Assembly (NCBI RefSeq): GCF_014647475.1
Contig: NZ_BMPG01000002.1
Location: 620,001-684,000 of the forward strand
Length of the DNA stretch: 64,000 nt
Source of the DNA: Halocalculus aciditolerans
Lineage (GTDB): Archaea > Halobacteriota > Halobacteria > Halobacteriales > Halobacteriaceae
Reading direction: 5' to 3'
The notes under the pieces were generated by a model that made no database searches, had not been told where the DNA came from, and saw nothing but the letters and a program-made list of their open reading frames with translations. Numbering within the stretch: the first letter of the stretch is position 1; the number at the start of each line of letters is the position of its first letter. The position numbers and the translations under genes are program-made. Positions 1 to 64,000 of the stretch are shown one piece after another.

Positions 1-118
1 CGGGAAGATCATGCGCCGCCTCCTCGAAGACATCGCGAACGAGGCCGAACTCGGCGACACCTCCACCCTCCGGAACCCCGAAATCGTCGAGGAGATCCGG
101 CAGAAAGTCCAGCGGTAA
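1..118 (+). CDS. acs: Acetate--CoA ligase (acetyl-CoA synthetase), C-terminal end only
   Basis: The frame open from the left edge to the TAA at 116-118 encodes the last 38 residues of a protein. It carries GKIMRRLL followed by LGDTSTL, the usual C-terminal signature of AMP-forming acetyl-CoA synthetases; the Lys of GKIMRR is the family's catalytic, acetylatable lysine for the adenylation half-reaction. The rest lies outside the window. The enzyme activates acetate to acetyl-CoA in the cytoplasm. The call rests on a short but characteristic tail. Confidence 0.85.
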   Translation, partial: GKIMRRLLEDIANEAELGDTSTLRNPEIVEEIRQKVQR

Positions 119-236
119 ACGCCGTTCCTCGGTTCGGATACATTCAACTCCTCGGGTCGTTTTTTCGCGGTCAGTCGTCGACGGCCTCTACGCCGCGGTC
201 CGTAGACCTTTCCCGTCGGCGGCCGACACGCCGCGT

Positions 237-905
237 ATGCCGGAAGCGCTCTGCTTCGACGTGTACGGAACCGTGTGTGACGTGTCGAGCGTGCGGTCGA
301 CGATTCGGGAGACGCTCGACGTGCCGGCCGGCGTGGCGGGCGACGTCGACGCGCATTGGCGGCGCAAGCAACTGGAGTACGCTTTCCAGCGCGCCGCGAT
401 GGACGACTACGCGTCGTTCTTCGAAGTGACGGGGGACGCACTCGACTACGCGCTCGACTACCACGCGCTAGACGCGAGCGCGGCGGAGCGCGACACCATC
501 CTCGGCGCGTACGACCAGCTGGAGCCGTATCCGGACGCGGTGGACGCGCTCGACGCGCTCGGCGAGACGTACGAGGTCGTCGCGCTCTCGAACGGCAACC
601 CCGAGATGCTCGCGCGGCTCGTGGAGAACGCCGGCCTGGAGGAGTGTTTCGCGGACGTGTTGAGTGCGGACGCCGCGGGGACGCTGAAGCCCGCGCCCGG
701 CGTCTACGAGACGGCGGCCGACGCGCTCGGCTACGACGTGGAGGAGTGCATGCTGGTGTCGTCGAACGCGTGGGACGTCGCCGGGTCGAGCGCCGCCGGC
801 ATGCAGGCGGCGTGGGTGAATCGCGGGAACGACCCCGCAGAGCGCGTCGGCGGCGACGCCGACATCGAAGCGGCGTCGCTCGCGGCGCTCGCGGAAGCGC
901 TCTAG
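237..905 (+). CDS. HAD-superfamily hydrolase, haloacid dehalogenase type II-like
   Basis: A 222-residue cytoplasmic hydrolase with all four HAD motifs: the nucleophile in FDVYGT (Asp8), LSNG (Ser118-Asn119), the loop lysine in KPAP (Lys151), and SSNAWD (Asn177, Asp180). The length and the SSNAWD form match type II L-2-haloacid dehalogenases, but archaeal members are often broad phosphatases, so the substrate is open. The ATG follows the CCTTTCC tract. The gene runs into a convergent membrane gene so closely that both stop codons lie within the same CTAG at 902-905. Confidence 0.8.
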   Translation: MPEALCFDVYGTVCDVSSVRSTIRETLDVPAGVAGDVDAHWRRKQLEYAFQRAAMDDYASFFEVTGDALDYALDYHALDASAAERDTILGAYDQLEPYPDAVDALDALGETYEVVALSNGNPEMLARLVENAGLEECFADVLSADAAGTLKPAPGVYETAADALGYDVEECMLVSSNAWDVAGSSAAGMQAAWVNRGNDPAERVGGDADIEAASLAALAEAL

Positions 906-1195
906 TTCTCGCTCGACCCCCGGGACTCGTGGCGGGTCGCGTAGCCGGCGGCGAGGAAGAAGACGCCGAGCGTGATCGCGGTCATGACCGCGCCGTAGAC
1001 CGCGAGGTTCAGCGGCGTCAACGCGAACGTTATCGGGCCGAGCGACCCGACGTTCGACGCGCCGTTCGCGGCCAGGTTCGGCTGGATGACGACGCCGACG
1101 ATCAGGCCGAGAATCGCCATCAGCGACACGGCGACTACGTAGAGGTACCCGACCATCCGCCGCCCGCCCGTCTCCGCGTGGGTCTCGACGCTCAC
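902..1195 (-). CDS. Small membrane protein of the cytochrome oxidase cluster
   Basis: About 97 residues from a GTG start, or 84 from the ATG at 1156. Two hydrophobic helices flank a short loop, followed by a polar C-terminus. Proteins of this kind commonly accompany haloarchaeal cox genes without a proven role; an assembly or accessory role is only inferred from position. It is divergent from a 29-residue membrane peptide across a 58-bp gap, and its last codons overlap the end of the convergent HAD gene. Confidence 0.6.
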   Translation of the reverse strand: MSVETHAETGGRRMVGYLYVVAVSLMAILGLIVGVVIQPNLAANGASNVGSLGPITFALTPLNLAVYGAVMTAITLGVFFLAAGYATRHESRGSSEN

Positions 1196-1253
1196 ACTCG
1201 CGTCTTCACACCGGAGCGATTAGCCTTTTGCGCTCCGCGGCGAACACCCACGT

Positions 1254-1343
1254 ATGCAGGAGAAGGATTACCTGATGCTCGCGCTCGTCGCCACCGCACT
1301 CCTCGTCATGCTCGCGGGCTTCGCCGTCGTCTTCCAACACTAA
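1254..1343 (+). CDS. 29-residue single-helix membrane peptide
   Basis: A very short ORF with MQEKDYLM at its start, then an uninterrupted hydrophobic helix ending in VFQH. A TTAGCCTTTT tract at about 1220-1229 lies some 25-30 bp upstream, the spacing expected for a leaderless archaeal transcript. The single-helix layout resembles the tiny accessory subunits of heme-copper oxidases, and the gene sits between oxidase-cluster genes. That role is inference; the peptide could also be a chance ORF. Confidence 0.5.
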   Translation: MQEKDYLMLALVATALLVMLAGFAVVFQH

Positions 1344-1518
1344 CGGCGCACTCCCGCGGCCCCCGCGTACTTCCAGCCCCCTCTCGACAGGGCCACCACT
1401 CGTTCGTGTAGGGTCACACACCGAATCCCCCTTCTCGCCGGCACTGCTCCGAGTAGCCGTCGCTCTCCGAGTCAGCTGAGAGCGAAACGAAAAACGGCGA
1501 CGGCGGGTCAGTCGTGCG

Positions 1519-3282
1519 TCAGTCCGCGGTCTGAGAGGCGTCGGTGTCGGCGTCCGCGTCGACGTCCTCGCCGCCGTCGGCGAGCATCGTCTGGCGCTTG
1601 CGCTCGAACCACTGCCAGTCGTTCGTGAACTGCCCGGACTCCTTGAGGTTCCACGGATCGGCGCTGTCGATGGTGCGGCCGGCGCGCCACGCCTGGAAGG
1701 CGTTCCAGACCCAGACCGCCGTGCTGATCGTGATGAGGATCGCGCCGAGCGTCGCGACTTCGTGCCACGTCGTGAAGCGCGGGAGGTAGGTCGCGTACCG
1801 CCGCGGCATCCCGCCGTAGCCGAGGATGAGCATCGCGAAGAACGTCACGTTCGACCCGACGAGGCCGGTCCAGAAGTGCCAGCGGGCGAGCTTCTTGTTG
1901 TACATCCGTCCCGTGAGCATCGGGAAGAAGTAGTAGAACGCGCCCATGAGCGCGAACCCGATCATGCCGTAGACGATGAAGTGGAAGTGGCCGACGACGT
2001 AGTAGGTGTCCTGCATGACGAGGTCGAACGGGACGGCGGCGAGGAAGACGCCGGTGACGCCGCCGATGATGAAGTTCTGTACCGCGCCGAGCATGAAGAG
2101 CATCGGGGCGGTCATCCGGAGTTTCCCGTTCCACAGCGTCGCGATCCAGTTGAAGATTTTAACCGCTGAAGGCACCCCGATGGCCAAGGAGACGGCCATG
2201 AAGGACGTGCGGAGGCGCGGGTCGAGGCCCGTCGTGAACATGTGGTGCGCCCACACGCCGAAGGAGAGGATACCGATCGCGAGCGTCGAGTAGACGATGA
2301 ACTTGAAACCGAAGAGCTTCCGACCCGCGAACTTCGGCAGGATGAGGCTCACGAGCCCCATCGGCGGGAGGACGAGGATGTAGACCTCGGGGTGGCCGAA
2401 GAACCAGAAGAGGTGCTGGAAGAGCAGCGGGCCGCCGCCGGTTCCCGGCGTGAAGAACGTCGTCGCGAAGTTCCGGTCGAGCAGGAGCATGATGACCGCC
2501 GCGCCGAGCAGCGGGAACGCGAAGAGGATGAGGACGCCCTGCGTGAGGATCGTCCAGCTGAAGATGTCGAGTTTCGACCACGGGACGGTCTCGGAGTCGC
2601 GCTCCGCGACGACGGTCGCGATGAAGTTGATGGCACCGAGCGTCGTCGAGATCCCGGACAGGTGGAAACCGAGGAGGAAGAGGTCGACGCCGGCGTTCTG
2701 CTGCATCGTCACCAGCGGCGTGTACATCGTCCACCCCATCGCGGCGGGCGCGATGTTGATGCCGAGCGGCTGGAGGAAGAACCCGGCCCACATCAACAGG
2801 GTCGCGGGCGGGAGGATCCAGAACGCGAAGGCGTTGATGCGCGGGAACGCCATGTCGTCCGCGTTCACGAGGAGCGGGACGACGTAGTTCCCGAGGGCGA
2901 AGATGAACGGCGCGGCGAACAAGAAGAGCATCGTGATGCCGTGCGTCGTCATCAGGCCGTTGTAGAACGTCGGCGAGATGACGTCCGCTTTCGGCGTCAT
3001 GAGCTCGACGCGCATCAGGAGGACGGCGAGTCCGCCCCACGCGAACGCGACGACACCGAAGAGCGCGTAGAGCTTCCCGATGTCCTTGTGGTCGACGGTC
3101 GTCAGCCAGCGCGTGAGACCGCCGGGTTTCTCTTCGTGATGGGAGCCGTCGCCGTACCCACCAGCACCGGTCCCGATCGGGGTGTACGAGCGCCAGTCCT
3201 CGACGCGCGCGAGCCAGCCCGCCACAGCGACGAGTAGCACCCCCATAAGCACTGTCAGCACGAGTTGCGGGGTCACAGCCAT
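1519..3282 (-). CDS. ctaD: Cytochrome c oxidase subunit I (aa3-type heme-copper oxidase)
   Basis: The catalytic subunit that reduces O2 to water and pumps protons across the cell membrane. From the ATG at 3282 it has 587 residues: one extra N-terminal helix, then DHKDIG and the twelve-helix core. Ligands are visible: the low-spin heme His in TTHG (about residue 114), GHPEVY (296-301, CuB His, the Glu of the proton path and the cross-linked Tyr), the HH pair (346-347), and GHFHF (432, 434) for hemes a3 and a. An upstream in-frame TTG would add only ten residues. It is the last large gene of the minus-strand cox cluster. Confidence 0.96.
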   Translation of the reverse strand: MAVTPQLVLTVLMGVLLVAVAGWLARVEDWRSYTPIGTGAGGYGDGSHHEEKPGGLTRWLTTVDHKDIGKLYALFGVVAFAWGGLAVLLMRVELMTPKADVISPTFYNGLMTTHGITMLFLFAAPFIFALGNYVVPLLVNADDMAFPRINAFAFWILPPATLLMWAGFFLQPLGINIAPAAMGWTMYTPLVTMQQNAGVDLFLLGFHLSGISTTLGAINFIATVVAERDSETVPWSKLDIFSWTILTQGVLILFAFPLLGAAVIMLLLDRNFATTFFTPGTGGGPLLFQHLFWFFGHPEVYILVLPPMGLVSLILPKFAGRKLFGFKFIVYSTLAIGILSFGVWAHHMFTTGLDPRLRTSFMAVSLAIGVPSAVKIFNWIATLWNGKLRMTAPMLFMLGAVQNFIIGGVTGVFLAAVPFDLVMQDTYYVVGHFHFIVYGMIGFALMGAFYYFFPMLTGRMYNKKLARWHFWTGLVGSNVTFFAMLILGYGGMPRRYATYLPRFTTWHEVATLGAILITISTAVWVWNAFQAWRAGRTIDSADPWNLKESGQFTNDWQWFERKRQTMLADGGEDVDADADTDASQTAD

Positions 3283-3357
3283 ACGTAGCAGTGTCCGCTC
3301 CACGGTTATCAAAGGTAAGGATTCGAGCGTCAGTCCGGGAGCCGTCCGCGTGTTCGC

Positions 3358-3615
3358 TTACTCTTCGCCGACGCCGACGCCAGCGGGTTCGACCTCGCCG
3401 GGCGCGCCCTCGATCTTCTGCGCCGCCCAGTACGTCAGGATGGCGAGCCCGATGAACGGCAGGACGAGGAGGAGGAGCTGTTCGATGCGGCCGAGCAGCG
3501 ACCCGCCCCAGGGCTCGACGACGAGTATCATAGCGGTGAAGATCGTAATGATCACCAGCGGGATGAGGTTCACCGTGATGTCGAGGAGGACGTCCTTCTC
3601 GAAGATGTTGACCAT
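3358..3615 (-). CDS. Two-helix membrane protein of the cox cluster
   Basis: An 85-residue protein with a short N-terminal segment (MVNIFEKDVLLD), two strongly hydrophobic helices separated by a PWGGS loop, and an acidic tail. It lies between ctaD and another small membrane gene on the same strand, with gaps under 80 bp, so co-transcription is likely. No catalytic motif is visible. Proteins of this shape recur beside haloarchaeal oxidase genes; a role as accessory subunit or assembly factor is inference from location. Confidence 0.7.
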   Translation of the reverse strand: MVNIFEKDVLLDITVNLIPLVIITIFTAMILVVEPWGGSLLGRIEQLLLLVLPFIGLAILTYWAAQKIEGAPGEVEPAGVGVGEE

Positions 3616-3661
3616 TACCGGTGACTCGTGGCCGCGTACAAATATAGGTTGAGGGTTCCGT

Positions 3662-4051
3662 CTACGGGGTGACCTCGGCGTTTCCGAACTCCCAGACGTT
3701 CAACGCGAATCCGCCGACGACGGCGACGACGCCGCCGAGGAGGAGCGCGAGCCCGCGCGTGTAGAGGTTGAACTCCGCGGACTGCGCGCTGAACGCGAGG
3801 AGCACGCCGCCGAAGAGCGCGAAGAACGCGCCGACGCCGAGCGCGGTCTTCCAGAGCGTCGAAGCGTAGCCGGATTCGCGGAGGATTCCGACGACGCTGC
3901 CTTCGAGGAGGAGGATGCCGCCGACGCCGACCGGGATGAACATCCCGCCGAAGAACACGCCGAACTCGGTGAGCGCGAGGCCGAGCGCCACGAACACGGG
4001 CCACGGACTCGATTTCCGGTACCCCTCCGAGAGCCCCGGTTGTTCTGTCAT
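3662..4051 (-). CDS. Four-helix membrane protein of the cox cluster
   Basis: A 129-residue protein with a polar N-terminus (MTEQPGLSEGYRKSSPWP) and about four transmembrane helices. The ATG at 4051 was chosen because the preceding in-frame codons (AIQRGR) are basic and lie upstream of the likely transcript start. It sits between subunit III and the two-helix gene on the same strand. No known catalytic motif. It probably belongs to the oxidase operon; its function is unknown. Confidence 0.75.
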   Translation of the reverse strand: MTEQPGLSEGYRKSSPWPVFVALGLALTEFGVFFGGMFIPVGVGGILLLEGSVVGILRESGYASTLWKTALGVGAFFALFGGVLLAFSAQSAEFNLYTRGLALLLGGVVAVVGGFALNVWEFGNAEVTP

Positions 4052-4144
4052 ACGCCCACGTTGGATAGCCACGCTAAGAAACCCATCGCTCCCGGGTCGA
4101 GACGAGCGAGACGTGAGAGGCCGGAAAAGACGACGGCTGTCGGG

Positions 4145-5011
4145 TTAGAACGGCGAGGCTTCGGTGCCGACGACCGAACCGATGTAGAGGACGGCGACGA
4201 GGAAGATCCAGACGGCGTCGACGAAGTGCCAGTACCAGGAGACGGTGGTGACGGCGACGTGGCGGTCGCTCGTGAAGTGACCACGCGCGGCCCGGTAGAG
4301 GAGGACGCCGATGAGGATGACACCGAGGGAGACGTGGAGGCCGTGCAGGCCGGTGAGGCCGAAGAACGCGCTCCCGAAGATGCCGGTGGAGAGCTCGAAG
4401 CCGTGGGAGAGCAGGGCCATGTACTCGTAGACCTGCCCGCCGACGAACACCGCGCCGAGGAGGAACGTGATGGCGAGCCCCTGCATGAACCGGCCGTGGT
4501 TCCCCTTCTTCAGCTGGACCTCGCTCCAGTGGTAGGTGAAACTGGAGGTGACGAGGAGGATGGTGTTGATGGCGAGGACGGCGGTGAGGAGCTCTTCGGC
4601 GGGGAGGTGGGCTGGCGGCCACGTGCCCGCGCGGATGAAGAAGTAGTAGGCGAAGCCCGCGCCGAAGGTCGCGACGTCCGTCGCGAGGAAGAGAATCATC
4701 CCGAGGCGGAGGCTCCGTCCGTCGTTGTGCGAGGTCTTCGAGATCCAGTCGCCGGCGAAGGCGTGGTAGATCCAGCCGAAGAACCCGCCGACCATGATGG
4801 TCGCGCCGAGCCCGAAGACGGCGAGCCCGGTCGTCTCAGTCGCGAGGCCGGTGCCGCGGTGTGCGAAGACGAAGAGGATTGCGCCGCTGTAGAGGAGCAC
4901 TGCCCCTATCGTGGCGATGAACGGCCACCAGCTGGCCTCCCCGTAGCCTTTCGGGAAGTCGGCGGTGGCTGGCAGGTAGCCGTGCCCGTCTGACTCGTCC
5001 GTTGCAGTCAT
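4145..5011 (-). CDS. ctaE: Cytochrome c oxidase subunit III
   Basis: A 288-residue integral membrane protein with seven predicted helices. Subunit III features include the FATD(V/A)-type segment (LFLATDVATFGAGF), a Glu-containing helix around TGLHGLHV, and the C-terminal SWYWHFVDAVWIFL signature. It stabilises the catalytic core and supports proton uptake. It is encoded downstream of subunit II and upstream of the small membrane genes and subunit I, so the order on the minus strand is II-III-small-small-I. Confidence 0.94.
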   Translation of the reverse strand: MTATDESDGHGYLPATADFPKGYGEASWWPFIATIGAVLLYSGAILFVFAHRGTGLATETTGLAVFGLGATIMVGGFFGWIYHAFAGDWISKTSHNDGRSLRLGMILFLATDVATFGAGFAYYFFIRAGTWPPAHLPAEELLTAVLAINTILLVTSSFTYHWSEVQLKKGNHGRFMQGLAITFLLGAVFVGGQVYEYMALLSHGFELSTGIFGSAFFGLTGLHGLHVSLGVILIGVLLYRAARGHFTSDRHVAVTTVSWYWHFVDAVWIFLVAVLYIGSVVGTEASPF

Positions 5012-5098
5012 GTACCGGTGAGTTCTCGCGGGTCCACTAAAAACCCTAAGGAAGCGCGTCGGCGAACGAGGAGAGAAAGAACGCGTCCGCGTTAGACG

Positions 5099-5902
5099 TT
5101 AGACCGCAGGTGCGGGCGCGGCGAGGCTACTGCTGCTGTTGGTCGACGTCGAGTTACTGCTCGTGTCGTTCCCGCTGGAGGACTGCTGTTCGACCCACTC
5201 CTGGTAGTCGGCCGGCGACTTCACGTAGACGTCGGCGAGCATCTCGGAGTGGCCCGCGCCGCAGAACTCGGCGCAGTAGAGCTTGTAGGGTTCTTCGCGG
5301 ACGGCGTTCGAGTTAATCGTCGTCTGGATGTAGTTCGTCTGCCCCGGGATGTTGTCCTTCTTCAGGGAGAGGGCGGGGACGTGAACGGCGTGGATGACGT
5401 CGTCGGAGTAGAGGCGGAGGACGACGGTGCGGTCGGCGGGGAGGACGAGTTCGTTCGTGGTGTTGAAGTCGCCGTTCGGGTAGTGCATCCGCCACGCCCA
5501 CTGGTAGCCGTGGACGTCGACGACGACGGGGTCTTCGTTGGCGATGGTCTGCTGTGCGCTCTGTTCGGTGGTCGTGACGCCCGGCGACGCCATCGCGCCG
5601 TAGGCGGCGACGCCGACGAACACGAGGATGACGGCGGTCGCGACCGTCCACGTGAGTTCGAGGCGACGGTTCTCCACCGTCGGTTTCGCTTCGTCGGATT
5701 TCCGGAACTTCCAGACGGCGTATCCGAGGATCCCTTCGACGATCAGCGTGAGCGGAATCGCGACCGCGAGGAGGAGGTCGCTCAGCTGGTTGATGTGTTC
5801 GGCGGTGTTGGTGAGCGCGCCCGCGGCGGCGACGCTTCCAGTCGCGCTGACGAGAAACGCCGTCGCCACCACCAGCACCGACCCGAGCCGCTTGACGTTC
5901 AT
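5099..5902 (-). CDS. ctaC: Cytochrome c oxidase subunit II with CuA site
   Basis: A 267-residue subunit II. An N-terminal hydrophobic signal-like segment is followed by two membrane helices and an extracytoplasmic cupredoxin domain. The binuclear CuA ligands are complete: His171 (DVIHAVHVP), then Cys210, Glu212, Cys214, His218 and Met221 in CAEFCGAGHSEM. It accepts electrons from a halocyanin-type donor or cytochrome and passes them to subunit I. The C-terminus is a Ser/Asn/Thr-rich tail. The ATG at 5902 lies about 27 bp from a TATA box; the upstream in-frame TTG at 5914 is too close to that box. Confidence 0.96.
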   Translation of the reverse strand: MNVKRLGSVLVVATAFLVSATGSVAAAGALTNTAEHINQLSDLLLAVAIPLTLIVEGILGYAVWKFRKSDEAKPTVENRRLELTWTVATAVILVFVGVAAYGAMASPGVTTTEQSAQQTIANEDPVVVDVHGYQWAWRMHYPNGDFNTTNELVLPADRTVVLRLYSDDVIHAVHVPALSLKKDNIPGQTNYIQTTINSNAVREEPYKLYCAEFCGAGHSEMLADVYVKSPADYQEWVEQQSSSGNDTSSNSTSTNSSSSLAAPAPAV

Positions 5903-5928
5903 TCGTACGCGCAAATTGCGTGGTGTCG

Positions 5929-5936
5929 CATAAATA
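5929..5936 (-). promoter_or_regulatory. TATA box of the cox operon (subunit II start)
   Basis: Read on the minus strand the sequence is TATTTATG, a good haloarchaeal TATA element, 27-34 bp before the subunit II ATG. Transcription would begin at or just before the start codon, giving a leaderless mRNA for the ctaC-ctaE-ctaD operon. The 98-bp gap also serves the divergent heme synthase gene. Confidence 0.6.
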
Positions 5937-6000
5937 GATACTGACTTGCTGAACGGGAAAGTCGGGGAGGCTAAGTGGGTTCGAGCGAAACACGGGAGTA

Positions 6001-7410
6001 GTGTCGTCAGACGTGACCTCCCGGTTCGTTGGCGGGCTCGCCGCGGCTATCTGCGGCGTGTACGCCTTGATCGTCGTCGGGGCGACGGAGTCCCTGACCG
6101 GTGCGGCCGCGGCGTGTCCGACGTGGCCGAGTTGTAACGGGGCGTGGCTCCAGGCGTCCTCGGCGAACCTGAGCATCGTGTGGGCGCATCGCGTCGCGAC
6201 GGTCGTCGTCGGCCTGGTCGTCCTCGCCGTGGTGGCGTGGGCGTGGCTGCGCGACGAGCCGCGCCGCGTTCGGTTCGCGCTCCTCACGACGGTCGCGCTC
6301 TACGCGGTCGAAGTCGGTATCGGCGCGGTGGTCGCGACGTCGCAGTCGACGGTGCAGGCGTGGAACGCGCTCGCGCTCGTCCACCTCGTCGTCGGTCTCG
6401 GCGTCTTCACGTGTCTCGTCGTCGCGCTCGCGTGGACGCTCGAAGCGCGCACCGCGGACCTCCCGTCGAAGGAGTGGGAGGGCGAGTCGCGAGAGAGCGG
6501 CGACGACGGCGGTCCGTCGCCGTCGGACGGGCCGCTCGGCGTCGCGCGTACATACATGTCGTTGACGAAGCCGCGGCTGATGTGGCTGCTGTGCCTCGTC
6601 GCGTCGGCGGGCATGGCGCTCGCCGCCGGCTCCGAGCCCGCCGGGAGCGACGGGCTCACGGTCTCGACGGTCGTCTTCACGTTGCTCGGCGGCGTCCTGT
6701 CTATCGGCGCGTCGGGGACGTTCAATCACGTCTTCGAGCGGGAAGTCGATAAGAAGATGAATCGGACGGCGGACCGCCCGCTGGCGTCGCAGGAGATTCC
6801 GAAGCGGAACGCGCTCGCGTTCGGCGTCGCGCTCGCGGCGCTCTCCGTGGTCGCGTTCCTCCAGGTCGGCGTGCTCGCCGCGGCGCTCGGCGTCGTCGCT
6901 ATCGTCTTCTACTCCGTCGTCTACACCCTCGTTCTCAAGCCGAACACGGTGCAGAACACGGTCATCGGCGGGGCGGCGGGCGCGCTCCCGGCGCTCATCG
7001 GCTGGGCGGCGGTCACGCACACGATTGGCCTTCCCGGGCTCGCGCTCGCGGGCGTCATCTTCCTGTGGACGCCGGCGCACTTCTACAACCTCGCGCTCGC
7101 GTACAAGGACGATTACGCGGCGGGCGGGTTCCCGATGATGCCGGTCGTCCGCGGCGGCGTGGAAACGAGAAAGCACATCGTGCTCTGGCTGGGCGCGACG
7201 CTCGCCGGGTCGGCCGTGCTCGGCTGGCTCGCCGACCTCGGAGTGCTCTACGCGCTCGGGACGGCGGCGCTCGGCGCGGTCTTCCTCTACGCGGTCGTCC
7301 GCCTGCACGCCGAGCGCGACCGGTCGGCGGCGATGCGGGCGTTCCACGCGTCGAACGCCTTCCTCGGCGTCCTCCTCATCGCCGTCGTCCTCGACTCCCT
7401 CCTCGTCTAA
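6001..7410 (+). CDS. ctaB: Heme O synthase (protoheme IX farnesyltransferase) fused to a heme A synthase-like half domain
   Basis: A 469-residue membrane protein from a GTG start. Residues 1-150 form four helices resembling the first half of heme A synthase: a Cys pair (CPTWPSC, Cys39 and Cys45) and one His in each of two helices (His63 in WAHR, His128 in LVHL). A polar Ser/Gly/Asp linker (151-180) leads to a UbiA-type prenyltransferase domain with NHVFEREVD (Asn242, Asp250) and NRTADRP. The C-terminal part farnesylates protoheme to heme O for the adjacent oxidase. The second CtaA half, with its own His pair, is absent, so whether the N-terminal part makes heme A is uncertain. Confidence 0.9.
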   Translation: MSSDVTSRFVGGLAAAICGVYALIVVGATESLTGAAAACPTWPSCNGAWLQASSANLSIVWAHRVATVVVGLVVLAVVAWAWLRDEPRRVRFALLTTVALYAVEVGIGAVVATSQSTVQAWNALALVHLVVGLGVFTCLVVALAWTLEARTADLPSKEWEGESRESGDDGGPSPSDGPLGVARTYMSLTKPRLMWLLCLVASAGMALAAGSEPAGSDGLTVSTVVFTLLGGVLSIGASGTFNHVFEREVDKKMNRTADRPLASQEIPKRNALAFGVALAALSVVAFLQVGVLAAALGVVAIVFYSVVYTLVLKPNTVQNTVIGGAAGALPALIGWAAVTHTIGLPGLALAGVIFLWTPAHFYNLALAYKDDYAAGGFPMMPVVRGGVETRKHIVLWLGATLAGSAVLGWLADLGVLYALGTAALGAVFLYAVVRLHAERDRSAAMRAFHASNAFLGVLLIAVVLDSLLV

Positions 7411-8066
7411 TGCGCGCGCTCTCGGAGTGGTTCACGACGCCGCGACTGCTCGCCGGCGCACTCGTCCTGAACACGGAGGTGGCGCTCGTCCTCCTGTACG
7501 TGTTCGTGACGAACGCGACCGTGACGGAGCCGCTCGTCTACGTCTACCCGTGGGTGTGGGTGAACGCGAGCGCGCTCGCCGTCTGGGCCGCCTCCCCGAC
7601 GCCCGTCTCGGACCGCCACCGGTACGCCGCGGTCGGCGTCGGCGTCGCGTACTTCGCCGTGATGGCGTACTTCGGCGGGCTCGTCGGCACTGGGGGAGAG
7701 CGCGCCCTCGGCGCGTCGCTCCACTGGCTCCCGCCCGGCTACGGCCCCGCGCTCACCTACGCGGGCGAGCTCGTGCGCGTGGTCGTCGAGCCGTACAAGC
7801 TCGTCGGCTACGCGACGCTCGCCTACCTCGTCTACGTCACCGCGACGGACACGTCGGCGTCGATGCTCTCCGGCGTCGTCGGCCTCTTCTCCTGTGTCTC
7901 CTGCACGTGGCCGCTCCTCGCGACCGTCTTCACCGGCCTCTTCGGGTCGGCGTCCGCGGCCGCGACGGTCGCGTCCTCGCGCGCGCTCGGCGTCTCCACG
8001 CTCGTCTTCTGTCTCTCCGTCGCCCTCCTCGTGTGGCGGCCGACGCCGTCGTTCGCGCGTGCGTGA
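7410..8066 (+). CDS. Six-to-seven-helix membrane protein with a CVSC motif
   Basis: A 218-residue membrane protein whose ATG overlaps the stop of the ctaB fusion (TAATG at 7408-7412), so the two are co-translated. The helices are interrupted by a charged VSDRHR loop. A late membrane segment reads FSCVSCTWPLLA, a CxxC at the membrane that could be redox-active or bind a metal. Haloarchaeal relatives lie next to oxidase and heme genes. A role in heme or copper delivery to the oxidase is an inference; I recognise no characterised family. Confidence 0.75.
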   Translation: MRALSEWFTTPRLLAGALVLNTEVALVLLYVFVTNATVTEPLVYVYPWVWVNASALAVWAASPTPVSDRHRYAAVGVGVAYFAVMAYFGGLVGTGGERALGASLHWLPPGYGPALTYAGELVRVVVEPYKLVGYATLAYLVYVTATDTSASMLSGVVGLFSCVSCTWPLLATVFTGLFGSASAAATVASSRALGVSTLVFCLSVALLVWRPTPSFARA

Positions 8067-8105
8067 ATCGGTAGCCTTACCGCGCCGTCACGGAAACCAC
8101 GGCAC

Positions 8106-9026
8106 ATGAGTCCGGTGGTCGTCGCCGACGACGTCACGAAACGATACGGCGACACCGTCGCGCTCGACGGCGTCGACCTCGCCATCGACGACGGCGAGGT
8201 CTTCGCGCTGATCGGGCCGAACGGTGCCGGGAAGACGACGCTCACGCGCTGCCTCACGGGGACGCGCACCCCCGACGAGGGAGCCGTGGAACTCTTCGGC
8301 GCGCCGCCCGGCGAGGTGCAGGCCGACCGCCTCGGCCTCCTCCCCCAGGATTTCAATCCGCCGGACCGCCTGACGCCGCGCGAACTCGTCGACTACTACG
8401 CCGGCCTCTACGACGACCCGCGAGACGTGGACGGCCTCCTCGAAACCGTCGGCGTGAACCCCGAGGTGGAGACGTGGTACGGCGACCTGAGCGGCGGCGA
8501 GCAGCGCCGCACGTGCGTCGCGGCGGCGCTCGCGAACGACCCCTCGCTCCTCTTCGTCGACGAGCCGACGACGGGCATCGACCCCGCGGGCCGCCGCGCG
8601 CTCTGGCGGGTGTTCGAGGACCTCGCAGCGGCGGGGACGACCGTCTTCCTCACGACGCACTACATGGCGGAAGCGCAGCGGCTCGCGGACCGCGTCGGCC
8701 TCCTCGCCGACGGCCGCATCGTCGCGTCCGGCACGCCCGACGAGCTCGTCGCGGCGTACGGCGGCGACCCCGCACTCGACGTCGACACCGACGCGACGCC
8801 CGACGACCTCGCCGACGCCGGCTACACCGTCGAAGCGACCGACGACGGCCTCCGCGTCCAGAATATCGCGCCCGAGGACATCGGCGGCGTCGTCGACGCC
8901 TTCGAGTCCAGAGACATCGCGTTCGACTCGCTCTCGTGGAGCGAACCCGACCTCGAAGACGTCTACCTCGCGCTCACCGACGACCCCGACGTCGTCGACG
9001 CCGACAGCGAGGAGGTGGCGGCGTGA
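8106..9026 (+). CDS. ABC transporter ATP-binding protein
   Basis: A 306-residue ATPase with Walker A GPNGAGKTT (about residue 38), Q-loop LLPQD, signature LSGGEQRR, Walker B LLFVDEPT and the switch His in TTHYMAE. The C-terminal 90 residues are the acidic DUF4162-like extension typical of drug, antibiotic or Nod-type exporters. It overlaps the permease gene by four bases (GTGA), so the two form one export system. Position after ctaB hints at a heme or oxidase-related substrate, but the family does not reveal it. Confidence 0.9.
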   Translation: MSPVVVADDVTKRYGDTVALDGVDLAIDDGEVFALIGPNGAGKTTLTRCLTGTRTPDEGAVELFGAPPGEVQADRLGLLPQDFNPPDRLTPRELVDYYAGLYDDPRDVDGLLETVGVNPEVETWYGDLSGGEQRRTCVAAALANDPSLLFVDEPTTGIDPAGRRALWRVFEDLAAAGTTVFLTTHYMAEAQRLADRVGLLADGRIVASGTPDELVAAYGGDPALDVDTDATPDDLADAGYTVEATDDGLRVQNIAPEDIGGVVDAFESRDIAFDSLSWSEPDLEDVYLALTDDPDVVDADSEEVAA

Positions 9027-9784
9027 GCCGGCTTTCGCGGGTTCGATCGGAGGCGCGCGCGGCCTACACGTCGTTCGTGCGGCGGCGCACGGCCGTCTTC
9101 TTCACGTTCTTCTTCCCCGTGCTCCTCATCGCCATCTTCGCCGGCCTCATCAGTACGGGCGGCGGCGGTACCGGGCTGTTCAGTCAGCCGCCGGGCTACT
9201 ACGTCCCCGCCTATCTCGCCGTCGTCGTGCTCTTCACGCCGCTCTCGCGGGTGAGTAGCGAGGTCGCCCGCCACCGCGAGGGCGCGCGCTTCGAGAAGCT
9301 CGCGACGACGCCCCTCGAGAAGTGGGAGTGGCTGTTCGCGCAGACGCTCGTGAACGTCGCGCTCATCGCCGCGGCGAGCGTCCTCCTCCTCCTCGCCCTC
9401 CTCGCCGCCGGCGCGTCCTTCGCGCTCTCCCCGTGGTTCGTCGTCTTCGTTCCCGCGGTGTCCGTCGTCTTCTGCGGCGTCGGCGCGGTCCTCGGGTCGC
9501 TCGCCGACAGCCAGGACGGCGCGATCGCGGCGTCCAACGGCGTCGCCATCCCGCTCCTCTTCCTCTCCGACACCTTCCTCTCGCCCGCCGCGCTCCCCGA
9601 CTGGTTCGCGCCAGTGATGAACCTCAGCCCGCTCACGTACTTCGCGCGCGGCGTCCGCGCCGCCACCTACTCCGGCGCGACCCCGGGGTGGCCCGGCTCC
9701 GTCACCGCCGAGTTCGCCGTGCTCCTCGCGCTCGCCGTCGCCGCCTTCGCCGTCGGCGCGGCCCTCATCCCCTGGACGGAGTAG
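9023..9784 (+). CDS. ABC-2 type transporter permease
   Basis: A 253-residue membrane protein with six predicted helices and an N-terminal SRLSRVRSEARAAYTSF segment typical of ABC-2 permeases. The loop EKLATTPLEKWEW and the late segment NLSPLTYFARGVR are family-like signatures. The GTG start overlaps the ATPase stop. Together they make a minimal exporter that would work as a dimer of each chain. The substrate is unknown. Confidence 0.88.
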   Translation: MSRLSRVRSEARAAYTSFVRRRTAVFFTFFFPVLLIAIFAGLISTGGGGTGLFSQPPGYYVPAYLAVVVLFTPLSRVSSEVARHREGARFEKLATTPLEKWEWLFAQTLVNVALIAAASVLLLLALLAAGASFALSPWFVVFVPAVSVVFCGVGAVLGSLADSQDGAIAASNGVAIPLLFLSDTFLSPAALPDWFAPVMNLSPLTYFARGVRAATYSGATPGWPGSVTAEFAVLLALAVAAFAVGAALIPWTE

Positions 9785-9828
9785 CGGCGTCCGGTGGGTT
9801 TATTCTCACCACTCAGCAATGAGTTGGC

Positions 9829-10314
9829 GTGCCACTCGACCGGAGCGTCCTCCTCGCCGTCGCCGTCGTCCTCGCCGGGACGCTCGCCACCGCCCCCGCG
9901 CTCGGCCTCTTCGCCGTCCCCAGCGGGGAAGCCGCGACCTACGGCGAGGGCTCACTCACGGCCACTGACGCGGCGCTTCCCGATTCGGGCTTCACGCTCG
10001 ACCGCGGTGACTACGACGCGCGCGCTTACCACCTCACCGTCCCCGCCGCGTCGGCGACCGTCACCGAAGTGACCGGTCACCCGCGCGTCGTCTACAAACT
10101 CCGCATCCCCGGGCTCGGCTGGACGAGCGCCAGCACGACCTTCCTCGCGTCCGCCGACGCCGGCGCGCGGTCCTTCACGTTCCGCGGCGCGACGTTCGCC
10201 CCCGACCGCGTCACCCGGGATAGCTACGACGCCGAAGCCGTCCTCCTCGTCCGCGCCGGCGGCGAGAAACACGTGCTCGCCCGCGCGAACGTCACCGTCG
10301 AGGTGAACTCGTGA
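9829..10314 (+). CDS. Exported or membrane-anchored protein of unknown function
   Basis: A 161-residue protein from a GTG start with an N-terminal hydrophobic segment (about residues 5-27, ending near GLFAVPSG) that reads as an uncleaved anchor or signal peptide, then a soluble domain rich in beta-type residues. TTTATT at 9799-9804 is about 25-30 bp upstream, so the message is probably leaderless. Its stop overlaps the start of the next large membrane protein (GTGA), indicating a functional pair at the cell surface. No known domain recognised. Confidence 0.7.
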   Translation: MPLDRSVLLAVAVVLAGTLATAPALGLFAVPSGEAATYGEGSLTATDAALPDSGFTLDRGDYDARAYHLTVPAASATVTEVTGHPRVVYKLRIPGLGWTSASTTFLASADAGARSFTFRGATFAPDRVTRDSYDAEAVLLVRAGGEKHVLARANVTVEVNS

Positions 10315-12263
10315 CCGCGACGACGGCGTGGGCGCGCGTCCGCGACGCCGCCTTCGGCGACCGGCGCGGCTGGGCGGTCTTCCTCGCCGCCGCCGTCGCC
10401 TTCGGCCTCACGTGGCGACTCGGCTTCTTCATCAACGACACCGTCACCGTCGCGAACACCCTCGTGAACGTCGCCGACGGCCACCTCGACCTCGCCGCCT
10501 TCCCCTACCAGCCGCACACCGCCACGCCCGGCATGCACGTCGTCGACGGTCGACTCTACGGGCGGAACTACGGCCAGGTCGTCCTCTCGCTCCCCGCGCT
10601 CGGCGCGCTCGCGCTCCTCGACTCGGTGGTGTCCCTCCGCGTCGCCCTCGCGGCCGCGTGGTGTCTCGGCGTGCTCGCGCTCTGCCACGAAACCGGCGTC
10701 CTCCTCGACGAACCCGTCGCCTTCGACCGGCTCGGCGCGCTCGCCGCCGTCGCCCTCTTCGCCGTGACCCTCCCGCTCGCGACCACCATCGACCCGCTCT
10801 GGACGGCACAGACCGCCCTCCAGCTCGTCAGCCTCCTCGCCGCCGCGTTCGGCGCGACGGTGCTCTATCGACTCGTCGCCGCCGTCGAATCACCGCGCGT
10901 CGGCGTCGCCGCCGGCCTCGCGCTCGCGCTCGCCACGCCGTTCGGCTTCTGGGCGACGATTCCGAAACGCCACGCGCTCGTCGCCACCGGGACCCTCCTC
11001 GGCCTCTACTGCTTCTACCGCTCGCGCGCCGCCGAAACACCGGAGGACCGCCTGCGGTTCCGCGTCGCCGCCTACGCCGCCGGCGCGCTCCTCGCGTGGA
11101 CGCACCCCTTCGAAGCCCTCGCGTACTGCATCGCGCTCGCCGCCGTCGACCTCCCCACCCGCCCGCCGACGGACGCGAGAACCCTCGGCGCGCTCGCCGG
11201 CGGCTTCCTCCTCGCCCTCCTCCCCTTCCTCGCCACGAACGTCCTCGTCGCCGGGAACGCGCTCACGCCGCCGCGCCTCACCCCGGACTTCGACGGCGAC
11301 CCCAGCGCGTTCGCCGCGAACGCCACCACCCCCGACGCGACCACCGCGCCCGACGCGTCCACCGCGCCCGACGCGACCACCGCGCCCGACGCGTCCACCG
11401 CACCCGACGCGACCACCGCGCCCGATACGGCGTCCGCGTCGGACACATCGGCGTCGAGCGTGTCAGGGACGACGAAGACAGCGGCATCGTCGGTCTCAGC
11501 CTCGGCGGGCACGCTCTACGCCCGCGTCGCGTTCTTCGCGTCCTACGTCGCCGCCGGCGTCCACGTGCTCTCCGACCCGGACCGCCTCTACCACACGTTC
11601 GTCCGGAGCGGGTGGATCGCCGGCGTCGCGTCCGAAGACCAGAACCGCGCCGTCTCGCTCTCCGTCCTCGAATCGATGCCGCTCGCCACCGCGCTCCTCG
11701 CGCTCCCGCTCGCCGCGAACCGCCGCCTCCCCGACTCGTGGCGCGACCCGTCACCGGTGCGCGCGCTCGACGCCGTCGTCGCCGTCTACCTCGTCCTCTT
11801 CACGCTCGCCTACCTCCCCCGCCTCCCCCTGCACGCGATGGTGAACCTCCGGTACCTCGTCCCCGCGTTCGCCGTCGCCACCTACGCCGTCGTCCGCGTC
11901 CCCGCCGTCGTCCGCGCGCTCGACGAGACGCAGGTCCTCGCGTGGACGTACGCCGCCACCGTGCTCGTCGGCGGACAGCTCCTCGTCGTCGCCATCGCGC
12001 TCGCCGGCCTCTGGACCGTCGAAGCCCTCCAGCTCCACGCGCTCGTCTCGCTCGCCGCCGCCGCCGGCGTCGTCGCGTGGCTCGTCCTCGAAACCGCCGT
12101 CGGCCCTCGGCCGCGCCTCGGCGCGCTCGCCCTCGGCCTCGCCGCCGCCGTCACCACGCTCTTCTGCCTCCTCGGCGCGTGGCTCTACCTCCCGAGCGGC
12201 GGCGACTTCGCGCTCCCCACCGTCCGCTGGCTCGCCGACCACCTCGCGCCGCTCGGACGGTGA
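10311..12263 (+). CDS. Large polytopic membrane protein, glycosyltransferase (GT-C)-like
   Basis: A 650-residue protein with a dozen or more predicted helices, translationally coupled (GTG in GTGA) to the exported protein upstream. Early acidic and aromatic loop residues (FINDTVT, GRNYGQVVLSLPAL) recall GT-C-type glycosyltransferases of the dolichyl-phosphate-mannose mannosyltransferase kind, but no motif is decisive. A loop around residue 340 contains a run of PDATTA/PDASTA repeats, Thr-rich and a plausible target of O-glycosylation if it faces outside. Function uncertain. Confidence 0.65.
   Translation: MTATTAWARVRDAAFGDRRGWAVFLAAAVAFGLTWRLGFFINDTVTVANTLVNVADGHLDLAAFPYQPHTATPGMHVVDGRLYGRNYGQVVLSLPALGALALLDSVVSLRVALAAAWCLGVLALCHETGVLLDEPVAFDRLGALAAVALFAVTLPLATTIDPLWTAQTALQLVSLLAAAFGATVLYRLVAAVESPRVGVAAGLALALATPFGFWATIPKRHALVATGTLLGLYCFYRSRAAETPEDRLRFRVAAYAAGALLAWTHPFEALAYCIALAAVDLPTRPPTDARTLGALAGGFLLALLPFLATNVLVAGNALTPPRLTPDFDGDPSAFAANATTPDATTAPDASTAPDATTAPDASTAPDATTAPDTASASDTSASSVSGTTKTAASSVSASAGTLYARVAFFASYVAAGVHVLSDPDRLYHTFVRSGWIAGVASEDQNRAVSLSVLESMPLATALLALPLAANRRLPDSWRDPSPVRALDAVVAVYLVLFTLAYLPRLPLHAMVNLRYLVPAFAVATYAVVRVPAVVRALDETQVLAWTYAATVLVGGQLLVVAIALAGLWTVEALQLHALVSLAAAAGVVAWLVLETAVGPRPRLGALALGLAAAVTTLFCLLGAWLYLPSGGDFALPTVRWLADHLAPLGR
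11331..11420 (+). repeat. Five 18-bp tandem repeats encoding PDA(T/S)TA
   Basis: Five consecutive 18-bp units alternate cccgacgcgaccaccgcg and cccgacgcgtccaccgcg, in frame inside the large membrane protein, and encode PDATTA/PDASTA. Near-identity at DNA level points to recent expansion by slippage or unequal exchange. Related Ser/Thr/Asp-rich sequence continues downstream for about 25 residues. Confidence 0.9.
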
Positions 12264-12323
12264 ACGAGAACGAACCCCACGGACGTTCCGTCACCGTTTA
12301 GTCCTACAGCGAGAAGTTGAGAC

Positions 12324-12890
12324 ATGGATAAGCTGAAGCAGTCGCTGCTCGACGCGCCCATCATCGAGAAGGACGGCTACCACTACTTCGTCCACCCCAT
12401 CAGCGACGGCGTGCCGATGCTCGAACCCGAACTCCTCCGCGAAATCGTCATCAAGATCATCCGGAAGGCCGAACTGGAGGACGTCGACAAAATCGTCACC
12501 CCCGCCGCGATGGGCATCCACATCAGTACTGCCGTCTCCCTGATGACGGACATCCCGCTCGTCGTCATCCGGAAGCGCAAGTACGGCCTCGACGGCGAAG
12601 TCTCCCTCACCCAGCAGACCGGCTACTCCGAGAGCGAGATGTACATCAACGACGTCGACGACGGCGACCGCGTCCTCGTCCTCGACGACGTCCTCTCCAC
12701 GGGCGGCACGCTCCGCGCCATCACCGACGCCCTCGAACACATCGGCGCGGACGTCTCCGACGTCCTCGCAGTCATCAAGAAAGAAGGCCCGAACGACCTC
12801 GACGACACCGACGTCAACGTCAAGACCCTCATCAACGTCGACGTCGTCGACGGCGAAGTCGTCATCACCGACGAACACGGCGACGACTGA
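12324..12890 (+). CDS. hpt: Purine phosphoribosyltransferase (HGPRT-like)
   Basis: A 188-residue type I phosphoribosyltransferase. The PRPP-binding loop [13 protein letters not shown] spans about residues 117-129, and an upstream [13 protein letters not shown] segment matches the APRT/HGPRT-like group conserved in haloarchaea. It salvages purine bases to nucleotides with PRPP in the cytoplasm. The exact base preference (adenine versus hypoxanthine/guanine) cannot be read from sequence. A TTTAGT element lies about 25 bp before the ATG. The C-terminus is acidic (DEHGDD). Confidence 0.87.
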
Positions 12891-12958
12891 CGCGTCGGAG
12901 CGTGCACGGCGACGGCTGACGCGTCGTCTCCGGCGAGCACGGCGACGGCTGACGGGTC
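12876..12958 (+). repeat. Three imperfect 21-bp repeats spanning the hpt stop codon
   Basis: Copies of CACGGCGACGRCTGACGSGTC occur at 12876-12896 (containing the hpt TGA), 12905-12925 and 12938-12958. Each can form a small hairpin (CGACG with CGTCG). They may be a duplicated 3'-end/terminator module of the hpt transcript; no gene occupies 12891-13033. Confidence 0.65.
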
Positions 12959-13033
12959 TCGTTCTTCTTCCGCATCCGGCGCGGCTCGCGAGCGAACCTA
13001 CCTTTAACTCGCGTCCGCTCGAAGCGTCGAGCG

Positions 13034-13714
13034 ATGACGTCCGCACTCTTCGTCGTGAGCGAGCACGGCTACTGGGGCGAGGAATGTATCGAGCCGCTCA
13101 CGACCCTCGACGACGCCGGAATCGACATCACGGTCGCGACGCCCACCGGGGAGCCACCGGTCATCGACGAGCGCTCCGCCGACCCCGACAACGTCGGCGA
13201 GAACACCGCCGCGTGGGTGCTCGAAGTCGACGACACCGACCCCCGACTCAACGACCCCGAACCCGTCGCCGCCGTCGACGCCGCCGACTACGACGCCGTC
13301 GTCTTCCCCGGCGGCCACGGCACCGAGTGGGACATCAATCAGGACACGCACGCCCGCGCGCTCCTCCGGGACGCCGTCGAAGGCGAGGACGCGAAAGCCC
13401 TCGTCGTCTGCCACGCCGTCGGCATCCTCGCCTTCACGAGCGCGAGCGACGGCGCGCCGCTCGCCGCCGGCCGCGACGTCACCGGCTTCCCGAACGAGTG
13501 GGAGGAAGGCATCGTCGACGACCACGACCGGATGCCCGACGGCCGCAAACTCCCCTACTGGGTCGAAGACGAAGTCAAGGCCATCGGCGCGAACTGGGAC
13601 GCCGAACTCGACCAGGACACGAGCGTCACCGTCGACGGCGACCTCATCACCGCCCGCGGCCCCGGCTCCTCCGCCGCCGCCGCCGACACCCTCCTCGACG
13701 AGCTCGAACACTGA
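13034..13714 (+). CDS. DJ-1/PfpI family protein (type 1 glutamine amidotransferase-like)
   Basis: A 226-residue protein of the DJ-1/PfpI superfamily. The nucleophilic elbow is ALVVCHAVG with Cys126 followed by His127, and an N-terminal GYWGEE supplies the usual acidic partner. FPGGHGTEWD matches the class I-like GGHG loop. Members act as glyoxalase III, protein/nucleotide deglycases or chaperones (Hsp31-like); this one, with Cys-His and a lid insertion, is closest to the Hsp31/glyoxalase-like branch, though assignment is tentative. Monocistronic by spacing. Confidence 0.82.
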   Translation: MTSALFVVSEHGYWGEECIEPLTTLDDAGIDITVATPTGEPPVIDERSADPDNVGENTAAWVLEVDDTDPRLNDPEPVAAVDAADYDAVVFPGGHGTEWDINQDTHARALLRDAVEGEDAKALVVCHAVGILAFTSASDGAPLAAGRDVTGFPNEWEEGIVDDHDRMPDGRKLPYWVEDEVKAIGANWDAELDQDTSVTVDGDLITARGPGSSAAAADTLLDELEH

Positions 13715-13747
13715 GAGGAAATCACACGACGGCGGCCGAATCAGAAC

Positions 13748-13755
13748 CCTTAACT
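13748..13755 (+). promoter_or_regulatory. Probable TATA box of the initiator tRNA gene
   Basis: CCTTAACT lies 24-31 bp upstream of the tRNA 5' end, the expected position for a haloarchaeal promoter. No other gene starts nearby on this strand. Confidence 0.45.
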
Positions 13756-13778
13756 GTCGCACGGCGTTACGAAGAATC

Positions 13779-13853
13779 AGCGGGATGGGATAGCCAGGAG
13801 ATTCCGCCGGGCTCATAACCCGGAGATCGGTAGTTCAAATCTACCTCCCGCTA
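13779..13853 (+). tRNA. Initiator tRNA-Met (anticodon CAT)
   Basis: A full cloverleaf can be drawn. The acceptor stem AGCGGGA pairs with TCCCGCT at 13846-13852, with discriminator A at 13853. The anticodon stem CCGGG/CCCGG encloses CTCATAA (anticodon CAT). The T arm is GGTAG-TTCAAAT-CTACC. Initiator features are the A1:U72 end pair and three G:C pairs closing the anticodon loop. No intron. The 3' CCA is not encoded. A TnpB-bearing element starts directly after it. Confidence 0.93.
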
Positions 13854-13913
13854 TCGCGCGACGTTTTCGACGTGTGATATTTTGTACTTGGGTGCCCTTG
13901 GTCGGGTATCCCG

Positions 13914-15095
13914 ATGTCGTCCTCCACACTGGTCAAGACGCTCGTCTTCCAGTTAGACGTGGAGGAAAACGGTCGGGAACTGCTTCGTGACGCCACAATC
14001 GAAGCACGTCAAGCGTACAACGAAGCAGTGAGCCTCGCACTGTCAGGTGTCGACTTCCGGTCGATTCCGTCACGCGTGGCTGACGATGTTGCGCTCGTCA
14101 GGAACACGACCCAGCGAATTGTCTCGAAAGCGCTGGACTCCGTTCGCGCGTATCGTGAGAACGACGACTACGGCGTGCCAGACACCGAAAAAAGCGAACC
14201 GTACCCCCTCAGGTCGAACTTCGGAGAAGGGTATACGCTCGACACGAGCGACGCCGGGGACATTCAGTTCCGAGTGAGTTCCAAACCCTATCAACACATT
14301 ACTGGGATCCTCAACGGGAGTGAAGCAGACACTGCAGTGCTTCGTGCCGCGCTCACGAGCAAAGAGTGGGATGTCGGAACCGCGGAAGCACTGTTCGTCA
14401 GTGACGTTCCGGAGCTTCACATCACCGTTCGAAACACGGAGCGTGAAGTGAGAAATCCGATGTCCTGTGAAACCGTGATCGGCGTCGACATCAACGAGGA
14501 CAACGTGACGCTCACCGCACTGACGACCGATGGCATTCGAGAGAGTCGGCGTGTCGAGTACACGGATGTCAAGTCTCAGCGCCACAGATACCTTACAATT
14601 CGAAAGCGCATACAGCGTGCCGGGAAGACGAGCGCATTCGAAACACTCAGGAAGCGAGAACACCGGTACGTGAAGAACCGGGTTCACGAGGTGAGTCGTC
14701 GAATCGTCGAGTTCGCGGAACGCTTCCAGAGCGCGTGCGTGGTCTTTGAAGACCTCAAAGGCCTCCGCGACGATCTCCACTACGATGCCGTGACGAACAA
14801 TCGCGTCCACCGAATCCCGTTCGAGATGCTCCAATTTTACACCGCGTATAAGGCGGCTTTCGAGGGAATACCCAACCTTCGAGTCGACCCAGCATACACG
14901 AGCCAGACGTGCGCGCTGACGTGGTGTCGGCATGTCGAACGAGGCAACCGGCGGAAAGATCGGTTCAAATGTCGTTCCTGCGGTCATCAAGACCACGCGG
15001 ATAGGAACGCCAGTGTGAATATCGCGATACGGGGGTCGTCAAAAACGAACGTAACTGTCCCTCCTCTCGAAAGACTCCCGGCGGTTCGAGTCTGA
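13914..15095 (+). CDS. tnpB: TnpB, RNA-guided DNA endonuclease of an IS200/IS605 (IS1341)-type element
   Basis: A 393-residue TnpB with a complete split RuvC site: Asp192 in IGVDINEDN, Glu279 in VVFEDLKGLR, and Asp363 in HADRNASVN. The C-terminal zinc ribbon is Cys333-x4-Cys338 ... Cys353-x2-Cys356. Active TnpB proteins cut DNA next to a short TAM, guided by an RNA made from the 3' end of the element. All catalytic residues are kept, so it is probably active. Base composition and codon use differ from neighbours (more A/T), and no tnpA is present, both consistent with transfer. It lies 60 bp after tRNA-iMet. Confidence 0.93.
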   Translation: MSSSTLVKTLVFQLDVEENGRELLRDATIEARQAYNEAVSLALSGVDFRSIPSRVADDVALVRNTTQRIVSKALDSVRAYRENDDYGVPDTEKSEPYPLRSNFGEGYTLDTSDAGDIQFRVSSKPYQHITGILNGSEADTAVLRAALTSKEWDVGTAEALFVSDVPELHITVRNTEREVRNPMSCETVIGVDINEDNVTLTALTTDGIRESRRVEYTDVKSQRHRYLTIRKRIQRAGKTSAFETLRKREHRYVKNRVHEVSRRIVEFAERFQSACVVFEDLKGLRDDLHYDAVTNNRVHRIPFEMLQFYTAYKAAFEGIPNLRVDPAYTSQTCALTWCRHVERGNRRKDRFKCRSCGHQDHADRNASVNIAIRGSSKTNVTVPPLERLPAVRV

Positions 15096-15216
15096 GACGG
15101 GAGGTATCGGGGGCCGTGAACGCCCCGACCGCGACCCGTGGCCCAGTCTGAGGATACCACGCCGATGGGCGACGGGAGTGTCAGCAGAACCCGCGGGAAG
15201 CCGAGCCCGGCAGTTC
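15096..15216 (+). ncRNA. Candidate omega (guide) RNA region of the TnpB element
   Basis: The sequence directly after tnpB holds short stems, for example CGGGG at 15109 against CCCCG at 15123, and a GAACCCGCGGGAAGCC block at about 15188 like the right ends of haloarchaeal tnpB elements. In this family the guide RNA overlaps the tnpB 3' end and finishes at the element's right end, with the guide taken from the flank. If the end is at TTCAC (15214-15218), the guide would begin CTCCCGCTATTAC. Inferred from family architecture. Confidence 0.4.
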
Positions 15217-15228
15217 ACCTCCCGCTAT

Positions 15229-15474
15229 TACTTAGAACAGGTGTGCGCGCTCTACCGATCGATGAGTAAGTCCTGTTGTGTTCAATGTCTCGGCGTCGAC
15301 GGAGTTCCGTATCGGGAGGGAAGTACGTGGTGGACTGGAGAGCCGTTCATGGCGGTTTTCGATTGATTCGGTCACTCGGTGACTTGAGAGTCGGAGAGCG
15401 CCTACTGGGAGTGGCGATGGCGTCTGAGTGACCGCCGAGCGTGGCGGCCGGGCGCGGGGTCGCCGGAGGAGACA
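15229..15474. other. Gene-free gap after the TnpB element
   Basis: 246 bp without a convincing gene on either strand. A 62-codon frame (15178-15366) begins inside the element's right end, ignores the local base-composition bias of real genes and has no recognisable feature. The only structure noted is the small inverted repeat GGTCAC-TCG-GTGACT around 15370. Confidence 0.5.
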
Positions 15475-15933
15475 ATGACGACGACTGAACAGCGTGAGCC
15501 GGCGATGGAGCTCGGGCGAGAGCCGCGAGCGACGGCTGGGGCGGCCGGGTTGGACGAGAACGTGGCGGGCGCGTTGGCGTACCTGTTCGGTGTGGTGACG
15601 GGCGTGGCGTTCTTCCTGGTGGACGACCGCGCGTTCGTTCGGTTCCACGCGGCGCAGAGCATCGCGGTGTCGGGGGTGGTGGTCGTCGCGTACGTGGCGC
15701 TCTCGATACTGCAGCTCGTGGTGTCCGCGTCGTTCTTCGCGGGCGGGGGCTGGGCGTTCGCGCTCGGGAGCGCGCTGTCGCTGCTGCTCGGCGTGGTCTG
15801 GCTCGTAATGGGGCTCGGGGCGTTCGGTCTCTGGCTCTACCTGCTCGTCCGCGCGTACCAGGGGCAGACGCCCCGCGTGCCGGTCGCGGCGGGGCTCGCG
15901 GACCGACTCCTCGACGACTCGACCGCCGAGTGA
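15475..15933 (+). CDS. DUF4870 (Tic20-like) membrane protein
   Basis: A 152-residue protein with a polar N-terminus, then LDENVAGALAYLFGVVTGV, FLVDDRAFVRFHAAQS and three to four helices. The pattern of a first helix followed by a charged segment ending in FHAAQS is the DUF4870/Tic20-like signature. Molecular role unknown; members are small inner-membrane proteins of bacteria and archaea. It stands alone between the TnpB locus and the DUF2298 gene on the same strand. Confidence 0.82.
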   Translation: MTTTEQREPAMELGREPRATAGAAGLDENVAGALAYLFGVVTGVAFFLVDDRAFVRFHAAQSIAVSGVVVVAYVALSILQLVVSASFFAGGGWAFALGSALSLLLGVVWLVMGLGAFGLWLYLLVRAYQGQTPRVPVAAGLADRLLDDSTAE

Positions 15934-16057
15934 ACTCGGCCGAAACGGCTTCCTCGCGTTAGTTCGTCGGAGAGTGGTGACGTCGCCTCGGGCGTCGGCG
16001 GCGCGGTGAGTCGGGAACCCGAAAGCGTTTAGCGCGTCGTGGCCCGGGTTGTCGGTA

Positions 16058-18310
16058 ATGGAGTTCGGGCTGGTCGCGCTCTGGTGGGTGGCGTTCGCGG
16101 GGTTGTTCCTGCTCGGCGCGCCGCTCGCGGCGCGGCTGCTTCCGGCGGCGGTGGACCGCGGGCTGGGCGTGGCGTTGCCGCTCGCGCTCGTCGTCGTCGT
16201 GCTGCCGACGTACTGGGTGGGGTTGTGGGCGTTCGGCCGGCCGGCGGTGTTCGTCGGCGTGGTCGTCCTCGTCGCGCTCGCCGCGCTGGCGGCGCGCGGC
16301 GGCGTCGACCTCCCGCGGCGCGAGCTCGCGGAGACGCTCGCGGTGTTCACGCTCGCCTTCTGCTTCTTGCTCGCGGTCCGCGCGGTCGACCCGGCGGCGG
16401 ACCCGGGTGCGGGCGAGAAGTTCCTCGACTTCGGCATCCTCCAGTCGCTGCTGCGCGCGAACTCCCTGCCGCCACAGGACGTGTGGTTCGCGGGGGAGCG
16501 CGTCGTCTACTACTACGGCGGCCACCTGCTCGCGGCGACGCTCGCCCTCCTGACCGACACGTCGGGGCGGTACGCGTACAATCTCGCGCTCGCGGGCGTG
16601 TACGCGGCGGAGGTGACGGCGGTGTTCGGGCTGGCGCGCGACCTCGCGGCAGAGAGAGAGTATCCGGCCCGGGCGGCGGGCGCGCTCGGCGCGGTGTGGT
16701 TCGGGCTGGCGAGCAACCTCTACACGCCCGTTCGCCTGCTCGCGGGCGTCCTGCCGTCCTCGTGGGTCGCACCAATCGCGGGCTGGCTCGGCGTCCCGCT
16801 CTCGAAGGCGGGGACGACGCCGGCGACCTTTTCGTATTGGCCGGCGTCGCGGGCGATGCAGCGCGGCGACATGACCTACATCACGGAGTTCCCGCTCTTC
16901 TCCTACCGGAACGGCGACCTGCACGCGCACATGCTCGCCGTGCTCGTGACGTTCCTCGTCGCCGCGGTGCTCTACGCGTACTACGAGACGCCGGAGCGCG
17001 AGGTGCGGCGGCGACGCGGCCTCCTGCTCGCGCTCGCGCCCTGCGTCGGGTTCGTGACGATGGTGAACACGTGGAGCCTCCCGGTCTCGCTCGGCCTCGT
17101 GACGCTGACGCTCGCGCTCGCGCCGGCGAGCCCGTGGACGCTCCTCCCCGCGCGACTCGCGACGGTGGAGCCGCGAACGCGTCTGGCGGACGAGGCCGCG
17201 CGACCGCTCGTCGGCGTCGCCGGGGCCGCAGTCGTCGCCGCGCTCGCCCTCCTCGTCGTCGCGCCGTTCGTCGACAACGTCCTCCTCACCGGGGTCGGGA
17301 GCCGGCACGTCTCCTTCTCGCCGGAGCGCAGCCCGCTCGGCGGCTTCCTCCTCGTCCACGGCGCGTTCCTCCTCGTCTTCGCGAGCCACCTCACCGGGAC
17401 GTTCGACCCGGACCGTCGACAGGTCGCTGGCGTCGTTCTCGCCGGCGCGGCGCTCGTCGTCGCGGGGTGGTGGCTGGACCTCGTCGGCCTCTTCCTCGCC
17501 GGGCCGCTCGTCGCCGTCGGCTGGTACGCGCTCAGAGAACGAGGAGTCGGGTTCGAGACGCTCCTCGTCGTCGCGGGCGCGGGCCTCCTCGTCGTCGTCG
17601 AGTTCGCCTACCTCTCCGACGCCGCCGCGCCCGGCCGCCTCAACACCGTCTTCAAGACCTACTTCTCCACGTGGTCGCTGTGGAGCGTCGCCGCCGGCGT
17701 CGCGCTCGCCAGCCTCCTCGCCCGCACGCGCACGTGGCTCCCCGTCGACGCCGACCGCCGGCGGTCCGTCGGCATCGTCCTCGTCACGCTCGTGCTCGCC
17801 GTCGTCCTCGCGCCGTACGCGGGAATGGCGCTCACCCAGCACTTCGACGGCGCGAGCGACCCGACGCTCGACGCCATCGAGTACACGCACCAGACGCACC
17901 CGGCGGAGGCGGACGCCATCGAGTGGGTGAACGACCGAGAGGGCCAGCCGCACATCCTCGAACGCCCCGGGCGGACCGCGTACACGTGGCGGAACCCCGC
18001 GTCGAGTCTCACCGGCGTCCCGTCGGTCGTCGGCTGGGTGCACGAGGCCATCTATCGCGGCGGCGACGCCTACCAGACGCGCGCGAACGACGCCGACATC
18101 GCCTACACGACGAACGACACCCGGACGCGCCACGTCCTCCTCGAGAAGTACGACGTCGAGTACGTCTACGTCGGCCCGCTCGAACGCGAGCGCTACGGCG
18201 ACGTGGAGAACCGCTTCGACGACGACCCCGCGCTCACCGCCGCCTACGAGGACGACGGCGTCACCATCTACGCGTACAACGCGACCGAGAGCGAAACCAC
18301 CGGGAGTTGA
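16058..18310 (+). CDS. DUF2298 (YYY-type) polytopic membrane protein
   Basis: A 750-residue membrane protein with more than a dozen helices. The DUF2298 name-giving YYYGGH motif is present (VVYYYGGHL, near residue 150), with KFLDFGILQSLLRAN before it and EFPLFSYRNGDLHAHM after it. The C-terminal 150 residues are soluble and include ILERPGRTAYTWRNP. Relatives are thought to be GT-C-like glycosyltransferases or surface-polysaccharide enzymes, unproven. The ATG at 16058 gives an immediate first helix; an upstream in-frame GTG would add three residues. Confidence 0.85.
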   Translation: MEFGLVALWWVAFAGLFLLGAPLAARLLPAAVDRGLGVALPLALVVVVLPTYWVGLWAFGRPAVFVGVVVLVALAALAARGGVDLPRRELAETLAVFTLAFCFLLAVRAVDPAADPGAGEKFLDFGILQSLLRANSLPPQDVWFAGERVVYYYGGHLLAATLALLTDTSGRYAYNLALAGVYAAEVTAVFGLARDLAAEREYPARAAGALGAVWFGLASNLYTPVRLLAGVLPSSWVAPIAGWLGVPLSKAGTTPATFSYWPASRAMQRGDMTYITEFPLFSYRNGDLHAHMLAVLVTFLVAAVLYAYYETPEREVRRRRGLLLALAPCVGFVTMVNTWSLPVSLGLVTLTLALAPASPWTLLPARLATVEPRTRLADEAARPLVGVAGAAVVAALALLVVAPFVDNVLLTGVGSRHVSFSPERSPLGGFLLVHGAFLLVFASHLTGTFDPDRRQVAGVVLAGAALVVAGWWLDLVGLFLAGPLVAVGWYALRERGVGFETLLVVAGAGLLVVVEFAYLSDAAAPGRLNTVFKTYFSTWSLWSVAAGVALASLLARTRTWLPVDADRRRSVGIVLVTLVLAVVLAPYAGMALTQHFDGASDPTLDAIEYTHQTHPAEADAIEWVNDREGQPHILERPGRTAYTWRNPASSLTGVPSVVGWVHEAIYRGGDAYQTRANDADIAYTTNDTRTRHVLLEKYDVEYVYVGPLERERYGDVENRFDDDPALTAAYEDDGVTIYAYNATESETTGS

Positions 18311-18362
18311 AGTACGGTGAGAGGTAGACTGGGCGAGAACGAGACCGAGTGACTGCGGGGCG

Positions 18363-18638
18363 TTAGACGCCAGAGTGCGCGCCGCGCGCCTGCTTGACGG
18401 TGACGTCCTCGGCGTCGGCGGTGACGACGTCGAGGAACTGGGGGACGTAGTTCCGGCGGTCGTAGTCTTCGCGTTCGGAGGCGTCGCCGGCGGTACACCA
18501 GAGCTGGACGCGGTCCGGGCCGTGCCACTCGCCGTTTCGGGAGATGCCGAAGAGGACCTGTTCGCCGTCCAGGCCGTCGACCTCCACGACCGCGCCCTTC
18601 CGGATGCCGGGGTCGCCGTGGATGATGAGCCGCTTCAT
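18363..18638 (-). CDS. HAH_0734 family small protein
   Basis: A 91-residue soluble protein starting MKRLIIHGDPGIRKGA, the hallmark of the haloarchaeal HAH_0734 family. It contains a conserved WCTAGDASEREDYDRRNY segment. No enzymatic motif is recognised; function unknown. It is on the opposite strand to the DUF2298 gene (convergent) and 49 bp downstream of a secreted protein gene on the same strand. Confidence 0.82.
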   Translation of the reverse strand: MKRLIIHGDPGIRKGAVVEVDGLDGEQVLFGISRNGEWHGPDRVQLWCTAGDASEREDYDRRNYVPQFLDVVTADAEDVTVKQARGAHSGV

Positions 18639-18687
18639 GCCCGTGGGTTCTCCGGCGCTCCGATTAAACGCTTCGCACTGGCGTTGC

Positions 18688-19389
18688 TCAGAGCCAGTCG
18701 ACGAGGCCGGCGAGCGCGGTGCGGACGCCGGGGAGGAGCGCGCCGCGTTCGGTGAAGGAGACGACGGTGTGGTCGTCGATGTCGCCGGCGTACCGGGCGT
18801 GGCTGTCGCCCTGCCACGTGACGGCGGTGGCGTTCGCGCTGCCGGTGTCGCCGTGCCCGGAGACGGTGTGGTCGGCGGGCGCGTGGACGACCAGGGTGTC
18901 CGCGCCGGGGTAGGGTGCGCCCTCGCCGCCCACCGCGAACGGGGCCGCAGAGGAGGCGTAGAAGGCGTCGAATCGCACGACGCCGAGCCTGGTGTGGCTG
19001 GTGTTCCGCGCGAGGTAGGTGACGCGGAGGCTGTCGTCGACGACGCGGCTCTGGAGGTGTACGGGGTCGTCGACGATGACGCGGTGTCGAGCAGTGTCGA
19101 CGACGGCGCGACGGAGGGTGTCGTTCGCGGCGAGCGCGGCCGCGCCGTCGGTGAGCTGAACGGTCGCGGTCCACCGCGAAGAGCCGTTCGCGTAGACGTG
19201 GACGTGCATCACGCTGGTTCCGCGTTCGACGGTGACGCCGTGGTCGGCGGCGGCGTCGTCGAGCGCGTCGGTGCAGACACCGCACGCGGCCTGCGGCGGT
19301 GCGCGCGCGGTCGCGGAGTCGACGGCGACGACGCCGAGTCCGACGCTCGCGGTGACGACGAGGAGGGCGAGGAGGGCAGCTCGCGTCAT
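18688..19389 (-). CDS. Predicted secreted protein with CGVC motif
   Basis: A 233-residue protein with an N-terminal Sec-type signal (TRAALLALLVVTASVGLGVVA). Just after it comes ACGVCTDALDDAAADHG, a CxxC that could be a redox pair or a metal site. The rest is a beta-rich acidic domain with several N-glycosylation sequons (NGSS, NDT, NTS, NAT). No strong C-terminal anchor is seen. A TTATAGG element (minus strand, about 19407-19413) sits some 20 bp before the ATG. Function unknown. Confidence 0.65.
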   Translation of the reverse strand: MTRAALLALLVVTASVGLGVVAVDSATARAPPQAACGVCTDALDDAAADHGVTVERGTSVMHVHVYANGSSRWTATVQLTDGAAALAANDTLRRAVVDTARHRVIVDDPVHLQSRVVDDSLRVTYLARNTSHTRLGVVRFDAFYASSAAPFAVGGEGAPYPGADTLVVHAPADHTVSGHGDTGSANATAVTWQGDSHARYAGDIDDHTVVSFTERGALLPGVRTALAGLVDWL

Positions 19390-19660
19390 ATCGGCGCATC
19401 GACGCGCGCGAACCTATAACTACGGGTCGCTCACACGAATCGCTCATCCATCCGCAGAGCGGCCGTCGACGCCGGCCGTTGCAGACCGCTCCCCGCGTCG
19501 CGTGCCACGTCCTGGCGACGAGCGCGAAGCGTGGTCGACGCAAAGCGGGTTTCGAACGAGAACGCGAACTCGTAGCCGGGAGTCGGAACCACCGCCGGGC
19601 TCGAACCGTGTCGATTTTAAGGGGGCGACACGAACCGAAGGACAACAGAGCTGATTCGCT

Positions 19661-19945
19661 ATGCAGATGCCACGACGCTTCAATACGTACTGCCCGCACT
19701 GTAACGAGCACAACGAACACGAAGTCGAGAAAGTCCGCACCGGACGCTCGACGGGGATGAAGAAGGTGAACGACCGCCAGTCCGAGCGGAAGTCGTCCAC
19801 CATCGGGAACTCGGGTAAGTTCTCGAAGGTGCCCGGCGGCGACAAGCCGACGAAGAAGACCGACCTCAAGTACCGCTGCAGCGACTGCGGGAAGGCCCAC
19901 CTCCGCGAGGGATGGCGCGCCGGCAAACTGGAGTTCCAGGAGTAA
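19661..19945 (+). CDS. rpl44e: Large-subunit ribosomal protein L44e (eL42)
   Basis: A 94-residue basic-patched zinc protein. The zinc ribbon ligands are CPHC near the N-terminus and CSDC near residue 77. [14 protein letters not shown] and the [22 protein letters not shown] segment are diagnostic. It binds 23S rRNA near the E site. First gene of the operon L44e-S27e-aIF2alpha-Nop10, with two bases separating it from S27e. A TTTTAA element at about 19615 is the likely promoter. Confidence 0.97.
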
Positions 19946-19947
19946 TC

Positions 19948-20121
19948 ATGTCCGGGAGCTTCTACAAAGTCGAATGTCCGGACTGTGAAAACGAACAGGT
20001 CGTCTTCGGGAAGGCGTCCACCGAGGTCGCGTGCGCCGTCTGCGGGACGACGCTCGCGCGACCCACCGGTGGGAACGCCGACATCGAAGGCGACGTCCTG
20101 GAGACCGTCGAGGCTCGATGA
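19948..20121 (+). CDS. rps27e: Small-subunit ribosomal protein S27e
   Basis: A 57-residue zinc-ribbon ribosomal protein with [17 protein letters not shown] and [16 protein letters not shown]: four Cys in two CxxC pairs, at the usual spacing. It is separated by two bases from the L44e stop, and its stop overlaps the aIF2-alpha ATG (ATGA at 20118-20121). The ATG at 19948 is preferred over an upstream in-frame start because it fits the family length. Confidence 0.96.
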
Positions 20122-20915
20122 AGTACGAGGGGTGGCCTGAACCCGGCGAGCTCGTCGTCGGGAAGGTCGACGAAATCGAGGATTTCGGCGTGTTCGTCGA
20201 CCTCGAAGAATACGAGGGCAAGCGCGGTCTCGTCCACATCAGCGAGGTCGCGTCCGGCTGGATCAAGAACGTGCGCGACCACGTCCGCGAAGGGCAGACT
20301 GTCGTCGCCAAAGTCCTCGACGTCGACGAGTCCGCCCAGCAGATCGACCTCACGATCAAGGACGTCAACGACCACCAGCGCTCCGATAAGATTCAGGAGT
20401 GGAAGAACGAGCAGAAGGCCGACAAGTGGCTCGCCATCGCGTTCGGCGAGGACATGGCGGACGACCAGTACCGCCACATCGCGAACGAACTCTTAGAGTC
20501 GTTCGGCGGCCTCTACGACGGGTTCGAGGAGGCCGCGATTCACGGCCACGAAGCCCTCGAACCGACCGGGCTCGACGACGACGAAGTGGACGCCATCGTG
20601 GAGACGGCGCGGGAGAACGTCTCCGTTCCCTACGTCACCGTGACCGGCTACGTCCACCTCGAATCACCGAACCCGGACGGCGTCGACGACGTGAAGGAGG
20701 CGTTGCAGGCCGCTGAAGGCGACGACGTCCCCGACGAAGCCGAACTCGACGTGACGTACGTCGGGTCGCCCGAATACCGGATTCGCGTCCGCGCGCCGAA
20801 CTACAAGACGGCGGAGGACGAACTCGAAGCCGCCGCCGCGCGCGCCGTCGACGCCATCGACGCCGCCGGCGGGAGCGGCGAGTTCCACCGCGAGCGCCAG
20901 CTCGACGAGGACTAG
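20118..20915 (+). CDS. eif2a: Translation initiation factor aIF2 alpha subunit
   Basis: A 265-residue protein with an N-terminal S1/OB domain ([34 protein letters not shown]), a central helical domain and a C-terminal alpha-beta domain ([18 protein letters not shown]). With the beta and gamma subunits it delivers initiator Met-tRNA to the small subunit. The OB-fold loop lacks any kinase-target Ser in the eukaryotic context. It overlaps the S27e stop by four bases and directly abuts Nop10. The length is typical. Confidence 0.96.
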
Positions 20916-21101
20916 ATGGTCAGATCCGACATCCGCGTCTGTTCGGCGTGGGAGTCGGCGCACGACCGTCCCGTCTACACGCTCTCTCAACAGTGCCCGG
21001 AGTGCGGAGCTGACGCCGTGAACTCCGCACCCGCGCGATTCGGCCCCGAGGACCCCTATGGCGCGTACCGACGCGCTCTTAAGCGGCGCGCCCGCGACTA
21101 G
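20916..21101 (+). CDS. nop10: H/ACA RNP protein Nop10
   Basis: A 61-residue protein that begins on the base after the aIF2-alpha stop. The family pattern is clear: MVRSDIRVCSAWESAHDRPVY, then QQCPECGADAVNSAPARFGP and a C-terminal DPYGAYRRALKRR helix. The zinc ribbon is reduced (one Cys at 9, CPEC at 27-30). It serves in the H/ACA guide RNP with Cbf5 and L7Ae for pseudouridylation of rRNA. The linkage to translation genes is widespread in archaea. Confidence 0.95.
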   Translation: MVRSDIRVCSAWESAHDRPVYTLSQQCPECGADAVNSAPARFGPEDPYGAYRRALKRRARD

Positions 21102-21106
21102 CCCGC

Positions 21107-21862
21107 ATGGAAGAAATCCTCGTTGAATCCGTCGAAGAGGCGTCACTCGACGACCCCGTGCTCGTCGAAGGCCTCCCCGGCGTCGGGCACGTCGGCAAGC
21201 TCGTCGCCGAACACCTCGTTGAAGAGACCGAGAGCACGCTCGTCCGACGCGTCCACTCCGAGCACTTCCCGCCGCAGGTCGAGGTCGACGACGACGGCGT
21301 CGGCTCGCTCGCCTCTGTCGACTTCTACGCGTGCCCGACCGACGGCCGCGACCTCCTCGTCCTCACCGGCAACCACCAGGCGAGCGACGGCCCCGGCCAC
21401 TACCGCGTCGCCGAGACCTTCCTCGACGTCGCCGACGACTTCGACGTGAGCGACGTGTTCGCGCTCGGCGGCGTCCCCACCGGCGAACTCGTCGACGAGT
21501 ACACCGTCGTCGGCGCGGTCAGCGACGCCGACCTCAAACCCGACCTCGACGACGCCGGCGTCGAATTCCGCGCCGAGGAACCCGCCGGCGGCATCGTCGG
21601 CACCAGCGGCCTCCTCGTCGGCCTCGGCGGCCGCCGCGGGTTCCACGTCGCCTGCCTCATGGGCGAAACCTCCGGCTACCTCGTCGACCCCAAGAGCGCC
21701 GCCGCCGTCCTCGACGTCCTCGAAACCCACCTCGACTTCGAAACCGACCACGACGCCCTCGACGACCGCGCCGACGAGATGGAAGACGTCGTCGAGCAGA
21801 TGCAGCAGATGGAAGGCCAACAGCAAGCGCCGAGCGAAGAAGACCTCCGCTACATCGGCTAG
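21107..21862 (+). CDS. PAC2-family protein (proteasome assembly chaperone-like)
   Basis: A 251-residue protein with the PAC2/COG2047 pattern: VLVEGLPGVGHVGKLVAEHL near the N-terminus, VLTGNHQASDGPGHYRVAE in the middle and GGIVGTSGLLVGLGGRRGF later. Archaeal members always follow Nop10 or aIF2 genes; relation to the eukaryotic assembly chaperone PAC2 is by fold, and a proteasome role in archaea is unproven. The C-terminal tail is Gln/Met-rich and coiled-coil-like. It starts five bases after Nop10. Confidence 0.88.
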   Translation: MEEILVESVEEASLDDPVLVEGLPGVGHVGKLVAEHLVEETESTLVRRVHSEHFPPQVEVDDDGVGSLASVDFYACPTDGRDLLVLTGNHQASDGPGHYRVAETFLDVADDFDVSDVFALGGVPTGELVDEYTVVGAVSDADLKPDLDDAGVEFRAEEPAGGIVGTSGLLVGLGGRRGFHVACLMGETSGYLVDPKSAAAVLDVLETHLDFETDHDALDDRADEMEDVVEQMQQMEGQQQAPSEEDLRYIG

Positions 21863-22196
21863 CAGTAAGAGGCTGATCCGGTTCCGCCGTTTTCTTCGGC
21901 TATCGTGACCGTAACCGCGTAGTACTGGCCGACTTCGTCTCCTCGAAAGCCCCCGTCGGCTCGCGCGCTCTCACTCGCTGTCGTCGGCGCTCCGCGTCGA
22001 CTGCTAGAGGGACGCTGCGCGTCCCTCCTTGCGCGCGTTCGCTTCGCTCACGTGCCTGCCTCGTGAGAATCACGCGACCCGCCGACCATGGCGGGACCTC
22101 CGGTCCCGCTTGCCCTCACTCGGACCGTTGGTCCTCGCGAGGACCCTTTCAGTCCCACCCGAATTGTCTGTGTCACCGGTCGGTTCTCCCGGACGG
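21863..22196. other. Gene-free gap packed with GC-rich hairpins
   Basis: 334 bp with no convincing gene but several perfect stems: GAGGGACG (22007-22014) with CGTCCCTC (22020-22027); GCGGGACC (22091-22098) with GGTCCCGC (22102-22109); GGACC (22122-22126) with GGTCC (22130-22134), the latter also able to pair with GGACC at 22141-22145. It lies between two converging genes, so terminators for both strands or a structured RNA are possible. Codon-like bias is absent. Confidence 0.55.
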
Positions 22197-22883
22197 CTAC
22201 TCGCTAAGGAGGGCGTCGAGGCGGGTTTCGGTGGCGTGGATTTCCTCATCGGTGATGACGTGACCGGTGTCGGGGTAGGTTTCGAGCGTGGTGTCGGCGT
22301 CGAGAGCGTCGAAGGTCTCGCGAGTCGCTTCGAGCTCCTCCCGAGTGACGTGGGGGTCGTCGTCGCCGGCGGCGAGGAACACCGGCGTGCCGTCGAGCGA
22401 CCCCGCGGGATTCTCGTGGTCCGCGAGGAGCGCGCCGGCGAGCGCGAAGACGCCGCCGTAGCGCTGTGGATGCCTGACCGCGTATTCGGCGGCGAGGCAC
22501 GCGCCCTGACTGAACCCCCAGAGGACGACCTTCTCGCGAGGGACGCCGGCGTCGACGGCGGTGGAGACGGCGCGGTCGACGGCCAAAACGGCCGAGACGA
22601 GCCACGGGTCGTCCGCGTTCTCCGCGCCTCGTGGGGGTCTCTCGCCGTCTCCGCTCTCCGTTCGCCCCGTGTACCACGTGTACTTCGCGGCCTGCGGCGC
22701 GAGGAAGGCGACGCCGTGCCGGTAGAACTCCTCGGCGAGCTTCGTGACGCTTTCGGCGCTCTCGCCGCGGCTGTGGAGGAGGACGACCGCGACGTCGGCG
22801 GCGCGGAGCGGCGCGCCCGACGCGACGAGCGGCTGGTCCGCGTGCGGGTCCGCGGGGTCGCCGGGGAGGAATCGCTCGCTCAC
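22197..22883 (-). CDS. Alpha/beta hydrolase, phospholipase/carboxylesterase family (MhqD-like)
   Basis: A 228-residue serine hydrolase. The nucleophile elbow is GFSQGA (Ser125), with Asp176 in AAGDDDPH and His208 in DTGHVI completing the triad. VVLLHSRGESAE forms the oxyanion-hole strand. The family covers small esterases and lysophospholipases. Its ATG overlaps the stop of the ring-cleavage dioxygenase-like gene (ATGA), so both proteins come from one mRNA; the same pair occurs as mhqO-mhqD in Bacillus, where it detoxifies hydroquinones. Substrate inferred from that pairing only. Confidence 0.83.
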   Translation of the reverse strand: MSERFLPGDPADPHADQPLVASGAPLRAADVAVVLLHSRGESAESVTKLAEEFYRHGVAFLAPQAAKYTWYTGRTESGDGERPPRGAENADDPWLVSAVLAVDRAVSTAVDAGVPREKVVLWGFSQGACLAAEYAVRHPQRYGGVFALAGALLADHENPAGSLDGTPVFLAAGDDDPHVTREELEATRETFDALDADTTLETYPDTGHVITDEEIHATETRLDALLSE

Positions 22884-23803
22884 GGATTCAGAGGAGGGAG
22901 TTGGGATTCGACGAGCGCTCGGTCTTCTTCGAGGCGACCGGGAAGGACGACGTCCTCACCGTAGGGCTCGTCCTGATCGCCGACCAACCCCGGCCCTTCG
23001 GTGGCGAGCTCGAACAGAATCCCGCCGGGTTCGCGGACGTAGAGGGCGTGGAAGACGTGGCGGTCTTTGACGCGGGAGACCTCGAGGCCGTCGCGGTCGG
23101 CGAGGAGTTCCCGCCACTCGTGGAGGGCGTCCTCGTCGGGGACGCGGACGGCGACGTGGTGGAGCGTCCCCGTGCCGTCGCGGCCGAAGCCCTCGACGTC
23201 GTCGGTGCGAATATCGACGACGGCGGCGTGGTCGCCGGCGGCGCGGTAGCGGACGCGGTCGTCGTCCTCGGCGACCAGGTCGAAGCCGAGCGTGTCGAGG
23301 ACGCTCGCGGTCGCGTACGGGTTCACGGAGCGGACGGTGACACCGAAGATGCCGCGGATGGCCGTCTCCTCGGGGACGACCTCCGTCCACGGCTCGACGG
23401 GTTGAGTAGTCGGAACGAGTTCGAGGCGCGTGCCGTCCGGGTCCGCGAACGCGAGCGCGGTCTCGTCGCCGAATCGCTCTCGCTCCGCGTAGTCGACGCC
23501 GTGGTCGTCGAGGCGGTCGCGCCAGTCGTCGAGGCTCCCCTCGGGAACGGCGAACGCGAGCGCCTCTGGCTGTGGCGGGCCGACGCGGCCCTCCTCGGCG
23601 TCCCGCGACGGGAACGTCGTGAAGACCGTCCCCGGCTCGCCCGTCGCGTTCCCGTAGAAGAGGTGGTAGGCGAGAATATCGTTCAGGTTCACCGTCTGCC
23701 GGACGAGTCGCAGGCCGAGCACGCCGGTGTAGAAGTCGACGTTCTCCTGCGCGTCCCCCACCGTCCCCGTGACGTGGTGGACGCCGGGCGTATCACTGAG
23801 CAC
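22880..23803 (-). CDS. Ring-cleaving dioxygenase-like VOC protein (MhqO-like)
   Basis: A 307-residue protein with two vicinal-oxygen-chelate modules. The first begins PGVHHVTGTVGDAQENVDFY; the second contains GTLHHVAVRV. The metal ligands expected for a non-heme Fe(II) enzyme are a His of each HH pair and the Glu in ILFELATEGPG. The arrangement fits the MhqO/glyoxalase-like group of quinone/hydroquinone dioxygenases. First gene of a two-gene operon with the MhqD-like hydrolase. No dedicated regulator is adjacent. Confidence 0.83.
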   Translation of the reverse strand: MLSDTPGVHHVTGTVGDAQENVDFYTGVLGLRLVRQTVNLNDILAYHLFYGNATGEPGTVFTTFPSRDAEEGRVGPPQPEALAFAVPEGSLDDWRDRLDDHGVDYAERERFGDETALAFADPDGTRLELVPTTQPVEPWTEVVPEETAIRGIFGVTVRSVNPYATASVLDTLGFDLVAEDDDRVRYRAAGDHAAVVDIRTDDVEGFGRDGTGTLHHVAVRVPDEDALHEWRELLADRDGLEVSRVKDRHVFHALYVREPGGILFELATEGPGLVGDQDEPYGEDVVLPGRLEEDRALVESQLPPLNP

Positions 23804-23938
23804 TACCTCCTGATTGGGTCCCGCGGGCTTTCCGTGTTACCCAGTGAACGCTCCCCGCCGCTTCTCACCGACTGCTCACCAACCTTCTCACGCTAAATCC
23901 GTGACTCCGCAGACAAAGTCTCGCGTGCAACGGACGCG

Positions 23939-24721
23939 CTACGCGAGGTCCGTAACTTCGTACGAGACGCCGGCGTCCCTGAGTGGGTCGGTGACGCGGC
24001 CGACGGCGTCGGCGGTGGCGGCGACAGTAACGGAGAGCCCGCGGCCGGCGGCGTCGGCGGCGACGTCGCCGGCGGCGAAGACGACGCTCGGTTCGACGTC
24101 GCTCTTGCGGAGGGAGACGACGGCTTCGACGCCGGCGGCGACGACGAGGTCGGCGTCCGCGCAGGCGCTGGCGAGGTCGGCGGTGTCGACGGCGTGGCTG
24201 CCGCCGGAGCGGACGGGCGGAATCTGGAAGACCGTCACGGAGCCGGGTTGGAGGTCGATGATGCCTTCGAAGCCGGTGACGCCGACGTCCTCGCCCTCGT
24301 CGGCGTCGGTGGTGGCGACGCCGGTGGCGGCGGCGTCCCCGCCGGGGGTGGCGTGGAGGAGGCCGTCGCGCATGACGAGGGAGACGGTGTCGCCCTGTTC
24401 GATGGCGGCGGTAGCGATAGCGGCGTCCTCGTGGACGTTCCCGAGGACGTCGCCGGTGACGTGGTCCGCGTATCGGCGGACGTCGTTCGCGGTGCGGAGG
24501 AGCCAGTCTACGCCCTCCTTCGTCACGCGGTAGCGCGACCGACCTTCCTTCTCGACGAGGCCGTCCTCGGTGAGCTCGCGGATGTACTCGGAGACGGCCT
24601 GCGTGGTGACGCCGACGGCGTCCGCGATCTCGCCCTGGCTGACGGCGGGCTGGCGGTCGGCGATCTCCGCGAGGATGCGAAAGCGGGTCGCCGTTCGTTT
24701 GTCGGCGAGCGCGTCGACCAT
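23939..24721 (-). CDS. Winged-helix transcriptional regulator with C-terminal sensor-like domain
   Basis: A 260-residue protein. Residues 1-70 form a winged helix (RILAEIADRQPAVSQGEIAD, VTTQAVSEYIRELTEDGLVE, then RYRVTKEG). The remaining 190 residues form an alpha-beta domain unlike common ligand-binding folds that I recognise. It is divergent from the lysine-less threonine synthase homologue across 109 bp. An earlier in-frame start exists, but those residues overlap the divergent gene and are basic, so the ATG at 24721 is taken. It probably controls its neighbour or itself. Confidence 0.75.
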   Translation of the reverse strand: MVDALADKRTATRFRILAEIADRQPAVSQGEIADAVGVTTQAVSEYIRELTEDGLVEKEGRSRYRVTKEGVDWLLRTANDVRRYADHVTGDVLGNVHEDAAIATAAIEQGDTVSLVMRDGLLHATPGGDAAATGVATTDADEGEDVGVTGFEGIIDLQPGSVTVFQIPPVRSGGSHAVDTADLASACADADLVVAAGVEAVVSLRKSDVEPSVVFAAGDVAADAAGRGLSVTVAATADAVGRVTDPLRDAGVSYEVTDLA

Positions 24722-24830
24722 ACACGGTCTCGACGCCGAACCGGCAAAAACCCCGACGGTCCGCGGCACGCGGCGTTCCGTGCCGGAGCGAGACCGACAG
24801 CATTTCCGCGGTTCGGATGCGAGGGCGAGT
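24722..24830. promoter_or_regulatory. Divergent promoter between regulator and threonine synthase homologue
   Basis: 109 bp shared by two divergent genes. No clean TATA box or palindrome longer than eight bases is visible; the most A/T-rich block, CCGGCAAAAACCCC, is at about 24740. The placement suggests that the regulator acts here. Confidence 0.4.
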
Positions 24831-25997
24831 ATGGAGACGACGACGGCTTTCAGCGGGCTCTCGTGCGTGGACTGCGGGGAGACGTTCGACGACCCGGCGC
24901 TGGGTCGGTGTCCGGAGTGCAGCGGGGTGTTGGACGCCCAGTACGACCTCGGGTCGGTGGCGCTCGACGACGAGGGGTCGATGTGGGCGTACGAGCCGGT
25001 CCTGCCGTTCGCGGGGTCGGCGGCGGTGTCGCTCGGCGAGGGCGGCACGCCCCTCGTCGAAGCGCCGGGGCTCGCGGAGGAGCTCGGCGTGAATCGCGTG
25101 CTGATAAAGGACGACGGGCGGAACCCGACGGGGACGGCGGTGGACCGCGGGCTCTCGCTCGCGGTGACGCCGGCGGGCGGCGAGAGCACAGTGACGCTGG
25201 CGTCGACGGGCGACGACGCGCAGTCGGCGGCGGCGTACGCGGCGCGCGCGGGCCTGCCGAGCGAGTCCTTCGTGCCGACGCGCGCGGGGTTCTCGCGGAA
25301 GGCGATGGTGAACGTCCACGGCGGCGAGATGTCCGTCGTCGAGGGCCGCCTCGGGGACGCGGTGAGCGCCTACCGGGACGCGGTCGAGGAACACGACGAC
25401 TGGCACGCGGTCGGCGCGTTCGACACGCCGTACCGCCACGAGGGGCTGAAGACGGTGCTCTACGAGGTCGTCGACGACGAGTTCGGCGTGGTGCCGGACG
25501 CCGTTATCGCGCCGACCGGGCACGGCGAACTGCTCGCGGGCCTCGGGAAGGCGGCGCGCGAACTCGTCGACCTGGGGAAGGCCCCGTCCATGCCGCGGCT
25601 CTACGCCGCGCAGGCCGAGGGGTGTGCGCCCATCGTCCGCGCGCTCCAGGAGGACCACGCGGTCGAGCCGTGGGACGCGCCGGACACCATCGCCGGGGCC
25701 ATCGAGGTCCCTGACCCCGACCCGTCGGGCGCACAACTCGCCGTCGACGCCGTCGAGGACACCGGCGGCGCGGGCGTGACGGCGACGGACGGCGATATCC
25801 TCGACGCCGCGCTCGCCGTGGCGGAGGGCGTCGGCGTCGAGATGGGCGTCTCGGGCGCGGTCGCCGCGGCGGGCGCGTGGAACCTCGCCGACGAGGGCGC
25901 GTTCGCCGCGGACGACACCGTCGTCCTCCTCAACACGAGTCAAGGGAACAAGGACGCGGACGTGCTCCGCTCGCGTCTGATGAGCCGCGGCATCTAG
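24831..25997 (+). CDS. Threonine synthase homologue lacking the PLP lysine
   Basis: A 388-residue fold-type II PLP-enzyme homologue with an N-terminal zinc ribbon (Cys12, Cys15, Cys27, Cys30). The segment LIKDDGRNPTGTAVDRG (92-107) aligns with the family motif KDEGxNPTGSFKDRG, but the Schiff-base Lys is Val104. The substrate loop reads STGDDAQSA instead of STGNTSAS, and the phosphate-binding loop reads APTGHGELLAG instead of a Gly/Asn-rich loop. Several active-site elements have therefore changed and PLP catalysis as a threonine synthase is not expected. The gene is intact and of full length, so it is probably a maintained non-catalytic or repurposed protein. Confidence 0.85.
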   Translation: METTTAFSGLSCVDCGETFDDPALGRCPECSGVLDAQYDLGSVALDDEGSMWAYEPVLPFAGSAAVSLGEGGTPLVEAPGLAEELGVNRVLIKDDGRNPTGTAVDRGLSLAVTPAGGESTVTLASTGDDAQSAAAYAARAGLPSESFVPTRAGFSRKAMVNVHGGEMSVVEGRLGDAVSAYRDAVEEHDDWHAVGAFDTPYRHEGLKTVLYEVVDDEFGVVPDAVIAPTGHGELLAGLGKAARELVDLGKAPSMPRLYAAQAEGCAPIVRALQEDHAVEPWDAPDTIAGAIEVPDPDPSGAQLAVDAVEDTGGAGVTATDGDILDAALAVAEGVGVEMGVSGAVAAAGAWNLADEGAFAADDTVVLLNTSQGNKDADVLRSRLMSRGI

Positions 25998-26062
25998 GGT
26001 TCTCGCTCGCCGTGCTTCGCGGTCCCGTCGAACGCGCGTGTTTTGCGTCGGTACGTTCAAGC

Positions 26063-26078
26063 GTTAGCCCCGTCTAAC
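26063..26078. promoter_or_regulatory. Inverted repeat GTTAG-N6-CTAAC before the DtxR-type gene
   Basis: GTTAG at 26063-26067 and CTAAC at 26074-26078 form a dyad 10 bp before the start codon. The half sites equal the inner parts of DtxR/IdeR boxes, but the spacer is longer. A candidate autoregulatory operator for the gene that follows. Confidence 0.4.
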
Positions 26079-26088
26079 TCGTCTCGTG

Positions 26089-26853
26089 ATGCTGAGTGAC
26101 GTGATGGAGGACTACCTGAAGGCCATCTACACGCTGGAGCGCGAGGAGGGCGCTCCGGTCCGGACGTCCGACATCGCCGCATCCCTCGACGTGACGCCGC
26201 CGACCGTGACGAGCATGCTCGACAAGCTCGAAGAGCGCGGGCTCGTCGACCGCGAGAAGTACAAGGGCGCAGAGCTCACGGAGGAGGGCGAGGCCGTCGC
26301 GCTCGAAGTGCTCCGTCACCACCGCCTCCTCGAAGCCTACCTCGCCGAGCACCTCGACTACGACTGGAGCGAAGTCCACGAGGAGGCGGACACGCTCGAA
26401 CACCACATCTCCGAGGCGTTCGAGGAGCGCGTCGCGAGCGCGCTCGGCGACCCCGCCGTGGACCCGCACGGCGACCCGATTCCGACGCCCGACCTCGAAC
26501 CGCTCCCGGGCGACGACACCGCGCGCCTCACCGACGCCGAGGAGGGTGACGTCGTCGTCGTCTCGCGCGTCAGCGACCGCGACGACGAACACCTCTCCTA
26601 CCTCGCCGACGCCGGCGTCAAACCCGGCGCGATTCTCACCGTCGTCGAAGTCACGCCCATCGACATGCTCACGGTAGAAGTCAACGGGCGACCCGACGCG
26701 CCAGCCGGGTCGAGCGAAGGGCGTCCCGATGCGGCCGGGACGAGCGAAGGGCGTCCCGATGCGCCAGCCGAATCCGGAAGCGAGCGCGTCCATCTGCCGA
26801 CGGCGATTGCGGCGCAGATACGCGTCCAGCCGCGGACCGAAGCGACGGCGTAA
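26089..26853 (+). CDS. DtxR/SirR-family metal-dependent regulator with an in-frame repeat insertion
   Basis: A 254-residue iron/manganese-dependent repressor. Residues 1-60 are the winged helix (MLSDVMEDYLKAIYTLE, VTPPTVTSMLDKLEERGLV). Residues 61-125 are the metal-binding dimerisation domain with HHRLLEAYL and EEADTLEHHIS ligands. Residues 145-245 are an SH3-like FeoA domain, interrupted at 200-230 by three GRPDA...SE repeats. Typical members control iron uptake and storage. A GTG one codon upstream is an alternative start. LysE transporter gene follows after 98 bp. Confidence 0.9.
   Translation: MLSDVMEDYLKAIYTLEREEGAPVRTSDIAASLDVTPPTVTSMLDKLEERGLVDREKYKGAELTEEGEAVALEVLRHHRLLEAYLAEHLDYDWSEVHEEADTLEHHISEAFEERVASALGDPAVDPHGDPIPTPDLEPLPGDDTARLTDAEEGDVVVVSRVSDRDDEHLSYLADAGVKPGAILTVVEVTPIDMLTVEVNGRPDAPAGSSEGRPDAAGTSEGRPDAPAESGSERVHLPTAIAAQIRVQPRTEATA
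26686..26778 (+). repeat. Three in-frame repeats encoding GRPDA...SE in the DtxR-type gene
   Basis: Units of about 30-36 bp begin GGGCGWCCCGAYGCG and end GAGCGAA; the second and third share long identical stretches. They encode 11-, 10- and 12-residue units inside the FeoA-like domain. The sequence is Gly/Pro-rich and likely a flexible loop. Confidence 0.8.
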
Positions 26854-26951
26854 CTCGAAGAGCGCGCTCCGGGTCGGTCGTCCGTCGCGTCACTCGCTGC
26901 GTGGACTGTCGCTGTCCGTGGATTTTTCCCGTCGCGTCGCCGTCTCGTGGT

Positions 26952-27590
26952 ATGGTCGTCTCACTACTCGCCGGCGTTCTCCTCGGGCTGTCGCTCGCCG
27001 CGCCGCCGGGGCCGATGAACGCCGTCATCGCGAACGAATCCGTGAACGGCGGGTGGCGCTCCGGCGTCGCCGCCGGGCTCGGCGCGATGACCGCGGACGC
27101 CTGTTTCTTCGTGCTCGCGCTCCTCGGCGTCGTGACGTTCGTCCGGGAGTTCCCGGTCGTCCGCGGCGTCATGGTGGGTATCGGCGGGCTCTTGATGCTC
27201 TACTTCGCGTACGGCGCGTATCTCGACGCGCAGACCGCGCTCTCAGAGCGGAGCGCCCCGGGCGCGGGGTTCAGGAAGGCGTTCGCGCTCGCGATCACGA
27301 ACCCGTATCAGGTCGTCTGGTGGCTCACCGCCGGCGTCGCGCTCCTCGATCCCGGGAGCGTCGAGGTCGCGGGATACACGCTCGCGACGGGGAATGGCAC
27401 GCTCACCGTCGTCGGGTTCTTCGCCGGCATCTTCCTCTGGATAACGGGCTTCCCGAGCGTCCTCGTGACCACCGGCCGGCGCGTCGACTCGCTCGCGAAA
27501 GCCGTCGGCTACGGCAGCGCCGTCCTCCTCGCCGGATTCGGCGTTCTCTTCTGCTACCAGAGCGTCGACGCCCTCCTGAAAACGCTCTGA
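26952..27590 (+). CDS. LysE-family translocator (amino-acid exporter)
   Basis: A 212-residue membrane protein with six helices. LysE-family signatures are GLSLAAPPGPMNAVIANES after helix 1, GLGAMTADACFFVLAL and ITNPYQVVWWLTAG. It would export amino acids or related small molecules. The ATG at 26952 is chosen because upstream in-frame residues (CRCPWIF) are unlike a leader and precede no ribosome site. It follows the DtxR-type gene on the same strand but 98 bp apart, so it may have its own promoter. Confidence 0.85.
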   Translation: MVVSLLAGVLLGLSLAAPPGPMNAVIANESVNGGWRSGVAAGLGAMTADACFFVLALLGVVTFVREFPVVRGVMVGIGGLLMLYFAYGAYLDAQTALSERSAPGAGFRKAFALAITNPYQVVWWLTAGVALLDPGSVEVAGYTLATGNGTLTVVGFFAGIFLWITGFPSVLVTTGRRVDSLAKAVGYGSAVLLAGFGVLFCYQSVDALLKTL

Positions 27591-27647
27591 CCGCGCGACC
27601 GGCGCTCGGCGTCTCGAGAGAGGTCGAGACGAGCCGTCGCCGGTGGC

Positions 27648-28334
27648 TCAGTCGAGGTCGGCCGCGTCCATGCCGGGGACTTCGTCTTCGAGCCACTCGC
27701 GGAACCAACGGACGCGTTTGAGGCGTTCGTAGGCGATGGATTCGCCGGCGTCGCTCTCGACGCGCGCGGTGGCGTTCCGGCCGCGTTCGAGGACGCGTTC
27801 TACCATCTCGGCGGCGTCCATGTGCGTCCGCGCCTCGTACCCCATGCGGAGGAGCATTAGTGCGGTTCCGTTCGCGCCGACCTTATCGAGGAGGTCGGCT
27901 TCGACGAGGCACTGCGCTTCGAGGGAGAGGTCCGTGAGGTCGCCCTGGTGGCTGTGGTCTTCGATGGCTGCGCAGACGCGGTCGACGAAGGACGCCGGGT
28001 AGTCGCCGTGCGTCTCCAGGTATTTGCGGGCGACGCGCGCGCCCTCTTCGGCGTGGACGTCCTGGTCGGCGTCGAGTTTCGCGATGTCGTGGAAGAGGGC
28101 GGCGACGCGGACGACGTCCTCGTCTGCGCCTTCCTTCGCGGCGATTGTGGTCGCGAGGTCGACGACGTTCCGGATGTGGTTGAAGCGGTATTCGGCGGAG
28201 TGCCAGGGGTACCAGCGCATCCGGCCGCCGTCGTCCTCGTTGTCGACGCTCGCCTGGAGGTAGTCGTAGACGAACGTGCGCATGGACTCGAACTCGCCGT
28301 CGGAGACGCGTGAGTCCTTTATCTCGACACCCAT
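27648..28334 (-). CDS. HD-domain metal-dependent phosphohydrolase
   Basis: A 228-residue HD-superfamily protein. Motifs are HIRNVVDLA (His), LFHDIAKLD (the HD dyad near residue 85), and EDHSH for further metal ligands, followed by EADLLDKVG. Substrate is probably a nucleotide or a signalling phosphoester; not determinable. The start ATG at 28334 is preceded by a GGAGGT (28341-28346 on the opposite strand), an unusually strong Shine-Dalgarno site for a haloarchaeon. This implies a 5' leader longer than a leaderless message. Confidence 0.85.
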   Translation of the reverse strand: MGVEIKDSRVSDGEFESMRTFVYDYLQASVDNEDDGGRMRWYPWHSAEYRFNHIRNVVDLATTIAAKEGADEDVVRVAALFHDIAKLDADQDVHAEEGARVARKYLETHGDYPASFVDRVCAAIEDHSHQGDLTDLSLEAQCLVEADLLDKVGANGTALMLLRMGYEARTHMDAAEMVERVLERGRNATARVESDAGESIAYERLKRVRWFREWLEDEVPGMDAADLD

Positions 28335-28340
28335 CTGTCC

Positions 28341-28346
28341 ACCTCC
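28341..28346 (-). promoter_or_regulatory. Strong Shine-Dalgarno site of the HD-domain gene
   Basis: Minus-strand GGAGGT, six bases from the ATG at 28334. Most transcripts in this window appear leaderless, so a consensus site this strong stands out and decides the start codon. Confidence 0.6.
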
Positions 28347-28466
28347 GGAACCGATTGTCGCGTACTCATTGTTACTAGTAGTGATGGTGGTTTCGTTCTT
28401 TAGCCTTTTGCAGGGCTGAAACGTGGACGCGAGGCGTTGAAGTCCCCGGCCGTCCCACGGACGCGT

Positions 28467-29174
28467 ATGACGGAGGCGATCTACCTGGCGGAGACGGAGA
28501 CCCGGTCGTTCGAGGCGACCGTAGAGCGCGTCGCCGACGACCGCGTCGTCCTCGACCGGACCGCGTTCTACCCCACGGGCGGCGGTCAACCCCACGACAC
28601 CGGGACGCTCGAAGCGGACGGCGGGACGTGGGACGTCGTCGGCGTGGAGAAGAAGGACACCATCTACCACCGCCTCGACGGCGGCGACCCGCCGAGCGCG
28701 GGAACGACGGTCACGGGAACCATCGACTGGGAGCGCCGATACGGGCATATGCGCCACCACACCGCCCAGCACCTCGTCTCCGCCGTCCTCTTAGAAGAGT
28801 TCGACGCGGAGACGACGGGGAATCAGGTGTACGCGGAGCGGGCGCGCATCGACTGTGCCTACCCGAAGTTCGACGACGGCGACCTCGACCACCTCGAAGC
28901 CCGCGTGAACGACTACGTCGAGCGCGCGATTCCCGTCGAGTGGTACACGCTGGAGCGCGAGGAAGCAGAAGAGAGACTCGACCCGGAGCGCACGCGCATC
29001 GAACTGCTTCCCGACTCCATCCGCGAGATTCGCATCGTCGAAATCGCGGGCGTGGACCGGACGGCCTGCGCGGGGACGCACGTCTCCAACACCGCTGACG
29101 TGGGGATGTTCGAAGTCACGGGCCGAGAGACGAAGGGGAGCGACGAAGAGCGCGTGAACTTCCGACTGCGGTAG
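28467..29174 (+). CDS. alaX: Alanyl-tRNA editing protein AlaX (long form)
   Basis: A 235-residue free-standing editing domain that hydrolyses Ser- or Gly-mischarged tRNA-Ala. The zinc ligands are His98 and His102 (HHTAQH) and Cys201, His205 (CAGTH). An N-terminal barrel (TAFYPTGGGQPHDTG) precedes the editing core, as in AlaX-M type proteins. The ATG at 28467 is taken; ten extra in-frame codons upstream precede any plausible leader. Divergent from the HD gene across 132 bp. Confidence 0.93.
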   Translation: MTEAIYLAETETRSFEATVERVADDRVVLDRTAFYPTGGGQPHDTGTLEADGGTWDVVGVEKKDTIYHRLDGGDPPSAGTTVTGTIDWERRYGHMRHHTAQHLVSAVLLEEFDAETTGNQVYAERARIDCAYPKFDDGDLDHLEARVNDYVERAIPVEWYTLEREEAEERLDPERTRIELLPDSIREIRIVEIAGVDRTACAGTHVSNTADVGMFEVTGRETKGSDEERVNFRLR

Positions 29175-29247
29175 TCGCTTCCGCTTCTGCGACGTCGGCG
29201 CAGCCACATCAGAGAGGAGAAAGGGGGGTCAGCCGCCCCCGCCGTTT

Positions 29248-29412
29248 TCAGTCGTTCCTGCCGTTTTCGTCGTCGATGCGGATGACGCTCGACGGGAGGG
29301 CTTCTCCGTCGAAGTAGGACTTGAGCGCCATCTTCGTGCCGAGGTACGAGGCGTACGCCATGAGGGCCAGCGCGATCGGCGTCCAGAAGAGGACGGTGAC
29401 GAGGAAGGACAC
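29248..29412 (-). CDS. 54-residue single-helix membrane protein
   Basis: A short ORF from GTG with an N-terminal membrane helix (SFLVTVLFWTPIALALMAY) followed by an Asp/Glu-containing tail (SVIRIDDENGRND). A CATTTACATT tract on the minus strand lies about 20-30 bp upstream, fitting a leaderless mRNA. Codon use is the GC3-rich pattern of real genes here. No family recognised; the position upstream of other minus-strand small genes does not reveal a role. Confidence 0.6.
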   Translation of the reverse strand: MSFLVTVLFWTPIALALMAYASYLGTKMALKSYFDGEALPSSVIRIDDENGRND

Positions 29413-29475
29413 GCGCGCTCGTTTCGCGCGGAAATGTAAATGCGTGTAGGTCAGGTCGTAAATGTCGAGAGGCGA

Positions 29476-29808
29476 CTAGTCAGTTCGTTCGTCGAGGTCG
29501 GCGCGTTCGCCGGGTTTGAGGGCGTCTTCGACGGCGTCTTCGCAGGCGACGAGGGCGTCGGTGCGGTCGTCGCCGGCGGGTTCGGCGGCGACGACGGTCC
29601 AGCCGTCGTCGTGGACGACGCCGGTAACGCGGCCGGGGGTGGCGAGGATGACGCCGGTGGCGATTTCGACGGGTTCGTCGTCCTCGGTGCGGACGGCTTC
29701 CTCGGTTTCGACGGGGAGGGCGAGGTCGAGGGCGTCGGCGTCGTTGAGCGCGGCGACTTCCGTGGTGGTGAGCGGGCGGTCGGGGAGCGAGTCGAGCACG
29801 TCGGCCAT
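29476..29808 (-). CDS. Conserved acidic protein of unknown function
   Basis: A 110-residue soluble protein, very acidic, with a beta-rich middle (EPVEIATGVILATPGRVTGV, VHDDGWTVVAAEPAG) and an acidic C-terminal helix. The composition is typical of haloarchaeal cytoplasmic proteins. No motif or family is recognised. Same strand as the four-helix membrane genes, 48 bp downstream of the nearest one, so it might end that transcription unit. Confidence 0.7.
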   Translation of the reverse strand: MADVLDSLPDRPLTTTEVAALNDADALDLALPVETEEAVRTEDDEPVEIATGVILATPGRVTGVVHDDGWTVVAAEPAGDDRTDALVACEDAVEDALKPGERADLDERTD

Positions 29809-29856
29809 GCGTGAGGAGAGGAGGCGCGCGGGGTTAAGGCCGGTGGATGCGCGGAG

Positions 29857-30171
29857 TCAGGTGTTGAGGGCGTCGAAGTAGCTGCGGTAGAGGATTTCCT
29901 CGACGAAGAGGAAGGGGAGGACGCCGAGGACGGTGAGCGCGAGCGCGCCGGCGACGAGGCGGCTCCCGGTGACCTGTGCGAGTATCCAGTAGCCGCTGGT
30001 CGCGGCGCTCGCGATGAGGAGGAGCAGGGAGAGCGTGCCGATGGTGACGGTGAAGCGGCGGGCGCGCGGGGTGACGTCGTCGAGGCCGTCGACCATCCGG
30101 AAGAGCACGAGGACGGAGGGGACGTTGAGGACGGCGGCGGAGAGGATGCCGGAGGCGACGGCGAGTGACAT
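29857..30171 (-). CDS. Four-helix membrane protein, paralogue C of a tandem set
   Basis: A 104-residue protein with four predicted helices. It is a diverged copy of the two genes upstream: VTPRARRFTVTIGTLSLLLL corresponds to ISWQTRQFSFALAGGSI of paralogue B, and LPFLFVEEILYRSYFD to VPFALFMFVLYREQ. It lies nine bases beyond paralogue B, so the two are probably co-transcribed. No catalytic motif. Location next to an orphan oxidase subunit I suggests an accessory membrane role, not shown. Confidence 0.75.
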   Translation of the reverse strand: MSLAVASGILSAAVLNVPSVLVLFRMVDGLDDVTPRARRFTVTIGTLSLLLLIASAATSGYWILAQVTGSRLVAGALALTVLGVLPFLFVEEILYRSYFDALNT

Positions 30172-30180
30172 CTCGGGGCC

Positions 30181-30498
30181 TCAGGCGAAGTTGAGCTGCT
30201 GCTCTCTGTAGAGGACGAACATGAACAGGGCGAACGGGACGAGCGCGAGCATGATGAACACCATCGCGATCTGGATGATGGGGCTGAGTTCGACCTGCTG
30301 GTAGAAGAACACGAGCACGGCGGCTTCGCCGCAGAGGAACATGACGATGCTCCCGCCGGCGAGCGCGAAGCTGAACTGGCGGGTCTGCCAGGAGATGTTC
30401 TCGGCCTTGCGGAGCATCTTGACGAGAACCGCGACGGGCGGAATCGCCAGTGAGATCATCTGCAACAGCTTCAACGCGATAGTGATGTCGTTGCTCAT
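30181..30498 (-). CDS. Four-helix membrane protein, paralogue B of a tandem set
   Basis: A 105-residue protein with four predicted helices, a cytosolic loop KMLRKAENISWQTRQF and a C-terminal VLYREQQLNFA. Clearly similar to paralogue A (LSWRMRQVGLLLTGGSI; FMFVVYRETKN) over most of its length. An AT-rich promoter with nested inverted repeats lies 33-61 bp upstream of the ATG. Function unknown. Confidence 0.8.
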   Translation of the reverse strand: MSNDITIALKLLQMISLAIPPVAVLVKMLRKAENISWQTRQFSFALAGGSIVMFLCGEAAVLVFFYQQVELSPIIQIAMVFIMLALVPFALFMFVLYREQQLNFA

Positions 30499-30530
30499 GG
30501 TTGGGGCTTGACGGGGTCACCGCCGTCACG

Positions 30531-30559
30531 ATACCATAGTTTACAAACTTTATTGGTAT
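30531..30559. promoter_or_regulatory. Nested inverted repeat over the promoter of paralogues B and C
   Basis: ATACCA (30531-30536) faces TGGTAT (30554-30559), and between them GTTT (30539-30542) faces AAAC (30545-30548). The region is the most A/T-rich for kilobases and includes a TATAAAA-like tract at 30557. Read on the minus strand, it sits 33-61 bp before the paralogue B ATG. Such placement suggests a regulator-binding site at the core promoter. Confidence 0.5.
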
Positions 30560-30582
30560 AAAATCAATGGCTCTGAGAGGGG

Positions 30583-30903
30583 TTAGTTCGCCTTGTTCTT
30601 CGTCTCCCGATAGACCACGAACATGAAGAGGAAGAACGGGGTGAGCGCGGCGACGGCGAGGAGGAGGCTGGACTGCACGGTGGGAGCGAGCGCGAACTGG
30701 CCGAAGAGCCAGTACGCGATGACGAATTCGGCGGCGAGGAAGGAGGCGATGCTCCCGCCGGTGAGGAGGAGGCCGACCTGCCGCATCCGCCAGGAGAGGT
30801 TGCCGGCGGCGCGCATCCGCCACGCGAGCGTGATGACGGAGGCGAGGACGAACGCGACGGACGTCAGCAGGCCGAGCGCGATGTCCTCGTTCACCGTCGT
30901 CAC
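30583..30903 (-). CDS. Four-helix membrane protein, paralogue A of a tandem set
   Basis: About 106 residues from a GTG start (a GTG three codons earlier is the alternative). Four helices, loop NLSWRMRQVGLLLTGGSI and C-terminus FMFVVYRETKNKAN, homologous to paralogue B. The start was chosen by aligning IALGLL with IALKLL of paralogue B. A CTTTATGCGAATAA element upstream (about 30941-30954 on the minus strand) is a plausible TATA box. It follows the oxidase subunit I gene on the same strand by 67 bp. Confidence 0.78.
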   Translation of the reverse strand: MTTVNEDIALGLLTSVAFVLASVITLAWRMRAAGNLSWRMRQVGLLLTGGSIASFLAAEFVIAYWLFGQFALAPTVQSSLLLAVAALTPFFLFMFVVYRETKNKAN

Positions 30904-30970
30904 GGAGCGCACACCACGCAGGACATATTTTCATTTCCCACCTTATTCGCATAAAGCCGTTGGCCGGCGG

Positions 30971-32542
30971 CTATCGGTCGAATCGGTCGTCGAACCACGC
31001 CCACTCGCGGGTGAGGAGGCCGTCGTCGGCGAGGTCCCAGGGGTCGCCGGATTCGACGCGGTCGCCGACGACGAGCGACCGGAGGACGTTCCAGAGCCAG
31101 ACGAGCTGGCCGATGCCGAGGACGTACGCGGCGACCGTGATGAGCTGTTGGAGCGGCGCGAACGACACCGGATAGGACGCCATGCGGCGCGGGAGGCCGT
31201 CGATGCCGAGGACGAGCATCGCGCCGAACGCGGCGACGACGCCGACGAAGGAGAGCCAGAAGTGGAGTTTCGCGAGCGGGACGTTGTACCAGCGGCCGGT
31301 GAGGAGCGGGAACCAGTAGTAGCAGGCCGCGAAGAAGGAGAACACCATCATCCCGACGAGCATCAGGTGGAAGTGGCCGACGACGAAGTTCGTGCCGTGG
31401 ACGATTCGGTCCACGGGGATCGCGCCGAGGAAGACGCCGGTGATGCCGCCGACGATGAAGTTCGCGATCGCGCCGAAGCAGAAGAGGAACGGCGCGGTCA
31501 CCCGAATCCGCCCGTTCCAGATAGTCGCGATCCAGTTGAACGTCTTGACGGCGGACGGGACGGCGATGGCGAACGTGATGACCATGAAGGACGCCTGGAG
31601 GCGCGGGTCGAGGCCCGTCGTGAACATGTGGTGCGCCCACACGCCGAAGGAGAGGACGGCGATGGCGAACGTCGAGTAGACGACGGCCTTGTAGCCGAAG
31701 AGGGTGCGGCCGGTGAACCGCGGGAGGATGTGGCTGATGAGCCCCATCGCCGGGAGGACGAGGATGTAGACCTCGGGGTGGCCGAAGAACCAGAAGAGGT
31801 GCTGGAAGAGGACGGGGCCGCCGGGGCCGGTGAAGAACATCGTGCCGAGGAGCCGGTCGCCGAGGAGCATGAGGAGGACCGCGCCGAGGAGCGGGAACGC
31901 GAACAGGATGAGGCCGCCGGTGGTGAACATCGTCCACGTGAAGATGTCGAGGTCCGCCCAGGAGACGTCGGGGGAGCGTTCGGCGACGACGGTGGCGACG
32001 ACGTTGATGCCGCCGAGCGTCGTGGCGACGCCGGAGAGGTGGAGGCCGAGCAGGACGATGTTCACCGTGAAGTTGGATTTCTCGATGGAGAGCGGGACGT
32101 AGAGCGTCCAGCCGACCATCGGCGGAGCCCACGTGGTGAGGCCGAGGAGGTCGGTGATGATGCCCGTGCGGATGAGGACGGCGGCGGGCGGGAGGAGCCA
32201 GAAGGCGACGGCGTTCACGCGGGGGAACGCCATGTCGTCGGCGTCGACGAGGAGCGGGACGAAGTAGTTCGCGAGGCCGATGGCGAGCGGCGTCGCGAAG
32301 AGGAAGAGCATCGTGAGGCCGTGCGAGGTGAAGAGGCCGTTGTAGGTCATCTCGTGCCAGATGTCGGCGGCCGGCGTGAGGAGGGCGGTGCGAATCATCA
32401 TCGCGTCGACGGCCCCCCAGATGCCGGTGAAAGCGGCGAAGACGATGTAGAGGACGCCGATGTCCTTGTGGTCGACGGTGGTGAGCCACCGCCAGATGCC
32501 GGGGGGTTTCTCGTCGCCGTCGATGGCTGGGCTATCGAGCAT
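30971..32542 (-). CDS. Second heme-copper oxidase subunit I (no subunit II or III beside it)
   Basis: A 523-residue paralogue of the aa3 subunit I. Conserved features are DHKDIG, FTSHGLTM (low-spin heme His), FGHPEVYI, WAHHMF and GHFHL, and a VYST segment. It has no extra N-terminal helix. No gene with a CuA motif or subunit III pattern occurs within several kilobases, so its partner subunits are encoded elsewhere or it works with the tandem small membrane proteins. Its ATG lies 11 bp inside the end of the MFS gene, so translation is coupled to that gene. Confidence 0.94.
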   Translation of the reverse strand: MLDSPAIDGDEKPPGIWRWLTTVDHKDIGVLYIVFAAFTGIWGAVDAMMIRTALLTPAADIWHEMTYNGLFTSHGLTMLFLFATPLAIGLANYFVPLLVDADDMAFPRVNAVAFWLLPPAAVLIRTGIITDLLGLTTWAPPMVGWTLYVPLSIEKSNFTVNIVLLGLHLSGVATTLGGINVVATVVAERSPDVSWADLDIFTWTMFTTGGLILFAFPLLGAVLLMLLGDRLLGTMFFTGPGGPVLFQHLFWFFGHPEVYILVLPAMGLISHILPRFTGRTLFGYKAVVYSTFAIAVLSFGVWAHHMFTTGLDPRLQASFMVITFAIAVPSAVKTFNWIATIWNGRIRVTAPFLFCFGAIANFIVGGITGVFLGAIPVDRIVHGTNFVVGHFHLMLVGMMVFSFFAACYYWFPLLTGRWYNVPLAKLHFWLSFVGVVAAFGAMLVLGIDGLPRRMASYPVSFAPLQQLITVAAYVLGIGQLVWLWNVLRSLVVGDRVESGDPWDLADDGLLTREWAWFDDRFDR

Positions 32543-33887
32543 GGGTGAATGGGTCGGCGTGGTCGGGGAGGTCGTCGACGCGGTGGAAGGCGAACGCGCC
32601 GAGCGCGGCGGCAGCGCCCGCGCCGATGAGGAGCGCGTTCGGGGAGACGGCGTAGAGAGCGCCGCCGACGAGCGCGCTCGGGACGACCGCGGTGTTGCGG
32701 ACGGTTCGGTAGGCGTCGCCCGCGTTCGTGCCGGCGACGCCGGAGATGCCGTCGAAGAGCGCGTTGCGCGCGGGGAGCGCGAAGAAGCGCGTGCCGTAGA
32801 GCGCGAAGAGGCCGACGATGACGGCGAGGTGGGGGAGGTGGAGGGCGTCGGCGACGCCGGGGGAGACGAGGAGGAGGAGGGGGAAGGCGGCGGTGGCGAC
32901 GAGGGCGTACCGGAGGACGGCGCGGACGCCGAACTCGCGGACGAGCTCCTCGCCGGGGACGACGCCGGCGAGCGCGGTCGCGGCTTCGACGCCGATGAGG
33001 AGCGCGAAGACGGACGGGGGCGAGAAGTAGACGCCGAAGACGGTGGCGTCGAGGCCGAGGACGGTGACGACGTACATCACGAGGAAGAGGTGAATCATGC
33101 CGACGGCGAACTGCGCGAGGAGGTCGCCGACGAGGAGGGGTTCGAGCGAGTCGGGGACGGACGCGAGTTCCCCGCGGAGGGTGTCGAGCGTCGACGGGTC
33201 GCGGCCGTCGGTGCCGGTGGGGTCGCGGTCGACGACGGTGACCTGCGCGAGGACGGCGGTGAAGCCGAGCGCCGCGCCGAGCGCGACGAGGACGTGGAAG
33301 CCGGGGACGAAGGGGAGGAAGACGAAGAGCGCGACGACGGGGACGACGCCGAAGACGACGAGGAGGCGGCGGACGGATTCGTCGGATTCGAGGCCGGTGA
33401 CGAGGGGCTCGTAGGGGAGGCGGCGGCGGCCGGTGTCGAACTCGGCGGCGACGCCCTGGAGCTTCCAGAGGTGGATGAGGGCGAGGCCGACGAGCAGCCA
33501 GAACCAGCCGGGGCCGAGGTCGCCGGTCGTGGCGGCGAGTTCGGGGGCGGCGAGCCAGAGGAGGAGGCCGGCGACGGAGAGCGACCCGAGGACGAGGAGG
33601 ACGGCGGTGTCGTTCAGGTCGTCCGGGAACTCGCCGGCGAGGTAGGGGACGACGAGGCCGGCGAGCATCCCGGCGGAGCCGAACGCGCCGACGGCGACGG
33701 CGGACGCGCCGAGCGACATCAGGTGGAGGGAGACGAAGCGCATGGAGAGCTGGATGGAGAGGTCGTAGCCGAGGATGGCGACGGCGACGACGAGGAGTTC
33801 GGGCGGGATGGCGACGAACTCGCGGACGGAGGAGACGCCGACCAGCGGGTCGGAGAGCGGTTCGGGGTCGCGGTCGTCGGTCGCCAT
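32532..33887 (-). CDS. Major facilitator superfamily transporter
   Basis: A 451-residue protein with about 12 helices and a central hydrophilic stretch (DRDPTGTDGRDPSTLD). MFS-type pattern between helices 2 and 3 is weak (GSAGMLAGLVVPYLAGEFPDD). Its tail overlaps the start of oxidase subunit I, and its start directly abuts the stop of the YHS-containing permease, so the three are one operon: permease-MFS-oxidase. The substrate is unknown; a metal, siderophore or drug is conceivable. Confidence 0.83.
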   Translation of the reverse strand: MATDDRDPEPLSDPLVGVSSVREFVAIPPELLVVAVAILGYDLSIQLSMRFVSLHLMSLGASAVAVGAFGSAGMLAGLVVPYLAGEFPDDLNDTAVLLVLGSLSVAGLLLWLAAPELAATTGDLGPGWFWLLVGLALIHLWKLQGVAAEFDTGRRRLPYEPLVTGLESDESVRRLLVVFGVVPVVALFVFLPFVPGFHVLVALGAALGFTAVLAQVTVVDRDPTGTDGRDPSTLDTLRGELASVPDSLEPLLVGDLLAQFAVGMIHLFLVMYVVTVLGLDATVFGVYFSPPSVFALLIGVEAATALAGVVPGEELVREFGVRAVLRYALVATAAFPLLLLVSPGVADALHLPHLAVIVGLFALYGTRFFALPARNALFDGISGVAGTNAGDAYRTVRNTAVVPSALVGGALYAVSPNALLIGAGAAAALGAFAFHRVDDLPDHADPFTHAR

Positions 33888-35360
33888 CTACTTCCCGGCT
33901 CCCGCGGCGTCAGCGATGGCTCGGACGAGCTTCGCGAGCGCCTCCCAGACGGTGGAGAGCGCGCGGATGAAGAGGCGGACGCCGCGCGCGAGAAGCTGGA
34001 TGCCTTTCGCGACGCTCTGCACGGCAGAGGTAAGGAGGCGGAAGGCCCGCTGGAGCGCGGCGACGAGGTCGTCGAGGACGTTCGCGACGGCCGCGGCGAT
34101 CTCCTTCCCGCGGTCGACGTACGCCATCGCGGCGGGCGGGACGCCGGCGGCGATTTCGTTCACTTTGTCTTCGCCCCACGCGACGTACGCCTGGGCGACG
34201 AAGACGATAGTGAAGAGGAGGTTGAGCCAGAGCGTGTAGCCCTCGGGGGCGGTGCCGCCGACCTGTCCCTGTGCGGGCATCATGCCGAGGCCGGCGAAGA
34301 GGTAGTGCATGGCGACGCCGGCGACGACGGACGCGAAGCCGAACGTGACGAAGATGACGCCCGCCATCCGCGTGCCGTAGTACTTCCGGTAGGTGTTGAG
34401 GAGCGGGGGGATGAGGAGGTCGGCGTAGATGAAGGACATGATCGCGCCGAAGGGCGTGCCGGCCTGCCAGAGGACGAGCGCGAACGGGATGTTCCCGACG
34501 CTGCAGAGGAAGGTGACGATGCCGATGACGACGCCGAGAATCGCGCCGGTGACGACCCACGTGAAGCCGCCGTCGCCGCCGAAGAGCGCGAGCCACCAGG
34601 AGTTCGGGACGAACGCGGCGAGGAGGCTCGCGATGACGAACCCGATGAGGATGTCGTCCCAGAGCATATCCCACTCCTTCATCGTGTTCCGGGAGGCGTC
34701 CTTCCACCCCGAGACGCTCGTGGCTCTGTCCTGCCAGCCGCGTTCCTCGTCGGGGTTGCGGTCCATGTGCTTGTAGGAGTTCAGGCAGGAGCCACAGCAG
34801 AAGTACTTCGTCGCGCCGGTCTGCGGGTCGGTCCACGTGATGGTGTCGGGGTCGTCGGGGTCGGCGGACATCCCGCAGGTCGCGCACTCGACGTCCTCTA
34901 AGCTCATGAGGTTGTCGCGCGCGGCGTCGAACCAGGATTGGGGGACGAGCTTCTTCCAGGTGAGGGCGATGACGACGACGGCGACGACGCCGCCGGCGAT
35001 TTCGGCGGCGACGAACTGCCAGCCCATGAGAATCCAGAGGATGAGGAAGAGTTCGGCGACGAGGTCGGTCGCGGCGAACTGGTAGCCGGCGATGGAGGCT
35101 TCGGCGGACGCGCCCTTCTTGAAGAGGGATTTCGCGGTGGAGGTCGCGGCGAACGAGCACGAAGAGGAGGCCGCGCCGAGCGCGGTGCCGAGACCGATCT
35201 CCTCCCAGTCGTTCCCGCCGAGCCAGTCCGTCATCTGGTCTTCGGTGACGAACGTCTCGACGGCACCCGTGATGGTGAATCCGAGCGCGAGCGCCCACCA
35301 CGTGTCCCAGGCCATCCCGAAGAACGTCTGGAACGCGTCGATGATTTGTGAGAGTACCAT
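33888..35360 (-). CDS. COG0701-type permease with inserted YHS/TRASH-like metal site
   Basis: A 490-residue membrane protein of the DUF318/YraQ permease family: two repeated membrane halves with GAASSSCSFAATSTAKSLF in the first and FLCSVGNIPFALVLWQAG in the second. Between them (around residues 155-200) a soluble insert carries CATCGM and YFCCGSCLNSYKHM, a YHS/TRASH-type Cys site for a soft metal such as copper. The last 100 residues are repetitive amphipathic helices, a tail uncommon in the family. First gene of the operon with the MFS and oxidase genes. It may move a metal or metalloid; inference. Confidence 0.87.
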   Translation of the reverse strand: MVLSQIIDAFQTFFGMAWDTWWALALGFTITGAVETFVTEDQMTDWLGGNDWEEIGLGTALGAASSSCSFAATSTAKSLFKKGASAEASIAGYQFAATDLVAELFLILWILMGWQFVAAEIAGGVVAVVVIALTWKKLVPQSWFDAARDNLMSLEDVECATCGMSADPDDPDTITWTDPQTGATKYFCCGSCLNSYKHMDRNPDEERGWQDRATSVSGWKDASRNTMKEWDMLWDDILIGFVIASLLAAFVPNSWWLALFGGDGGFTWVVTGAILGVVIGIVTFLCSVGNIPFALVLWQAGTPFGAIMSFIYADLLIPPLLNTYRKYYGTRMAGVIFVTFGFASVVAGVAMHYLFAGLGMMPAQGQVGGTAPEGYTLWLNLLFTIVFVAQAYVAWGEDKVNEIAAGVPPAAMAYVDRGKEIAAAVANVLDDLVAALQRAFRLLTSAVQSVAKGIQLLARGVRLFIRALSTVWEALAKLVRAIADAAGAGK

Positions 35361-35456
35361 GTAGATTCCTGCCCGTGAGACACGGGGCTACTGATGGGTT
35401 TCTCTACCTCGTACTCCACTAAAAAACACGGGGCTATCGGTGGCGAAACGAACCCC

Positions 35457-36428
35457 TCAGTCCTGGCGTTCGATGATGGTTCCGTTCTCGCCGACGGCGA
35501 GCGCGGGCTGGGACGGCGAGGCGATGATGACGCCGTGGAGCGTGTCGTCCGCGGGCGTCGGAGACGCCCGCCAGCCGTCGGCCGTGAACTCGAAGACGGT
35601 GCCGGATTCGCCGCCGACGATGCCGTCGCGGCGCGTGCGGTCGACGGCGTAGAGCGTCTTCTCGCCGAGCCGGAGCGTCGACCAGTCGAAGCCGTCGAAC
35701 CGGTAGAGGGAGCCGGTGCCGCCGGCGACGTCGATGGTGTTCGTCGCGACGGCGGAGATGTCGTGGAGCGCGACGTCGGCGTTCGGGATGCCGATCTGCC
35801 GCCAGTCGCGGCCGCCGTTCACGGACTCGTAGACCGCGCCGCCGGTGTCGGCGACGTAGCCGAAGCCGTGGACGTCGAAGACGATGGCGGGCGCGGTGGA
35901 GCCGCCGCCGGGCTTCGTGACTGCGTCCGCCCACGTCATCTCGCCGTCGTTATTCGAGCCGACGAGGAGCTCCCCGGAGCTGTTCACGAGGTAGACGTAC
36001 TCCTGCCCGGCGAGGCCGACGACGGCGACGTCCTCCCACGAGGACGTGATGTCGTTCGGCTGCGAGTAGTCCGTCATCGACTGAGTAACCGTATTCCACA
36101 TGCCGATGGTGCCGCTGCCGCCGCAGAACCAGACGTTCCCGCCGTTGTCGGTCGTCGCCGCGCCGACGAGGCTGCTCTGGAGGGCGTGCGGGCCGTTCTC
36201 GACGACGCGCTGCCAGCCCTGGTCGCCGCCGCCGCGGCGGAGGACGAGTCCGCTCTCGCCGACGGCGTAGGGCGCGTCGTTCCCGACGACGACGTCGTAG
36301 AGAGCGCTGCTCGTGTTCGACTGGACGTGCTCCCAGGGCGTCGCGCTCGCGCTCCGGGTCGTGCAGCCGGCGAGCGCGCCCGCTCCCGCGAGGCCGCTGG
36401 CGAGGAACGCGCGGCGGGAGGAGTCCAT
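35457..36428 (-). CDS. Tat-exported lipoprotein with seven beta-propeller-like repeats
   Basis: A 323-residue protein beginning SSRRAFLASGLAGAGALAGC: twin-arginine motif, short hydrophobic core and lipobox Cys. The rest has seven repeats, each ending in a GxxG hairpin (GESGLV, GGSGTI, NSSGEL, ADTGGAV, GGTGSL, GGESGTV, GENGTI) and often an aromatic NGGRDW or FDW, resembling YCF48/photosystem-assembly propellers. It would sit on the outer face of the membrane. Function unknown; neighbours on both sides are membrane proteins. Confidence 0.83.
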   Translation of the reverse strand: MDSSRRAFLASGLAGAGALAGCTTRSASATPWEHVQSNTSSALYDVVVGNDAPYAVGESGLVLRRGGGDQGWQRVVENGPHALQSSLVGAATTDNGGNVWFCGGSGTIGMWNTVTQSMTDYSQPNDITSSWEDVAVVGLAGQEYVYLVNSSGELLVGSNNDGEMTWADAVTKPGGGSTAPAIVFDVHGFGYVADTGGAVYESVNGGRDWRQIGIPNADVALHDISAVATNTIDVAGGTGSLYRFDGFDWSTLRLGEKTLYAVDRTRRDGIVGGESGTVFEFTADGWRASPTPADDTLHGVIIASPSQPALAVGENGTIIERQD

Positions 36429-36569
36429 TGACTACCGTTGCTTACCGCGCGAAGTTACGTGAAAACACCGGTCCACGGGATGGGAGCGGGACGGTGACGG
36501 GCGGGGGACAGAATGCCCGTGGGGCGGTGACGGAGCGGGGGCAAGGCCGTCAGAGCGCGATTGTCGGGG

Positions 36570-37700
36570 TCAGCGGAGGTGGCCGGGGCGTTCGCCCTGC
36601 GGGGTGAACGCGCCGGGGGCGGACGTCCGCTTGACGATGGTGGCGACGCGGATGGTGTGCGCGAAGAGGATGGAGAACGGGAGGAAGGCGAGGCCGAGGG
36701 AGAAGCTGACGAGGAAGAGGAGCGGCGTCGCGTCGACGATGGGCGGGTAGCCGGACGCGTAGATCATGATGATGAAGATGCTCATGACGAAGGCGGAGAT
36801 GCCGGAGTACGCGAGGTAGCGTGAGAGCGCGGAGAGCTCCTGCTGGAGGTAGACGATTTTGAAGTACTGGCGGGCGACGTCGGCGGAGACGAGGAGGTCC
36901 TGGAGGTCGGAGAGCGTTTCCTCGGCGTCCTCGGAGAGGTCGTCGGCGTGCTCGAAGCTGAGTTCGCGCGCCCGGTTGATGTCGCGGGAGTACTCGTCGT
37001 TGACCATCGGGAGGAGGACGGAGAAGATGCTCGCGTCGCCCTGCGCGAGCTCGGTCTCGATGTGGTCCATGTCTTCGAGGATGCGGCCGACGTAGTCGGC
37101 GACGTCGTCGCGGGTGTCGTCGGGGGCGTCTTCGACCTGTTCGACGAGGCGGTGGCCGCGGTCCTGGACGGTGTCGACGATGAGCGCGAGGAAGCCGGCG
37201 GGGTCGGTGGGGGAGACGGTGACGCGGGAGAGAGTTTCGACGTTCTCGCGGAACTCCTCGACGTCCGCGATGCGGTCGCGGAGGCCCTCCGGCGTGCCGA
37301 ACAGCCGGCTGATGGTGAGGCTGTTGATGGCGATGACGATGGGGACGAAGGAGAACAGCCCGGCGTTAATGGTAGAGAACATGTTCGTGACGAAGCCGGA
37401 CTCGCGGACGCCGATGATGCCGAGGAGGCCGGCGGCGAAGGTGAAGAGGACGAGCGCGCCGACCATCGCGCCGACGATGTGCCAGCGGTTGCCGGCGAGG
37501 AGGAGCCAGTGGTGGGCGTCGCGGCGGCGTTCCTCGTTGGTGAGGAGCGCGCCGCCGGCGATGACGCCGACGCCGGTGAGGCGCGCGAGGACGCGGATGG
37601 CGACGAGGCCGAGGCGCGCGGCGACGTGCACCCAGCCGAGGAGGATGGTGAGCGCGGCGGAGAGAACGTGCGAGGATTTGAGTTTGTCGAGCAGACCCAT
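36570..37700 (-). CDS. Membrane protein with central helical domain, unknown function
   Basis: A 376-residue protein: an N-terminal amphipathic region, two helices (near 70-95 and 105-125), a long acidic helical middle (150-290) and two helices near the C-terminus. The middle looks like an extended cytoplasmic coiled-coil or four-helix domain (DDTRDDVADYVGRILEDMD). It starts one base after the stop of the DUF389 gene, so they are co-translated. No family recognised. Confidence 0.75.
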   Translation of the reverse strand: MGLLDKLKSSHVLSAALTILLGWVHVAARLGLVAIRVLARLTGVGVIAGGALLTNEERRRDAHHWLLLAGNRWHIVGAMVGALVLFTFAAGLLGIIGVRESGFVTNMFSTINAGLFSFVPIVIAINSLTISRLFGTPEGLRDRIADVEEFRENVETLSRVTVSPTDPAGFLALIVDTVQDRGHRLVEQVEDAPDDTRDDVADYVGRILEDMDHIETELAQGDASIFSVLLPMVNDEYSRDINRARELSFEHADDLSEDAEETLSDLQDLLVSADVARQYFKIVYLQQELSALSRYLAYSGISAFVMSIFIIMIYASGYPPIVDATPLLFLVSFSLGLAFLPFSILFAHTIRVATIVKRTSAPGAFTPQGERPGHLR

Positions 37701-37701
37701 A

Positions 37702-38760
37702 TCAGATCCCCGGGAGGTCTGTGAGCCCGCTCCCGTGAGCGAGTATCGTCAGTCCGAGCGCGAGCGAGCCGAGCATCGTGATGATGACGAGCACGCGCCG
37801 AAGGATAGTGCTTCGGGTCGACCGTCGCGGGTTCCACGCGGTCTCGTGATACCCGAGGTACCAGAGGCTGAGCGTCGCGCCGAGGTTGATGGAGAAGAGG
37901 TTGACGAGGACGACGGTGGCGGAGCCGAGCGCCGCCCAGAACTGGAAGTAGGCGAGGCCGACGGCCATGATGGCGATGGGCGGGACGAGGGCGGCGGCCA
38001 TCATGACGCCGACGAGTTCGACGGTGCCGGAGGTGGACATGCTGATAGCGCCGGCGACGCCCGCGCCGACGGCGACCACGATGATGAGGACGGCGGGGCT
38101 GGTGTAGTTCGACATCTCGAGTATCCGGGAGACGCCGCCGCTCGGCGCGAGGTCGGCGCGTTTCGCGAGGAAGGCGAAGGCGACGGAGACGAGGACGGCG
38201 ACGCCGCCGCCGGCGAGCTGATGGCGGGCGGCGCGGAGGAAGAGCCGTTCGTCGTCGATGACGGTGGCGACGCTCGTCGCCATCGGCGGGCCGATGAGCG
38301 GCGCGATGACCATGGAGCCGACGAGGACGGACACGGAGTCGAGGAGGACGCCGGCGGTCGCGACGATGGCGGCGATGGCGGTGAGGATGGTGTAGATGGC
38401 GAGGTCGGGGAGCATATCGGAGGCGCGCGAGTGGAGTTCGTCGCGGCTGATGCGCGCCGGGCCGTCGGGCTCCCGGAAGTCCGAGTTCGACCCGGAGTCG
38501 AGCCGGGGCGAGGTGACGGTCTCGGGGTCGGTGACGATGGTGTAGACGCTCTCCGCGCTCCGCTGGTCGGGGAGGCGGGTGTCGATGTACTTCTGAATCC
38601 GCTCGACCTGCGTGACGGGAACGGTGAACGTCACCATCGCGTCGTCCTTCCGGCCGTGCGTCTGGTCGGAGACGGCGAAGTCGACGTTCTTCACTTCGAG
38701 GGCGTCGGTGACGGTGTCGAGCGCGGCGTCGGAGAGGATGATCATCTCGACTTTCCGCAT
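37702..38760 (-). CDS. DUF389 (TIGR00341) membrane protein
   Basis: A 352-residue protein. Residues 1-100 are a soluble ferredoxin-like alpha-beta domain (VEMIILSDAALDTVTDALEVK), and the rest forms six helices with MVIAPLIGPPMATS and AALVPPIAIMAVGL, the DUF389 signatures. The ATG at 38760 is preferred to a GTG five codons earlier by analogy with family members that begin with MR(x)VE/QV. Role unknown; transport has been suggested for the family without proof. Upstream of the coupled 376-residue membrane gene. Confidence 0.88.
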   Translation of the reverse strand: MRKVEMIILSDAALDTVTDALEVKNVDFAVSDQTHGRKDDAMVTFTVPVTQVERIQKYIDTRLPDQRSAESVYTIVTDPETVTSPRLDSGSNSDFREPDGPARISRDELHSRASDMLPDLAIYTILTAIAAIVATAGVLLDSVSVLVGSMVIAPLIGPPMATSVATVIDDERLFLRAARHQLAGGGVAVLVSVAFAFLAKRADLAPSGGVSRILEMSNYTSPAVLIIVVAVGAGVAGAISMSTSGTVELVGVMMAAALVPPIAIMAVGLAYFQFWAALGSATVVLVNLFSINLGATLSLWYLGYHETAWNPRRSTRSTILRRVLVIITMLGSLALGLTILAHGSGLTDLPGI

Positions 38761-38796
38761 GTCCTGGCGGGCCACGTCAGCGTCCTCCGGTCCCCG

Positions 38797-39297
38797 TCAC
38801 GGGACGATGAGGCGGGCCGCGTCGAAGGCGTCGTCGAACGTCCGCTCGTAGAGGCGGGCGACGAGCGCGCGGAACGCGGCGAGTTGGTCGGTGTCGGTGC
38901 AGTCGTCGTCGTCGGCGGCGCAGACGCCGGTGATGTCGCCGTCGAGTTCGTAGCGGAGGCGGCCGCCGCAGCGCGTGCAGCGCGGTTCGACCTGCGCGTG
39001 CATCCAGTCGGCGTCGTAGCCGACGGAGTCGAGACGGCCGTAGAGGGCGTACCAGCGGACGACGTCCCAGGTCTCGCGACCGGTCGCGGTCGCGGCGAGG
39101 CGCGTGAGCGCGCCGTCGACGCGCCGGTAGAGGACGGGGTCGGGGTCCGCGTGGTCGCCGTGGACGCGGCGGAACTGGTCGGTGAGCGTGGCGGTGGCGG
39201 ACCGGCGGCCGCCCGCGAACGTGTCCGCCGCGGGGTTCGGGCCGGGTCGGGCGGGCGTCGTGTCGTCGCCGCTTGGAACGGCGTCGTGTCGTGTCAT
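38797..39297 (-). CDS. Zinc-ribbon protein of unknown function
   Basis: A 166-residue soluble protein. A disordered Pro/Thr-rich N-terminus is followed by a helical segment (WDVVRWYALYGRLDSVGYD) and a zinc ribbon: CTRCGG then GVCAADDDDC. The C-terminal helix contains YERTFDDAFDAARL. Possibly in one unit with the DUF389 gene 36 bp downstream. No family recognised. Confidence 0.65.
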   Translation of the reverse strand: MTRHDAVPSGDDTTPARPGPNPAADTFAGGRRSATATLTDQFRRVHGDHADPDPVLYRRVDGALTRLAATATGRETWDVVRWYALYGRLDSVGYDADWMHAQVEPRCTRCGGRLRYELDGDITGVCAADDDDCTDTDQLAAFRALVARLYERTFDDAFDAARLIVP

Positions 39298-39472
39298 TGT
39301 AGGGCAGCGCTCCGGCGGGCGGGCCGAGGTCCACGCGACCGACGTATCGCCCCGCCCGAGGTCACGTCACCACCTTCGACGCCACACCGTAAAAACAAAA
39401 CGGCCAGTATGTGAAACAAATACGCATCGTCGGCCTCGGAGCTTTTACGTGAACCTCTCGTAGTCATCGCCG
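39298..39472. promoter_or_regulatory. Divergent promoter region before the KhtT-like gene
   Basis: 175 bp without a gene, shared by a zinc-ribbon gene (minus) and the antiporter pair (plus). An A/T-rich stretch with CCGTAAAAACAAAAC at about 39389 and TTTTACGTGAAC at about 39444, some 25 bp before the plus-strand ATG, is the likely TATA region of the antiporter operon. Confidence 0.4.
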
Positions 39473-39952
39473 ATGACGGTCTACGAGACGGACGTCCCCG
39501 GCGTCGGGAAGAAGTACGAGCTCGAACGCCGCGGCGGTGAGCGCCTCGTCGTCCTCGTCCACCACGACGGGAAGCGCGAGCTCTTCCGCCGCCCCGACGA
39601 CGACAGCGACAGCGAGAAACTCCTCGACGTCGACGGACCGAACGCGCGGAAACTCGGCTCCATCCTCGAAGGCGCGTACTTCCAGCCCGTCGAAGCGGAT
39701 AGTCCCGGAGTCCCCCTCGGCGAGAGCATCATCGACTGGACGACAGTCGAGGAGGAGTCGCCGCTCGTCGGCCACACGCTCCGCGACGTCGACCTCGAAG
39801 AGCGGACGGGCGGAACGCTGGTCGCGCTCCAGCGCGGGACGCACACGATGGGGAACCCCGACTCGGATACGCGCCTCGAAGCCGGCGACGTCCTCGTCGT
39901 CGTCGGGTCGCGGAACAGCCAGGAAGCGGTCGCCGACCTCGTCCGCCCCTAG
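39473..39952 (+). CDS. KhtT-like regulatory subunit with RCK-C (TrkA-C) domain
   Basis: A 159-residue cytoplasmic protein. The N-terminal part (1-70) is a small beta-rich domain (GVGKKYELERRGGERLVVLVHHDGKRE), and residues 75-157 are an RCK-C fold (GHTLRDVDLEERTGGTLVALQRG, RLEAGDVLVVVGS). The same order as KhtT of Bacillus, which gates the K+/H+ antiporter KhtU in response to pH and c-di-AMP. Two bases separate it from the antiporter gene. Confidence 0.87.
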   Translation: MTVYETDVPGVGKKYELERRGGERLVVLVHHDGKRELFRRPDDDSDSEKLLDVDGPNARKLGSILEGAYFQPVEADSPGVPLGESIIDWTTVEEESPLVGHTLRDVDLEERTGGTLVALQRGTHTMGNPDSDTRLEAGDVLVVVGSRNSQEAVADLVRP

Positions 39953-39954
39953 TC

Positions 39955-41163
39955 GTGTCCGTCCTCGTCCAGACCGGCGCGATGCTCCTGCTCGTCGCGG
40001 TCGCCGGGTCACTCGCCGACCGCTTCGGACAGTCCGTCATCCCCGCCTACCTCGCCGCCGGCGTCGTCCTCGGCCCCTACCCGCCTACCGAACTCTTCGG
40101 CTTCCCGACGACGTTCACGCCCGACGAGGCCGCCGTCACGCTCTTCCACGAACTCGGACTCGTCCTCCTCCTGTTCTTCCTCGGCCTCCACGTCGACCTC
40201 GCGGACGTCTTCGCCGACGCGCGCCGCGTCCTCTCCGCCGGCGGCATCGACCTCGTCGTCAACGGCGGGCTCGGCGTGCTTCTCGGCGTCGCCTTCGGCT
40301 ACGACCCGGTCTCCACGCTCGTCATCGCCGGCGTCGTCTACATCTCCTCCAGCGCCATCATCACGAAGAGCCTCCTCGACGTCGGCTGGATCGCGAACCC
40401 GGAGAGCGACCCGATACTGGGCACGCTCGTCGTCGAAGACCTCGTCATCGCCGTCTACCTCACGCTCCTCTCCGCGGTCGTCCTCGGCGGCGGCACCGTC
40501 GAGGGCGTCGCCGTCTCCCTCGCCAAGGGCTTCGGCTTCCTCGCCGTCGTCGCCGCCGTCGGCTGGTACGGCACCGACTACGTCGAACGCGCCGTCACCA
40601 CCGAACGCGACGAACTCCTCTTGCTCCGCGTGCTCGCCGTCACCGTCCTCGTCGCCGGCCTCGCCGTCCAGTTCGACATCAGCGAGGCCGTCGCCGCGTT
40701 CTTCGTCGGCGGCGCGCTCGCCCAAACGGACGAGAAAGACCGCATCGAGCACATCATGTCGCCCGCCCGCGACCTCTTCGCGGCGCTCTTCTTCGTCGCC
40801 GTCGGCCTCCACGCCGACGTCCGCGCCATCGGCGACGCGCTCCCCCTCCTCGTCGCCGCTATCGTCGCCTCGGTCGCCGGGAAGCTCGCGTCCGGCTACC
40901 TCTCCGGGCGCGTCTACGGACTCACCGAGCGCCGGTCCGCGCGCGTCGGCGCTGCCCTCGTCACCCGCGGCGAGTTCAGCCTCGTCCTCGCCTCCCTCGC
41001 GATGAGCGCCGACGCCGTCGCGAACGGCGTCGCCGAGTTCGCCATCGCCTACACGCTCGTCATGGCGCTCCTCGGCACGACGCTCACCCGCTACGAGGGA
41101 CGCATCGCCGGCCTCGTCGGACGCCACACCGACGCCACGACACAGTCGAGCGCCGCGTCCTAG
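39955..41163 (+). CDS. KhtU-like cation:proton antiporter (CPA2/Kef type)
   Basis: A 402-residue membrane protein with about 12 helices from a GTG start. Kef-type features include VVLGPYPP, HELGLVLLLFFLGLHVDL, and VVEDLVIAVYLTLLS, which contains the ion-binding acidic residue of helix 6. A late VTRGEFSLVLASL matches the CPA2 helix. No C-terminal TrkA domain is fused, as expected when KhtT is separate. It would export K+ for H+ and work with the KhtT-like subunit. Confidence 0.9.
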   Translation: MSVLVQTGAMLLLVAVAGSLADRFGQSVIPAYLAAGVVLGPYPPTELFGFPTTFTPDEAAVTLFHELGLVLLLFFLGLHVDLADVFADARRVLSAGGIDLVVNGGLGVLLGVAFGYDPVSTLVIAGVVYISSSAIITKSLLDVGWIANPESDPILGTLVVEDLVIAVYLTLLSAVVLGGGTVEGVAVSLAKGFGFLAVVAAVGWYGTDYVERAVTTERDELLLLRVLAVTVLVAGLAVQFDISEAVAAFFVGGALAQTDEKDRIEHIMSPARDLFAALFFVAVGLHADVRAIGDALPLLVAAIVASVAGKLASGYLSGRVYGLTERRSARVGAALVTRGEFSLVLASLAMSADAVANGVAEFAIAYTLVMALLGTTLTRYEGRIAGLVGRHTDATTQSSAAS

Positions 41164-41171
41164 ACCTCACC

Positions 41172-41270
41172 TCAGCCCTCGCGCTCCGCGTCGCCGAGGG
41201 CGGTCTGGTCGACTTCGACCGGCTGGTAGTCGGCGAGCGCCTCCAAGACGCGCACCTCGACGTCGTCCAT
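41172..41270 (-). CDS. Possible 32-residue acidic small protein
   Basis: A short ORF with MDDVEVRVLEALADYQPVEV at its start and an acidic C-terminus. Composition is haloarchaeal (many Asp/Glu). It converges with the antiporter gene by nine bases. No ribosome site is evident and no homologue is recognised. It could be a real small protein or the remnant of a longer gene. Confidence 0.3.
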   Translation of the reverse strand: MDDVEVRVLEALADYQPVEVDQTALGDAEREG

Positions 41271-41591
41271 GTCTATGTGACTCGCACGCGACGCCCATGA
41301 ACCTATCTGCGAACCACCACGTACCGGTACGCGGGCACGCAGAGGCCTCCGGAGACCACCATAGCACTCATAGCGAGCGTTAACTATCGCGCCCCGCTGG
41401 TGTCTCGTGGGTCCCGCACCCGACGGCCGCTGTCACTGTCATCCACCATGCTGCGGGCGGTCGCCCACCGCCCGCACTGTCACTCACCACTGAGCCACAG
41501 AGCTAGAAATTTGGTGCGCACCAACTATTTAGTTAATAGATATTGTTTGTAGAAAACAAGGGGCGTCCGCGTCCCCCGAAGGAGACCACAA
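41271..41591. promoter_or_regulatory. Regulatory region of the repeat-Hsp20 gene
   Basis: 321 bp without a gene. It holds a 9-bp stem GCGGGCGGT/ACCGCCCGC at 41453-41475 with a five-base loop, repeated CACTGTCA(T/C) words at about 41433 and 41476, a 14-bp palindrome at 41511-41524, an AT-rich TATA region at about 41525-41545, and a Shine-Dalgarno GGAG at 41581-41584, seven bases before the ATG. Unlike most genes here, this one therefore has a transcribed leader. Confidence 0.6.
41511..41539. promoter_or_regulatory. Palindromic operator abutting a dyad over the TATA box
   Basis: TTGGTGCGCACCAA is a perfect 14-bp palindrome (41511-41524). CTATT-TAGTT-AATAG (41525-41539) follows without a gap and covers the putative TATA element. 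In archaea, regulator binding next to or over TATA controls initiation. It lies 53-81 bp before the Hsp20 ATG. Confidence 0.6.
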
Positions 41592-42788
41592 ATGCCCGAA
41601 CGACGACCCAACTCCCCCGAGCCGCGAGAGGAGCCGAGCGCAGAGCCAGCCGCGAACGCAGAGCCGGAGACCGAGCCACGCGAACCCGAAGCTGAACCGC
41701 GCGCCTCCGACGCCGAGCCGCGTGACTCCGAGGCGAAGCCCCGCGAGCCGGAGGCGGAACGGCGCGAGCCCGAAGCGGAGCGACGAGAGCGCCGCGCGCC
41801 CCGGAGAGACGCCGAGCCGCGTCGAGAGGCGGAATCTCGTCAGGAGGCCGAGCCGCGCCCGGAATCACGCCGTCGCGCGCCCCGCCGCGAGGCGGAACCG
41901 CGTCGCGACCCACGTGCTCGTCGTGCACCTCGCTACGAAGCCGAACCCCGCCGCGAGCCGCGTCAGGAAGCCGAACCTCGCCGCGAGGCGGAGCCACGCC
42001 GCGAACCGCGCGCCCGCCGCGCACCCCGCTACGAGGCAGAGCCGCGCCGCGAACCGCGCGCCCGCCGCGCACCCCGCTACGAGGCAGAGCCGCGCCGCGA
42101 ACCGCGCGCCCGCCGCGCACCCCGCTACGAGGCAGAGCCGCGCCGCGAACCGCGACCCCGTGCGCCCCGTCGAGAAGCCGAACCCCGCCGGGAGGCCGCG
42201 CCACGCCGCGCGCCCAGCCGAGACGCAGCGCTGCGTCGCGAACCAGTACCGCGCCGCGAATCCCGCGCCCGCCGTGCGCCACGTCGGGAAGCCGAACCCC
42301 GCCGCGACACACGGCGTCGCGCACCGCGCGCCGAGAGCCAATCCCGCCGCGCGCCGCCCGCGTCCACCCAGCGCGCGGAGCCCCGAAGCGATCTACGCCG
42401 CGAACAGGAACCCGAGCTGAGCCCGCGCCAGCGGAGCGCCCGCGAACGCGGCCGCTCGAACCGCCGCGCCGCCGCACAAGTCCCCGACGTCGACGTCGTC
42501 GACATGCCCGACCGCGTCCGCGTCTTCGCCGACCTCCCCGGCTGCGACCGCGACCGCATCCAGCTCCGCGCGAACGACAACCAACTCCGCATCGAAGCCG
42601 AACGCGAAGACCCCGTCAACGACCGCCGCGCCCACCGCCACGAACGCGCCCCCACCATCGAGCGCACCATCGACATCCCCACGCGCGCGAACATCGACGA
42701 AGCCGAAGCCGCCTACGAGAACGGCGTCCTCCGCATCGACCTCCCGAAACGCGAGGAAGAGAAAGAACGAACCATCGGCTTCGAATAA
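41592..42788 (+). CDS. Hsp20/alpha-crystallin protein with a long Arg/Glu/Pro-rich repeat N-terminus
   Basis: A 398-residue fusion. Residues 1-295 are low-complexity, built from E, P, A and R with periodic Tyr; a 16-residue unit EPRARRAPRYEAEPRR (6 Arg, 3 Glu) repeats with three copies identical at DNA level. Residues 295-398 form an alpha-crystallin domain (VDMPDRVRVFADLPG, TIERTIDIPTRANID, ENGVLRIDLPKREE). Small heat-shock proteins usually have about 150 residues. The strong positive charge is against the acidic proteome of halophiles. Both parts share one frame from an ATG with a Shine-Dalgarno site. The N-terminus is probably disordered and might bind acidic proteins or nucleic acid; inference. 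Confidence 0.88.
   Translation: MPERRPNSPEPREEPSAEPAANAEPETEPREPEAEPRASDAEPRDSEAKPREPEAERREPEAERRERRAPRRDAEPRREAESRQEAEPRPESRRRAPRREAEPRRDPRARRAPRYEAEPRREPRQEAEPRREAEPRREPRARRAPRYEAEPRREPRARRAPRYEAEPRREPRARRAPRYEAEPRREPRPRAPRREAEPRREAAPRRAPSRDAALRREPVPRRESRARRAPRREAEPRRDTRRRAPRAESQSRRAPPASTQRAEPRSDLRREQEPELSPRQRSARERGRSNRRAAAQVPDVDVVDMPDRVRVFADLPGCDRDRIQLRANDNQLRIEAEREDPVNDRRAHRHERAPTIERTIDIPTRANIDEAEAAYENGVLRIDLPKREEEKERTIGFE
42003..42146 (+). repeat. Three perfect 48-bp tandem repeats in the Hsp20-fusion gene
   Basis: Copies at 42003-42050, 42051-42098 and 42099-42146 are identical and encode EPRARRAPRYEAEPRR. Degenerate versions extend on both sides from about 41790 to 42300. Identity at synonymous positions indicates very recent expansion or concerted evolution. 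Confidence 0.95.
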
Positions 42789-42995
42789 CGCGGCACACCC
42801 CACGGCGACTCACTCGTTCTTTCACGACCATGACCGTGTGAAGCGACGCATTAGCGAGGGGAATCACGGTCGATCGCAGCAGCACAGTTCGTGAGTGTTG
42901 CGACCCTGCTCGATATGCCGTCTCTGCCTCCCGACGTCACAGTTACCACTGGAACACTACCAGAAAGCCAGGCAAAACACGTCAAGGTACTTTCA
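42789..42995. other. Gap between the Hsp20-fusion gene and tRNA-Gln
   Basis: 207 bp, with lower GC than the flanking genes towards the tRNA. The CACGACCATGACCGTG stretch at about 42822 is an imperfect dyad that may act as terminator for the Hsp20 gene. No reading frame of interest. Confidence 0.4.
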
Positions 42996-43068
42996 TAGCC
43001 CTGGGCGGATTCGAACCGCCGTCAACGGCTCCAAAGGCCGCTATGATTGGCCGCTACACCACAGGGCT
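42996..43068 (-). tRNA. tRNA-Gln (anticodon TTG)
   Basis: A cloverleaf on the minus strand: acceptor AGCCCTG pairs with CAGGGCT, with discriminator A at 42996. The anticodon stem GCGGC/GCCGT (one G:T pair) encloses CTTTGGA, so the anticodon is TTG, decoding CAA. The T arm GGCGG-TTCGAAT-CCGCC is perfect. No intron and no encoded CCA. The AATAAAC element about 27 bp upstream (43090-43096 on the minus strand) is its probable promoter. Confidence 0.93.
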
Positions 43069-43163
43069 GCAATTCTTGTCGGTCGTGTTTATTGTCATCG
43101 GCGCGTCGACGACACGACCTAATTATTCGGTTGGGATGCGGCGTATTATGAGTTACGAGAAGA

Positions 43164-43892
43164 TTATGTCTCGTCAGAGAGTACAACTGTTCCGCGTTCA
43201 ACTTTCATGTGACAGCTCCTGCATAGCGAGACGAGATTCGAGAGGACGTGAGAGTCCTGTGGATCGTCGAACTCCCGAACAGGTGTGAGATGATGAACGT
43301 CGGGCTCCTGTCCGAGTTCATCCCGGGCCGAGCCACAGTTCTGGCACGCGTGGTCGTCTCGCTCCAGTGTCTTGCGACGGGCTTCCCGCCACCTCCCGCT
43401 GTACACGTTCGGATCGACTCCGGGACCGAGTTCTTCCGACATCCACGAGTAGAGGCAATCACAAGAGCAGAATCGGCCCTGTCCACGGTCTCGTTCGGAT
43501 TGCAGCACGACTAGCTCTGCCTCGCAGTAATCGCACTCTCTAGTGATGCGCGGTGCTTCGTTGATCTCATACGAGGGAGTACCCAAGAACTCGTCCGCCG
43601 CCGCCACGCAGTCGGGACAGTAGACGCCGTCCTTGTCCGAGGGGTAGTAGTCGAACTCGCTGCCGCACTGCCGGCACTCAGTGGTTTCTTTCGCGTCGCG
43701 GTAGTTCCCGTTGTGTTCACCGGCGTTGGGGTTGCAGTCGTCGCAGAACTCGCGTCGAGCTTTTGGGTCGTAGAATTCGACGTCGCATCCCGTACAGGTC
43801 CGGTTGGGGAGTGGGTCGCCGTGGACTTTCGTGTGGTGTTGGCGGACGCCCTGCTCCGTTCGGAGAGGTGTTCCGCAGGTCGGACAGTCCAT
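43164..43892 (-). CDS. HNH endonuclease with multiple zinc fingers
   Basis: A 242-residue Cys-rich protein. It opens with a C2H2-like finger (CPTCG then HHTKVHG), followed by three Cys4 ribbons (CTGC/CDDC, CRQC/CPDC, CDYC/CSCDC) and a C-terminal HNH domain: CQNC, DVHHLTPVREF, NLVSLCRSCH. The HH and the later N and H are the catalytic residues. HNH genes of this kind are often mobile or defence-linked and here it follows a tRNA gene. The ATG at 43892 is preferred over a GTG one codon earlier. Confidence 0.88.
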   Translation of the reverse strand: MDCPTCGTPLRTEQGVRQHHTKVHGDPLPNRTCTGCDVEFYDPKARREFCDDCNPNAGEHNGNYRDAKETTECRQCGSEFDYYPSDKDGVYCPDCVAAADEFLGTPSYEINEAPRITRECDYCEAELVVLQSERDRGQGRFCSCDCLYSWMSEELGPGVDPNVYSGRWREARRKTLERDDHACQNCGSARDELGQEPDVHHLTPVREFDDPQDSHVLSNLVSLCRSCHMKVERGTVVLSDET

Positions 43893-43992
43893 CACGCGCT
43901 AGTTCGTCGGAATAGTCGATAATCCCTCGGGCGGGTCCGGAGATGGGGGTGAGTACGTGGGGTTCGGGCGAGAAGGCCGAGAGAACGCGCGG

Positions 43993-44433
43993 TCAGTCGC
44001 CGGCTTCGAGTTCGTCGCAGGTGCCGGCGAGGTGGCAGCAGGCGTCGGCGTCGGGGTCGAAGCATTCGGGGCAGTCGGGTTCGCGGTCGACGAGCATGTC
44101 GAGCCGGTCGGCGACGGTTTCGTCGATGACGGGTTCGAGTTGGCGGGCTTCGCTCCGGTAGTCCTGGACGTCGAGGACGTTCGTGAGGAAGCGTTCGAGG
44201 ATGCAGTAGGTCTGGAGGGCGTCGACGGCGCGGCCTTCGCCGTCGGCGGTGAGGGTCGCGCCCTTGTACTTCTCGTGTTCGACGAGGCCGCGGTCTTCGA
44301 GTTTCCCGACCATCTCGTTCGCGGAGGCCGGGGAGACGTCGAGTTGGTCGGCGAGCGCGCCCGTGGAGGCGGGGCCGCCGCTCGCCTGCTGAACGAGGAA
44401 GATGGCCTTGAGGTACTGGTCGGCCGAGTTCAT
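43993..44433 (-). CDS. DtxR/MntR-type regulator with C-terminal cysteine cluster
   Basis: A 146-residue metal-dependent regulator. The winged helix (SADQYLKAIFLVQQASG, VSPASANEMVGKLEDRGLVEH) is followed by a short metal-binding helical region (CILERFLTNVL, EARQLEPVIDE) and a Cys tail CPECFDPDADACCHLAGTC that could bind zinc or iron-sulfur. No FeoA domain. The gene follows a ferritin-like gene on the same strand after 55 bp, with a perfect palindrome in between, so it likely controls metal storage or uptake. Confidence 0.85.
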   Translation of the reverse strand: MNSADQYLKAIFLVQQASGGPASTGALADQLDVSPASANEMVGKLEDRGLVEHEKYKGATLTADGEGRAVDALQTYCILERFLTNVLDVQDYRSEARQLEPVIDETVADRLDMLVDREPDCPECFDPDADACCHLAGTCDELEAGD

Positions 44434-44466
44434 GCGAACCACCCCGTGGTGAGTGTGAGCACGCTA

Positions 44467-44478
44467 GACGCATGCGTC
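44467..44478. promoter_or_regulatory. 12-bp palindrome GACGCATGCGTC before the MntR-like gene
   Basis: A perfect 12-bp palindrome 34-45 bp upstream of the regulator's ATG and downstream of the ferritin-like stop. A second short dyad (CACC-CCGT-GGTG) is at about 44440. Candidate autoregulatory site. Confidence 0.45.
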
Positions 44479-44488
44479 CAGCGACGGT

Positions 44489-44983
44489 TCATTCGCGTCC
44501 CTCCATGAGTTCGGCGACTTCTTCGACGCCGGCGGCTTCGTCCTCGCGGATGTCGCGGAGGACGGAGAGGAGTTCGCCGCGGTCGACGGCGAATTCGGCG
44601 TCGGACGCTTCGACGGCGTCGATGAGGTCGTCGTAGAACTTGTACGCGGTCTCTTCGCCGTTGAGCTGGTCGTAGAGCACGTCGTCGAATCCCTCCGGGC
44701 CGTCCTGTGAGTATTTCTCGCCGACGAGCGCTTCGACCGTCTCCGGGTCGACGCTCTCGGCGTTCAGCTGCTCGATGAGCGCTTCGAGGCGGTGGCGGTG
44801 CGCCGCCGACTCCTCGCGCGCCTCCGAGAGGAGCTCCTCGATGGCGTCGTCGCGCTCCGCGGCGGGGAGGCGCTGGTAGTTCCGGTGTGCGCGCACCTCG
44901 ACGACTTCTTCGAGCACGACGCCTATCTGGAGGAGTCGTGCGAGCTGGGCGTCCGACTCGACCGACGCGGCCCCCACGCTCAC
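44489..44983 (-). CDS. Ferritin-like four-helix protein
   Basis: A 164-residue helical protein from a GTG start. Two segments carry Glu and His at ferritin-like positions: EEVVEVRAHRNYQRL and EESAAHRHRLEAL, spaced as helices of a diiron four-helix bundle; a third helix has EETAYKFYDDLIDAVE. Longer upstream extensions are Arg-rich and unlike the protein, hence the GTG. Its start overlaps the stop of a 31-codon leader ORF (GTGA). It may store iron or act as a rubrerythrin-type peroxidase; linked to the MntR-like regulator. Confidence 0.75.
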   Translation of the reverse strand: MSVGAASVESDAQLARLLQIGVVLEEVVEVRAHRNYQRLPAAERDDAIEELLSEAREESAAHRHRLEALIEQLNAESVDPETVEALVGEKYSQDGPEGFDDVLYDQLNGEETAYKFYDDLIDAVEASDAEFAVDRGELLSVLRDIREDEAAGVEEVAELMEGRE

Positions 44984-45075
44984 GCTCGGCCACCTCCGGC
45001 GGGTCGCCCGCCGGCGACCCCGTGCGTCGGCCGGGCGGGTTCGACGGACCGACCGGTTCCTCGTCCGCAGTTCAT
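44980..45075 (-). CDS. Possible 31-residue leader ORF coupled to the ferritin-like gene
   Basis: From an ATG (MNCGRGTGRSVEPARP at its start) to a TGA overlapping the GTG of the ferritin-like gene by four bases, the spacing used for translational coupling. A TTTAAG element (45107-45112, minus strand) lies about 32 bp upstream of its ATG, so transcription should start just ahead of it. The peptide is Gly/Arg-rich, unlike most haloarchaeal proteins, so a regulatory leader is more likely than a functional protein. Confidence 0.35.
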   Translation of the reverse strand: MNCGRGTGRSVEPARPTHGVAGGRPAGGGRA

Positions 45076-45290
45076 ACACTTGTCTCGGAGAGTCGAACGC
45101 TTAAACGGTTCCCTCCGCGCCGACCGCCGAGAGCCCGCGATGGCCGTTGACGTCGACCGAAGCTCGTCGCCGACGACGAACGGGACCGACGTCAACGGAA
45201 ACCGGCGACGCCGCGGCTGCGTACAGTGACTGATAAAAACGGAGCGCGTCGAAACAGAGCGAACGGAAAGAGGAGAGACAGCCGCGAGCG
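45076..45290. other. Gap upstream of the ferritin-like operon and downstream of sufD
   Basis: About 215 bp. It has the TTTAAG promoter candidate for the ferritin-like unit and, downstream of sufD, an A-rich CTGATAAAAACGG tract at about 45228. Frames here (such as 29 codons from 45140) lack supporting features. Confidence 0.4.
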
Positions 45291-46565
45291 CTACTGGTGG
45301 AGGCGCTCGTGGATGCGCTCTTGGAGGTCGTCGCGGAGTTCGTCGACTTCGACCTCGTCGAGGACGGGGACGAAGAAGCCCTCGACGAGCATGTTCTTCG
45401 CCGTCCCTTCGGGGATGGCGCGCCCCTCCATGTAGAAGAGGTCCTCCTGGTCGATCTGGCCGACCGTGGCGGAGTGGGAGGCCTCGGTGTCGTGGTTGTT
45501 GATGATGAGCTTCGGGGAGGCGTCGGCCTCGCTCTCATCACTGAGCATGAGGGTGTTCTCTCGCTGGTAGGAGGAAGTGTCCCACGCCATCTCGCCGACG
45601 TCCTGCACGCCCTCGTAGACCGAGCGCGCCTCGTCGTCGATGACGCCGCGCGTCACGAGGTCGGCGGTCGTGTGCTCGGCGCGGTGCCAGACCTTCGAGT
45701 CGAGGTCGAAGTGCTGGTCGTCGTGGCCGAAGAACGCGCCGACGATCTTCGTCTCCGAGGACTCCCCCTCGAGGAGCGTGGAGACGGCGGTCTTCGTGAG
45801 TCGGCTGCCGAGGTTGCCCTCGATCCAGTTCACGGTCGCGTACGTGTCCGTCACGCCGCGCTTCATCGTGAAGTTGTACGTGGACTGGTCGAAGTCCTGC
45901 AGGCTCCCGTACTGGATGTACGAGTTCTCGCCCGCGACGGCCTCGACGATACCCGAGTAGTACCGGTTCTCGGCGTCGACCTCGTCGCTCGCGGTTTCAC
46001 CGCTCGCACTTCCCGAGGCGCGTCGCACCTCGTCGCCGGTGTCCTGCCGCTCCAGAATGGTGACGGACGCGCTCGTGTCCGTGACGACGAGCGTGTAGTT
46101 GAACAGCGACTGACCGTTCATCGTCGTCCGGATCTTCACGTCCTCCGCGTCCGTACTACTGGGGACGTAGACGAGCGTGCCGGTGGTGAAGAGCGCGGTC
46201 GAGAGCGCCGTCAGGCGGTTCTCGTCGGGCGCGATGACGCTCCCGAAGTGCTCCTCAACTATTTCGGAGAGGTCGGCGTCGTTGAACGCCTCGTGGAACG
46301 GCACGACCGTCGCCTGGTCGTCGCCCTCCCACTCTTTCTCTTCTGTTTGGTCGAACGGCTCGACGAGCGAGTCGTAGTCGAGGTCCTCGAGGTCCGTCCA
46401 CTTCCGCCCGGGCGTCTGAATGACGCTCGGGTAGTCGAGGTCATCGAGCTGGTCGAGCGCGTCGAGACGCGTCTCCAGAAGCCACTCCGGCTCGCCGCGC
46501 TCCTCGCTGATGCGGCGAACGGTCTCCTCGTCGACGCCCGCGCTGAAGGTTTTCGCCTCGCTCAT
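45291..46565 (-). CDS. sufD: Fe-S cluster assembly scaffold SufD
   Basis: A 424-residue beta-helix protein, paralogous to SufB, with an N-terminal helical region (SGAGVDEETVRRISEERGEPEWLLETRLDAL-like pattern, residues 1-35) and a C-terminal signature HDTEASHSATVGQIDQEDLFY. The AVSTLLEGESSETKIVGAFFGH region is the core. SufB-SufC-SufD builds clusters from persulfide sulfur. Its ATG overlaps the sufB stop (ATGA at 46562-46565). It ends the suf operon. Confidence 0.95.
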   Translation of the reverse strand: MSEAKTFSAGVDEETVRRISEERGEPEWLLETRLDALDQLDDLDYPSVIQTPGRKWTDLEDLDYDSLVEPFDQTEEKEWEGDDQATVVPFHEAFNDADLSEIVEEHFGSVIAPDENRLTALSTALFTTGTLVYVPSSTDAEDVKIRTTMNGQSLFNYTLVVTDTSASVTILERQDTGDEVRRASGSASGETASDEVDAENRYYSGIVEAVAGENSYIQYGSLQDFDQSTYNFTMKRGVTDTYATVNWIEGNLGSRLTKTAVSTLLEGESSETKIVGAFFGHDDQHFDLDSKVWHRAEHTTADLVTRGVIDDEARSVYEGVQDVGEMAWDTSSYQRENTLMLSDESEADASPKLIINNHDTEASHSATVGQIDQEDLFYMEGRAIPEGTAKNMLVEGFFVPVLDEVEVDELRDDLQERIHERLHQ

Positions 46566-47989
46566 CCGAGACTCCCCTCCATCTCCAGTTCGATGAGGCG
46601 GTTCAGCTCGACCGCGTACTCGATCGGGAGCTCTTCCGTGATCGGCTCGATGAAGCCGGCGACGATCATCTGCTTCGCGTCGTCGTCGTCCAGTCCGCGC
46701 GACTGGAGGTAGAAGACGTCCTCGTCGCCGATTTTACCCACAGTGGCCTCGTGGGCGACGTCGACTTTGGACTCGTTGATCTCCATGTACGGCATCGTGT
46801 CCGACGTCGACTCGTTGTCGAACATGAGCGCGTCACACTCGACGCTCGTGCTGGAGTTCTCCGCGCCGTCCGCGATGTGGACGAGACCGCGGTAGTTCGT
46901 CCGGCCGCCGTCCTTACTGATGGACTTGGACTCGATGGTGGACTTCGTCTCCGGGGCGTTGTGGTAGACTTTCGCGCCGGTGTCGATGTCCTGCCCGTCG
47001 CCCGCGAAGGCGATGGTGATGTGGTTGTCCGTCGCGCCCCGGCCCTTCAGGATACTGCAGGGGTAGAGCATCGTCGCCTTCGACCCCATGCTGCCGGAGA
47101 CCCACTCCATCGTCCCGTTCGATTCGACGATGGCGCGCTTCGTGTTGAGGTTGAACGTGTTCTTCGACCAGTTCTGGACGGTCGAATACTGAACGTGGGC
47201 GTCCTCCTTCACGAAGACTTCCACGCCGCCGCTGTGGAGGTTGTGCGTGCCGTACTTCGGCGCGCTACAGCCTTCGATGTAGTGGACTTCGCTGCCTTCC
47301 TCGGCGATGATGAGGGTGTGCTCGAACTGGCCCATCCCCTCGGAGTTCATCCGGAAGTAGGCCTGCACGGGCATGTTCACCGTCACGTCCTCGGGGACGT
47401 AGACGAACGAACCGCCGGACCAGACCGCGCCGTGGAGCGCCGCGAACTTGTTGTCGCTCGGCGGGACGCACTTCGTCATGAAGTGCTCCTTAACGATTTC
47501 CTCGTGCTCCTGGACGGCCTCGTCCATGTTGCAGAAGATGACGCCCTTCTCCTCCCAGCGCTCCTGCATGTTCTGGTAGACGACCTCGGACTCGTACTGC
47601 GCGCCGACGCCCGAGAGCGCCTTCCGCTCCGCCTCGGGAATCCCGAGTTTCTCGAAGGTGTCCTGGATGTCCTCAGGGAGGTCGTCCCAGGACTCCGCGC
47701 CGCTGCGCTGGTCGACGTCCGGCCGGATGTACGGCACGATCTCCTCGACGTCGAGCTCGGACAGGTCCGGCTGGCCCGGCCAGTCCGTCGGCATCGGCAT
47801 CTTCTGGTACTGCTTGAGCGCGCGAAGGCGGCGCTCCAGCATCCACTCCGGTTCGTCTTTGTCCTCGGAGATGAGACGAATCGTCTCCTCCGTCAGGCCC
47901 TTCCCGGACGTGAACGCCGAGCTCTCCTCCTTCTTGAACTCGAAGCGCTTCTCCGTGTCTGTGTCTTTTAGGTGGTCTTCTGAACTCAT
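46562..47989 (-). CDS. sufB: Fe-S cluster assembly scaffold SufB
   Basis: A 475-residue SufB. Characteristic segments include EVHYIEGCSAPKYG (with a Cys conserved for sulfur transfer), QNWSKNTFNLNTKRA, ISKDGGRTNYRG and the C-terminal VDVAHEATVGKIGDEDVFYL. It receives sulfur and, with SufC and SufD, assembles [4Fe-4S] clusters. Fifteen bases after sufC, overlapping sufD. The length is usual for archaeal SufB. Confidence 0.97.
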   Translation of the reverse strand: MSSEDHLKDTDTEKRFEFKKEESSAFTSGKGLTEETIRLISEDKDEPEWMLERRLRALKQYQKMPMPTDWPGQPDLSELDVEEIVPYIRPDVDQRSGAESWDDLPEDIQDTFEKLGIPEAERKALSGVGAQYESEVVYQNMQERWEEKGVIFCNMDEAVQEHEEIVKEHFMTKCVPPSDNKFAALHGAVWSGGSFVYVPEDVTVNMPVQAYFRMNSEGMGQFEHTLIIAEEGSEVHYIEGCSAPKYGTHNLHSGGVEVFVKEDAHVQYSTVQNWSKNTFNLNTKRAIVESNGTMEWVSGSMGSKATMLYPCSILKGRGATDNHITIAFAGDGQDIDTGAKVYHNAPETKSTIESKSISKDGGRTNYRGLVHIADGAENSSTSVECDALMFDNESTSDTMPYMEINESKVDVAHEATVGKIGDEDVFYLQSRGLDDDDAKQMIVAGFIEPITEELPIEYAVELNRLIELEMEGSLG

Positions 47990-48004
47990 AGTGGTGTACT
48001 CTCG

Positions 48005-48913
48005 TTAGGCCGCGTTGTAGACCTGGTCGCGCACCCAGTCGTACCCCTTGTCTTCGAGCTCCTCGGCGAGCTCGGGACCGCCCTCTTTGACGATCTCGCC
48101 GTCGAGCATGATGTGGACGGTGTCGGGTTCGATGTAGTCGAGGATGCGCTGGTAGTGCGTGATCTGGAGGACGCCGGTGCCCTGCTCGTCGCGGAGGGCG
48201 TTGACGCCGTTCGCGACGTCCTGGAGGCGGTCGATGTCCAGCCCGGAGTCGATCTCGTCGAGCACCGCGATGGCGGGCTCGAGGATGGCGGCCTGCAGGA
48301 CCTCGTTCTGCTTCTTCTCACCGCCGGAGAAGCCCGCGTTCAGGTAGCGCTGTGCGAACTTCTCGTCCATGTCGAGGAGCTCCATCTTCTCCTTCAGGAG
48401 CTGCTGGAACTCGGCGACGCCGACCTCGCCCTCGTCGTAGTCGCCTTCCATCGGACTCGTGTCGTAGCCCGCTTCCTCTTCTTCTTCGTCGTCGTCGTCC
48501 TCGCCGAAGAGGAGCTCTTCGCGCTCCTCGATCTTCGCGTTCAGCGCGGTGCGGAGGAAGTTCGTCATCGTGACGCCCTCGATCTCCGCCGGATACTGGA
48601 ACGCGAGGAACACGCCGAGCGCCGCGCGCTCGTTCGGCTCCAGGTCGAGGAGGTCCCACGTGCGCGCGTCGTCGGGGATTTCGTCGACGTCACCGAAGTC
48701 GTCGTCGTCGAGGTGCAGGAGGACCTCGCCCTCCGTGACCTCGTACGCCGGGTGGCCCGCGATAATCTTCGACGTCGTGGACTTCCCGCTCCCGTTCGGC
48801 CCCATCAGGGCGTGGATTTCGCCCGAAGCGACCTCGAGGTCGACGCCGTTGAGGATCTTCTCCCCTTCTTCCGCTACTTCCGCGTGGACGTTCTTCAGCT
48901 CTAGCGTAGCCAT
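48005..48913 (-). CDS. sufC: Fe-S assembly ATPase SufC with an acidic insert
   Basis: A 302-residue ABC-type ATPase. Walker A is GPNGSGKST (38-46), the signature FSGGEKKQ lies at about 195, and Walker B is [11 protein letters not shown]. Bacterial SufC has about 250 residues; the extra length is an acidic insertion at 137-164 (a run of Asp/Glu followed by [11 protein letters not shown]) before the helical lid. It drives the SufBCD scaffold. First gene of sufCBD, with a DtxR-box-like repeat a few bases before the ATG. Confidence 0.97.
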
Positions 48914-48917
48914 TGAT

Positions 48918-48935
48918 TAGGTCATCCGAAACCTA
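48918..48935. promoter_or_regulatory. TAGGT-N8-ACCTA inverted repeat before sufC
   Basis: TAGGT (48918-48922) and ACCTA (48931-48935) form a dyad ending five bases from the sufC ATG. With flanking bases it reads TTAGGT-N8-ACCTAG, close to the DtxR/IdeR box arms TTAGGT/ACCTAA (spacer 7). A likely site for iron-dependent control of Fe-S assembly. Confidence 0.5.
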
Positions 48936-49018
48936 GCGGTTGAGGGGGATAATGGTTACGCATCGACCCCCACGTCTTCGACCTCTAGAAAAATTATTTT
49001 GCTGTACGGAAACACGGT

Positions 49019-49036
49019 GCCGCCTCCGGAGGCGGC
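49019..49036. promoter_or_regulatory. 18-bp perfect palindrome in the SDR leader
   Basis: GCCGCCTCCGGAGGCGGC is perfectly self-complementary. It lies about 25 bp after an ATTATTTTGC TATA-like element (48990-48999) and 58 bp before the SDR ATG, so it would form a hairpin near the 5' end of that transcript, or act as an operator. Confidence 0.5.
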
Positions 49037-49093
49037 GTGGAGAGAACTGCTGGCTCCGCAACGACGAAGCCGCGCGCGTCCGTCCACCCAGCC

Positions 49094-49843
49094 ATGACCG
49101 ACCAGTCACGGCCGCTCGCGGACCACGCCGCCATCGTCACCGGTGCCAGCTCCGGCATCGGCGAAGCCACCGCCCACGCGCTCGCCGCCGACGGCGCGAA
49201 CGTCGTCCTCGCCGCCCGCAGCGAGGACGCACTCGAAGCCATCGCCGACGACATCACCGACGAGTACGCCGTCGACGCCCGCGTCGTCCCCACCGACGTC
49301 ACCGACGTCGACCAGGTCGAAGCCCTCGTCGACGCCACCGTCGACGAGTTCGGCGGCCTCGACGTCCTCGTCAACAACGCCGGCCTCGGCCGCGGCAGCG
49401 ACGTCCCCGGCCTCACCGACGAACAGTACGGCCAGATGATGCGCGTGAACTGCGACGGCATGTTCTATACCACGCGCGCCGCCCTCCCCCACCTCACCGA
49501 GTCCGAGGGGAACCTCGTCTTCGTCGGGAGCTTCGCCGGCCAGTACCCGCGTCCCTCGAACCCCGTCTACGCCGCGACGAAGTGGTGGACGCGCGGGTTC
49601 GCCCACTCCGTCGAAGCCGCCCACGGCGACGACGGCGTCGCCGTCACCGTCGTCAACCCCAGCGAGGTCAGAACGAAGTTCGGGAGCGAGGACGGCACCG
49701 CCTTCGACGAAGCCTTCGAACCCGGCGACGTCAGTGAGCCAGAGGAGGTCGCCGACGCCATCGCCTTCGCCGCCCGACAGACCGCCCCCACCACGACGAG
49801 CGAAATCGACGTCTACCGCCGCGACAAGTTCAGCGGCTTCTAG
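49094..49843 (+). CDS. Short-chain dehydrogenase/reductase
   Basis: A 249-residue classical SDR. The dinucleotide-binding motif is TGASSGIGEA (about 17-26), followed by NNAG, catalytic Ser (VFVGSFAG region) and YAATK (Tyr-x3-Lys). It oxidises or reduces alcohol/carbonyl substrates with NAD(P); the acidic residue after strand 2 is not clear enough to tell the cofactor. The ATG at 49094 fits the family start (TDQSRPLADHAAIVTGA). Monocistronic by spacing. Confidence 0.92.
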   Translation: MTDQSRPLADHAAIVTGASSGIGEATAHALAADGANVVLAARSEDALEAIADDITDEYAVDARVVPTDVTDVDQVEALVDATVDEFGGLDVLVNNAGLGRGSDVPGLTDEQYGQMMRVNCDGMFYTTRAALPHLTESEGNLVFVGSFAGQYPRPSNPVYAATKWWTRGFAHSVEAAHGDDGVAVTVVNPSEVRTKFGSEDGTAFDEAFEPGDVSEPEEVADAIAFAARQTAPTTTSEIDVYRRDKFSGF

Positions 49844-49911
49844 AAGAACTCAGGGAGGTTTACGCGACTTCAGGCGGCTTCAGACAGCTTCGAATCGGTC
49901 TGTCCCCACAG

Positions 49912-52569
49912 CTACATGAAGTTGCCGAGCCCGGTCTGGGTCTGTCCGCTCCGCACTTCCTCCCAAGAGACCCCGAGGGCTTCGATGACGCGTTCGATGG
50001 GGCCTTTCAGGGTCTTGTCGAGCATCTTGTCCCAGTCGATTTCGAACGCGTCGGGGAGCTGGTCGGCGTACTCGTAGCAGATGACGTCGGGGTCGCGTTT
50101 GAACTCGAGGTAGAGCGGGTCCTCCTGGAGCTCCGGGCGTTCGTCTTCGACGCGCCGCCAGAACTCGGGGTGGACCTTCTTCAGGTAGAGGCGCTTCGGC
50201 TTCGACCCGCGCTGGAAGTTCGTGCCGAGGAGGAGGTTCGCGTACTTCGCGCCGCGGACCTGCGCGGTGTCCGTATCGTAGTTGTCGAGGCGCTTCCCGA
50301 TACCCCCCGGAATACCGACGTCGTCGAGGTCGACGTCCCCGGACTGGAAGCGCTCGATGACGTCGTGCACGTACTCCTTCACGTTCTCCGTGTCCTCGCC
50401 GTGTACGATTTTCTCGATGACCTCCTTCTGGACTTCCTTCGTGATCGGCGCGATGTCCGAGCGCTTGTACTCGAAGCCAGTGATGTCGATGTCGTCGACG
50501 TCCTTCCCCTCCTTCCAGACGATGTGGCCCGCGTAGCGCTTCTTCTTCCCCGCCTGGAAGAACCGCCGGTAGAGTTTCTCTAACTCGATCTGGAAGCGGT
50601 GGTCGTCGGCGTTGAGCTCCTCTTTCGCGAACGCGTCGTAGCGGCCGTTGATGTGCTCCTCGATGTCGAAGGACGTCTCGATGGCCTCCTCCTTCGAAAA
50701 GTCGTGTCCGAGTTCCAACATGACGGAGTCCGTATCGCCGTAGGCGACCTCGTGGCCGACCTCGTTGGCGGCGGTCTCGGTGAACTGGATGACGTCGCGG
50801 CCGGTGGCGGTGACGGCGGCACCCATCTCCTTGTCGTAGAGGCGGAACCGCTCCCAGCCGAGCACGCCGTACAGCGAGTTCATGATGACCTTCACTGCGG
50901 CTTGCTGGCGGTCGTAGCGCTCGTAGGCCTGACTGCCGGGAGCGTTCTCGTTCCGCAGGCTCTTCTTCTCCTCGCGCTCGCTGAGCGTCTCGTCGATGAT
51001 CTCGCGGATGATGCCCGCCGGCTCCTGCCGGAAGTGCGTGCCGTTCGGCGCGCGGAAGGTGTCGCCGTCGTAGGCGTCGGGGTCGACCTTCGTCTCCGGC
51101 GACGCGTTGATGGTCACCATGCACATCGGGTAGAGGCTCTTCAGGTCGAGCACGGTGACGTTCTCCTTGACGCCGGTAATCGGTTCGAAGACCGCACCGC
51201 CCTCGTAGTCCTCCGACTCCTGTTGGCCCTTCGAGGGGAGGACGAAGTGGCCGAAGGCCTTGTGGAGGACGTACATGTCGACGGCGTCGCCCGGGGTCGT
51301 CGCGTCTTCGAGCTTGCAGCCGACGAAGGACGCGACCTCCTCCCAGAACGGGATGACTTCCTGTTTCTCGTCGATTTCGACGCAGAGTTCGACGTCGCGA
51401 ACGTTGTACTCGAGGAGTCGTGTCGGGTCGTCCTCCCAGAGGTCGCCGATGTCACCGGTGTATCGTTCTTTCCCGACGCCGAGTTCGGTCTCGGCGACGG
51501 CGTCCAATCGGTAGGAGTCGAGCTCGGAGAACTGCGTGCGCTGGTAGGCGTAGAGGAGGTCGAAGACCACGCGGCCCTTCACGTTCGGGCCGCCCCAGCC
51601 GCCCGTCCAGACCTCCTCGACTCGCGAGAGCCGGTCGTAGTCGAGGCCGAGGACGTCGAGGCGGTCGATGAAGTAGGGCGCGTCGAAGTCCTCGAAGTTC
51701 CAGCCAGTGAGGACGTCCGGGTCCGTCTCCTGGATGTAGTCGACGAAGGCTTCGAGCATGGCTTCCTCCTCGTCGAAGACGCGGACGTCGACGGTGGCGT
51801 CGGCGCTCTCGTCGAGGAGCGCGTAGTCCACGAGCTCCTCGGGGGGTTCGGTGTCGCCGGCGGGGGCGTCGAAGAGCCACGCGACGTACTCGTCGCGGTA
51901 GGAGTCGTGGCTCGTGAGGCAGACGATGGGCTCCTCGCCGTCTTCGGGGAAGCCGTTGCGGTCGTCGACTTCGATGTCGAAGGTGTTGACGCGGAGGTTC
52001 GCCTCGGCTTCGACGGCTTCGAGCTCTTCGTGGTGGACGACGAGCGCGCCGTCGTCGTCGCGGCGCTCGGGGACGCGGACGCCGCTGTTGATGTCCTTGT
52101 CGATGAGGAGGCGGTTCGGGAAGAGGATGTCCGCCTCGTAGTGGTCGAACTCGTCGCGGATGTTCCCGACGTCGCGCGGCGTGCGGCCGTAGATGCGCGT
52201 GAGGGCCTCGCCGCGGATGGACTCGTAGCCCTCCTCGGTCCCGGTGATGACGTTCTTCGCGAGTTTCTCCTCGGTGAGGGAGTCGGTGGGTGCGTAGAAG
52301 TACGGGCGGAACCCGATGACTTTGACGTGTTCGGGGGTGTCGTCGGCGCGCCGGCCGAAGACGTGGACGACGGGGCGTTCGCGTTCGTCGTAGCCCTCGA
52401 CGGTGTAGTCGACCTGGGTGACGGCGAGGTCGAGCGTCGAATCGATCTCGGGGAGCGCGCCGGCGTCGGCGTCCAGGACCTCGCTGACGTCCGGGGTCTC
52501 GTCCCCGGCGACCGCCGCCGCCTCCTGGTCGGGGCGGTCCGTGAAGTCCGTGAGGCTGGTGTTCGGCAT
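49912..52569 (-). CDS. polB: Family-B DNA polymerase
   Basis: An 885-residue replicative polymerase. The 3'-5' exonuclease motif FDIEVDD is near residue 196, and the polymerase motifs are KSLYPMCMV (about 475), KVIMNSLYGVLG (about 560) and YGDTDSVMLE (about 608). In many haloarchaea polB carries inteins at these motifs; none is present here. The ATG at 52569 is chosen; the in-frame codons upstream extend past the TATA-like TTATACTT (52650-52657) used by the divergent gene. Confidence 0.97.
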   Translation of the reverse strand: MPNTSLTDFTDRPDQEAAAVAGDETPDVSEVLDADAGALPEIDSTLDLAVTQVDYTVEGYDERERPVVHVFGRRADDTPEHVKVIGFRPYFYAPTDSLTEEKLAKNVITGTEEGYESIRGEALTRIYGRTPRDVGNIRDEFDHYEADILFPNRLLIDKDINSGVRVPERRDDDGALVVHHEELEAVEAEANLRVNTFDIEVDDRNGFPEDGEEPIVCLTSHDSYRDEYVAWLFDAPAGDTEPPEELVDYALLDESADATVDVRVFDEEEAMLEAFVDYIQETDPDVLTGWNFEDFDAPYFIDRLDVLGLDYDRLSRVEEVWTGGWGGPNVKGRVVFDLLYAYQRTQFSELDSYRLDAVAETELGVGKERYTGDIGDLWEDDPTRLLEYNVRDVELCVEIDEKQEVIPFWEEVASFVGCKLEDATTPGDAVDMYVLHKAFGHFVLPSKGQQESEDYEGGAVFEPITGVKENVTVLDLKSLYPMCMVTINASPETKVDPDAYDGDTFRAPNGTHFRQEPAGIIREIIDETLSEREEKKSLRNENAPGSQAYERYDRQQAAVKVIMNSLYGVLGWERFRLYDKEMGAAVTATGRDVIQFTETAANEVGHEVAYGDTDSVMLELGHDFSKEEAIETSFDIEEHINGRYDAFAKEELNADDHRFQIELEKLYRRFFQAGKKKRYAGHIVWKEGKDVDDIDITGFEYKRSDIAPITKEVQKEVIEKIVHGEDTENVKEYVHDVIERFQSGDVDLDDVGIPGGIGKRLDNYDTDTAQVRGAKYANLLLGTNFQRGSKPKRLYLKKVHPEFWRRVEDERPELQEDPLYLEFKRDPDVICYEYADQLPDAFEIDWDKMLDKTLKGPIERVIEALGVSWEEVRSGQTQTGLGNFM

Positions 52570-52680
52570 TACCAGTGCCTCAGTCCTCCCGGGCAAAAAG
52601 CCCGCGCATCCCGCGAGAGTGAAGCGAAGTCCGACTGGGGGAAACCCTCTTATACTTGGTAACACGTAGCACAATTCGAG

Positions 52681-52875
52681 GTGTCAGAAGTGTCCGACCG
52701 CGCAACGGCAGACGACGAAGCGAGCCGGAACAACGTGGCCCAACTCCCGGAGGCCGACGATGCCCCGGACGTCGAGGCCTACGAGACGGAAGGAGGCGTC
52801 GTACTCTATGACGCGGACAACCCGCTCGCCTGGCTCAAGGCGAGCAACGCCGTCGCGCTGGTCGAAAGCCGATAG
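52681..52875 (+). CDS. Small conserved acidic protein next to polB
   Basis: A 64-residue protein from GTG, starting MSEVSDRATADDEAS, with the second half YETEGGVVLYDADNPLAWLK and SNAVALVESR. Soluble, no known domain. It is divergent from polB across 111 bp with a TTATACTT element 24-31 bp upstream (leaderless). Homologues with the GGVVLYDADNPLAWL core are, to my knowledge, widespread in haloarchaea. Confidence 0.75.
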   Translation: MSEVSDRATADDEASRNNVAQLPEADDAPDVEAYETEGGVVLYDADNPLAWLKASNAVALVESR

Positions 52876-52910
52876 TAACGCCTAACTACCGCGCCATCCG
52901 CTTTTCTCGC

Positions 52911-53201
52911 GTGCCGTCCCCGCTCGACATCCTCGACCAGTCGCCGAGCGACGACGAGGACGAATCCGACCCCGACCAGCCGGGGCTCGCCGACATCGAC
53001 CCCGTGATTCGTCGCGCGTTCGTCAAGCTCGTCCTCGTCATCAACGTCGGCGCGCTCGCCGCCGCGCTCGGCGTCCTCTTCCTCGTGTTCCGCGGGAACT
53101 ACGTCTACGCCGCCGCCATCGGCGTCCCCGGGTTCGCGCTCCTCGCCTACGCCGCCTACGAGTACCGACGCGTCACCGACTACCGCGACGACCGGGACTA
53201 A
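52911..53201 (+). CDS. Small two-helix membrane protein
   Basis: A 96-residue protein from a GTG start. An acidic N-terminus (PSDDEDESDPDQPGLADIDP) precedes two transmembrane helices (VKLVLVINVGALAAALGVLF and GNYVYAAAIGVPGFALLAYA) and a charged tail (YRRVTDYRDDRD). No function recognised. It lies in a run of small conserved genes between polB and rad50-mre11. Confidence 0.72.
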   Translation: MPSPLDILDQSPSDDEDESDPDQPGLADIDPVIRRAFVKLVLVINVGALAAALGVLFLVFRGNYVYAAAIGVPGFALLAYAAYEYRRVTDYRDDRD

Positions 53202-53239
53202 CGCGACACCCCTAACTCCGCGAACCACGAAGAACGGGT

Positions 53240-53677
53240 ATGCAGACGGTCGAGGCCGCCGACGGGACGACCTACGTGCTGGAGAAGCGCTCCGGGGAGA
53301 GCAGTCGCGTCCGCGACCCCCGAACCGGCGAGACGACGACCCTCCCGAACGATTCGCTGGACTTCTCGGCGACCGACGACCCCCTCGAAGCCGCCGCCGA
53401 CGCCGTCGACGCCGACGTCCGCGCCGTCCTCGCCGCCGCCGGGAACGACCGCGCGCTCGGCCTCCTCGTCACCCTCCACCACCAGGGCCCGACGGGCGTC
53501 CGCCGCCTCCTCGACGAGACGACGTGCTGTGAGAGCGACCTCCTCGGCCTCGTCACCGGCCTCCGCGCCGCCGGCCTCCTCACCCCAGCGGACACCGAAA
53601 CCGGCGAAGGCTACGCCCTCACCGAACAGGGCGAACGCGGCGTCGAGAACCTCCTCGCCGTCGACGGCGAACGGTAA
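53240..53677 (+). CDS. Winged-helix-like protein, unknown function
   Basis: A 145-residue protein. The N-terminal 45 residues are beta-rich (TYVLEKRSGESSRVRDPRTG), and the second half is a winged-helix-like region (RRLLDETTCCESDLLGLVTG, then YALTEQGERGVENLL) with a CC pair. The protein may sense a signal and bind DNA. It is convergent with rad50, three bases apart, a conserved neighbourhood in haloarchaea. Exact role unknown. Confidence 0.72.
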   Translation: MQTVEAADGTTYVLEKRSGESSRVRDPRTGETTTLPNDSLDFSATDDPLEAAADAVDADVRAVLAAAGNDRALGLLVTLHHQGPTGVRRLLDETTCCESDLLGLVTGLRAAGLLTPADTETGEGYALTEQGERGVENLLAVDGER

Positions 53678-53680
53678 GCG

Positions 53681-56362
53681 TCAGTCGTCGTCGGCCGGTC
53701 CCGCGTCGAGCACCGACCCAACGCCTTCCTCCACAGTCGAGCGGTTCGTCGTCGAGTCCTTCGTGACGTGCAGGAGGTCGTCCGCCGCGCCGACGAGCTC
53801 CTGGTCGTGGCTGACGACGACGATCTGTTCGACGCCGACGCGCCGCATCGACTCCACGAGCTCGACGAGCTGGCCGACGTGCCCGGAGTCGAGGAAGACC
53901 GTCGGCTCGTCGAGGATGAGCGGCGGCATCGGCGCGGCCCCCTCGATGCCTTCCGCGAGCAGCCGGTAGACCGCACAGCGGAGGCTGAGGTTGAAGAGCG
54001 CACGCTCCCCGCCCGAGAGCTGCTCGGGGTTCAGCTCCTCGCCGTCCTTCTGATAGACCGTCAGCTCGTACGTCCCCGACAGCGCGATGCGGTCGTAGGA
54101 GTCGTTCCGGTAGACGAGGTCGAACGTCTCGTTCAGCAGGCGTTCGAGCTTCTGGACGTTCCGCTGCCGGAGCTCCGCCCGCAGGTCGCCGTACATCGAC
54201 TCGAGGTCCTGTGACTCCGCGTGGAGCGACTCGAGACGCTCGACGCGCTCGGCCACCTCGTCGCGCTCCTCCCGGAGGTCCTCGAGGTCCTCGATGGCGT
54301 TCTCGACCGCGCCGACCTGCCCCCGGAGGGCGTCCCGTTCCTCGCGGAGGTCGTCGAGCTTCGGCCCGACCTTCTCCAGGTAGTCCTCGGCCTTCTGGAG
54401 GTTCTCCCTGGCGTTCTCGACGGCGTCGCCGTCGACCTCCGCTTCGAGTTTCGACTTGCGCTCCCGGAGGTCGGCGAGCGTGTCGCGGCGCTCCTCGTTC
54501 TGCTCAGCGAGCGTCTCTGCGCGCTCTGCGGCGCGCTCGGCCTGCTCGCGCGCTCGCTCGGCCGCGTCGAGCGCGTCCCCGAGGTCGGCGAGCGTCTCCA
54601 TCCGCGCCTTGAGCGCGGACGCCTCCGCGTTCTTCGCGGCGAGGTCCTCGCGCGCTTCCTCTGCGTGCTCGCGCGCGTCGACGGCGGCCTCGCGGGCCTC
54701 CTCGGCCTCCGCGTCGAGCTCCGCGGCGTCCTCGCGGCGCGCCTCCGCCTCAGCGCGTTTCTCGTCTACCGTCTCCGCCCGGTCGTCGAGGAGTTCTCCG
54801 AGCGAGTCCACCCGCGATTCGAGCTCTCGGACCTCGCTCTCCACCGAGACGAGCTCCTCGGCGCGTTCGAGGCGTTCTTCCACCGTCTCCCTCTCCGCCG
54901 TCACCGACTCCAGCGTCGCCTCGTGCTCCGCGACCGTCGCCTCGTACTCCGCTAAGTCGGTGACGTGCGGCGACCCCTCCACGTCTTGCCCGCACTCCGG
55001 GCACTTCCCCTCGTCGAGGAGTTCCTTCGCCTCCTCGACCCGCGAGCGCGCCGTCGCGAGCTCCTCGCGAACCGCGGTTTCGCGCTCCCGGACGCCCGCG
55101 AGCTCCGCCTTCAGTTCGTCGCGGCGCGCCCCGGCCTCGCCGAACGCGACGGGCGTGTCGTCGAACGCCGCGCGCTTCGCCGCCGCTTCCGCTTCGAGTT
55201 CCTCGAGGCGCTCGCGGTCCTCCGCGAGTTCCTGCTCCAGCTCGTCCGCTTCCTCGGCGAGGGCGTCCGCCTCCTCGCGCGCCGATGCCGCCCGCTCTTC
55301 CAGCGCCGCCGCTTCCTCCTCGCGGGACTCCGCGCGCGTTCCGTGCTCGCTCGCCGACTGCCCGAGCTCTTGAACGGCCGACTGCAACGCCTCGCGCTCC
55401 GCTCGGAGTTCCTCGCGCTGCGCGGCGACGGCGTCCGCGTCGGCGTCCTCGACGTCGACCTCCGCGAGCAGCGTCTCCGCGGTCTCCTCGTGCTCGTCGG
55501 CGGTCTCACGGTGCTCGCGCGCCTCGCTCTCGAGGTCGTCGCGCTCGCGCTCCGTCGCCGCGATCTTCTCGCGGAGGTCCGTGATTCGCTCCTCGACGTC
55601 GTCGAGTTCCGCGCGCTTCTCCTCGTACGCGTCCAGCGTGTCCTCCGCGGACTCCTTCGTCCGGCGCGCGCTCTCCCGGTTCTCCTCGAACCGCTCGATG
55701 TCGTCCTCGACCTCCGAGAGCTCCGTCTCCAGCGCGTTCTTCCGCGCGTGGAGGTCCCGGTCCTCGCGCTCCTCGACTTTCCGCTCCTTCTCCTCCAGAA
55801 CCGCGCGCTGGCTGTCGAGCACGTCCTCGACGGCGAGCCGCGCGTCGCCCGCCCGGCCGCGGTACTCCTCCAGCTTCCCGAGTTGCAGGAGGTCGTCGAT
55901 CATGTCCTGGCGGTCGCCGGGACTGGCGTCGATGAGCTTGTTCACCTCGCCCTGCCGGACGTACGCGCAGTTCACGAACGCCTCCGCGTCCATCCGCAGG
56001 AGCTCCGCGACCGTCGCCTCGACGTCCTGCACGCCGTCGATACTTCCGTCAGGCGTCTCCAGCACGCAGTCCGGCGTCGACGCCCGCCCGGACGACACGC
56101 GGACGCGCCGGCGGAGGTGGTAGTCCTCGCCGGCGTGCGTGAACCAGAGTTCGATCTCGGCGTCGTCAGCGCCGATAGTGACGATTTCCTCGAGCGTTCG
56201 GTCGAGCGCGCTCGCGCCGTAGAGCGCGAAGAAGCAGGCTTCGAGGAGGCTCGACTTCCCGCTCCCGTTCACGCCGTGAATCACCGTCACGCCGCGGTCG
56301 AGCGTCACGTCCGCGTCCGCGAAACACTTGAAGTTCGACAGCCGAACCCGCTCGAACTTCAT
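53681..56362 (-). CDS. rad50: Rad50 ATPase of the Mre11-Rad50 complex
   Basis: An 893-residue SMC-like protein. The N-terminal Walker A is GVNGSGKSS (about 30-38), two long coiled-coil arms meet at a zinc hook CPECGQ (near residue 450), and the C-terminal lobe carries [14 protein letters not shown] and LILDEPT. With Mre11 it senses and tethers DNA ends for break repair. Its ATG overlaps the mre11 stop (ATGA at 56359-56362). The coils are unusually Glu/Ala/Arg-rich as typical of halophiles. Confidence 0.97.
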
Positions 56363-57732
56363 AGGAAGTCACCCATCGTCGTCACGTCGTCAGCACGCGA
56401 CTCGCCCTCCGCCGACTCATCGGGACCTGTCTCGTCGGGACTTGCTTCATGGGGAGTTGTCTCGTCGGAACTCGTCGCCTCTTCGTTGTCGCTCACCGTT
56501 TCCTCGGCGTCGGCGTCAGTCTGGTCAGCGTCGTCACGTCCATCGTCGCGGTCGTCGGGTTCGGCGTGTTCGTCCGTCTCGCGGCGTTCGTCGATCTCGG
56601 CGTCAGTTTCTTCGCCGGGGTCCGCGCGGTCGAACGCGCCGGGGTCGTCGGCGACGAGGGCTTTCACGCGGTCTTTGACGGTGTCGCGGACGTTCGAGTC
56701 GGCGACTTTCGACTCGCGGACGGTCTCGTCGATGCCGCGCGCGGCGGGGCTGAGGTCGAGGTCGCGGACGCGCTCCCTGACGGCGTCGTCGGGGTCGGCG
56801 AAGGAGACTTCGACGTCGTCGGTCTCGTCGAACTCGCGGCGGTCGTTGACGCGGGTGACGAGCGCGCCGAGGTCGTCGCCGAGCGTCTCGACTTCCGCGG
56901 GCGTGACGGTGCTGCCCTCGCCTTCGATGGTGACGACGACGACGGCGTCTTCGAGGTCGTGTTCGCGGACGCGGTCGCGGACGAACTCCGTGCCCTCGTC
57001 GCCGGCGAGGTCGAGGTCGACGAAGACGAAGTCGCGGGTGTCGAGGCCGCGCCGCGAGATGTTCGTCTCCTCGGCGAACTCGACGATGTTGTAGCCGCGG
57101 GGGTCGCGTTCGCTCGCGCTCGCGCGCTCGGTCGACCCGCAGTAGGTCGCCCACGTCCCCGCGATGTCCACCGTGTCGGCGGCGTGGTTGTCGCCGAGGA
57201 GGACGGCGTCGAAGTCGACGTTCGTCTCGTCGAGGATGGCTTCGAGGTCCCAGTCGCCGTGGGGGAACGGCTGGAAGAGGCCGTGGGAGACGAGCGCGGC
57301 GTGTTCGGTTTCGGGGTCGGCGAACTGGTAGTCGAGTTGGGGGCGTTTGGATTCGGGGACGTAGTCGAGGCCGTAGAAGGTGGTGTCGCCGACGACGCGG
57401 CCGGTGGCGTCGAGGCGTTCGGCGAGGTCGAGCGTCTGGAAGAGGTCGAGCCACTGGGCGTCCCGCGTGCCCTCGTGGTTGCCGACGACAGCTAAGAAGG
57501 GGATGTCGGCGTCGGCGAGCGGGCGGAGGACGTCGATGGTGCCGAGGAGGTCTCGGAGGCCGGGGCGGCGGTCGTGGAAGAGGTCGCCGGCGTGGACGAC
57601 GGCGTCGACGTCGTCGGCGATGGCGTCGTCGACGACGGCGCGGAAGGCGTCGAGGAAGTCCCGTCGGCGCTCGGCCGAGTGGTACTGGCGATACCCGACG
57701 TGCGTATCGCCCGTGTGGATAACCCGCGTCAT
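56359..57732 (-). CDS. mre11: Mre11 nuclease
   Basis: A 457-residue Mn-dependent phosphoesterase and nuclease. Motifs are HTGDTHVGY (Asp9, His11), [16 protein letters not shown] and, later, LLGDNHA. The C-terminal 120 residues are Asp/Glu/Thr-rich and probably disordered, longer than in most archaeal Mre11 proteins. It processes DNA ends together with Rad50, with which it is translationally coupled. Mre11 is first in the operon. Confidence 0.97.
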
Positions 57733-57877
57733 TAACTACTGGTCCTTGTTCGCTCTCCGATAAAGGTTCGACGCTCCGGGGGCACGTAGTGGGTCGAAGG
57801 CCACGTGCTCCGGAGCCTGACGGGGGAGAACAGAAGGCGGACGCAGGACGGGTGTGGGATCAGCGGGGTTGTCGGGG

Positions 57878-58126
57878 TCAGACGTCGAGGGTGTAGAGGC
57901 GTTTGCGGGCGTCGGTGAACGAGAAGCGGGATTCGACGACGTCGGCGTCCTCCAGGCGGTTGAGGGCGTAGCGGACGGTGCGCGGGGGGAGGAGGGTCTC
58001 GTCGGCGAGTTCGCTCTGCGTGAGGGTGTCGTTGTATTCGAGGACTTTGGCGACGAGTTTGGCGCTCGGGGGGAGGTCGCGGACGCGTTCGAGCGTGTCT
58101 GCTTCGGCGTGCTGGATGGCGCTCAT
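57878..58126 (-). CDS. Small winged-helix transcriptional regulator
   Basis: An 82-residue stand-alone winged helix: LPPSAKLVAKVLEYNDTLTQ, ELADETLLPPRTVRYALNRL (recognition helix) and the wing ESRFSFTDARKRLYTL. The ATG at 58126 is chosen over a start three codons earlier. It is divergent from the PAN gene, 126 bp apart, and might control it. No sensor domain. Confidence 0.82.
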   Translation of the reverse strand: MSAIQHAEADTLERVRDLPPSAKLVAKVLEYNDTLTQSELADETLLPPRTVRYALNRLEDADVVESRFSFTDARKRLYTLDV

Positions 58127-58252
58127 ACCACACACGAGGGAATACCAGATAATAATATTTGTGCTTCTTCTCTATAACCATCGCGCATCGGATTCGGCGT
58201 GGTAATGTGGTGGACCCGAAGTCATTTAAGAGTCTGAGACCTAGCCGAGGTG
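58127..58252. promoter_or_regulatory. Divergent promoter between the small regulator and PAN
   Basis: CATTTAAG at 58223-58230 is a TATA element about 25 bp before the PAN start, giving a leaderless message. An AT-rich block (ATAATAATATTTG, about 58149) serves the minus-strand regulator at about 23-30 bp from its ATG. Confidence 0.6.
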
Positions 58253-59464
58253 ATGACTGACACCGTCGACGACGTCGAGATGCCCTACGAGGAGGGCGCT
58301 CCCCAGCAGGAGCAGATCGAGACCCTGCAGGAGGAACTCGACGCGCTCGAGCGGGAGAACGAGGAGATGCGGGACAAGCTCCTCGACGCGAACGCCGAGA
58401 ACAACAAGTACCAGCAGAAGCTCGAACGGCTCTCCCACGAGAACAAGAAGCTCAAACAGTCCCCGCTGTTCGTCGCGACCGTTCAGGAGCTCAACGAGAA
58501 CGGCGCGATTATCAAACAGCACGGGAACAACCAGGAAGCCCTCACCGAGGTCACCCCGGAGATGCGCGAGGGCCTCGAACCGGGCTCGCGCGTCGCGGTG
58601 AACAACTCGCTCTCCGTCGTCAAACAGCTCGACGACGAGGCGGACGTCCGCGCTCGCGTGATGCAGGTCGAGGAGTCGCCCGACGTCGGCTACGAGGACA
58701 TCGGCGGCCTCGACGACCAGCTCCGCGAAGTCCGCGAGACCGTGGAGCTCCCGATGGAGAACCCCGACATCTTCGACGACGTCGGCATTCGCCCGCCGAG
58801 CGGCGTGCTTCTCCACGGACCGCCGGGCACCGGGAAGACGATGATGGCGAAGGCCGTCGCCGCGCAGACCGACGCGACCTTCATCAAGATGGCCGGCAGC
58901 GAGCTCGTCCACAAGTTCATCGGCGAAGGCGCGAAGCTCGTCCGCGACCTCTTCCAGGTCGCCCGCGACCACGAGCCCGCCGTCGTCTTCATCGACGAGA
59001 TCGACGCCATCGCCTCCAAGCGCACGGACTCGAAGACCTCCGGCGACGCCGAGGTCCAGCGCACGATGATGCAGCTCCTCTCCGAGATGGACGGCTTCGA
59101 CGAGCGCGGCGACATCCGCATCATCGCGGCGACGAACCGCTTCGACATGCTCGACCGCGCCATCCTCCGCCCCGGCCGCTTCGACCGCCTCATCGAAGTC
59201 CCCAAGCCCAACGAGGAAGGCCGCGAGCTCATCTTCGAGATCCACACGCGCAACATGAACGTCGCCGACGACGTCGACTTCGCCCGCCTCGCCGAGGAGA
59301 CGAACGAGCTCTCCGGCGCGGACGTCAAGGCGATCTGTACGGAAGCCGGGATGTACGCCATCCGCAACGACCGCACCCAGGTCACCATGGACGACTTCCG
59401 CCACGCCCGCGACAAACTCCAGCGCGACGAACCCGACGGCGAAGTCTCCAAGACCTTCGCCTGA
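58253..59464 (+). CDS. pan: Proteasome-activating nucleotidase PAN
   Basis: A 403-residue AAA+ unfoldase that opens the 20S proteasome. An N-terminal coiled coil (residues 15-65, EQIETLQEELDALEREN) is followed by an OB domain and the AAA module: Walker A GPPGTGKT, Walker B VVFIDEIDAI, sensor AATNRFD and the Arg finger region RPGRFDR. The C-terminus is KTFA; the usual gate-opening HbYX motif has Tyr as penultimate residue, here Phe. A GTG one codon upstream is an alternative start. Confidence 0.97.
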   Translation: MTDTVDDVEMPYEEGAPQQEQIETLQEELDALERENEEMRDKLLDANAENNKYQQKLERLSHENKKLKQSPLFVATVQELNENGAIIKQHGNNQEALTEVTPEMREGLEPGSRVAVNNSLSVVKQLDDEADVRARVMQVEESPDVGYEDIGGLDDQLREVRETVELPMENPDIFDDVGIRPPSGVLLHGPPGTGKTMMAKAVAAQTDATFIKMAGSELVHKFIGEGAKLVRDLFQVARDHEPAVVFIDEIDAIASKRTDSKTSGDAEVQRTMMQLLSEMDGFDERGDIRIIAATNRFDMLDRAILRPGRFDRLIEVPKPNEEGRELIFEIHTRNMNVADDVDFARLAEETNELSGADVKAICTEAGMYAIRNDRTQVTMDDFRHARDKLQRDEPDGEVSKTFA

Positions 59465-59907
59465 AAGCCCTCGGCGCGCGCCCCTCGCCCCGTTTCATGT
59501 CCCTCCAGGGGCACCCCTACCGCTGTACAGACGACCGACAGATCGCCCGCCGCACGGCAAGCGAGACCTTCGGTCCCGTGGGCGCGACACGTTCTGCGTA
59601 GGTTCTCGAGAGAGCCTCCGACGACGCGCTCCCCGGCGATACTGTATCGCGCGTCCTTTGTCGACTGGCTTCCGCCGGCGAGGCCCGAGCGGGCCTCCGC
59701 CCGTCGAGTTCCGACACTGCTCCGCCACTGACCGCTCCACCGCTACCTGACGCCGGAGGTCTCGGCCGCGCGCTCTCGGCCACGGACCCGTCCTTCGATG
59801 TCTGGGTCCGCTGGCCTCACCGGCCTGATAGCGCGGAGCGCTCCTAGGCGAACCGCGGTCGACGCCACCGAAACGTTTAGTCTGGTGGCATGTCAGCCTG
59901 ATAGCGT
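59465..59907. other. Gap between PAN and the esterase gene
   Basis: 443 bp without a convincing gene; short minus-strand frames (81 and 88 codons) are Arg-rich shadows. The sequence GCCTGATAGCG occurs at 59823-59833 and again at 59896-59906, directly before the esterase ATG. A CGTTTAGT element at 59873-59880 is the likely TATA box of that gene. A CCCCTCGCC...GGGG pairing after PAN may be a terminator. Confidence 0.45.
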
Positions 59908-61893
59908 ATGGACGGGTTCCGGGACGGCGTACACGGCTACCGCGACGTGGCGGACGAGTTGTTCGAGTACCTCCGGAGGTGTGCCGACCCCGAGCTGGCC
60001 GCCGCGAGAGACGCGAAGGACGCGCTCGACTCCCCCGAAGCGTTCGAAGCGCGTCGCGACAGCGTCCGCCGGGACTTCCTCGACGCCATCGGCGGGCTCC
60101 CGGACCGGCCGCGCTCTCTCGACGCGAAGGTGACGGGGACGCTCACCGGTGACGCCTACGCCGTCGAGCGCGTCGTCTTCGAGAGCCGACCCGACTTCCA
60201 CGTCACGGCGAACTGCTACGCGCCCGCCGCCGACGGCCCCCATCCGGCGGTTCTCTTCCTCTGCGGGCACGTCCCGGAAGCGAAGGCCGACGCCCTCAAC
60301 CAGCGGACCTGCGCAGAGCTCGCCTCGAACGGGGTCGTCGTCCTCGTCGTCGACTCGATCGCGCAGGGCGAGCGTACCCAGTACCCCGACGCGGACGCCC
60401 AAGACGTCCTCCGGGATTCGGGCGTCTACGGCCACGCTCACGCCGGCCAGCAGTGCCACTACGCCGGCGCGAACGTCGCGCGGTACCTGCTCCACGACGC
60501 CCGCTGCGGCTTCGACTACCTCGTCAACCGCGCGGACGTCGACGCGGAGCGGATTGCGGTCGCCGGGACCTCCAGCGGCGGCGTTCAGGCGGGCTACCTC
60601 GCCCTCGTCGACGACCGCGTCGCCGCGGCCCTCCTCTGTTGCTGTACCAGCACCCGCGCGGAGATGCTTCGCACCGGTATCTCACTGGACGACGAGCAGG
60701 TCCCCCACGGTGCGATCGCGAACGGGATCGGCTACGACGACTTCGTGACGGCGCTAGCGCCCCGTCCCGTCTGCGTCGGCGCTGCCGCTTCCGACTTCTT
60801 CCCCGTCGAAGGCGTCGAGGCGACTGTCGAACGCGCTCGCGAGGTCTACGACCTGTACGACGCCGAAGGAAACCTCGACCTCGTCGTCAGAGACGGCACG
60901 CACAGCGCCATCGCGGAGTTCGGTACGCCCGTCTACGAGTGGCTCTGCGACGCCCTCGACGCCGGCGACTACGAACCCATCGACGGTTTCCACCCCCGCG
61001 ACGAGGCCGCACTCGACTGCACTCCCGGCGGCGATGTTCTCGACGCCTACCCGCACGAACGGACCGTCACGGACCTCGTCGCCGACGACCTCGTGCCCGA
61101 CCAGACGAACGCACGAGGCGATGGCGGAACCGGGAGCGGCCACGAGACCGACGCGGCGGCCCTTCGAGAGCGCGTCACCGAAACGCTCGGGCTGGAACGG
61201 GACACCTGCGCGCGCCGACCGCGGTTCGTCACTCGCGAGGAGTCGGGCGGACTCGACGTCCGACGGGTGTTCTTCCGGACCGAGCACGACCCGGACATCA
61301 CCGTCACGGGCCTGCTCGTCACAGCCTCGAACGCGGCGGGGGACGAGCGCGATGCCGGCGCGCCGGCAGTGGTGCTCTTCGAAGACGGTACCGAGGAGGC
61401 GGCGAACCGCGAGGGCGACGTTGCGTCGCTCGTGGCGGAGCACGGGACGGTGCTGGTCTTCGACCCGCGCGGCGTCGGCGCGGTACGGAACCGGGAACTC
61501 CCCGATACGTGGGTGACGGGCGACTACGACGACGTCTACGGGTCGGAGTACACGCTCTCCCGGGACGCGTCCTTCCTCGGTGAATCCCTCTTCGGGATGC
61601 GTGTCTTCGACGTCGGGCAGGCGGTCGCGTTCCTCCGTGAGGAGACCGGCTGCGAGGACGTGGCGCTCGTCGGTGAGGGCGTCGGCGCGTACCACGCGCT
61701 CTACGCGGCCGCCGCGGCGCGCAACGTCTCGGCGGTCGACCTCCGCGACCTCGGTCCGAGCTTCCGCGAGCGCGGGACAACCGCCGACCGCGCCGTCGAC
61801 CCGCGTCTCGATGTCTACGACGTCCTCGACTGCGACGTCCCGGACGCGCTCGCCGCGCTCAGCGAGCGAGGAGTCGCCGTGCGACGCGACTGA
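59908..61893 (+). CDS. Two-domain alpha/beta hydrolase, acetylxylan esterase-like, with degenerate second domain
   Basis: A 661-residue protein made of two hydrolase folds. The first (1-360) has a full triad: Ser222 in GTSSGG, Asp296 in ASDFFP and His332 in GTHS, with LFLCGHVPEAKAD as oxyanion region, similar to acetylxylan/glucuronoyl esterases. The second (about 400-661) keeps the fold pattern (VLFDPRGVG-like VFDPRGVG, VGEGVGAYHAL) but the elbow is GEGVG, so the nucleophile Ser is replaced by Gly591. No signal peptide, hence cytoplasmic. Natural substrate unknown; perhaps an acylated sugar. Confidence 0.8.
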   Translation: MDGFRDGVHGYRDVADELFEYLRRCADPELAAARDAKDALDSPEAFEARRDSVRRDFLDAIGGLPDRPRSLDAKVTGTLTGDAYAVERVVFESRPDFHVTANCYAPAADGPHPAVLFLCGHVPEAKADALNQRTCAELASNGVVVLVVDSIAQGERTQYPDADAQDVLRDSGVYGHAHAGQQCHYAGANVARYLLHDARCGFDYLVNRADVDAERIAVAGTSSGGVQAGYLALVDDRVAAALLCCCTSTRAEMLRTGISLDDEQVPHGAIANGIGYDDFVTALAPRPVCVGAAASDFFPVEGVEATVERAREVYDLYDAEGNLDLVVRDGTHSAIAEFGTPVYEWLCDALDAGDYEPIDGFHPRDEAALDCTPGGDVLDAYPHERTVTDLVADDLVPDQTNARGDGGTGSGHETDAAALRERVTETLGLERDTCARRPRFVTREESGGLDVRRVFFRTEHDPDITVTGLLVTASNAAGDERDAGAPAVVLFEDGTEEAANREGDVASLVAEHGTVLVFDPRGVGAVRNRELPDTWVTGDYDDVYGSEYTLSRDASFLGESLFGMRVFDVGQAVAFLREETGCEDVALVGEGVGAYHALYAAAAARNVSAVDLRDLGPSFRERGTTADRAVDPRLDVYDVLDCDVPDALAALSERGVAVRRD

Positions 61894-62002
61894 CGAGCGC
61901 GGCACCGCGAGACGCTAGCCAGTCCACGACGACCCGCCTCCGTTTCGAGTACTGTTCTCACGGAGGGAGAAGACCCATACCGGGGCGGCGGAAGTGGCGA
62001 GT

Positions 62003-62815
62003 ATGAGCGAAGCATCGGCGGTGGAGCGGTCGGAGCGACCGGTGACGAAGGAGCGGCTCGTCGAGGACTTTCGGGCGCTCGGCGTCGAGGCCGGCGATAC
62101 CCTGCTCGTGCATTCGTCGCTGCGCGCGCTGGGGTGGGTGCCGGGCGGCGCGCAGACCGTCGTCGACGCGCTCCAAGAGGCCGTGACCGCGGCTGGAACT
62201 ATCGTGATGCCGACGCACACGTCGCACCTCTGTAGTCCGGAGGCGTGGTCGAACCCGCCGATTCCCGAGGCGTGGCTGGACGAGGTGCGGGCGTCGATGC
62301 CGGCGTTCGATCCGGTGAAGACGCCGACGCGCGGGATGGGCGCGGTCGTGGAGTGCTTCCGGCGTTATCCCGACGTGGTCCGGAGCGACCACCCGCAGTA
62401 CTCGTTCGCGGCGTGGGGCGCAGACCGAGACGCAATCGTCGAGGGTCACGCGCTCGACGGCGGGCTCGGCGAGGCGTCGCCGCTCGCGCGCGTCTACGAC
62501 CGGGACGGGCGGGTGTTGATGCTCGGCACGGACTACCAGACGTGCACGTCGCTCCACCTCGCGGAGGACCGCGCTGACTACGCGAAGGCGGAAACGACGG
62601 AGGAGGGGCCGGTTCGAGCGGACGGCGAGCGCGCGTGGGTCGAGTGGATCGACATCGAGCGGAGCACCGACGACTTCCCGGTGGTCGGCGGGGCGTTCGA
62701 GGCCGCACGACCGGACGCCGTCACCGAGGGAGAGGTCGGCGCGGGAGCGGGAAAGCTCGTCTCGCAGCGCGCGCTCGTGGAGTACGCGGCGGCGTGGTTC
62801 GGCGAGGAGCGCTGA
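62003..62815 (+). CDS. AAC(3)-family N-acetyltransferase
   Basis: A 270-residue protein of the aminoglycoside 3-N-acetyltransferase (Antibiotic_NAT) family. Features are LLVHSSLRALGWVPGG (CoA-binding N-terminus), VMPTHTSHL, FDPVKTPTRGMG, and RSDHPQYSFAAWG. In archaea this fold often acylates unknown amines rather than antibiotics. The ATG at 62003 follows the tract GGCGAGT. Its stop abuts the convergent SHOCT gene (no gap). Confidence 0.87.
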   Translation: MSEASAVERSERPVTKERLVEDFRALGVEAGDTLLVHSSLRALGWVPGGAQTVVDALQEAVTAAGTIVMPTHTSHLCSPEAWSNPPIPEAWLDEVRASMPAFDPVKTPTRGMGAVVECFRRYPDVVRSDHPQYSFAAWGADRDAIVEGHALDGGLGEASPLARVYDRDGRVLMLGTDYQTCTSLHLAEDRADYAKAETTEEGPVRADGERAWVEWIDIERSTDDFPVVGGAFEAARPDAVTEGEVGAGAGKLVSQRALVEYAAAWFGEER

Positions 62816-63148
62816 CTACTCGCGTTCGAGGCGCTCTTCGCGTTCTTCGAACTCCTCCGTGCTCAGGTCGCCGCGGCCGTAGGCCTCGCGGAGTTCGCGC
62901 ATCGCCCGGTCGTCGGTCCCGCGGACGAGGACGACGACGAGGTAGACGAAGAGGGCGAGCAGGACGAGCGGCACGAGGACGAAGAAGAGACCGAGCACGC
63001 CGATTCCCGCGCCGCCCATCATCCCGCCGTAGCCCATCATTCCGCCGTAGCCCAGCATCCCGACCGGGACGAGGACGGCGACGACGAGCAGCGGGAGGGC
63101 GACGACGACGCCGAGGACGACGAGGAGGGCTTTCAGCCAGTCTTCCAT
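62816..63148 (-). CDS. SHOCT-domain membrane protein
   Basis: A 110-residue protein: two helices separated by a Gly/Met-rich loop (GYGGMMGYGGMM), then a C-terminal SHOCT domain (RELREAYGRGDLSTEEFEER). SHOCT is a short oligomerisation motif found at protein C-termini. The GYGGMM repeat is tandem at DNA level (two copies of about 18 bp). Function unknown. It is convergent with the AAC(3) gene. Confidence 0.83.
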   Translation of the reverse strand: MEDWLKALLVVLGVVVALPLLVVAVLVPVGMLGYGGMMGYGGMMGGAGIGVLGLFFVLVPLVLLALFVYLVVVLVRGTDDRAMRELREAYGRGDLSTEEFEEREERLERE

Positions 63149-63197
63149 ACCGTCTAGAGAGTCGGGATGGGTGATAAATCTGAATCCCGGTCGCAGT

Positions 63198-63329
63198 TTA
63201 GAACGCGAGGAAGGCGAGGTAGGGGAGGAGGAAGAGGAGGACGGTGAGTCCGGCGAGGATGAGGAGGTAGGAGACAGCGGTCGCGCCGGCGGTGCGCCAG
63301 GAGGGGTGGTCGAAGTCGAGGGTGGCCAT
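63198..63329 (-). CDS. 43-residue single-helix membrane protein
   Basis: A short ORF from ATG with a polar N-terminus (MATLDFDHPSWRTAGATA) and a C-terminal hydrophobic helix (SYLLILAGLTVLLFLLPYLA). Codon use fits the genome. It is too short for most gene callers, 25 bp from the next minus-strand gene. Tail-anchored proteins of this type are common in haloarchaea; no function known. Confidence 0.6.
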   Translation of the reverse strand: MATLDFDHPSWRTAGATAVSYLLILAGLTVLLFLLPYLAFLAF

Positions 63330-63354
63330 ACGCGTCCTGTGGACGCGCGGGGCC

Positions 63355-63558
63355 TTAGTTGGACCGGAGGATGTCTTGCACGCGGCGGGGTTCGCCGGAG
63401 AGGTTCGGGTCTTTCTCGACGATCTGGAGGATTTCGTGGTCCGTGACGTCGACGTACTCCTTCTCGGTGGCGCGTTCGATGAGGTCGCGGTCGAGGCGGA
63501 ACTCGGTGCCTTCGTAGACGACGTCGACGCCGTCGTCTTCGACGGAGAGAACGGTCAT
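63355..63558 (-). CDS. DUF5800-like small protein
   Basis: A 67-residue soluble protein with DDGVDVVYEGTEFRLDRDLIE and YVDVTDHEILQIVEKD, ending SGEPRRVQDILRSN. I recognise the pattern from a conserved haloarchaeal family (DUF5800, from memory). The ATG at 63558 is taken; longer in-frame extensions have no supporting start. Role unknown. Divergent from the bactofilin-like gene across 105 bp. Confidence 0.72.
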   Translation of the reverse strand: MTVLSVEDDGVDVVYEGTEFRLDRDLIERATEKEYVDVTDHEILQIVEKDPNLSGEPRRVQDILRSN

Positions 63559-63633
63559 GTCACCCGGTAGGGGGCGAACAGACAAAAGTCGTGCGTCACG
63601 GGAGTTCCGGACCGGTCCGCATCGGCCACACAT

Positions 63634-63640
63634 TTTATCA
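63634..63640 (+). promoter_or_regulatory. TATA box of the bactofilin-like gene
   Basis: TTTTATC in a clearly AT-rich stretch, 24-30 bp before the ATG at 63664, consistent with a leaderless transcript. Confidence 0.55.
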
Positions 63641-63663
63641 GTACTAAGGACATTGGAAAAAAT

Positions 63664-64000
63664 ATGCTTGGAGCCGACCCCCTCGACAAACTCGTCATCC
63701 CGGACGGGACGACGATGGAAGAACACCGCCTCGTGACTGACCGGGACGTCCTCGTCGGCGGCCAGTCCCGAGTCGAGTTCGGAATCCGCGGGAACAACAT
63801 CCTCGCCGGCGAGCGCGTGGAGTTCGGCGGCGAAGTCGAAGCGGAAGGCGACGCCCGCCTCGACATGTGGACGACGGTCGACGGGAACGTCGTCGTCGGT
63901 CGGAACGCCTACCTCGGCGAGCGCGTCCTCGTCGACGGCCGCCTCGTCGTCGGCGGCGACCTCGACATCGGCGACGACGTCGACATCGACGAAGGCTTCG
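63664..64000 (+). CDS. Bactofilin-like polymer-forming protein, N-terminal part
   Basis: The first 112 residues, cut by the window edge. After MLGADPLDKLVIPDGT come short repeats with alternating Val/Gly/Asp (VEFGGEVEAEGDARL, VDGNVVVGRNAYLGERV, VDGRLVVGGDLDIGDDVDI), the right-handed beta-helix rhythm of polymer-forming cytoskeletal (bactofilin) proteins. It may form a cytoskeletal or membrane-associated filament; acyltransferase beta-helices share the rhythm, and the missing part would decide. Confidence 0.7.
   Translation, partial: MLGADPLDKLVIPDGTTMEEHRLVTDRDVLVGGQSRVEFGIRGNNILAGERVEFGGEVEAEGDARLDMWTTVDGNVVVGRNAYLGERVLVDGRLVVGGDLDIGDDVDIDEGF

What the first reader, a model, noticed from the sequence alone, without database searches (positions are those of the whole stretch)
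13843..15228. TnpB nuclease gene bounded by the initiator tRNA 3' end and a copy of it
ACCTCCCGCTAT is duplicated at 13843-13854 (tRNA-iMet 3' end) and 15217-15228, and the right copy is preceded by AGTTC as in the tRNA T loop. The element thus looks inserted at a tRNA site while leaving the tRNA whole. In known TnpB systems the guide is read from the sequence just past the right end; here it would start CTCCCGCTATTAC, matching the tRNA 3' end and the flank expected at an empty site. A TnpB that recognises the vacant initiator-tRNA locus would act as a homing or retention device without TnpA. No essential RuvC residue is missing.
Basis: partly seen in the sequence, partly recalled or inferred. 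Interest (0 to 1): 0.78.

Follow-up and report, generated by a model that had tools for sequence, protein, structure and literature searches.

The report
IS605-type TnpB in an initiator-tRNA repeat
A small RNA-guided DNA-cutting enzyme left by a jumping gene sits beside the start-codon tRNA gene of a salt-loving archaeon, because the jumping gene most likely landed in a spare copy of that tRNA's tail, and its guide still spells the site as it looked before the landing.

Summary
The 12-bp duplication is real. The window carries a haloarchaeal TnpB whose RuvC and zinc residues are intact, followed by a conserved omega-RNA and the family's right terminus GTTCAC. The 'AGTTC' is that right terminus, not a T-loop copy. 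Complete relatives insert after TCTAC, which also lies in the tRNA T arm, so the initiator-tRNA 3' end is TAM plus target.

I found eight such loci (six with tnpB, two right-end remnants), all just after tRNA-iMet. Three (G363, G408, G426) keep the other half of the target: a second copy of the tRNA 3' end, about 135 bp downstream, split at TCTAC. TnpB-free relatives carry that second copy whole, in tandem arrays. So a normal IS605 element landed in a vestigial repeat and the tRNA was never cut. The window has lost its left end.

Homing on the vacant site is the generic TnpB role. It is plausible here: this TnpB and its sister in another genus sit on long branches with no transposase, yet reading frame and RNA helix are conserved. 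The recurrent landing site and the unexplained tRNA-tail array are the new parts.

The parts
13779..13853 (+). initiator tRNA-Met(CAT), intact
13840..13844 (+). TCTAC, the inferred TAM/target motif, inside the tRNA T arm
   Evidence: TCTAC precedes the left end of at least 25 complete relatives
13845..13854 (+). CTCCCGCTAT, tRNA 3' end plus one base; identical to guide bases 1-10
13855..13913 (+). 59-bp spacer; no recognisable IS605 left end and no second GTTCAAATCTAC (left end lost)
13914..15095 (+). tnpB, 393 aa, RuvC D192/E279/D363, zinc cysteines 333/338/353/356
15085..15218 (+). conserved right end / omega-RNA scaffold; helix CCGCG/CGCGG compensated against the family's CCGTG/CACGG
15213..15218 (+). 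GTTCAC, element right terminus
15219..15234 (+). predicted guide (16 nt) CTCCCGCTATTACTTA, continuing into the right flank; start of the old insertion-site flank
   Evidence: guide length by analogy with ISDra2 (PMC8612924)

Best explanation
This is an immobile remnant of an IS200/IS605-type element: an intact tnpB plus its omega-RNA, without tnpA or left end. An ancestor inserted by the usual IS605 route after a TCTAC target motif. That motif lay in a second, vestigial copy of the tRNA-iMet 3' end (GTTCAAATCTAC|CTCCCGCTA), part of a tandem array found downstream of tRNA-iMet in many haloarchaea. The right half of the split copy is now the guide. The left half and left end were later lost, which puts tnpB next to the real tRNA and makes the tRNA look duplicated around the element. 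Function (inferred): TnpB loaded with this guide would cut any allele that still has the unsplit repeat, and repair from an occupied copy would restore the element. That is a retention or homing drive, useful in a polyploid haloarchaeon. The occupied chromosome is spared because the right junction has GTTCAC instead of TCTAC, and because the tRNA itself matches the guide for only 10 bases. Shown: boundaries, target motif, guide register, recurrence, pre-existing second copy in relatives, conserved protein and RNA. Inferred: expression, cleavage, homing, and that the window's own ancestor had the second copy.
For: All 41 relatives carry GTTCAC at the right end, and at least 25 complete ones start right after TCTAC. 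Exact search for GTTCACCTCCCGCTA: in 392 genomes of the order six loci (four with tnpB, two remnants), all directly downstream of tRNA-iMet, plus two chance hits. Two more tnpB cases, G408 and G426, came from further genomes. Left half of the split second copy kept in G363 (GTTCAGATCTAC|GGCGGACC), G408 (GTTCAAATCT|CTGG) and G426 (GTTCAACTCTAC|AGATTAGC). Unsplit second copy at the same offset without tnpB in sisters G029, G179, G289, G132; in G415, 99% identical to G268 upstream; and in G014, G019, G012, G024 at the locus orthologous to the window. The window's TnpB groups with G010's at the same syntenic locus (92/93 support) on long branches of 0.69 and 0.42, against mostly 0.15 or less for mobile copies. 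Codon-position differences of 0.36/0.26/0.62 show continued protein constraint. The omega-RNA helix is kept by a compensatory change.
Against: In the window itself, and in G010 and G268, the left half of the second copy is absent, so direct insertion into the tRNA followed by repair cannot be excluded for these. No other genome of the window's own genus was available, so its exact empty junction was not seen. No expression or cleavage data. The pairing of G000 with G010 could partly be long-branch attraction.
Confidence: 0.75

Rival explanations
1. One reading: the element inserted into the tRNA gene itself and carries a replacement tRNA 3' end at its left end, so the tRNA stays whole and the guide targets the vacant tRNA gene.
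For: In G000, G010 and G147 the sequence left of the element is exactly the tRNA 3' end with no second half-copy. TAM and target are perfect in the tRNA gene.
Against: In G363, G408 and G426 the split copy is a second one downstream. Unsplit second copies pre-exist in tnpB-free relatives. The sequences left of tnpB are unrelated between cases, which is not expected of one element carrying a tRNA patch.
Confidence: 0.12
2. An ordinary, decaying IS605 fragment with no current function; the guide match is only the fossil of its insertion site.
For: No tnpA, no left end; terminal right-end hairpin shortened in G000 and G010; two right-end-only remnants elsewhere; tnpB genes without tnpA are common in haloarchaea (PMC3119063).
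Against: Intact 393-codon frame and catalytic residues despite a very long branch, third-position excess of changes, and a compensated omega-RNA helix indicate selection for much of its history.
Confidence: 0.25
3. An exapted regulator: TnpB binds tRNA-iMet through the TAM plus 10-base match and modulates initiator tRNA expression.
For: All six guides share TAM plus 9-10 bases with the host's own tRNA-iMet 3' end.
Against: The match is what the insertion site dictates; catalytic residues are intact, unlike nuclease-dead TldR regulators (recalled, not tested); the target lies at the 3' end of the gene, not at a promoter.
Confidence: 0.04

Closest known systems
IS200/IS605 TnpB-omegaRNA systems (ISDra2 TnpB)
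   Same: RuvC nuclease, omega-RNA from the right end, guide taken from the right flank, TAM equal to the left target motif
   Different: TAM is TCTAC here (TTGAT in ISDra2); no tnpA or left end remains; the guide spells a tRNA 3' end
Haloarchaeal IS605-type / IS1341-type elements and PATEs (Halobacterium sotRNAs, Natronomonas ISNph, Haloquadratum ISHwa)
   Same: Same group of archaea, tnpB often without tnpA, conserved terminal oligonucleotide used as target (PMC3119063; PMC12558985)
   Different: The window's RNA does not match any Rfam family, including the sotRNA ones; a landing site in a tRNA-iMet repeat is not described in the papers found
TnpB gene drive of insertion sequences in plasmids (PMC11870625)
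   Same: TnpB cutting IS-free copies so that IS-bearing copies take over is the mechanism proposed here
   Different: Shown on multicopy plasmids in bacteria; here only inferred, for a polyploid archaeal chromosome

Membership tests
IS200/IS605-associated TnpB | TnpB fold with RuvC DED and zinc ribbon | tested here: met
IS200/IS605-associated TnpB | conserved right-end omega-RNA ending at the element boundary | tested here: met
IS200/IS605-associated TnpB | left target motif equal to TAM, no target-site duplication | tested here: met
   TCTAC in at least 25 complete relatives; G426 and G363 split a repeat without duplication. Met for the family; in the window itself the left end is lost
IS200/IS605-associated TnpB | linked tnpA (complete IS605 element) | tested here: not met
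   no tnpA between 13855 and 15218; so it is a tnpB-only remnant of the IS1341 type, not a complete IS605 element
IS200/IS605-associated TnpB | RNA-guided cleavage of the vacant site | not testable with these tools
   needs biochemistry
tRNA-targeting integrative element (tyrosine recombinase att duplication) | integrase gene and tRNA 3' duplication bounding the element | tested here: not met
   duplication present but no integrase; boundaries are IS605 ones; no viral contig carries the 20-mer tRNA end

The most novel reading that the evidence does not exclude
Tandem initiator-tRNA 3' repeats act as a recurrent, harmless landing site from which TnpB-only lineages (G000 and G010) have persisted for a long time without a transposase. 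They would be kept by guide-directed homing into unsplit repeats across polyploid chromosomes or incoming DNA, that is, as free-living RNA-guided homing endonuclease genes.
Probability: 0.35. Interest if true: 0.65.

Novelty: new variant of a known kind. Interest (0 to 1): 0.45.

Why it matters
Why tnpB so often survives without tnpA is an open question. This locus gives eight comparable cases with a known target motif, guide and (for most) vacant sites in relatives, in polyploid archaea, so homing or retention by TnpB alone becomes directly testable. It also draws attention to an apparently undescribed array of tRNA-iMet 3' repeats.

Tried and rejected
Chance repeat: rejected (and the six tRNA-linked loci). 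Integrase att site: no integrase, and the 20-mer tRNA end is absent from viral contigs; plasmid hits showed no integrase in the annotated genes around them. T-loop copy before the right repeat: rejected, it is the GTTCAC terminus. A wider pattern with tRNA variants (CGGGA-N14-44-GTTCACYTYCCGC) re-found known loci (G000, G268, G356, G363); the other hits were not examined one by one and look like chance coding matches. Rfam sotRNA families: no match. Viral targets of the guide: the 20-mer that holds the TAM plus the first nine guide bases has no viral match.

Full report
Observation. The tRNA-Met(CAT) gene ends at 13853 and ACCTCCCGCTAT occurs at 13843-13854 and 15217-15228. A shuffle control expects 0.12 matches within one mismatch in the window; there are 3, and the third, at 43391, is imperfect. 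Between the copies lies one gene, tnpB (13914-15095).

The protein. P0001 is 393 aa; Pfam finds the Cas12f1-like TNB domain and the best solved relatives are Cas12f and TnpB (model pLDDT 79). RuvC D192, E279, D363 and the four zinc cysteines are invariant in 24 haloarchaeal relatives. The CX4C first zinc knuckle is shared by other members, so it is not damage.

The boundaries. Relatives 40-56% identical were collected in the same family and order. Their right flanks are conserved down to GTTCAC and diverge immediately after it in all 41 loci examined. In at least 25 complete elements the left end starts immediately after TCTAC, with unrelated sequence before it. The 'AGTTC' before the right repeat is the right terminus. 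The tRNA-iMet 3' end reads AAATCTAC|CTCCCGCTA, which is TAM plus target.

Recurrence. An exact search for GTTCACCTCCCGCTA in 392 genomes of the order gave eight places. Six sit directly downstream of tRNA-iMet: G000 (window), G010, G268 and G363 with tnpB, and G356 and G147 with only a right-end remnant. Two are chance hits. Searches of the genus and family of G363 added G408 and G426. About 75 copies of this TnpB family occur in 195 genomes of the order, so tRNA-iMet sites take a few per cent of copies, well above what one or two TCTAC sites among thousands per genome would give; that last comparison is a rough estimate, not a test.

What the target really is. In G426 the order is tRNA-iMet, a ~135-bp hairpin unit, GTTCAACTCTAC|left end, tnpB, right end GTTCAC|CTCCCGCTACTC. 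G363 has GTTCAGATCTAC|GGCGGACC and G408 GTTCAAATCT|CTGGCAAG at the same distance from the tRNA. So the element splits a second copy of the tRNA 3' end. tnpB-free relatives have that copy unsplit: G029, G179, G289 and G132 in the genus of G363 and G408; G415, 99% identical to G268 upstream; G014, G019, G012, G024 and others at the locus orthologous to the window's. Other sisters (G393, G342, G395) run from the tRNA straight into the flank, so arrays come and go.

The window. Its left half-copy and left end are gone: only 59 bp separate tRNA and tnpB and there is no second GTTCAAATCTAC. No other genome of its genus was held, so insertion into a second copy is inferred from the orthologous locus in relatives. 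The tnpB groups with that of G010, at the same syntenic locus, on long branches of 0.69 and 0.42, while mobile copies have branches mostly of 0.15 or less. Despite that divergence the frame is intact, third codon positions differ most (0.36/0.26/0.62), and an omega-RNA helix that is CCGTG/CACGG in most relatives and CCTCA/TGAGG in one clade is CCGCG/CGCGG here, a compensatory change. This argues for long residence under selection.

Mechanism. By analogy with ISDra2, whose guide is about 16 nt (PMC8612924), the guide would direct cleavage of unsplit copies with this flank; repair from an occupied chromosome would spread the element. Such a drive has been shown for IS200/605 on plasmids (PMC11870625). 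Haloarchaea are polyploid (general knowledge), which would make it effective. Self-cleavage is not expected: the right junction lacks TCTAC, and the host tRNA shares only 9-10 leading bases with the guide in all six tnpB cases. Expression, cleavage and homing were not tested.

Verdict. The most novel leftovers are the recurrent landing site, the long-resident TnpB pair, and the tRNA-iMet 3' repeat array itself.

Noticed in passing
downstream of tRNA-iMet in many haloarchaea, e.g. L219 (G012), L221 (G415), L217 (G029), L100, L102, L117, L162: Tandem array of 21-nt copies of the tRNA-iMet 3' end, one to four copies about 127-148 bp apart. Each unit folds into a large hairpin closed by TTCAAATCTAC...GTAGATTTGAA, followed by a second hairpin. 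The copies follow the host tRNA's own variants (TCCACTTCCCGCTA). By hand count, about a third of genomes with forward-strand hits have two or more exact copies. Nature and function unknown.
   Followed up: partly
L207 (G398), L208 (G402), L209 (G405), L210 (G394), L211 (G045): Other inserts of about 2.5-4 kb, without this tnpB, lie between tRNA-iMet and the next conserved flank; the locus seems to be a general insertion hotspot.
   Followed up: no
upstream of tnpB in L004, L006, L008, L034: Small ORFs with a sequence like ribbon-helix-helix or CopG proteins (for example MTKRLTVDFEDELYKEFSKQC...) often precede this tnpB family.
   Followed up: no
L091 (G268), 1117-2109, minus strand: A separate 330-aa transposase-like gene lies between tRNA-iMet and tnpB in G268, a second insertion into the same spot.
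   Followed up: no
L092, L206 and L251 right ends compared with window 15190-15218: The terminal right-end hairpin is enlarged in several members (G363, G408, G426) and shortened in G000 and G010, while the omega-RNA core stays fixed.
   Followed up: partly
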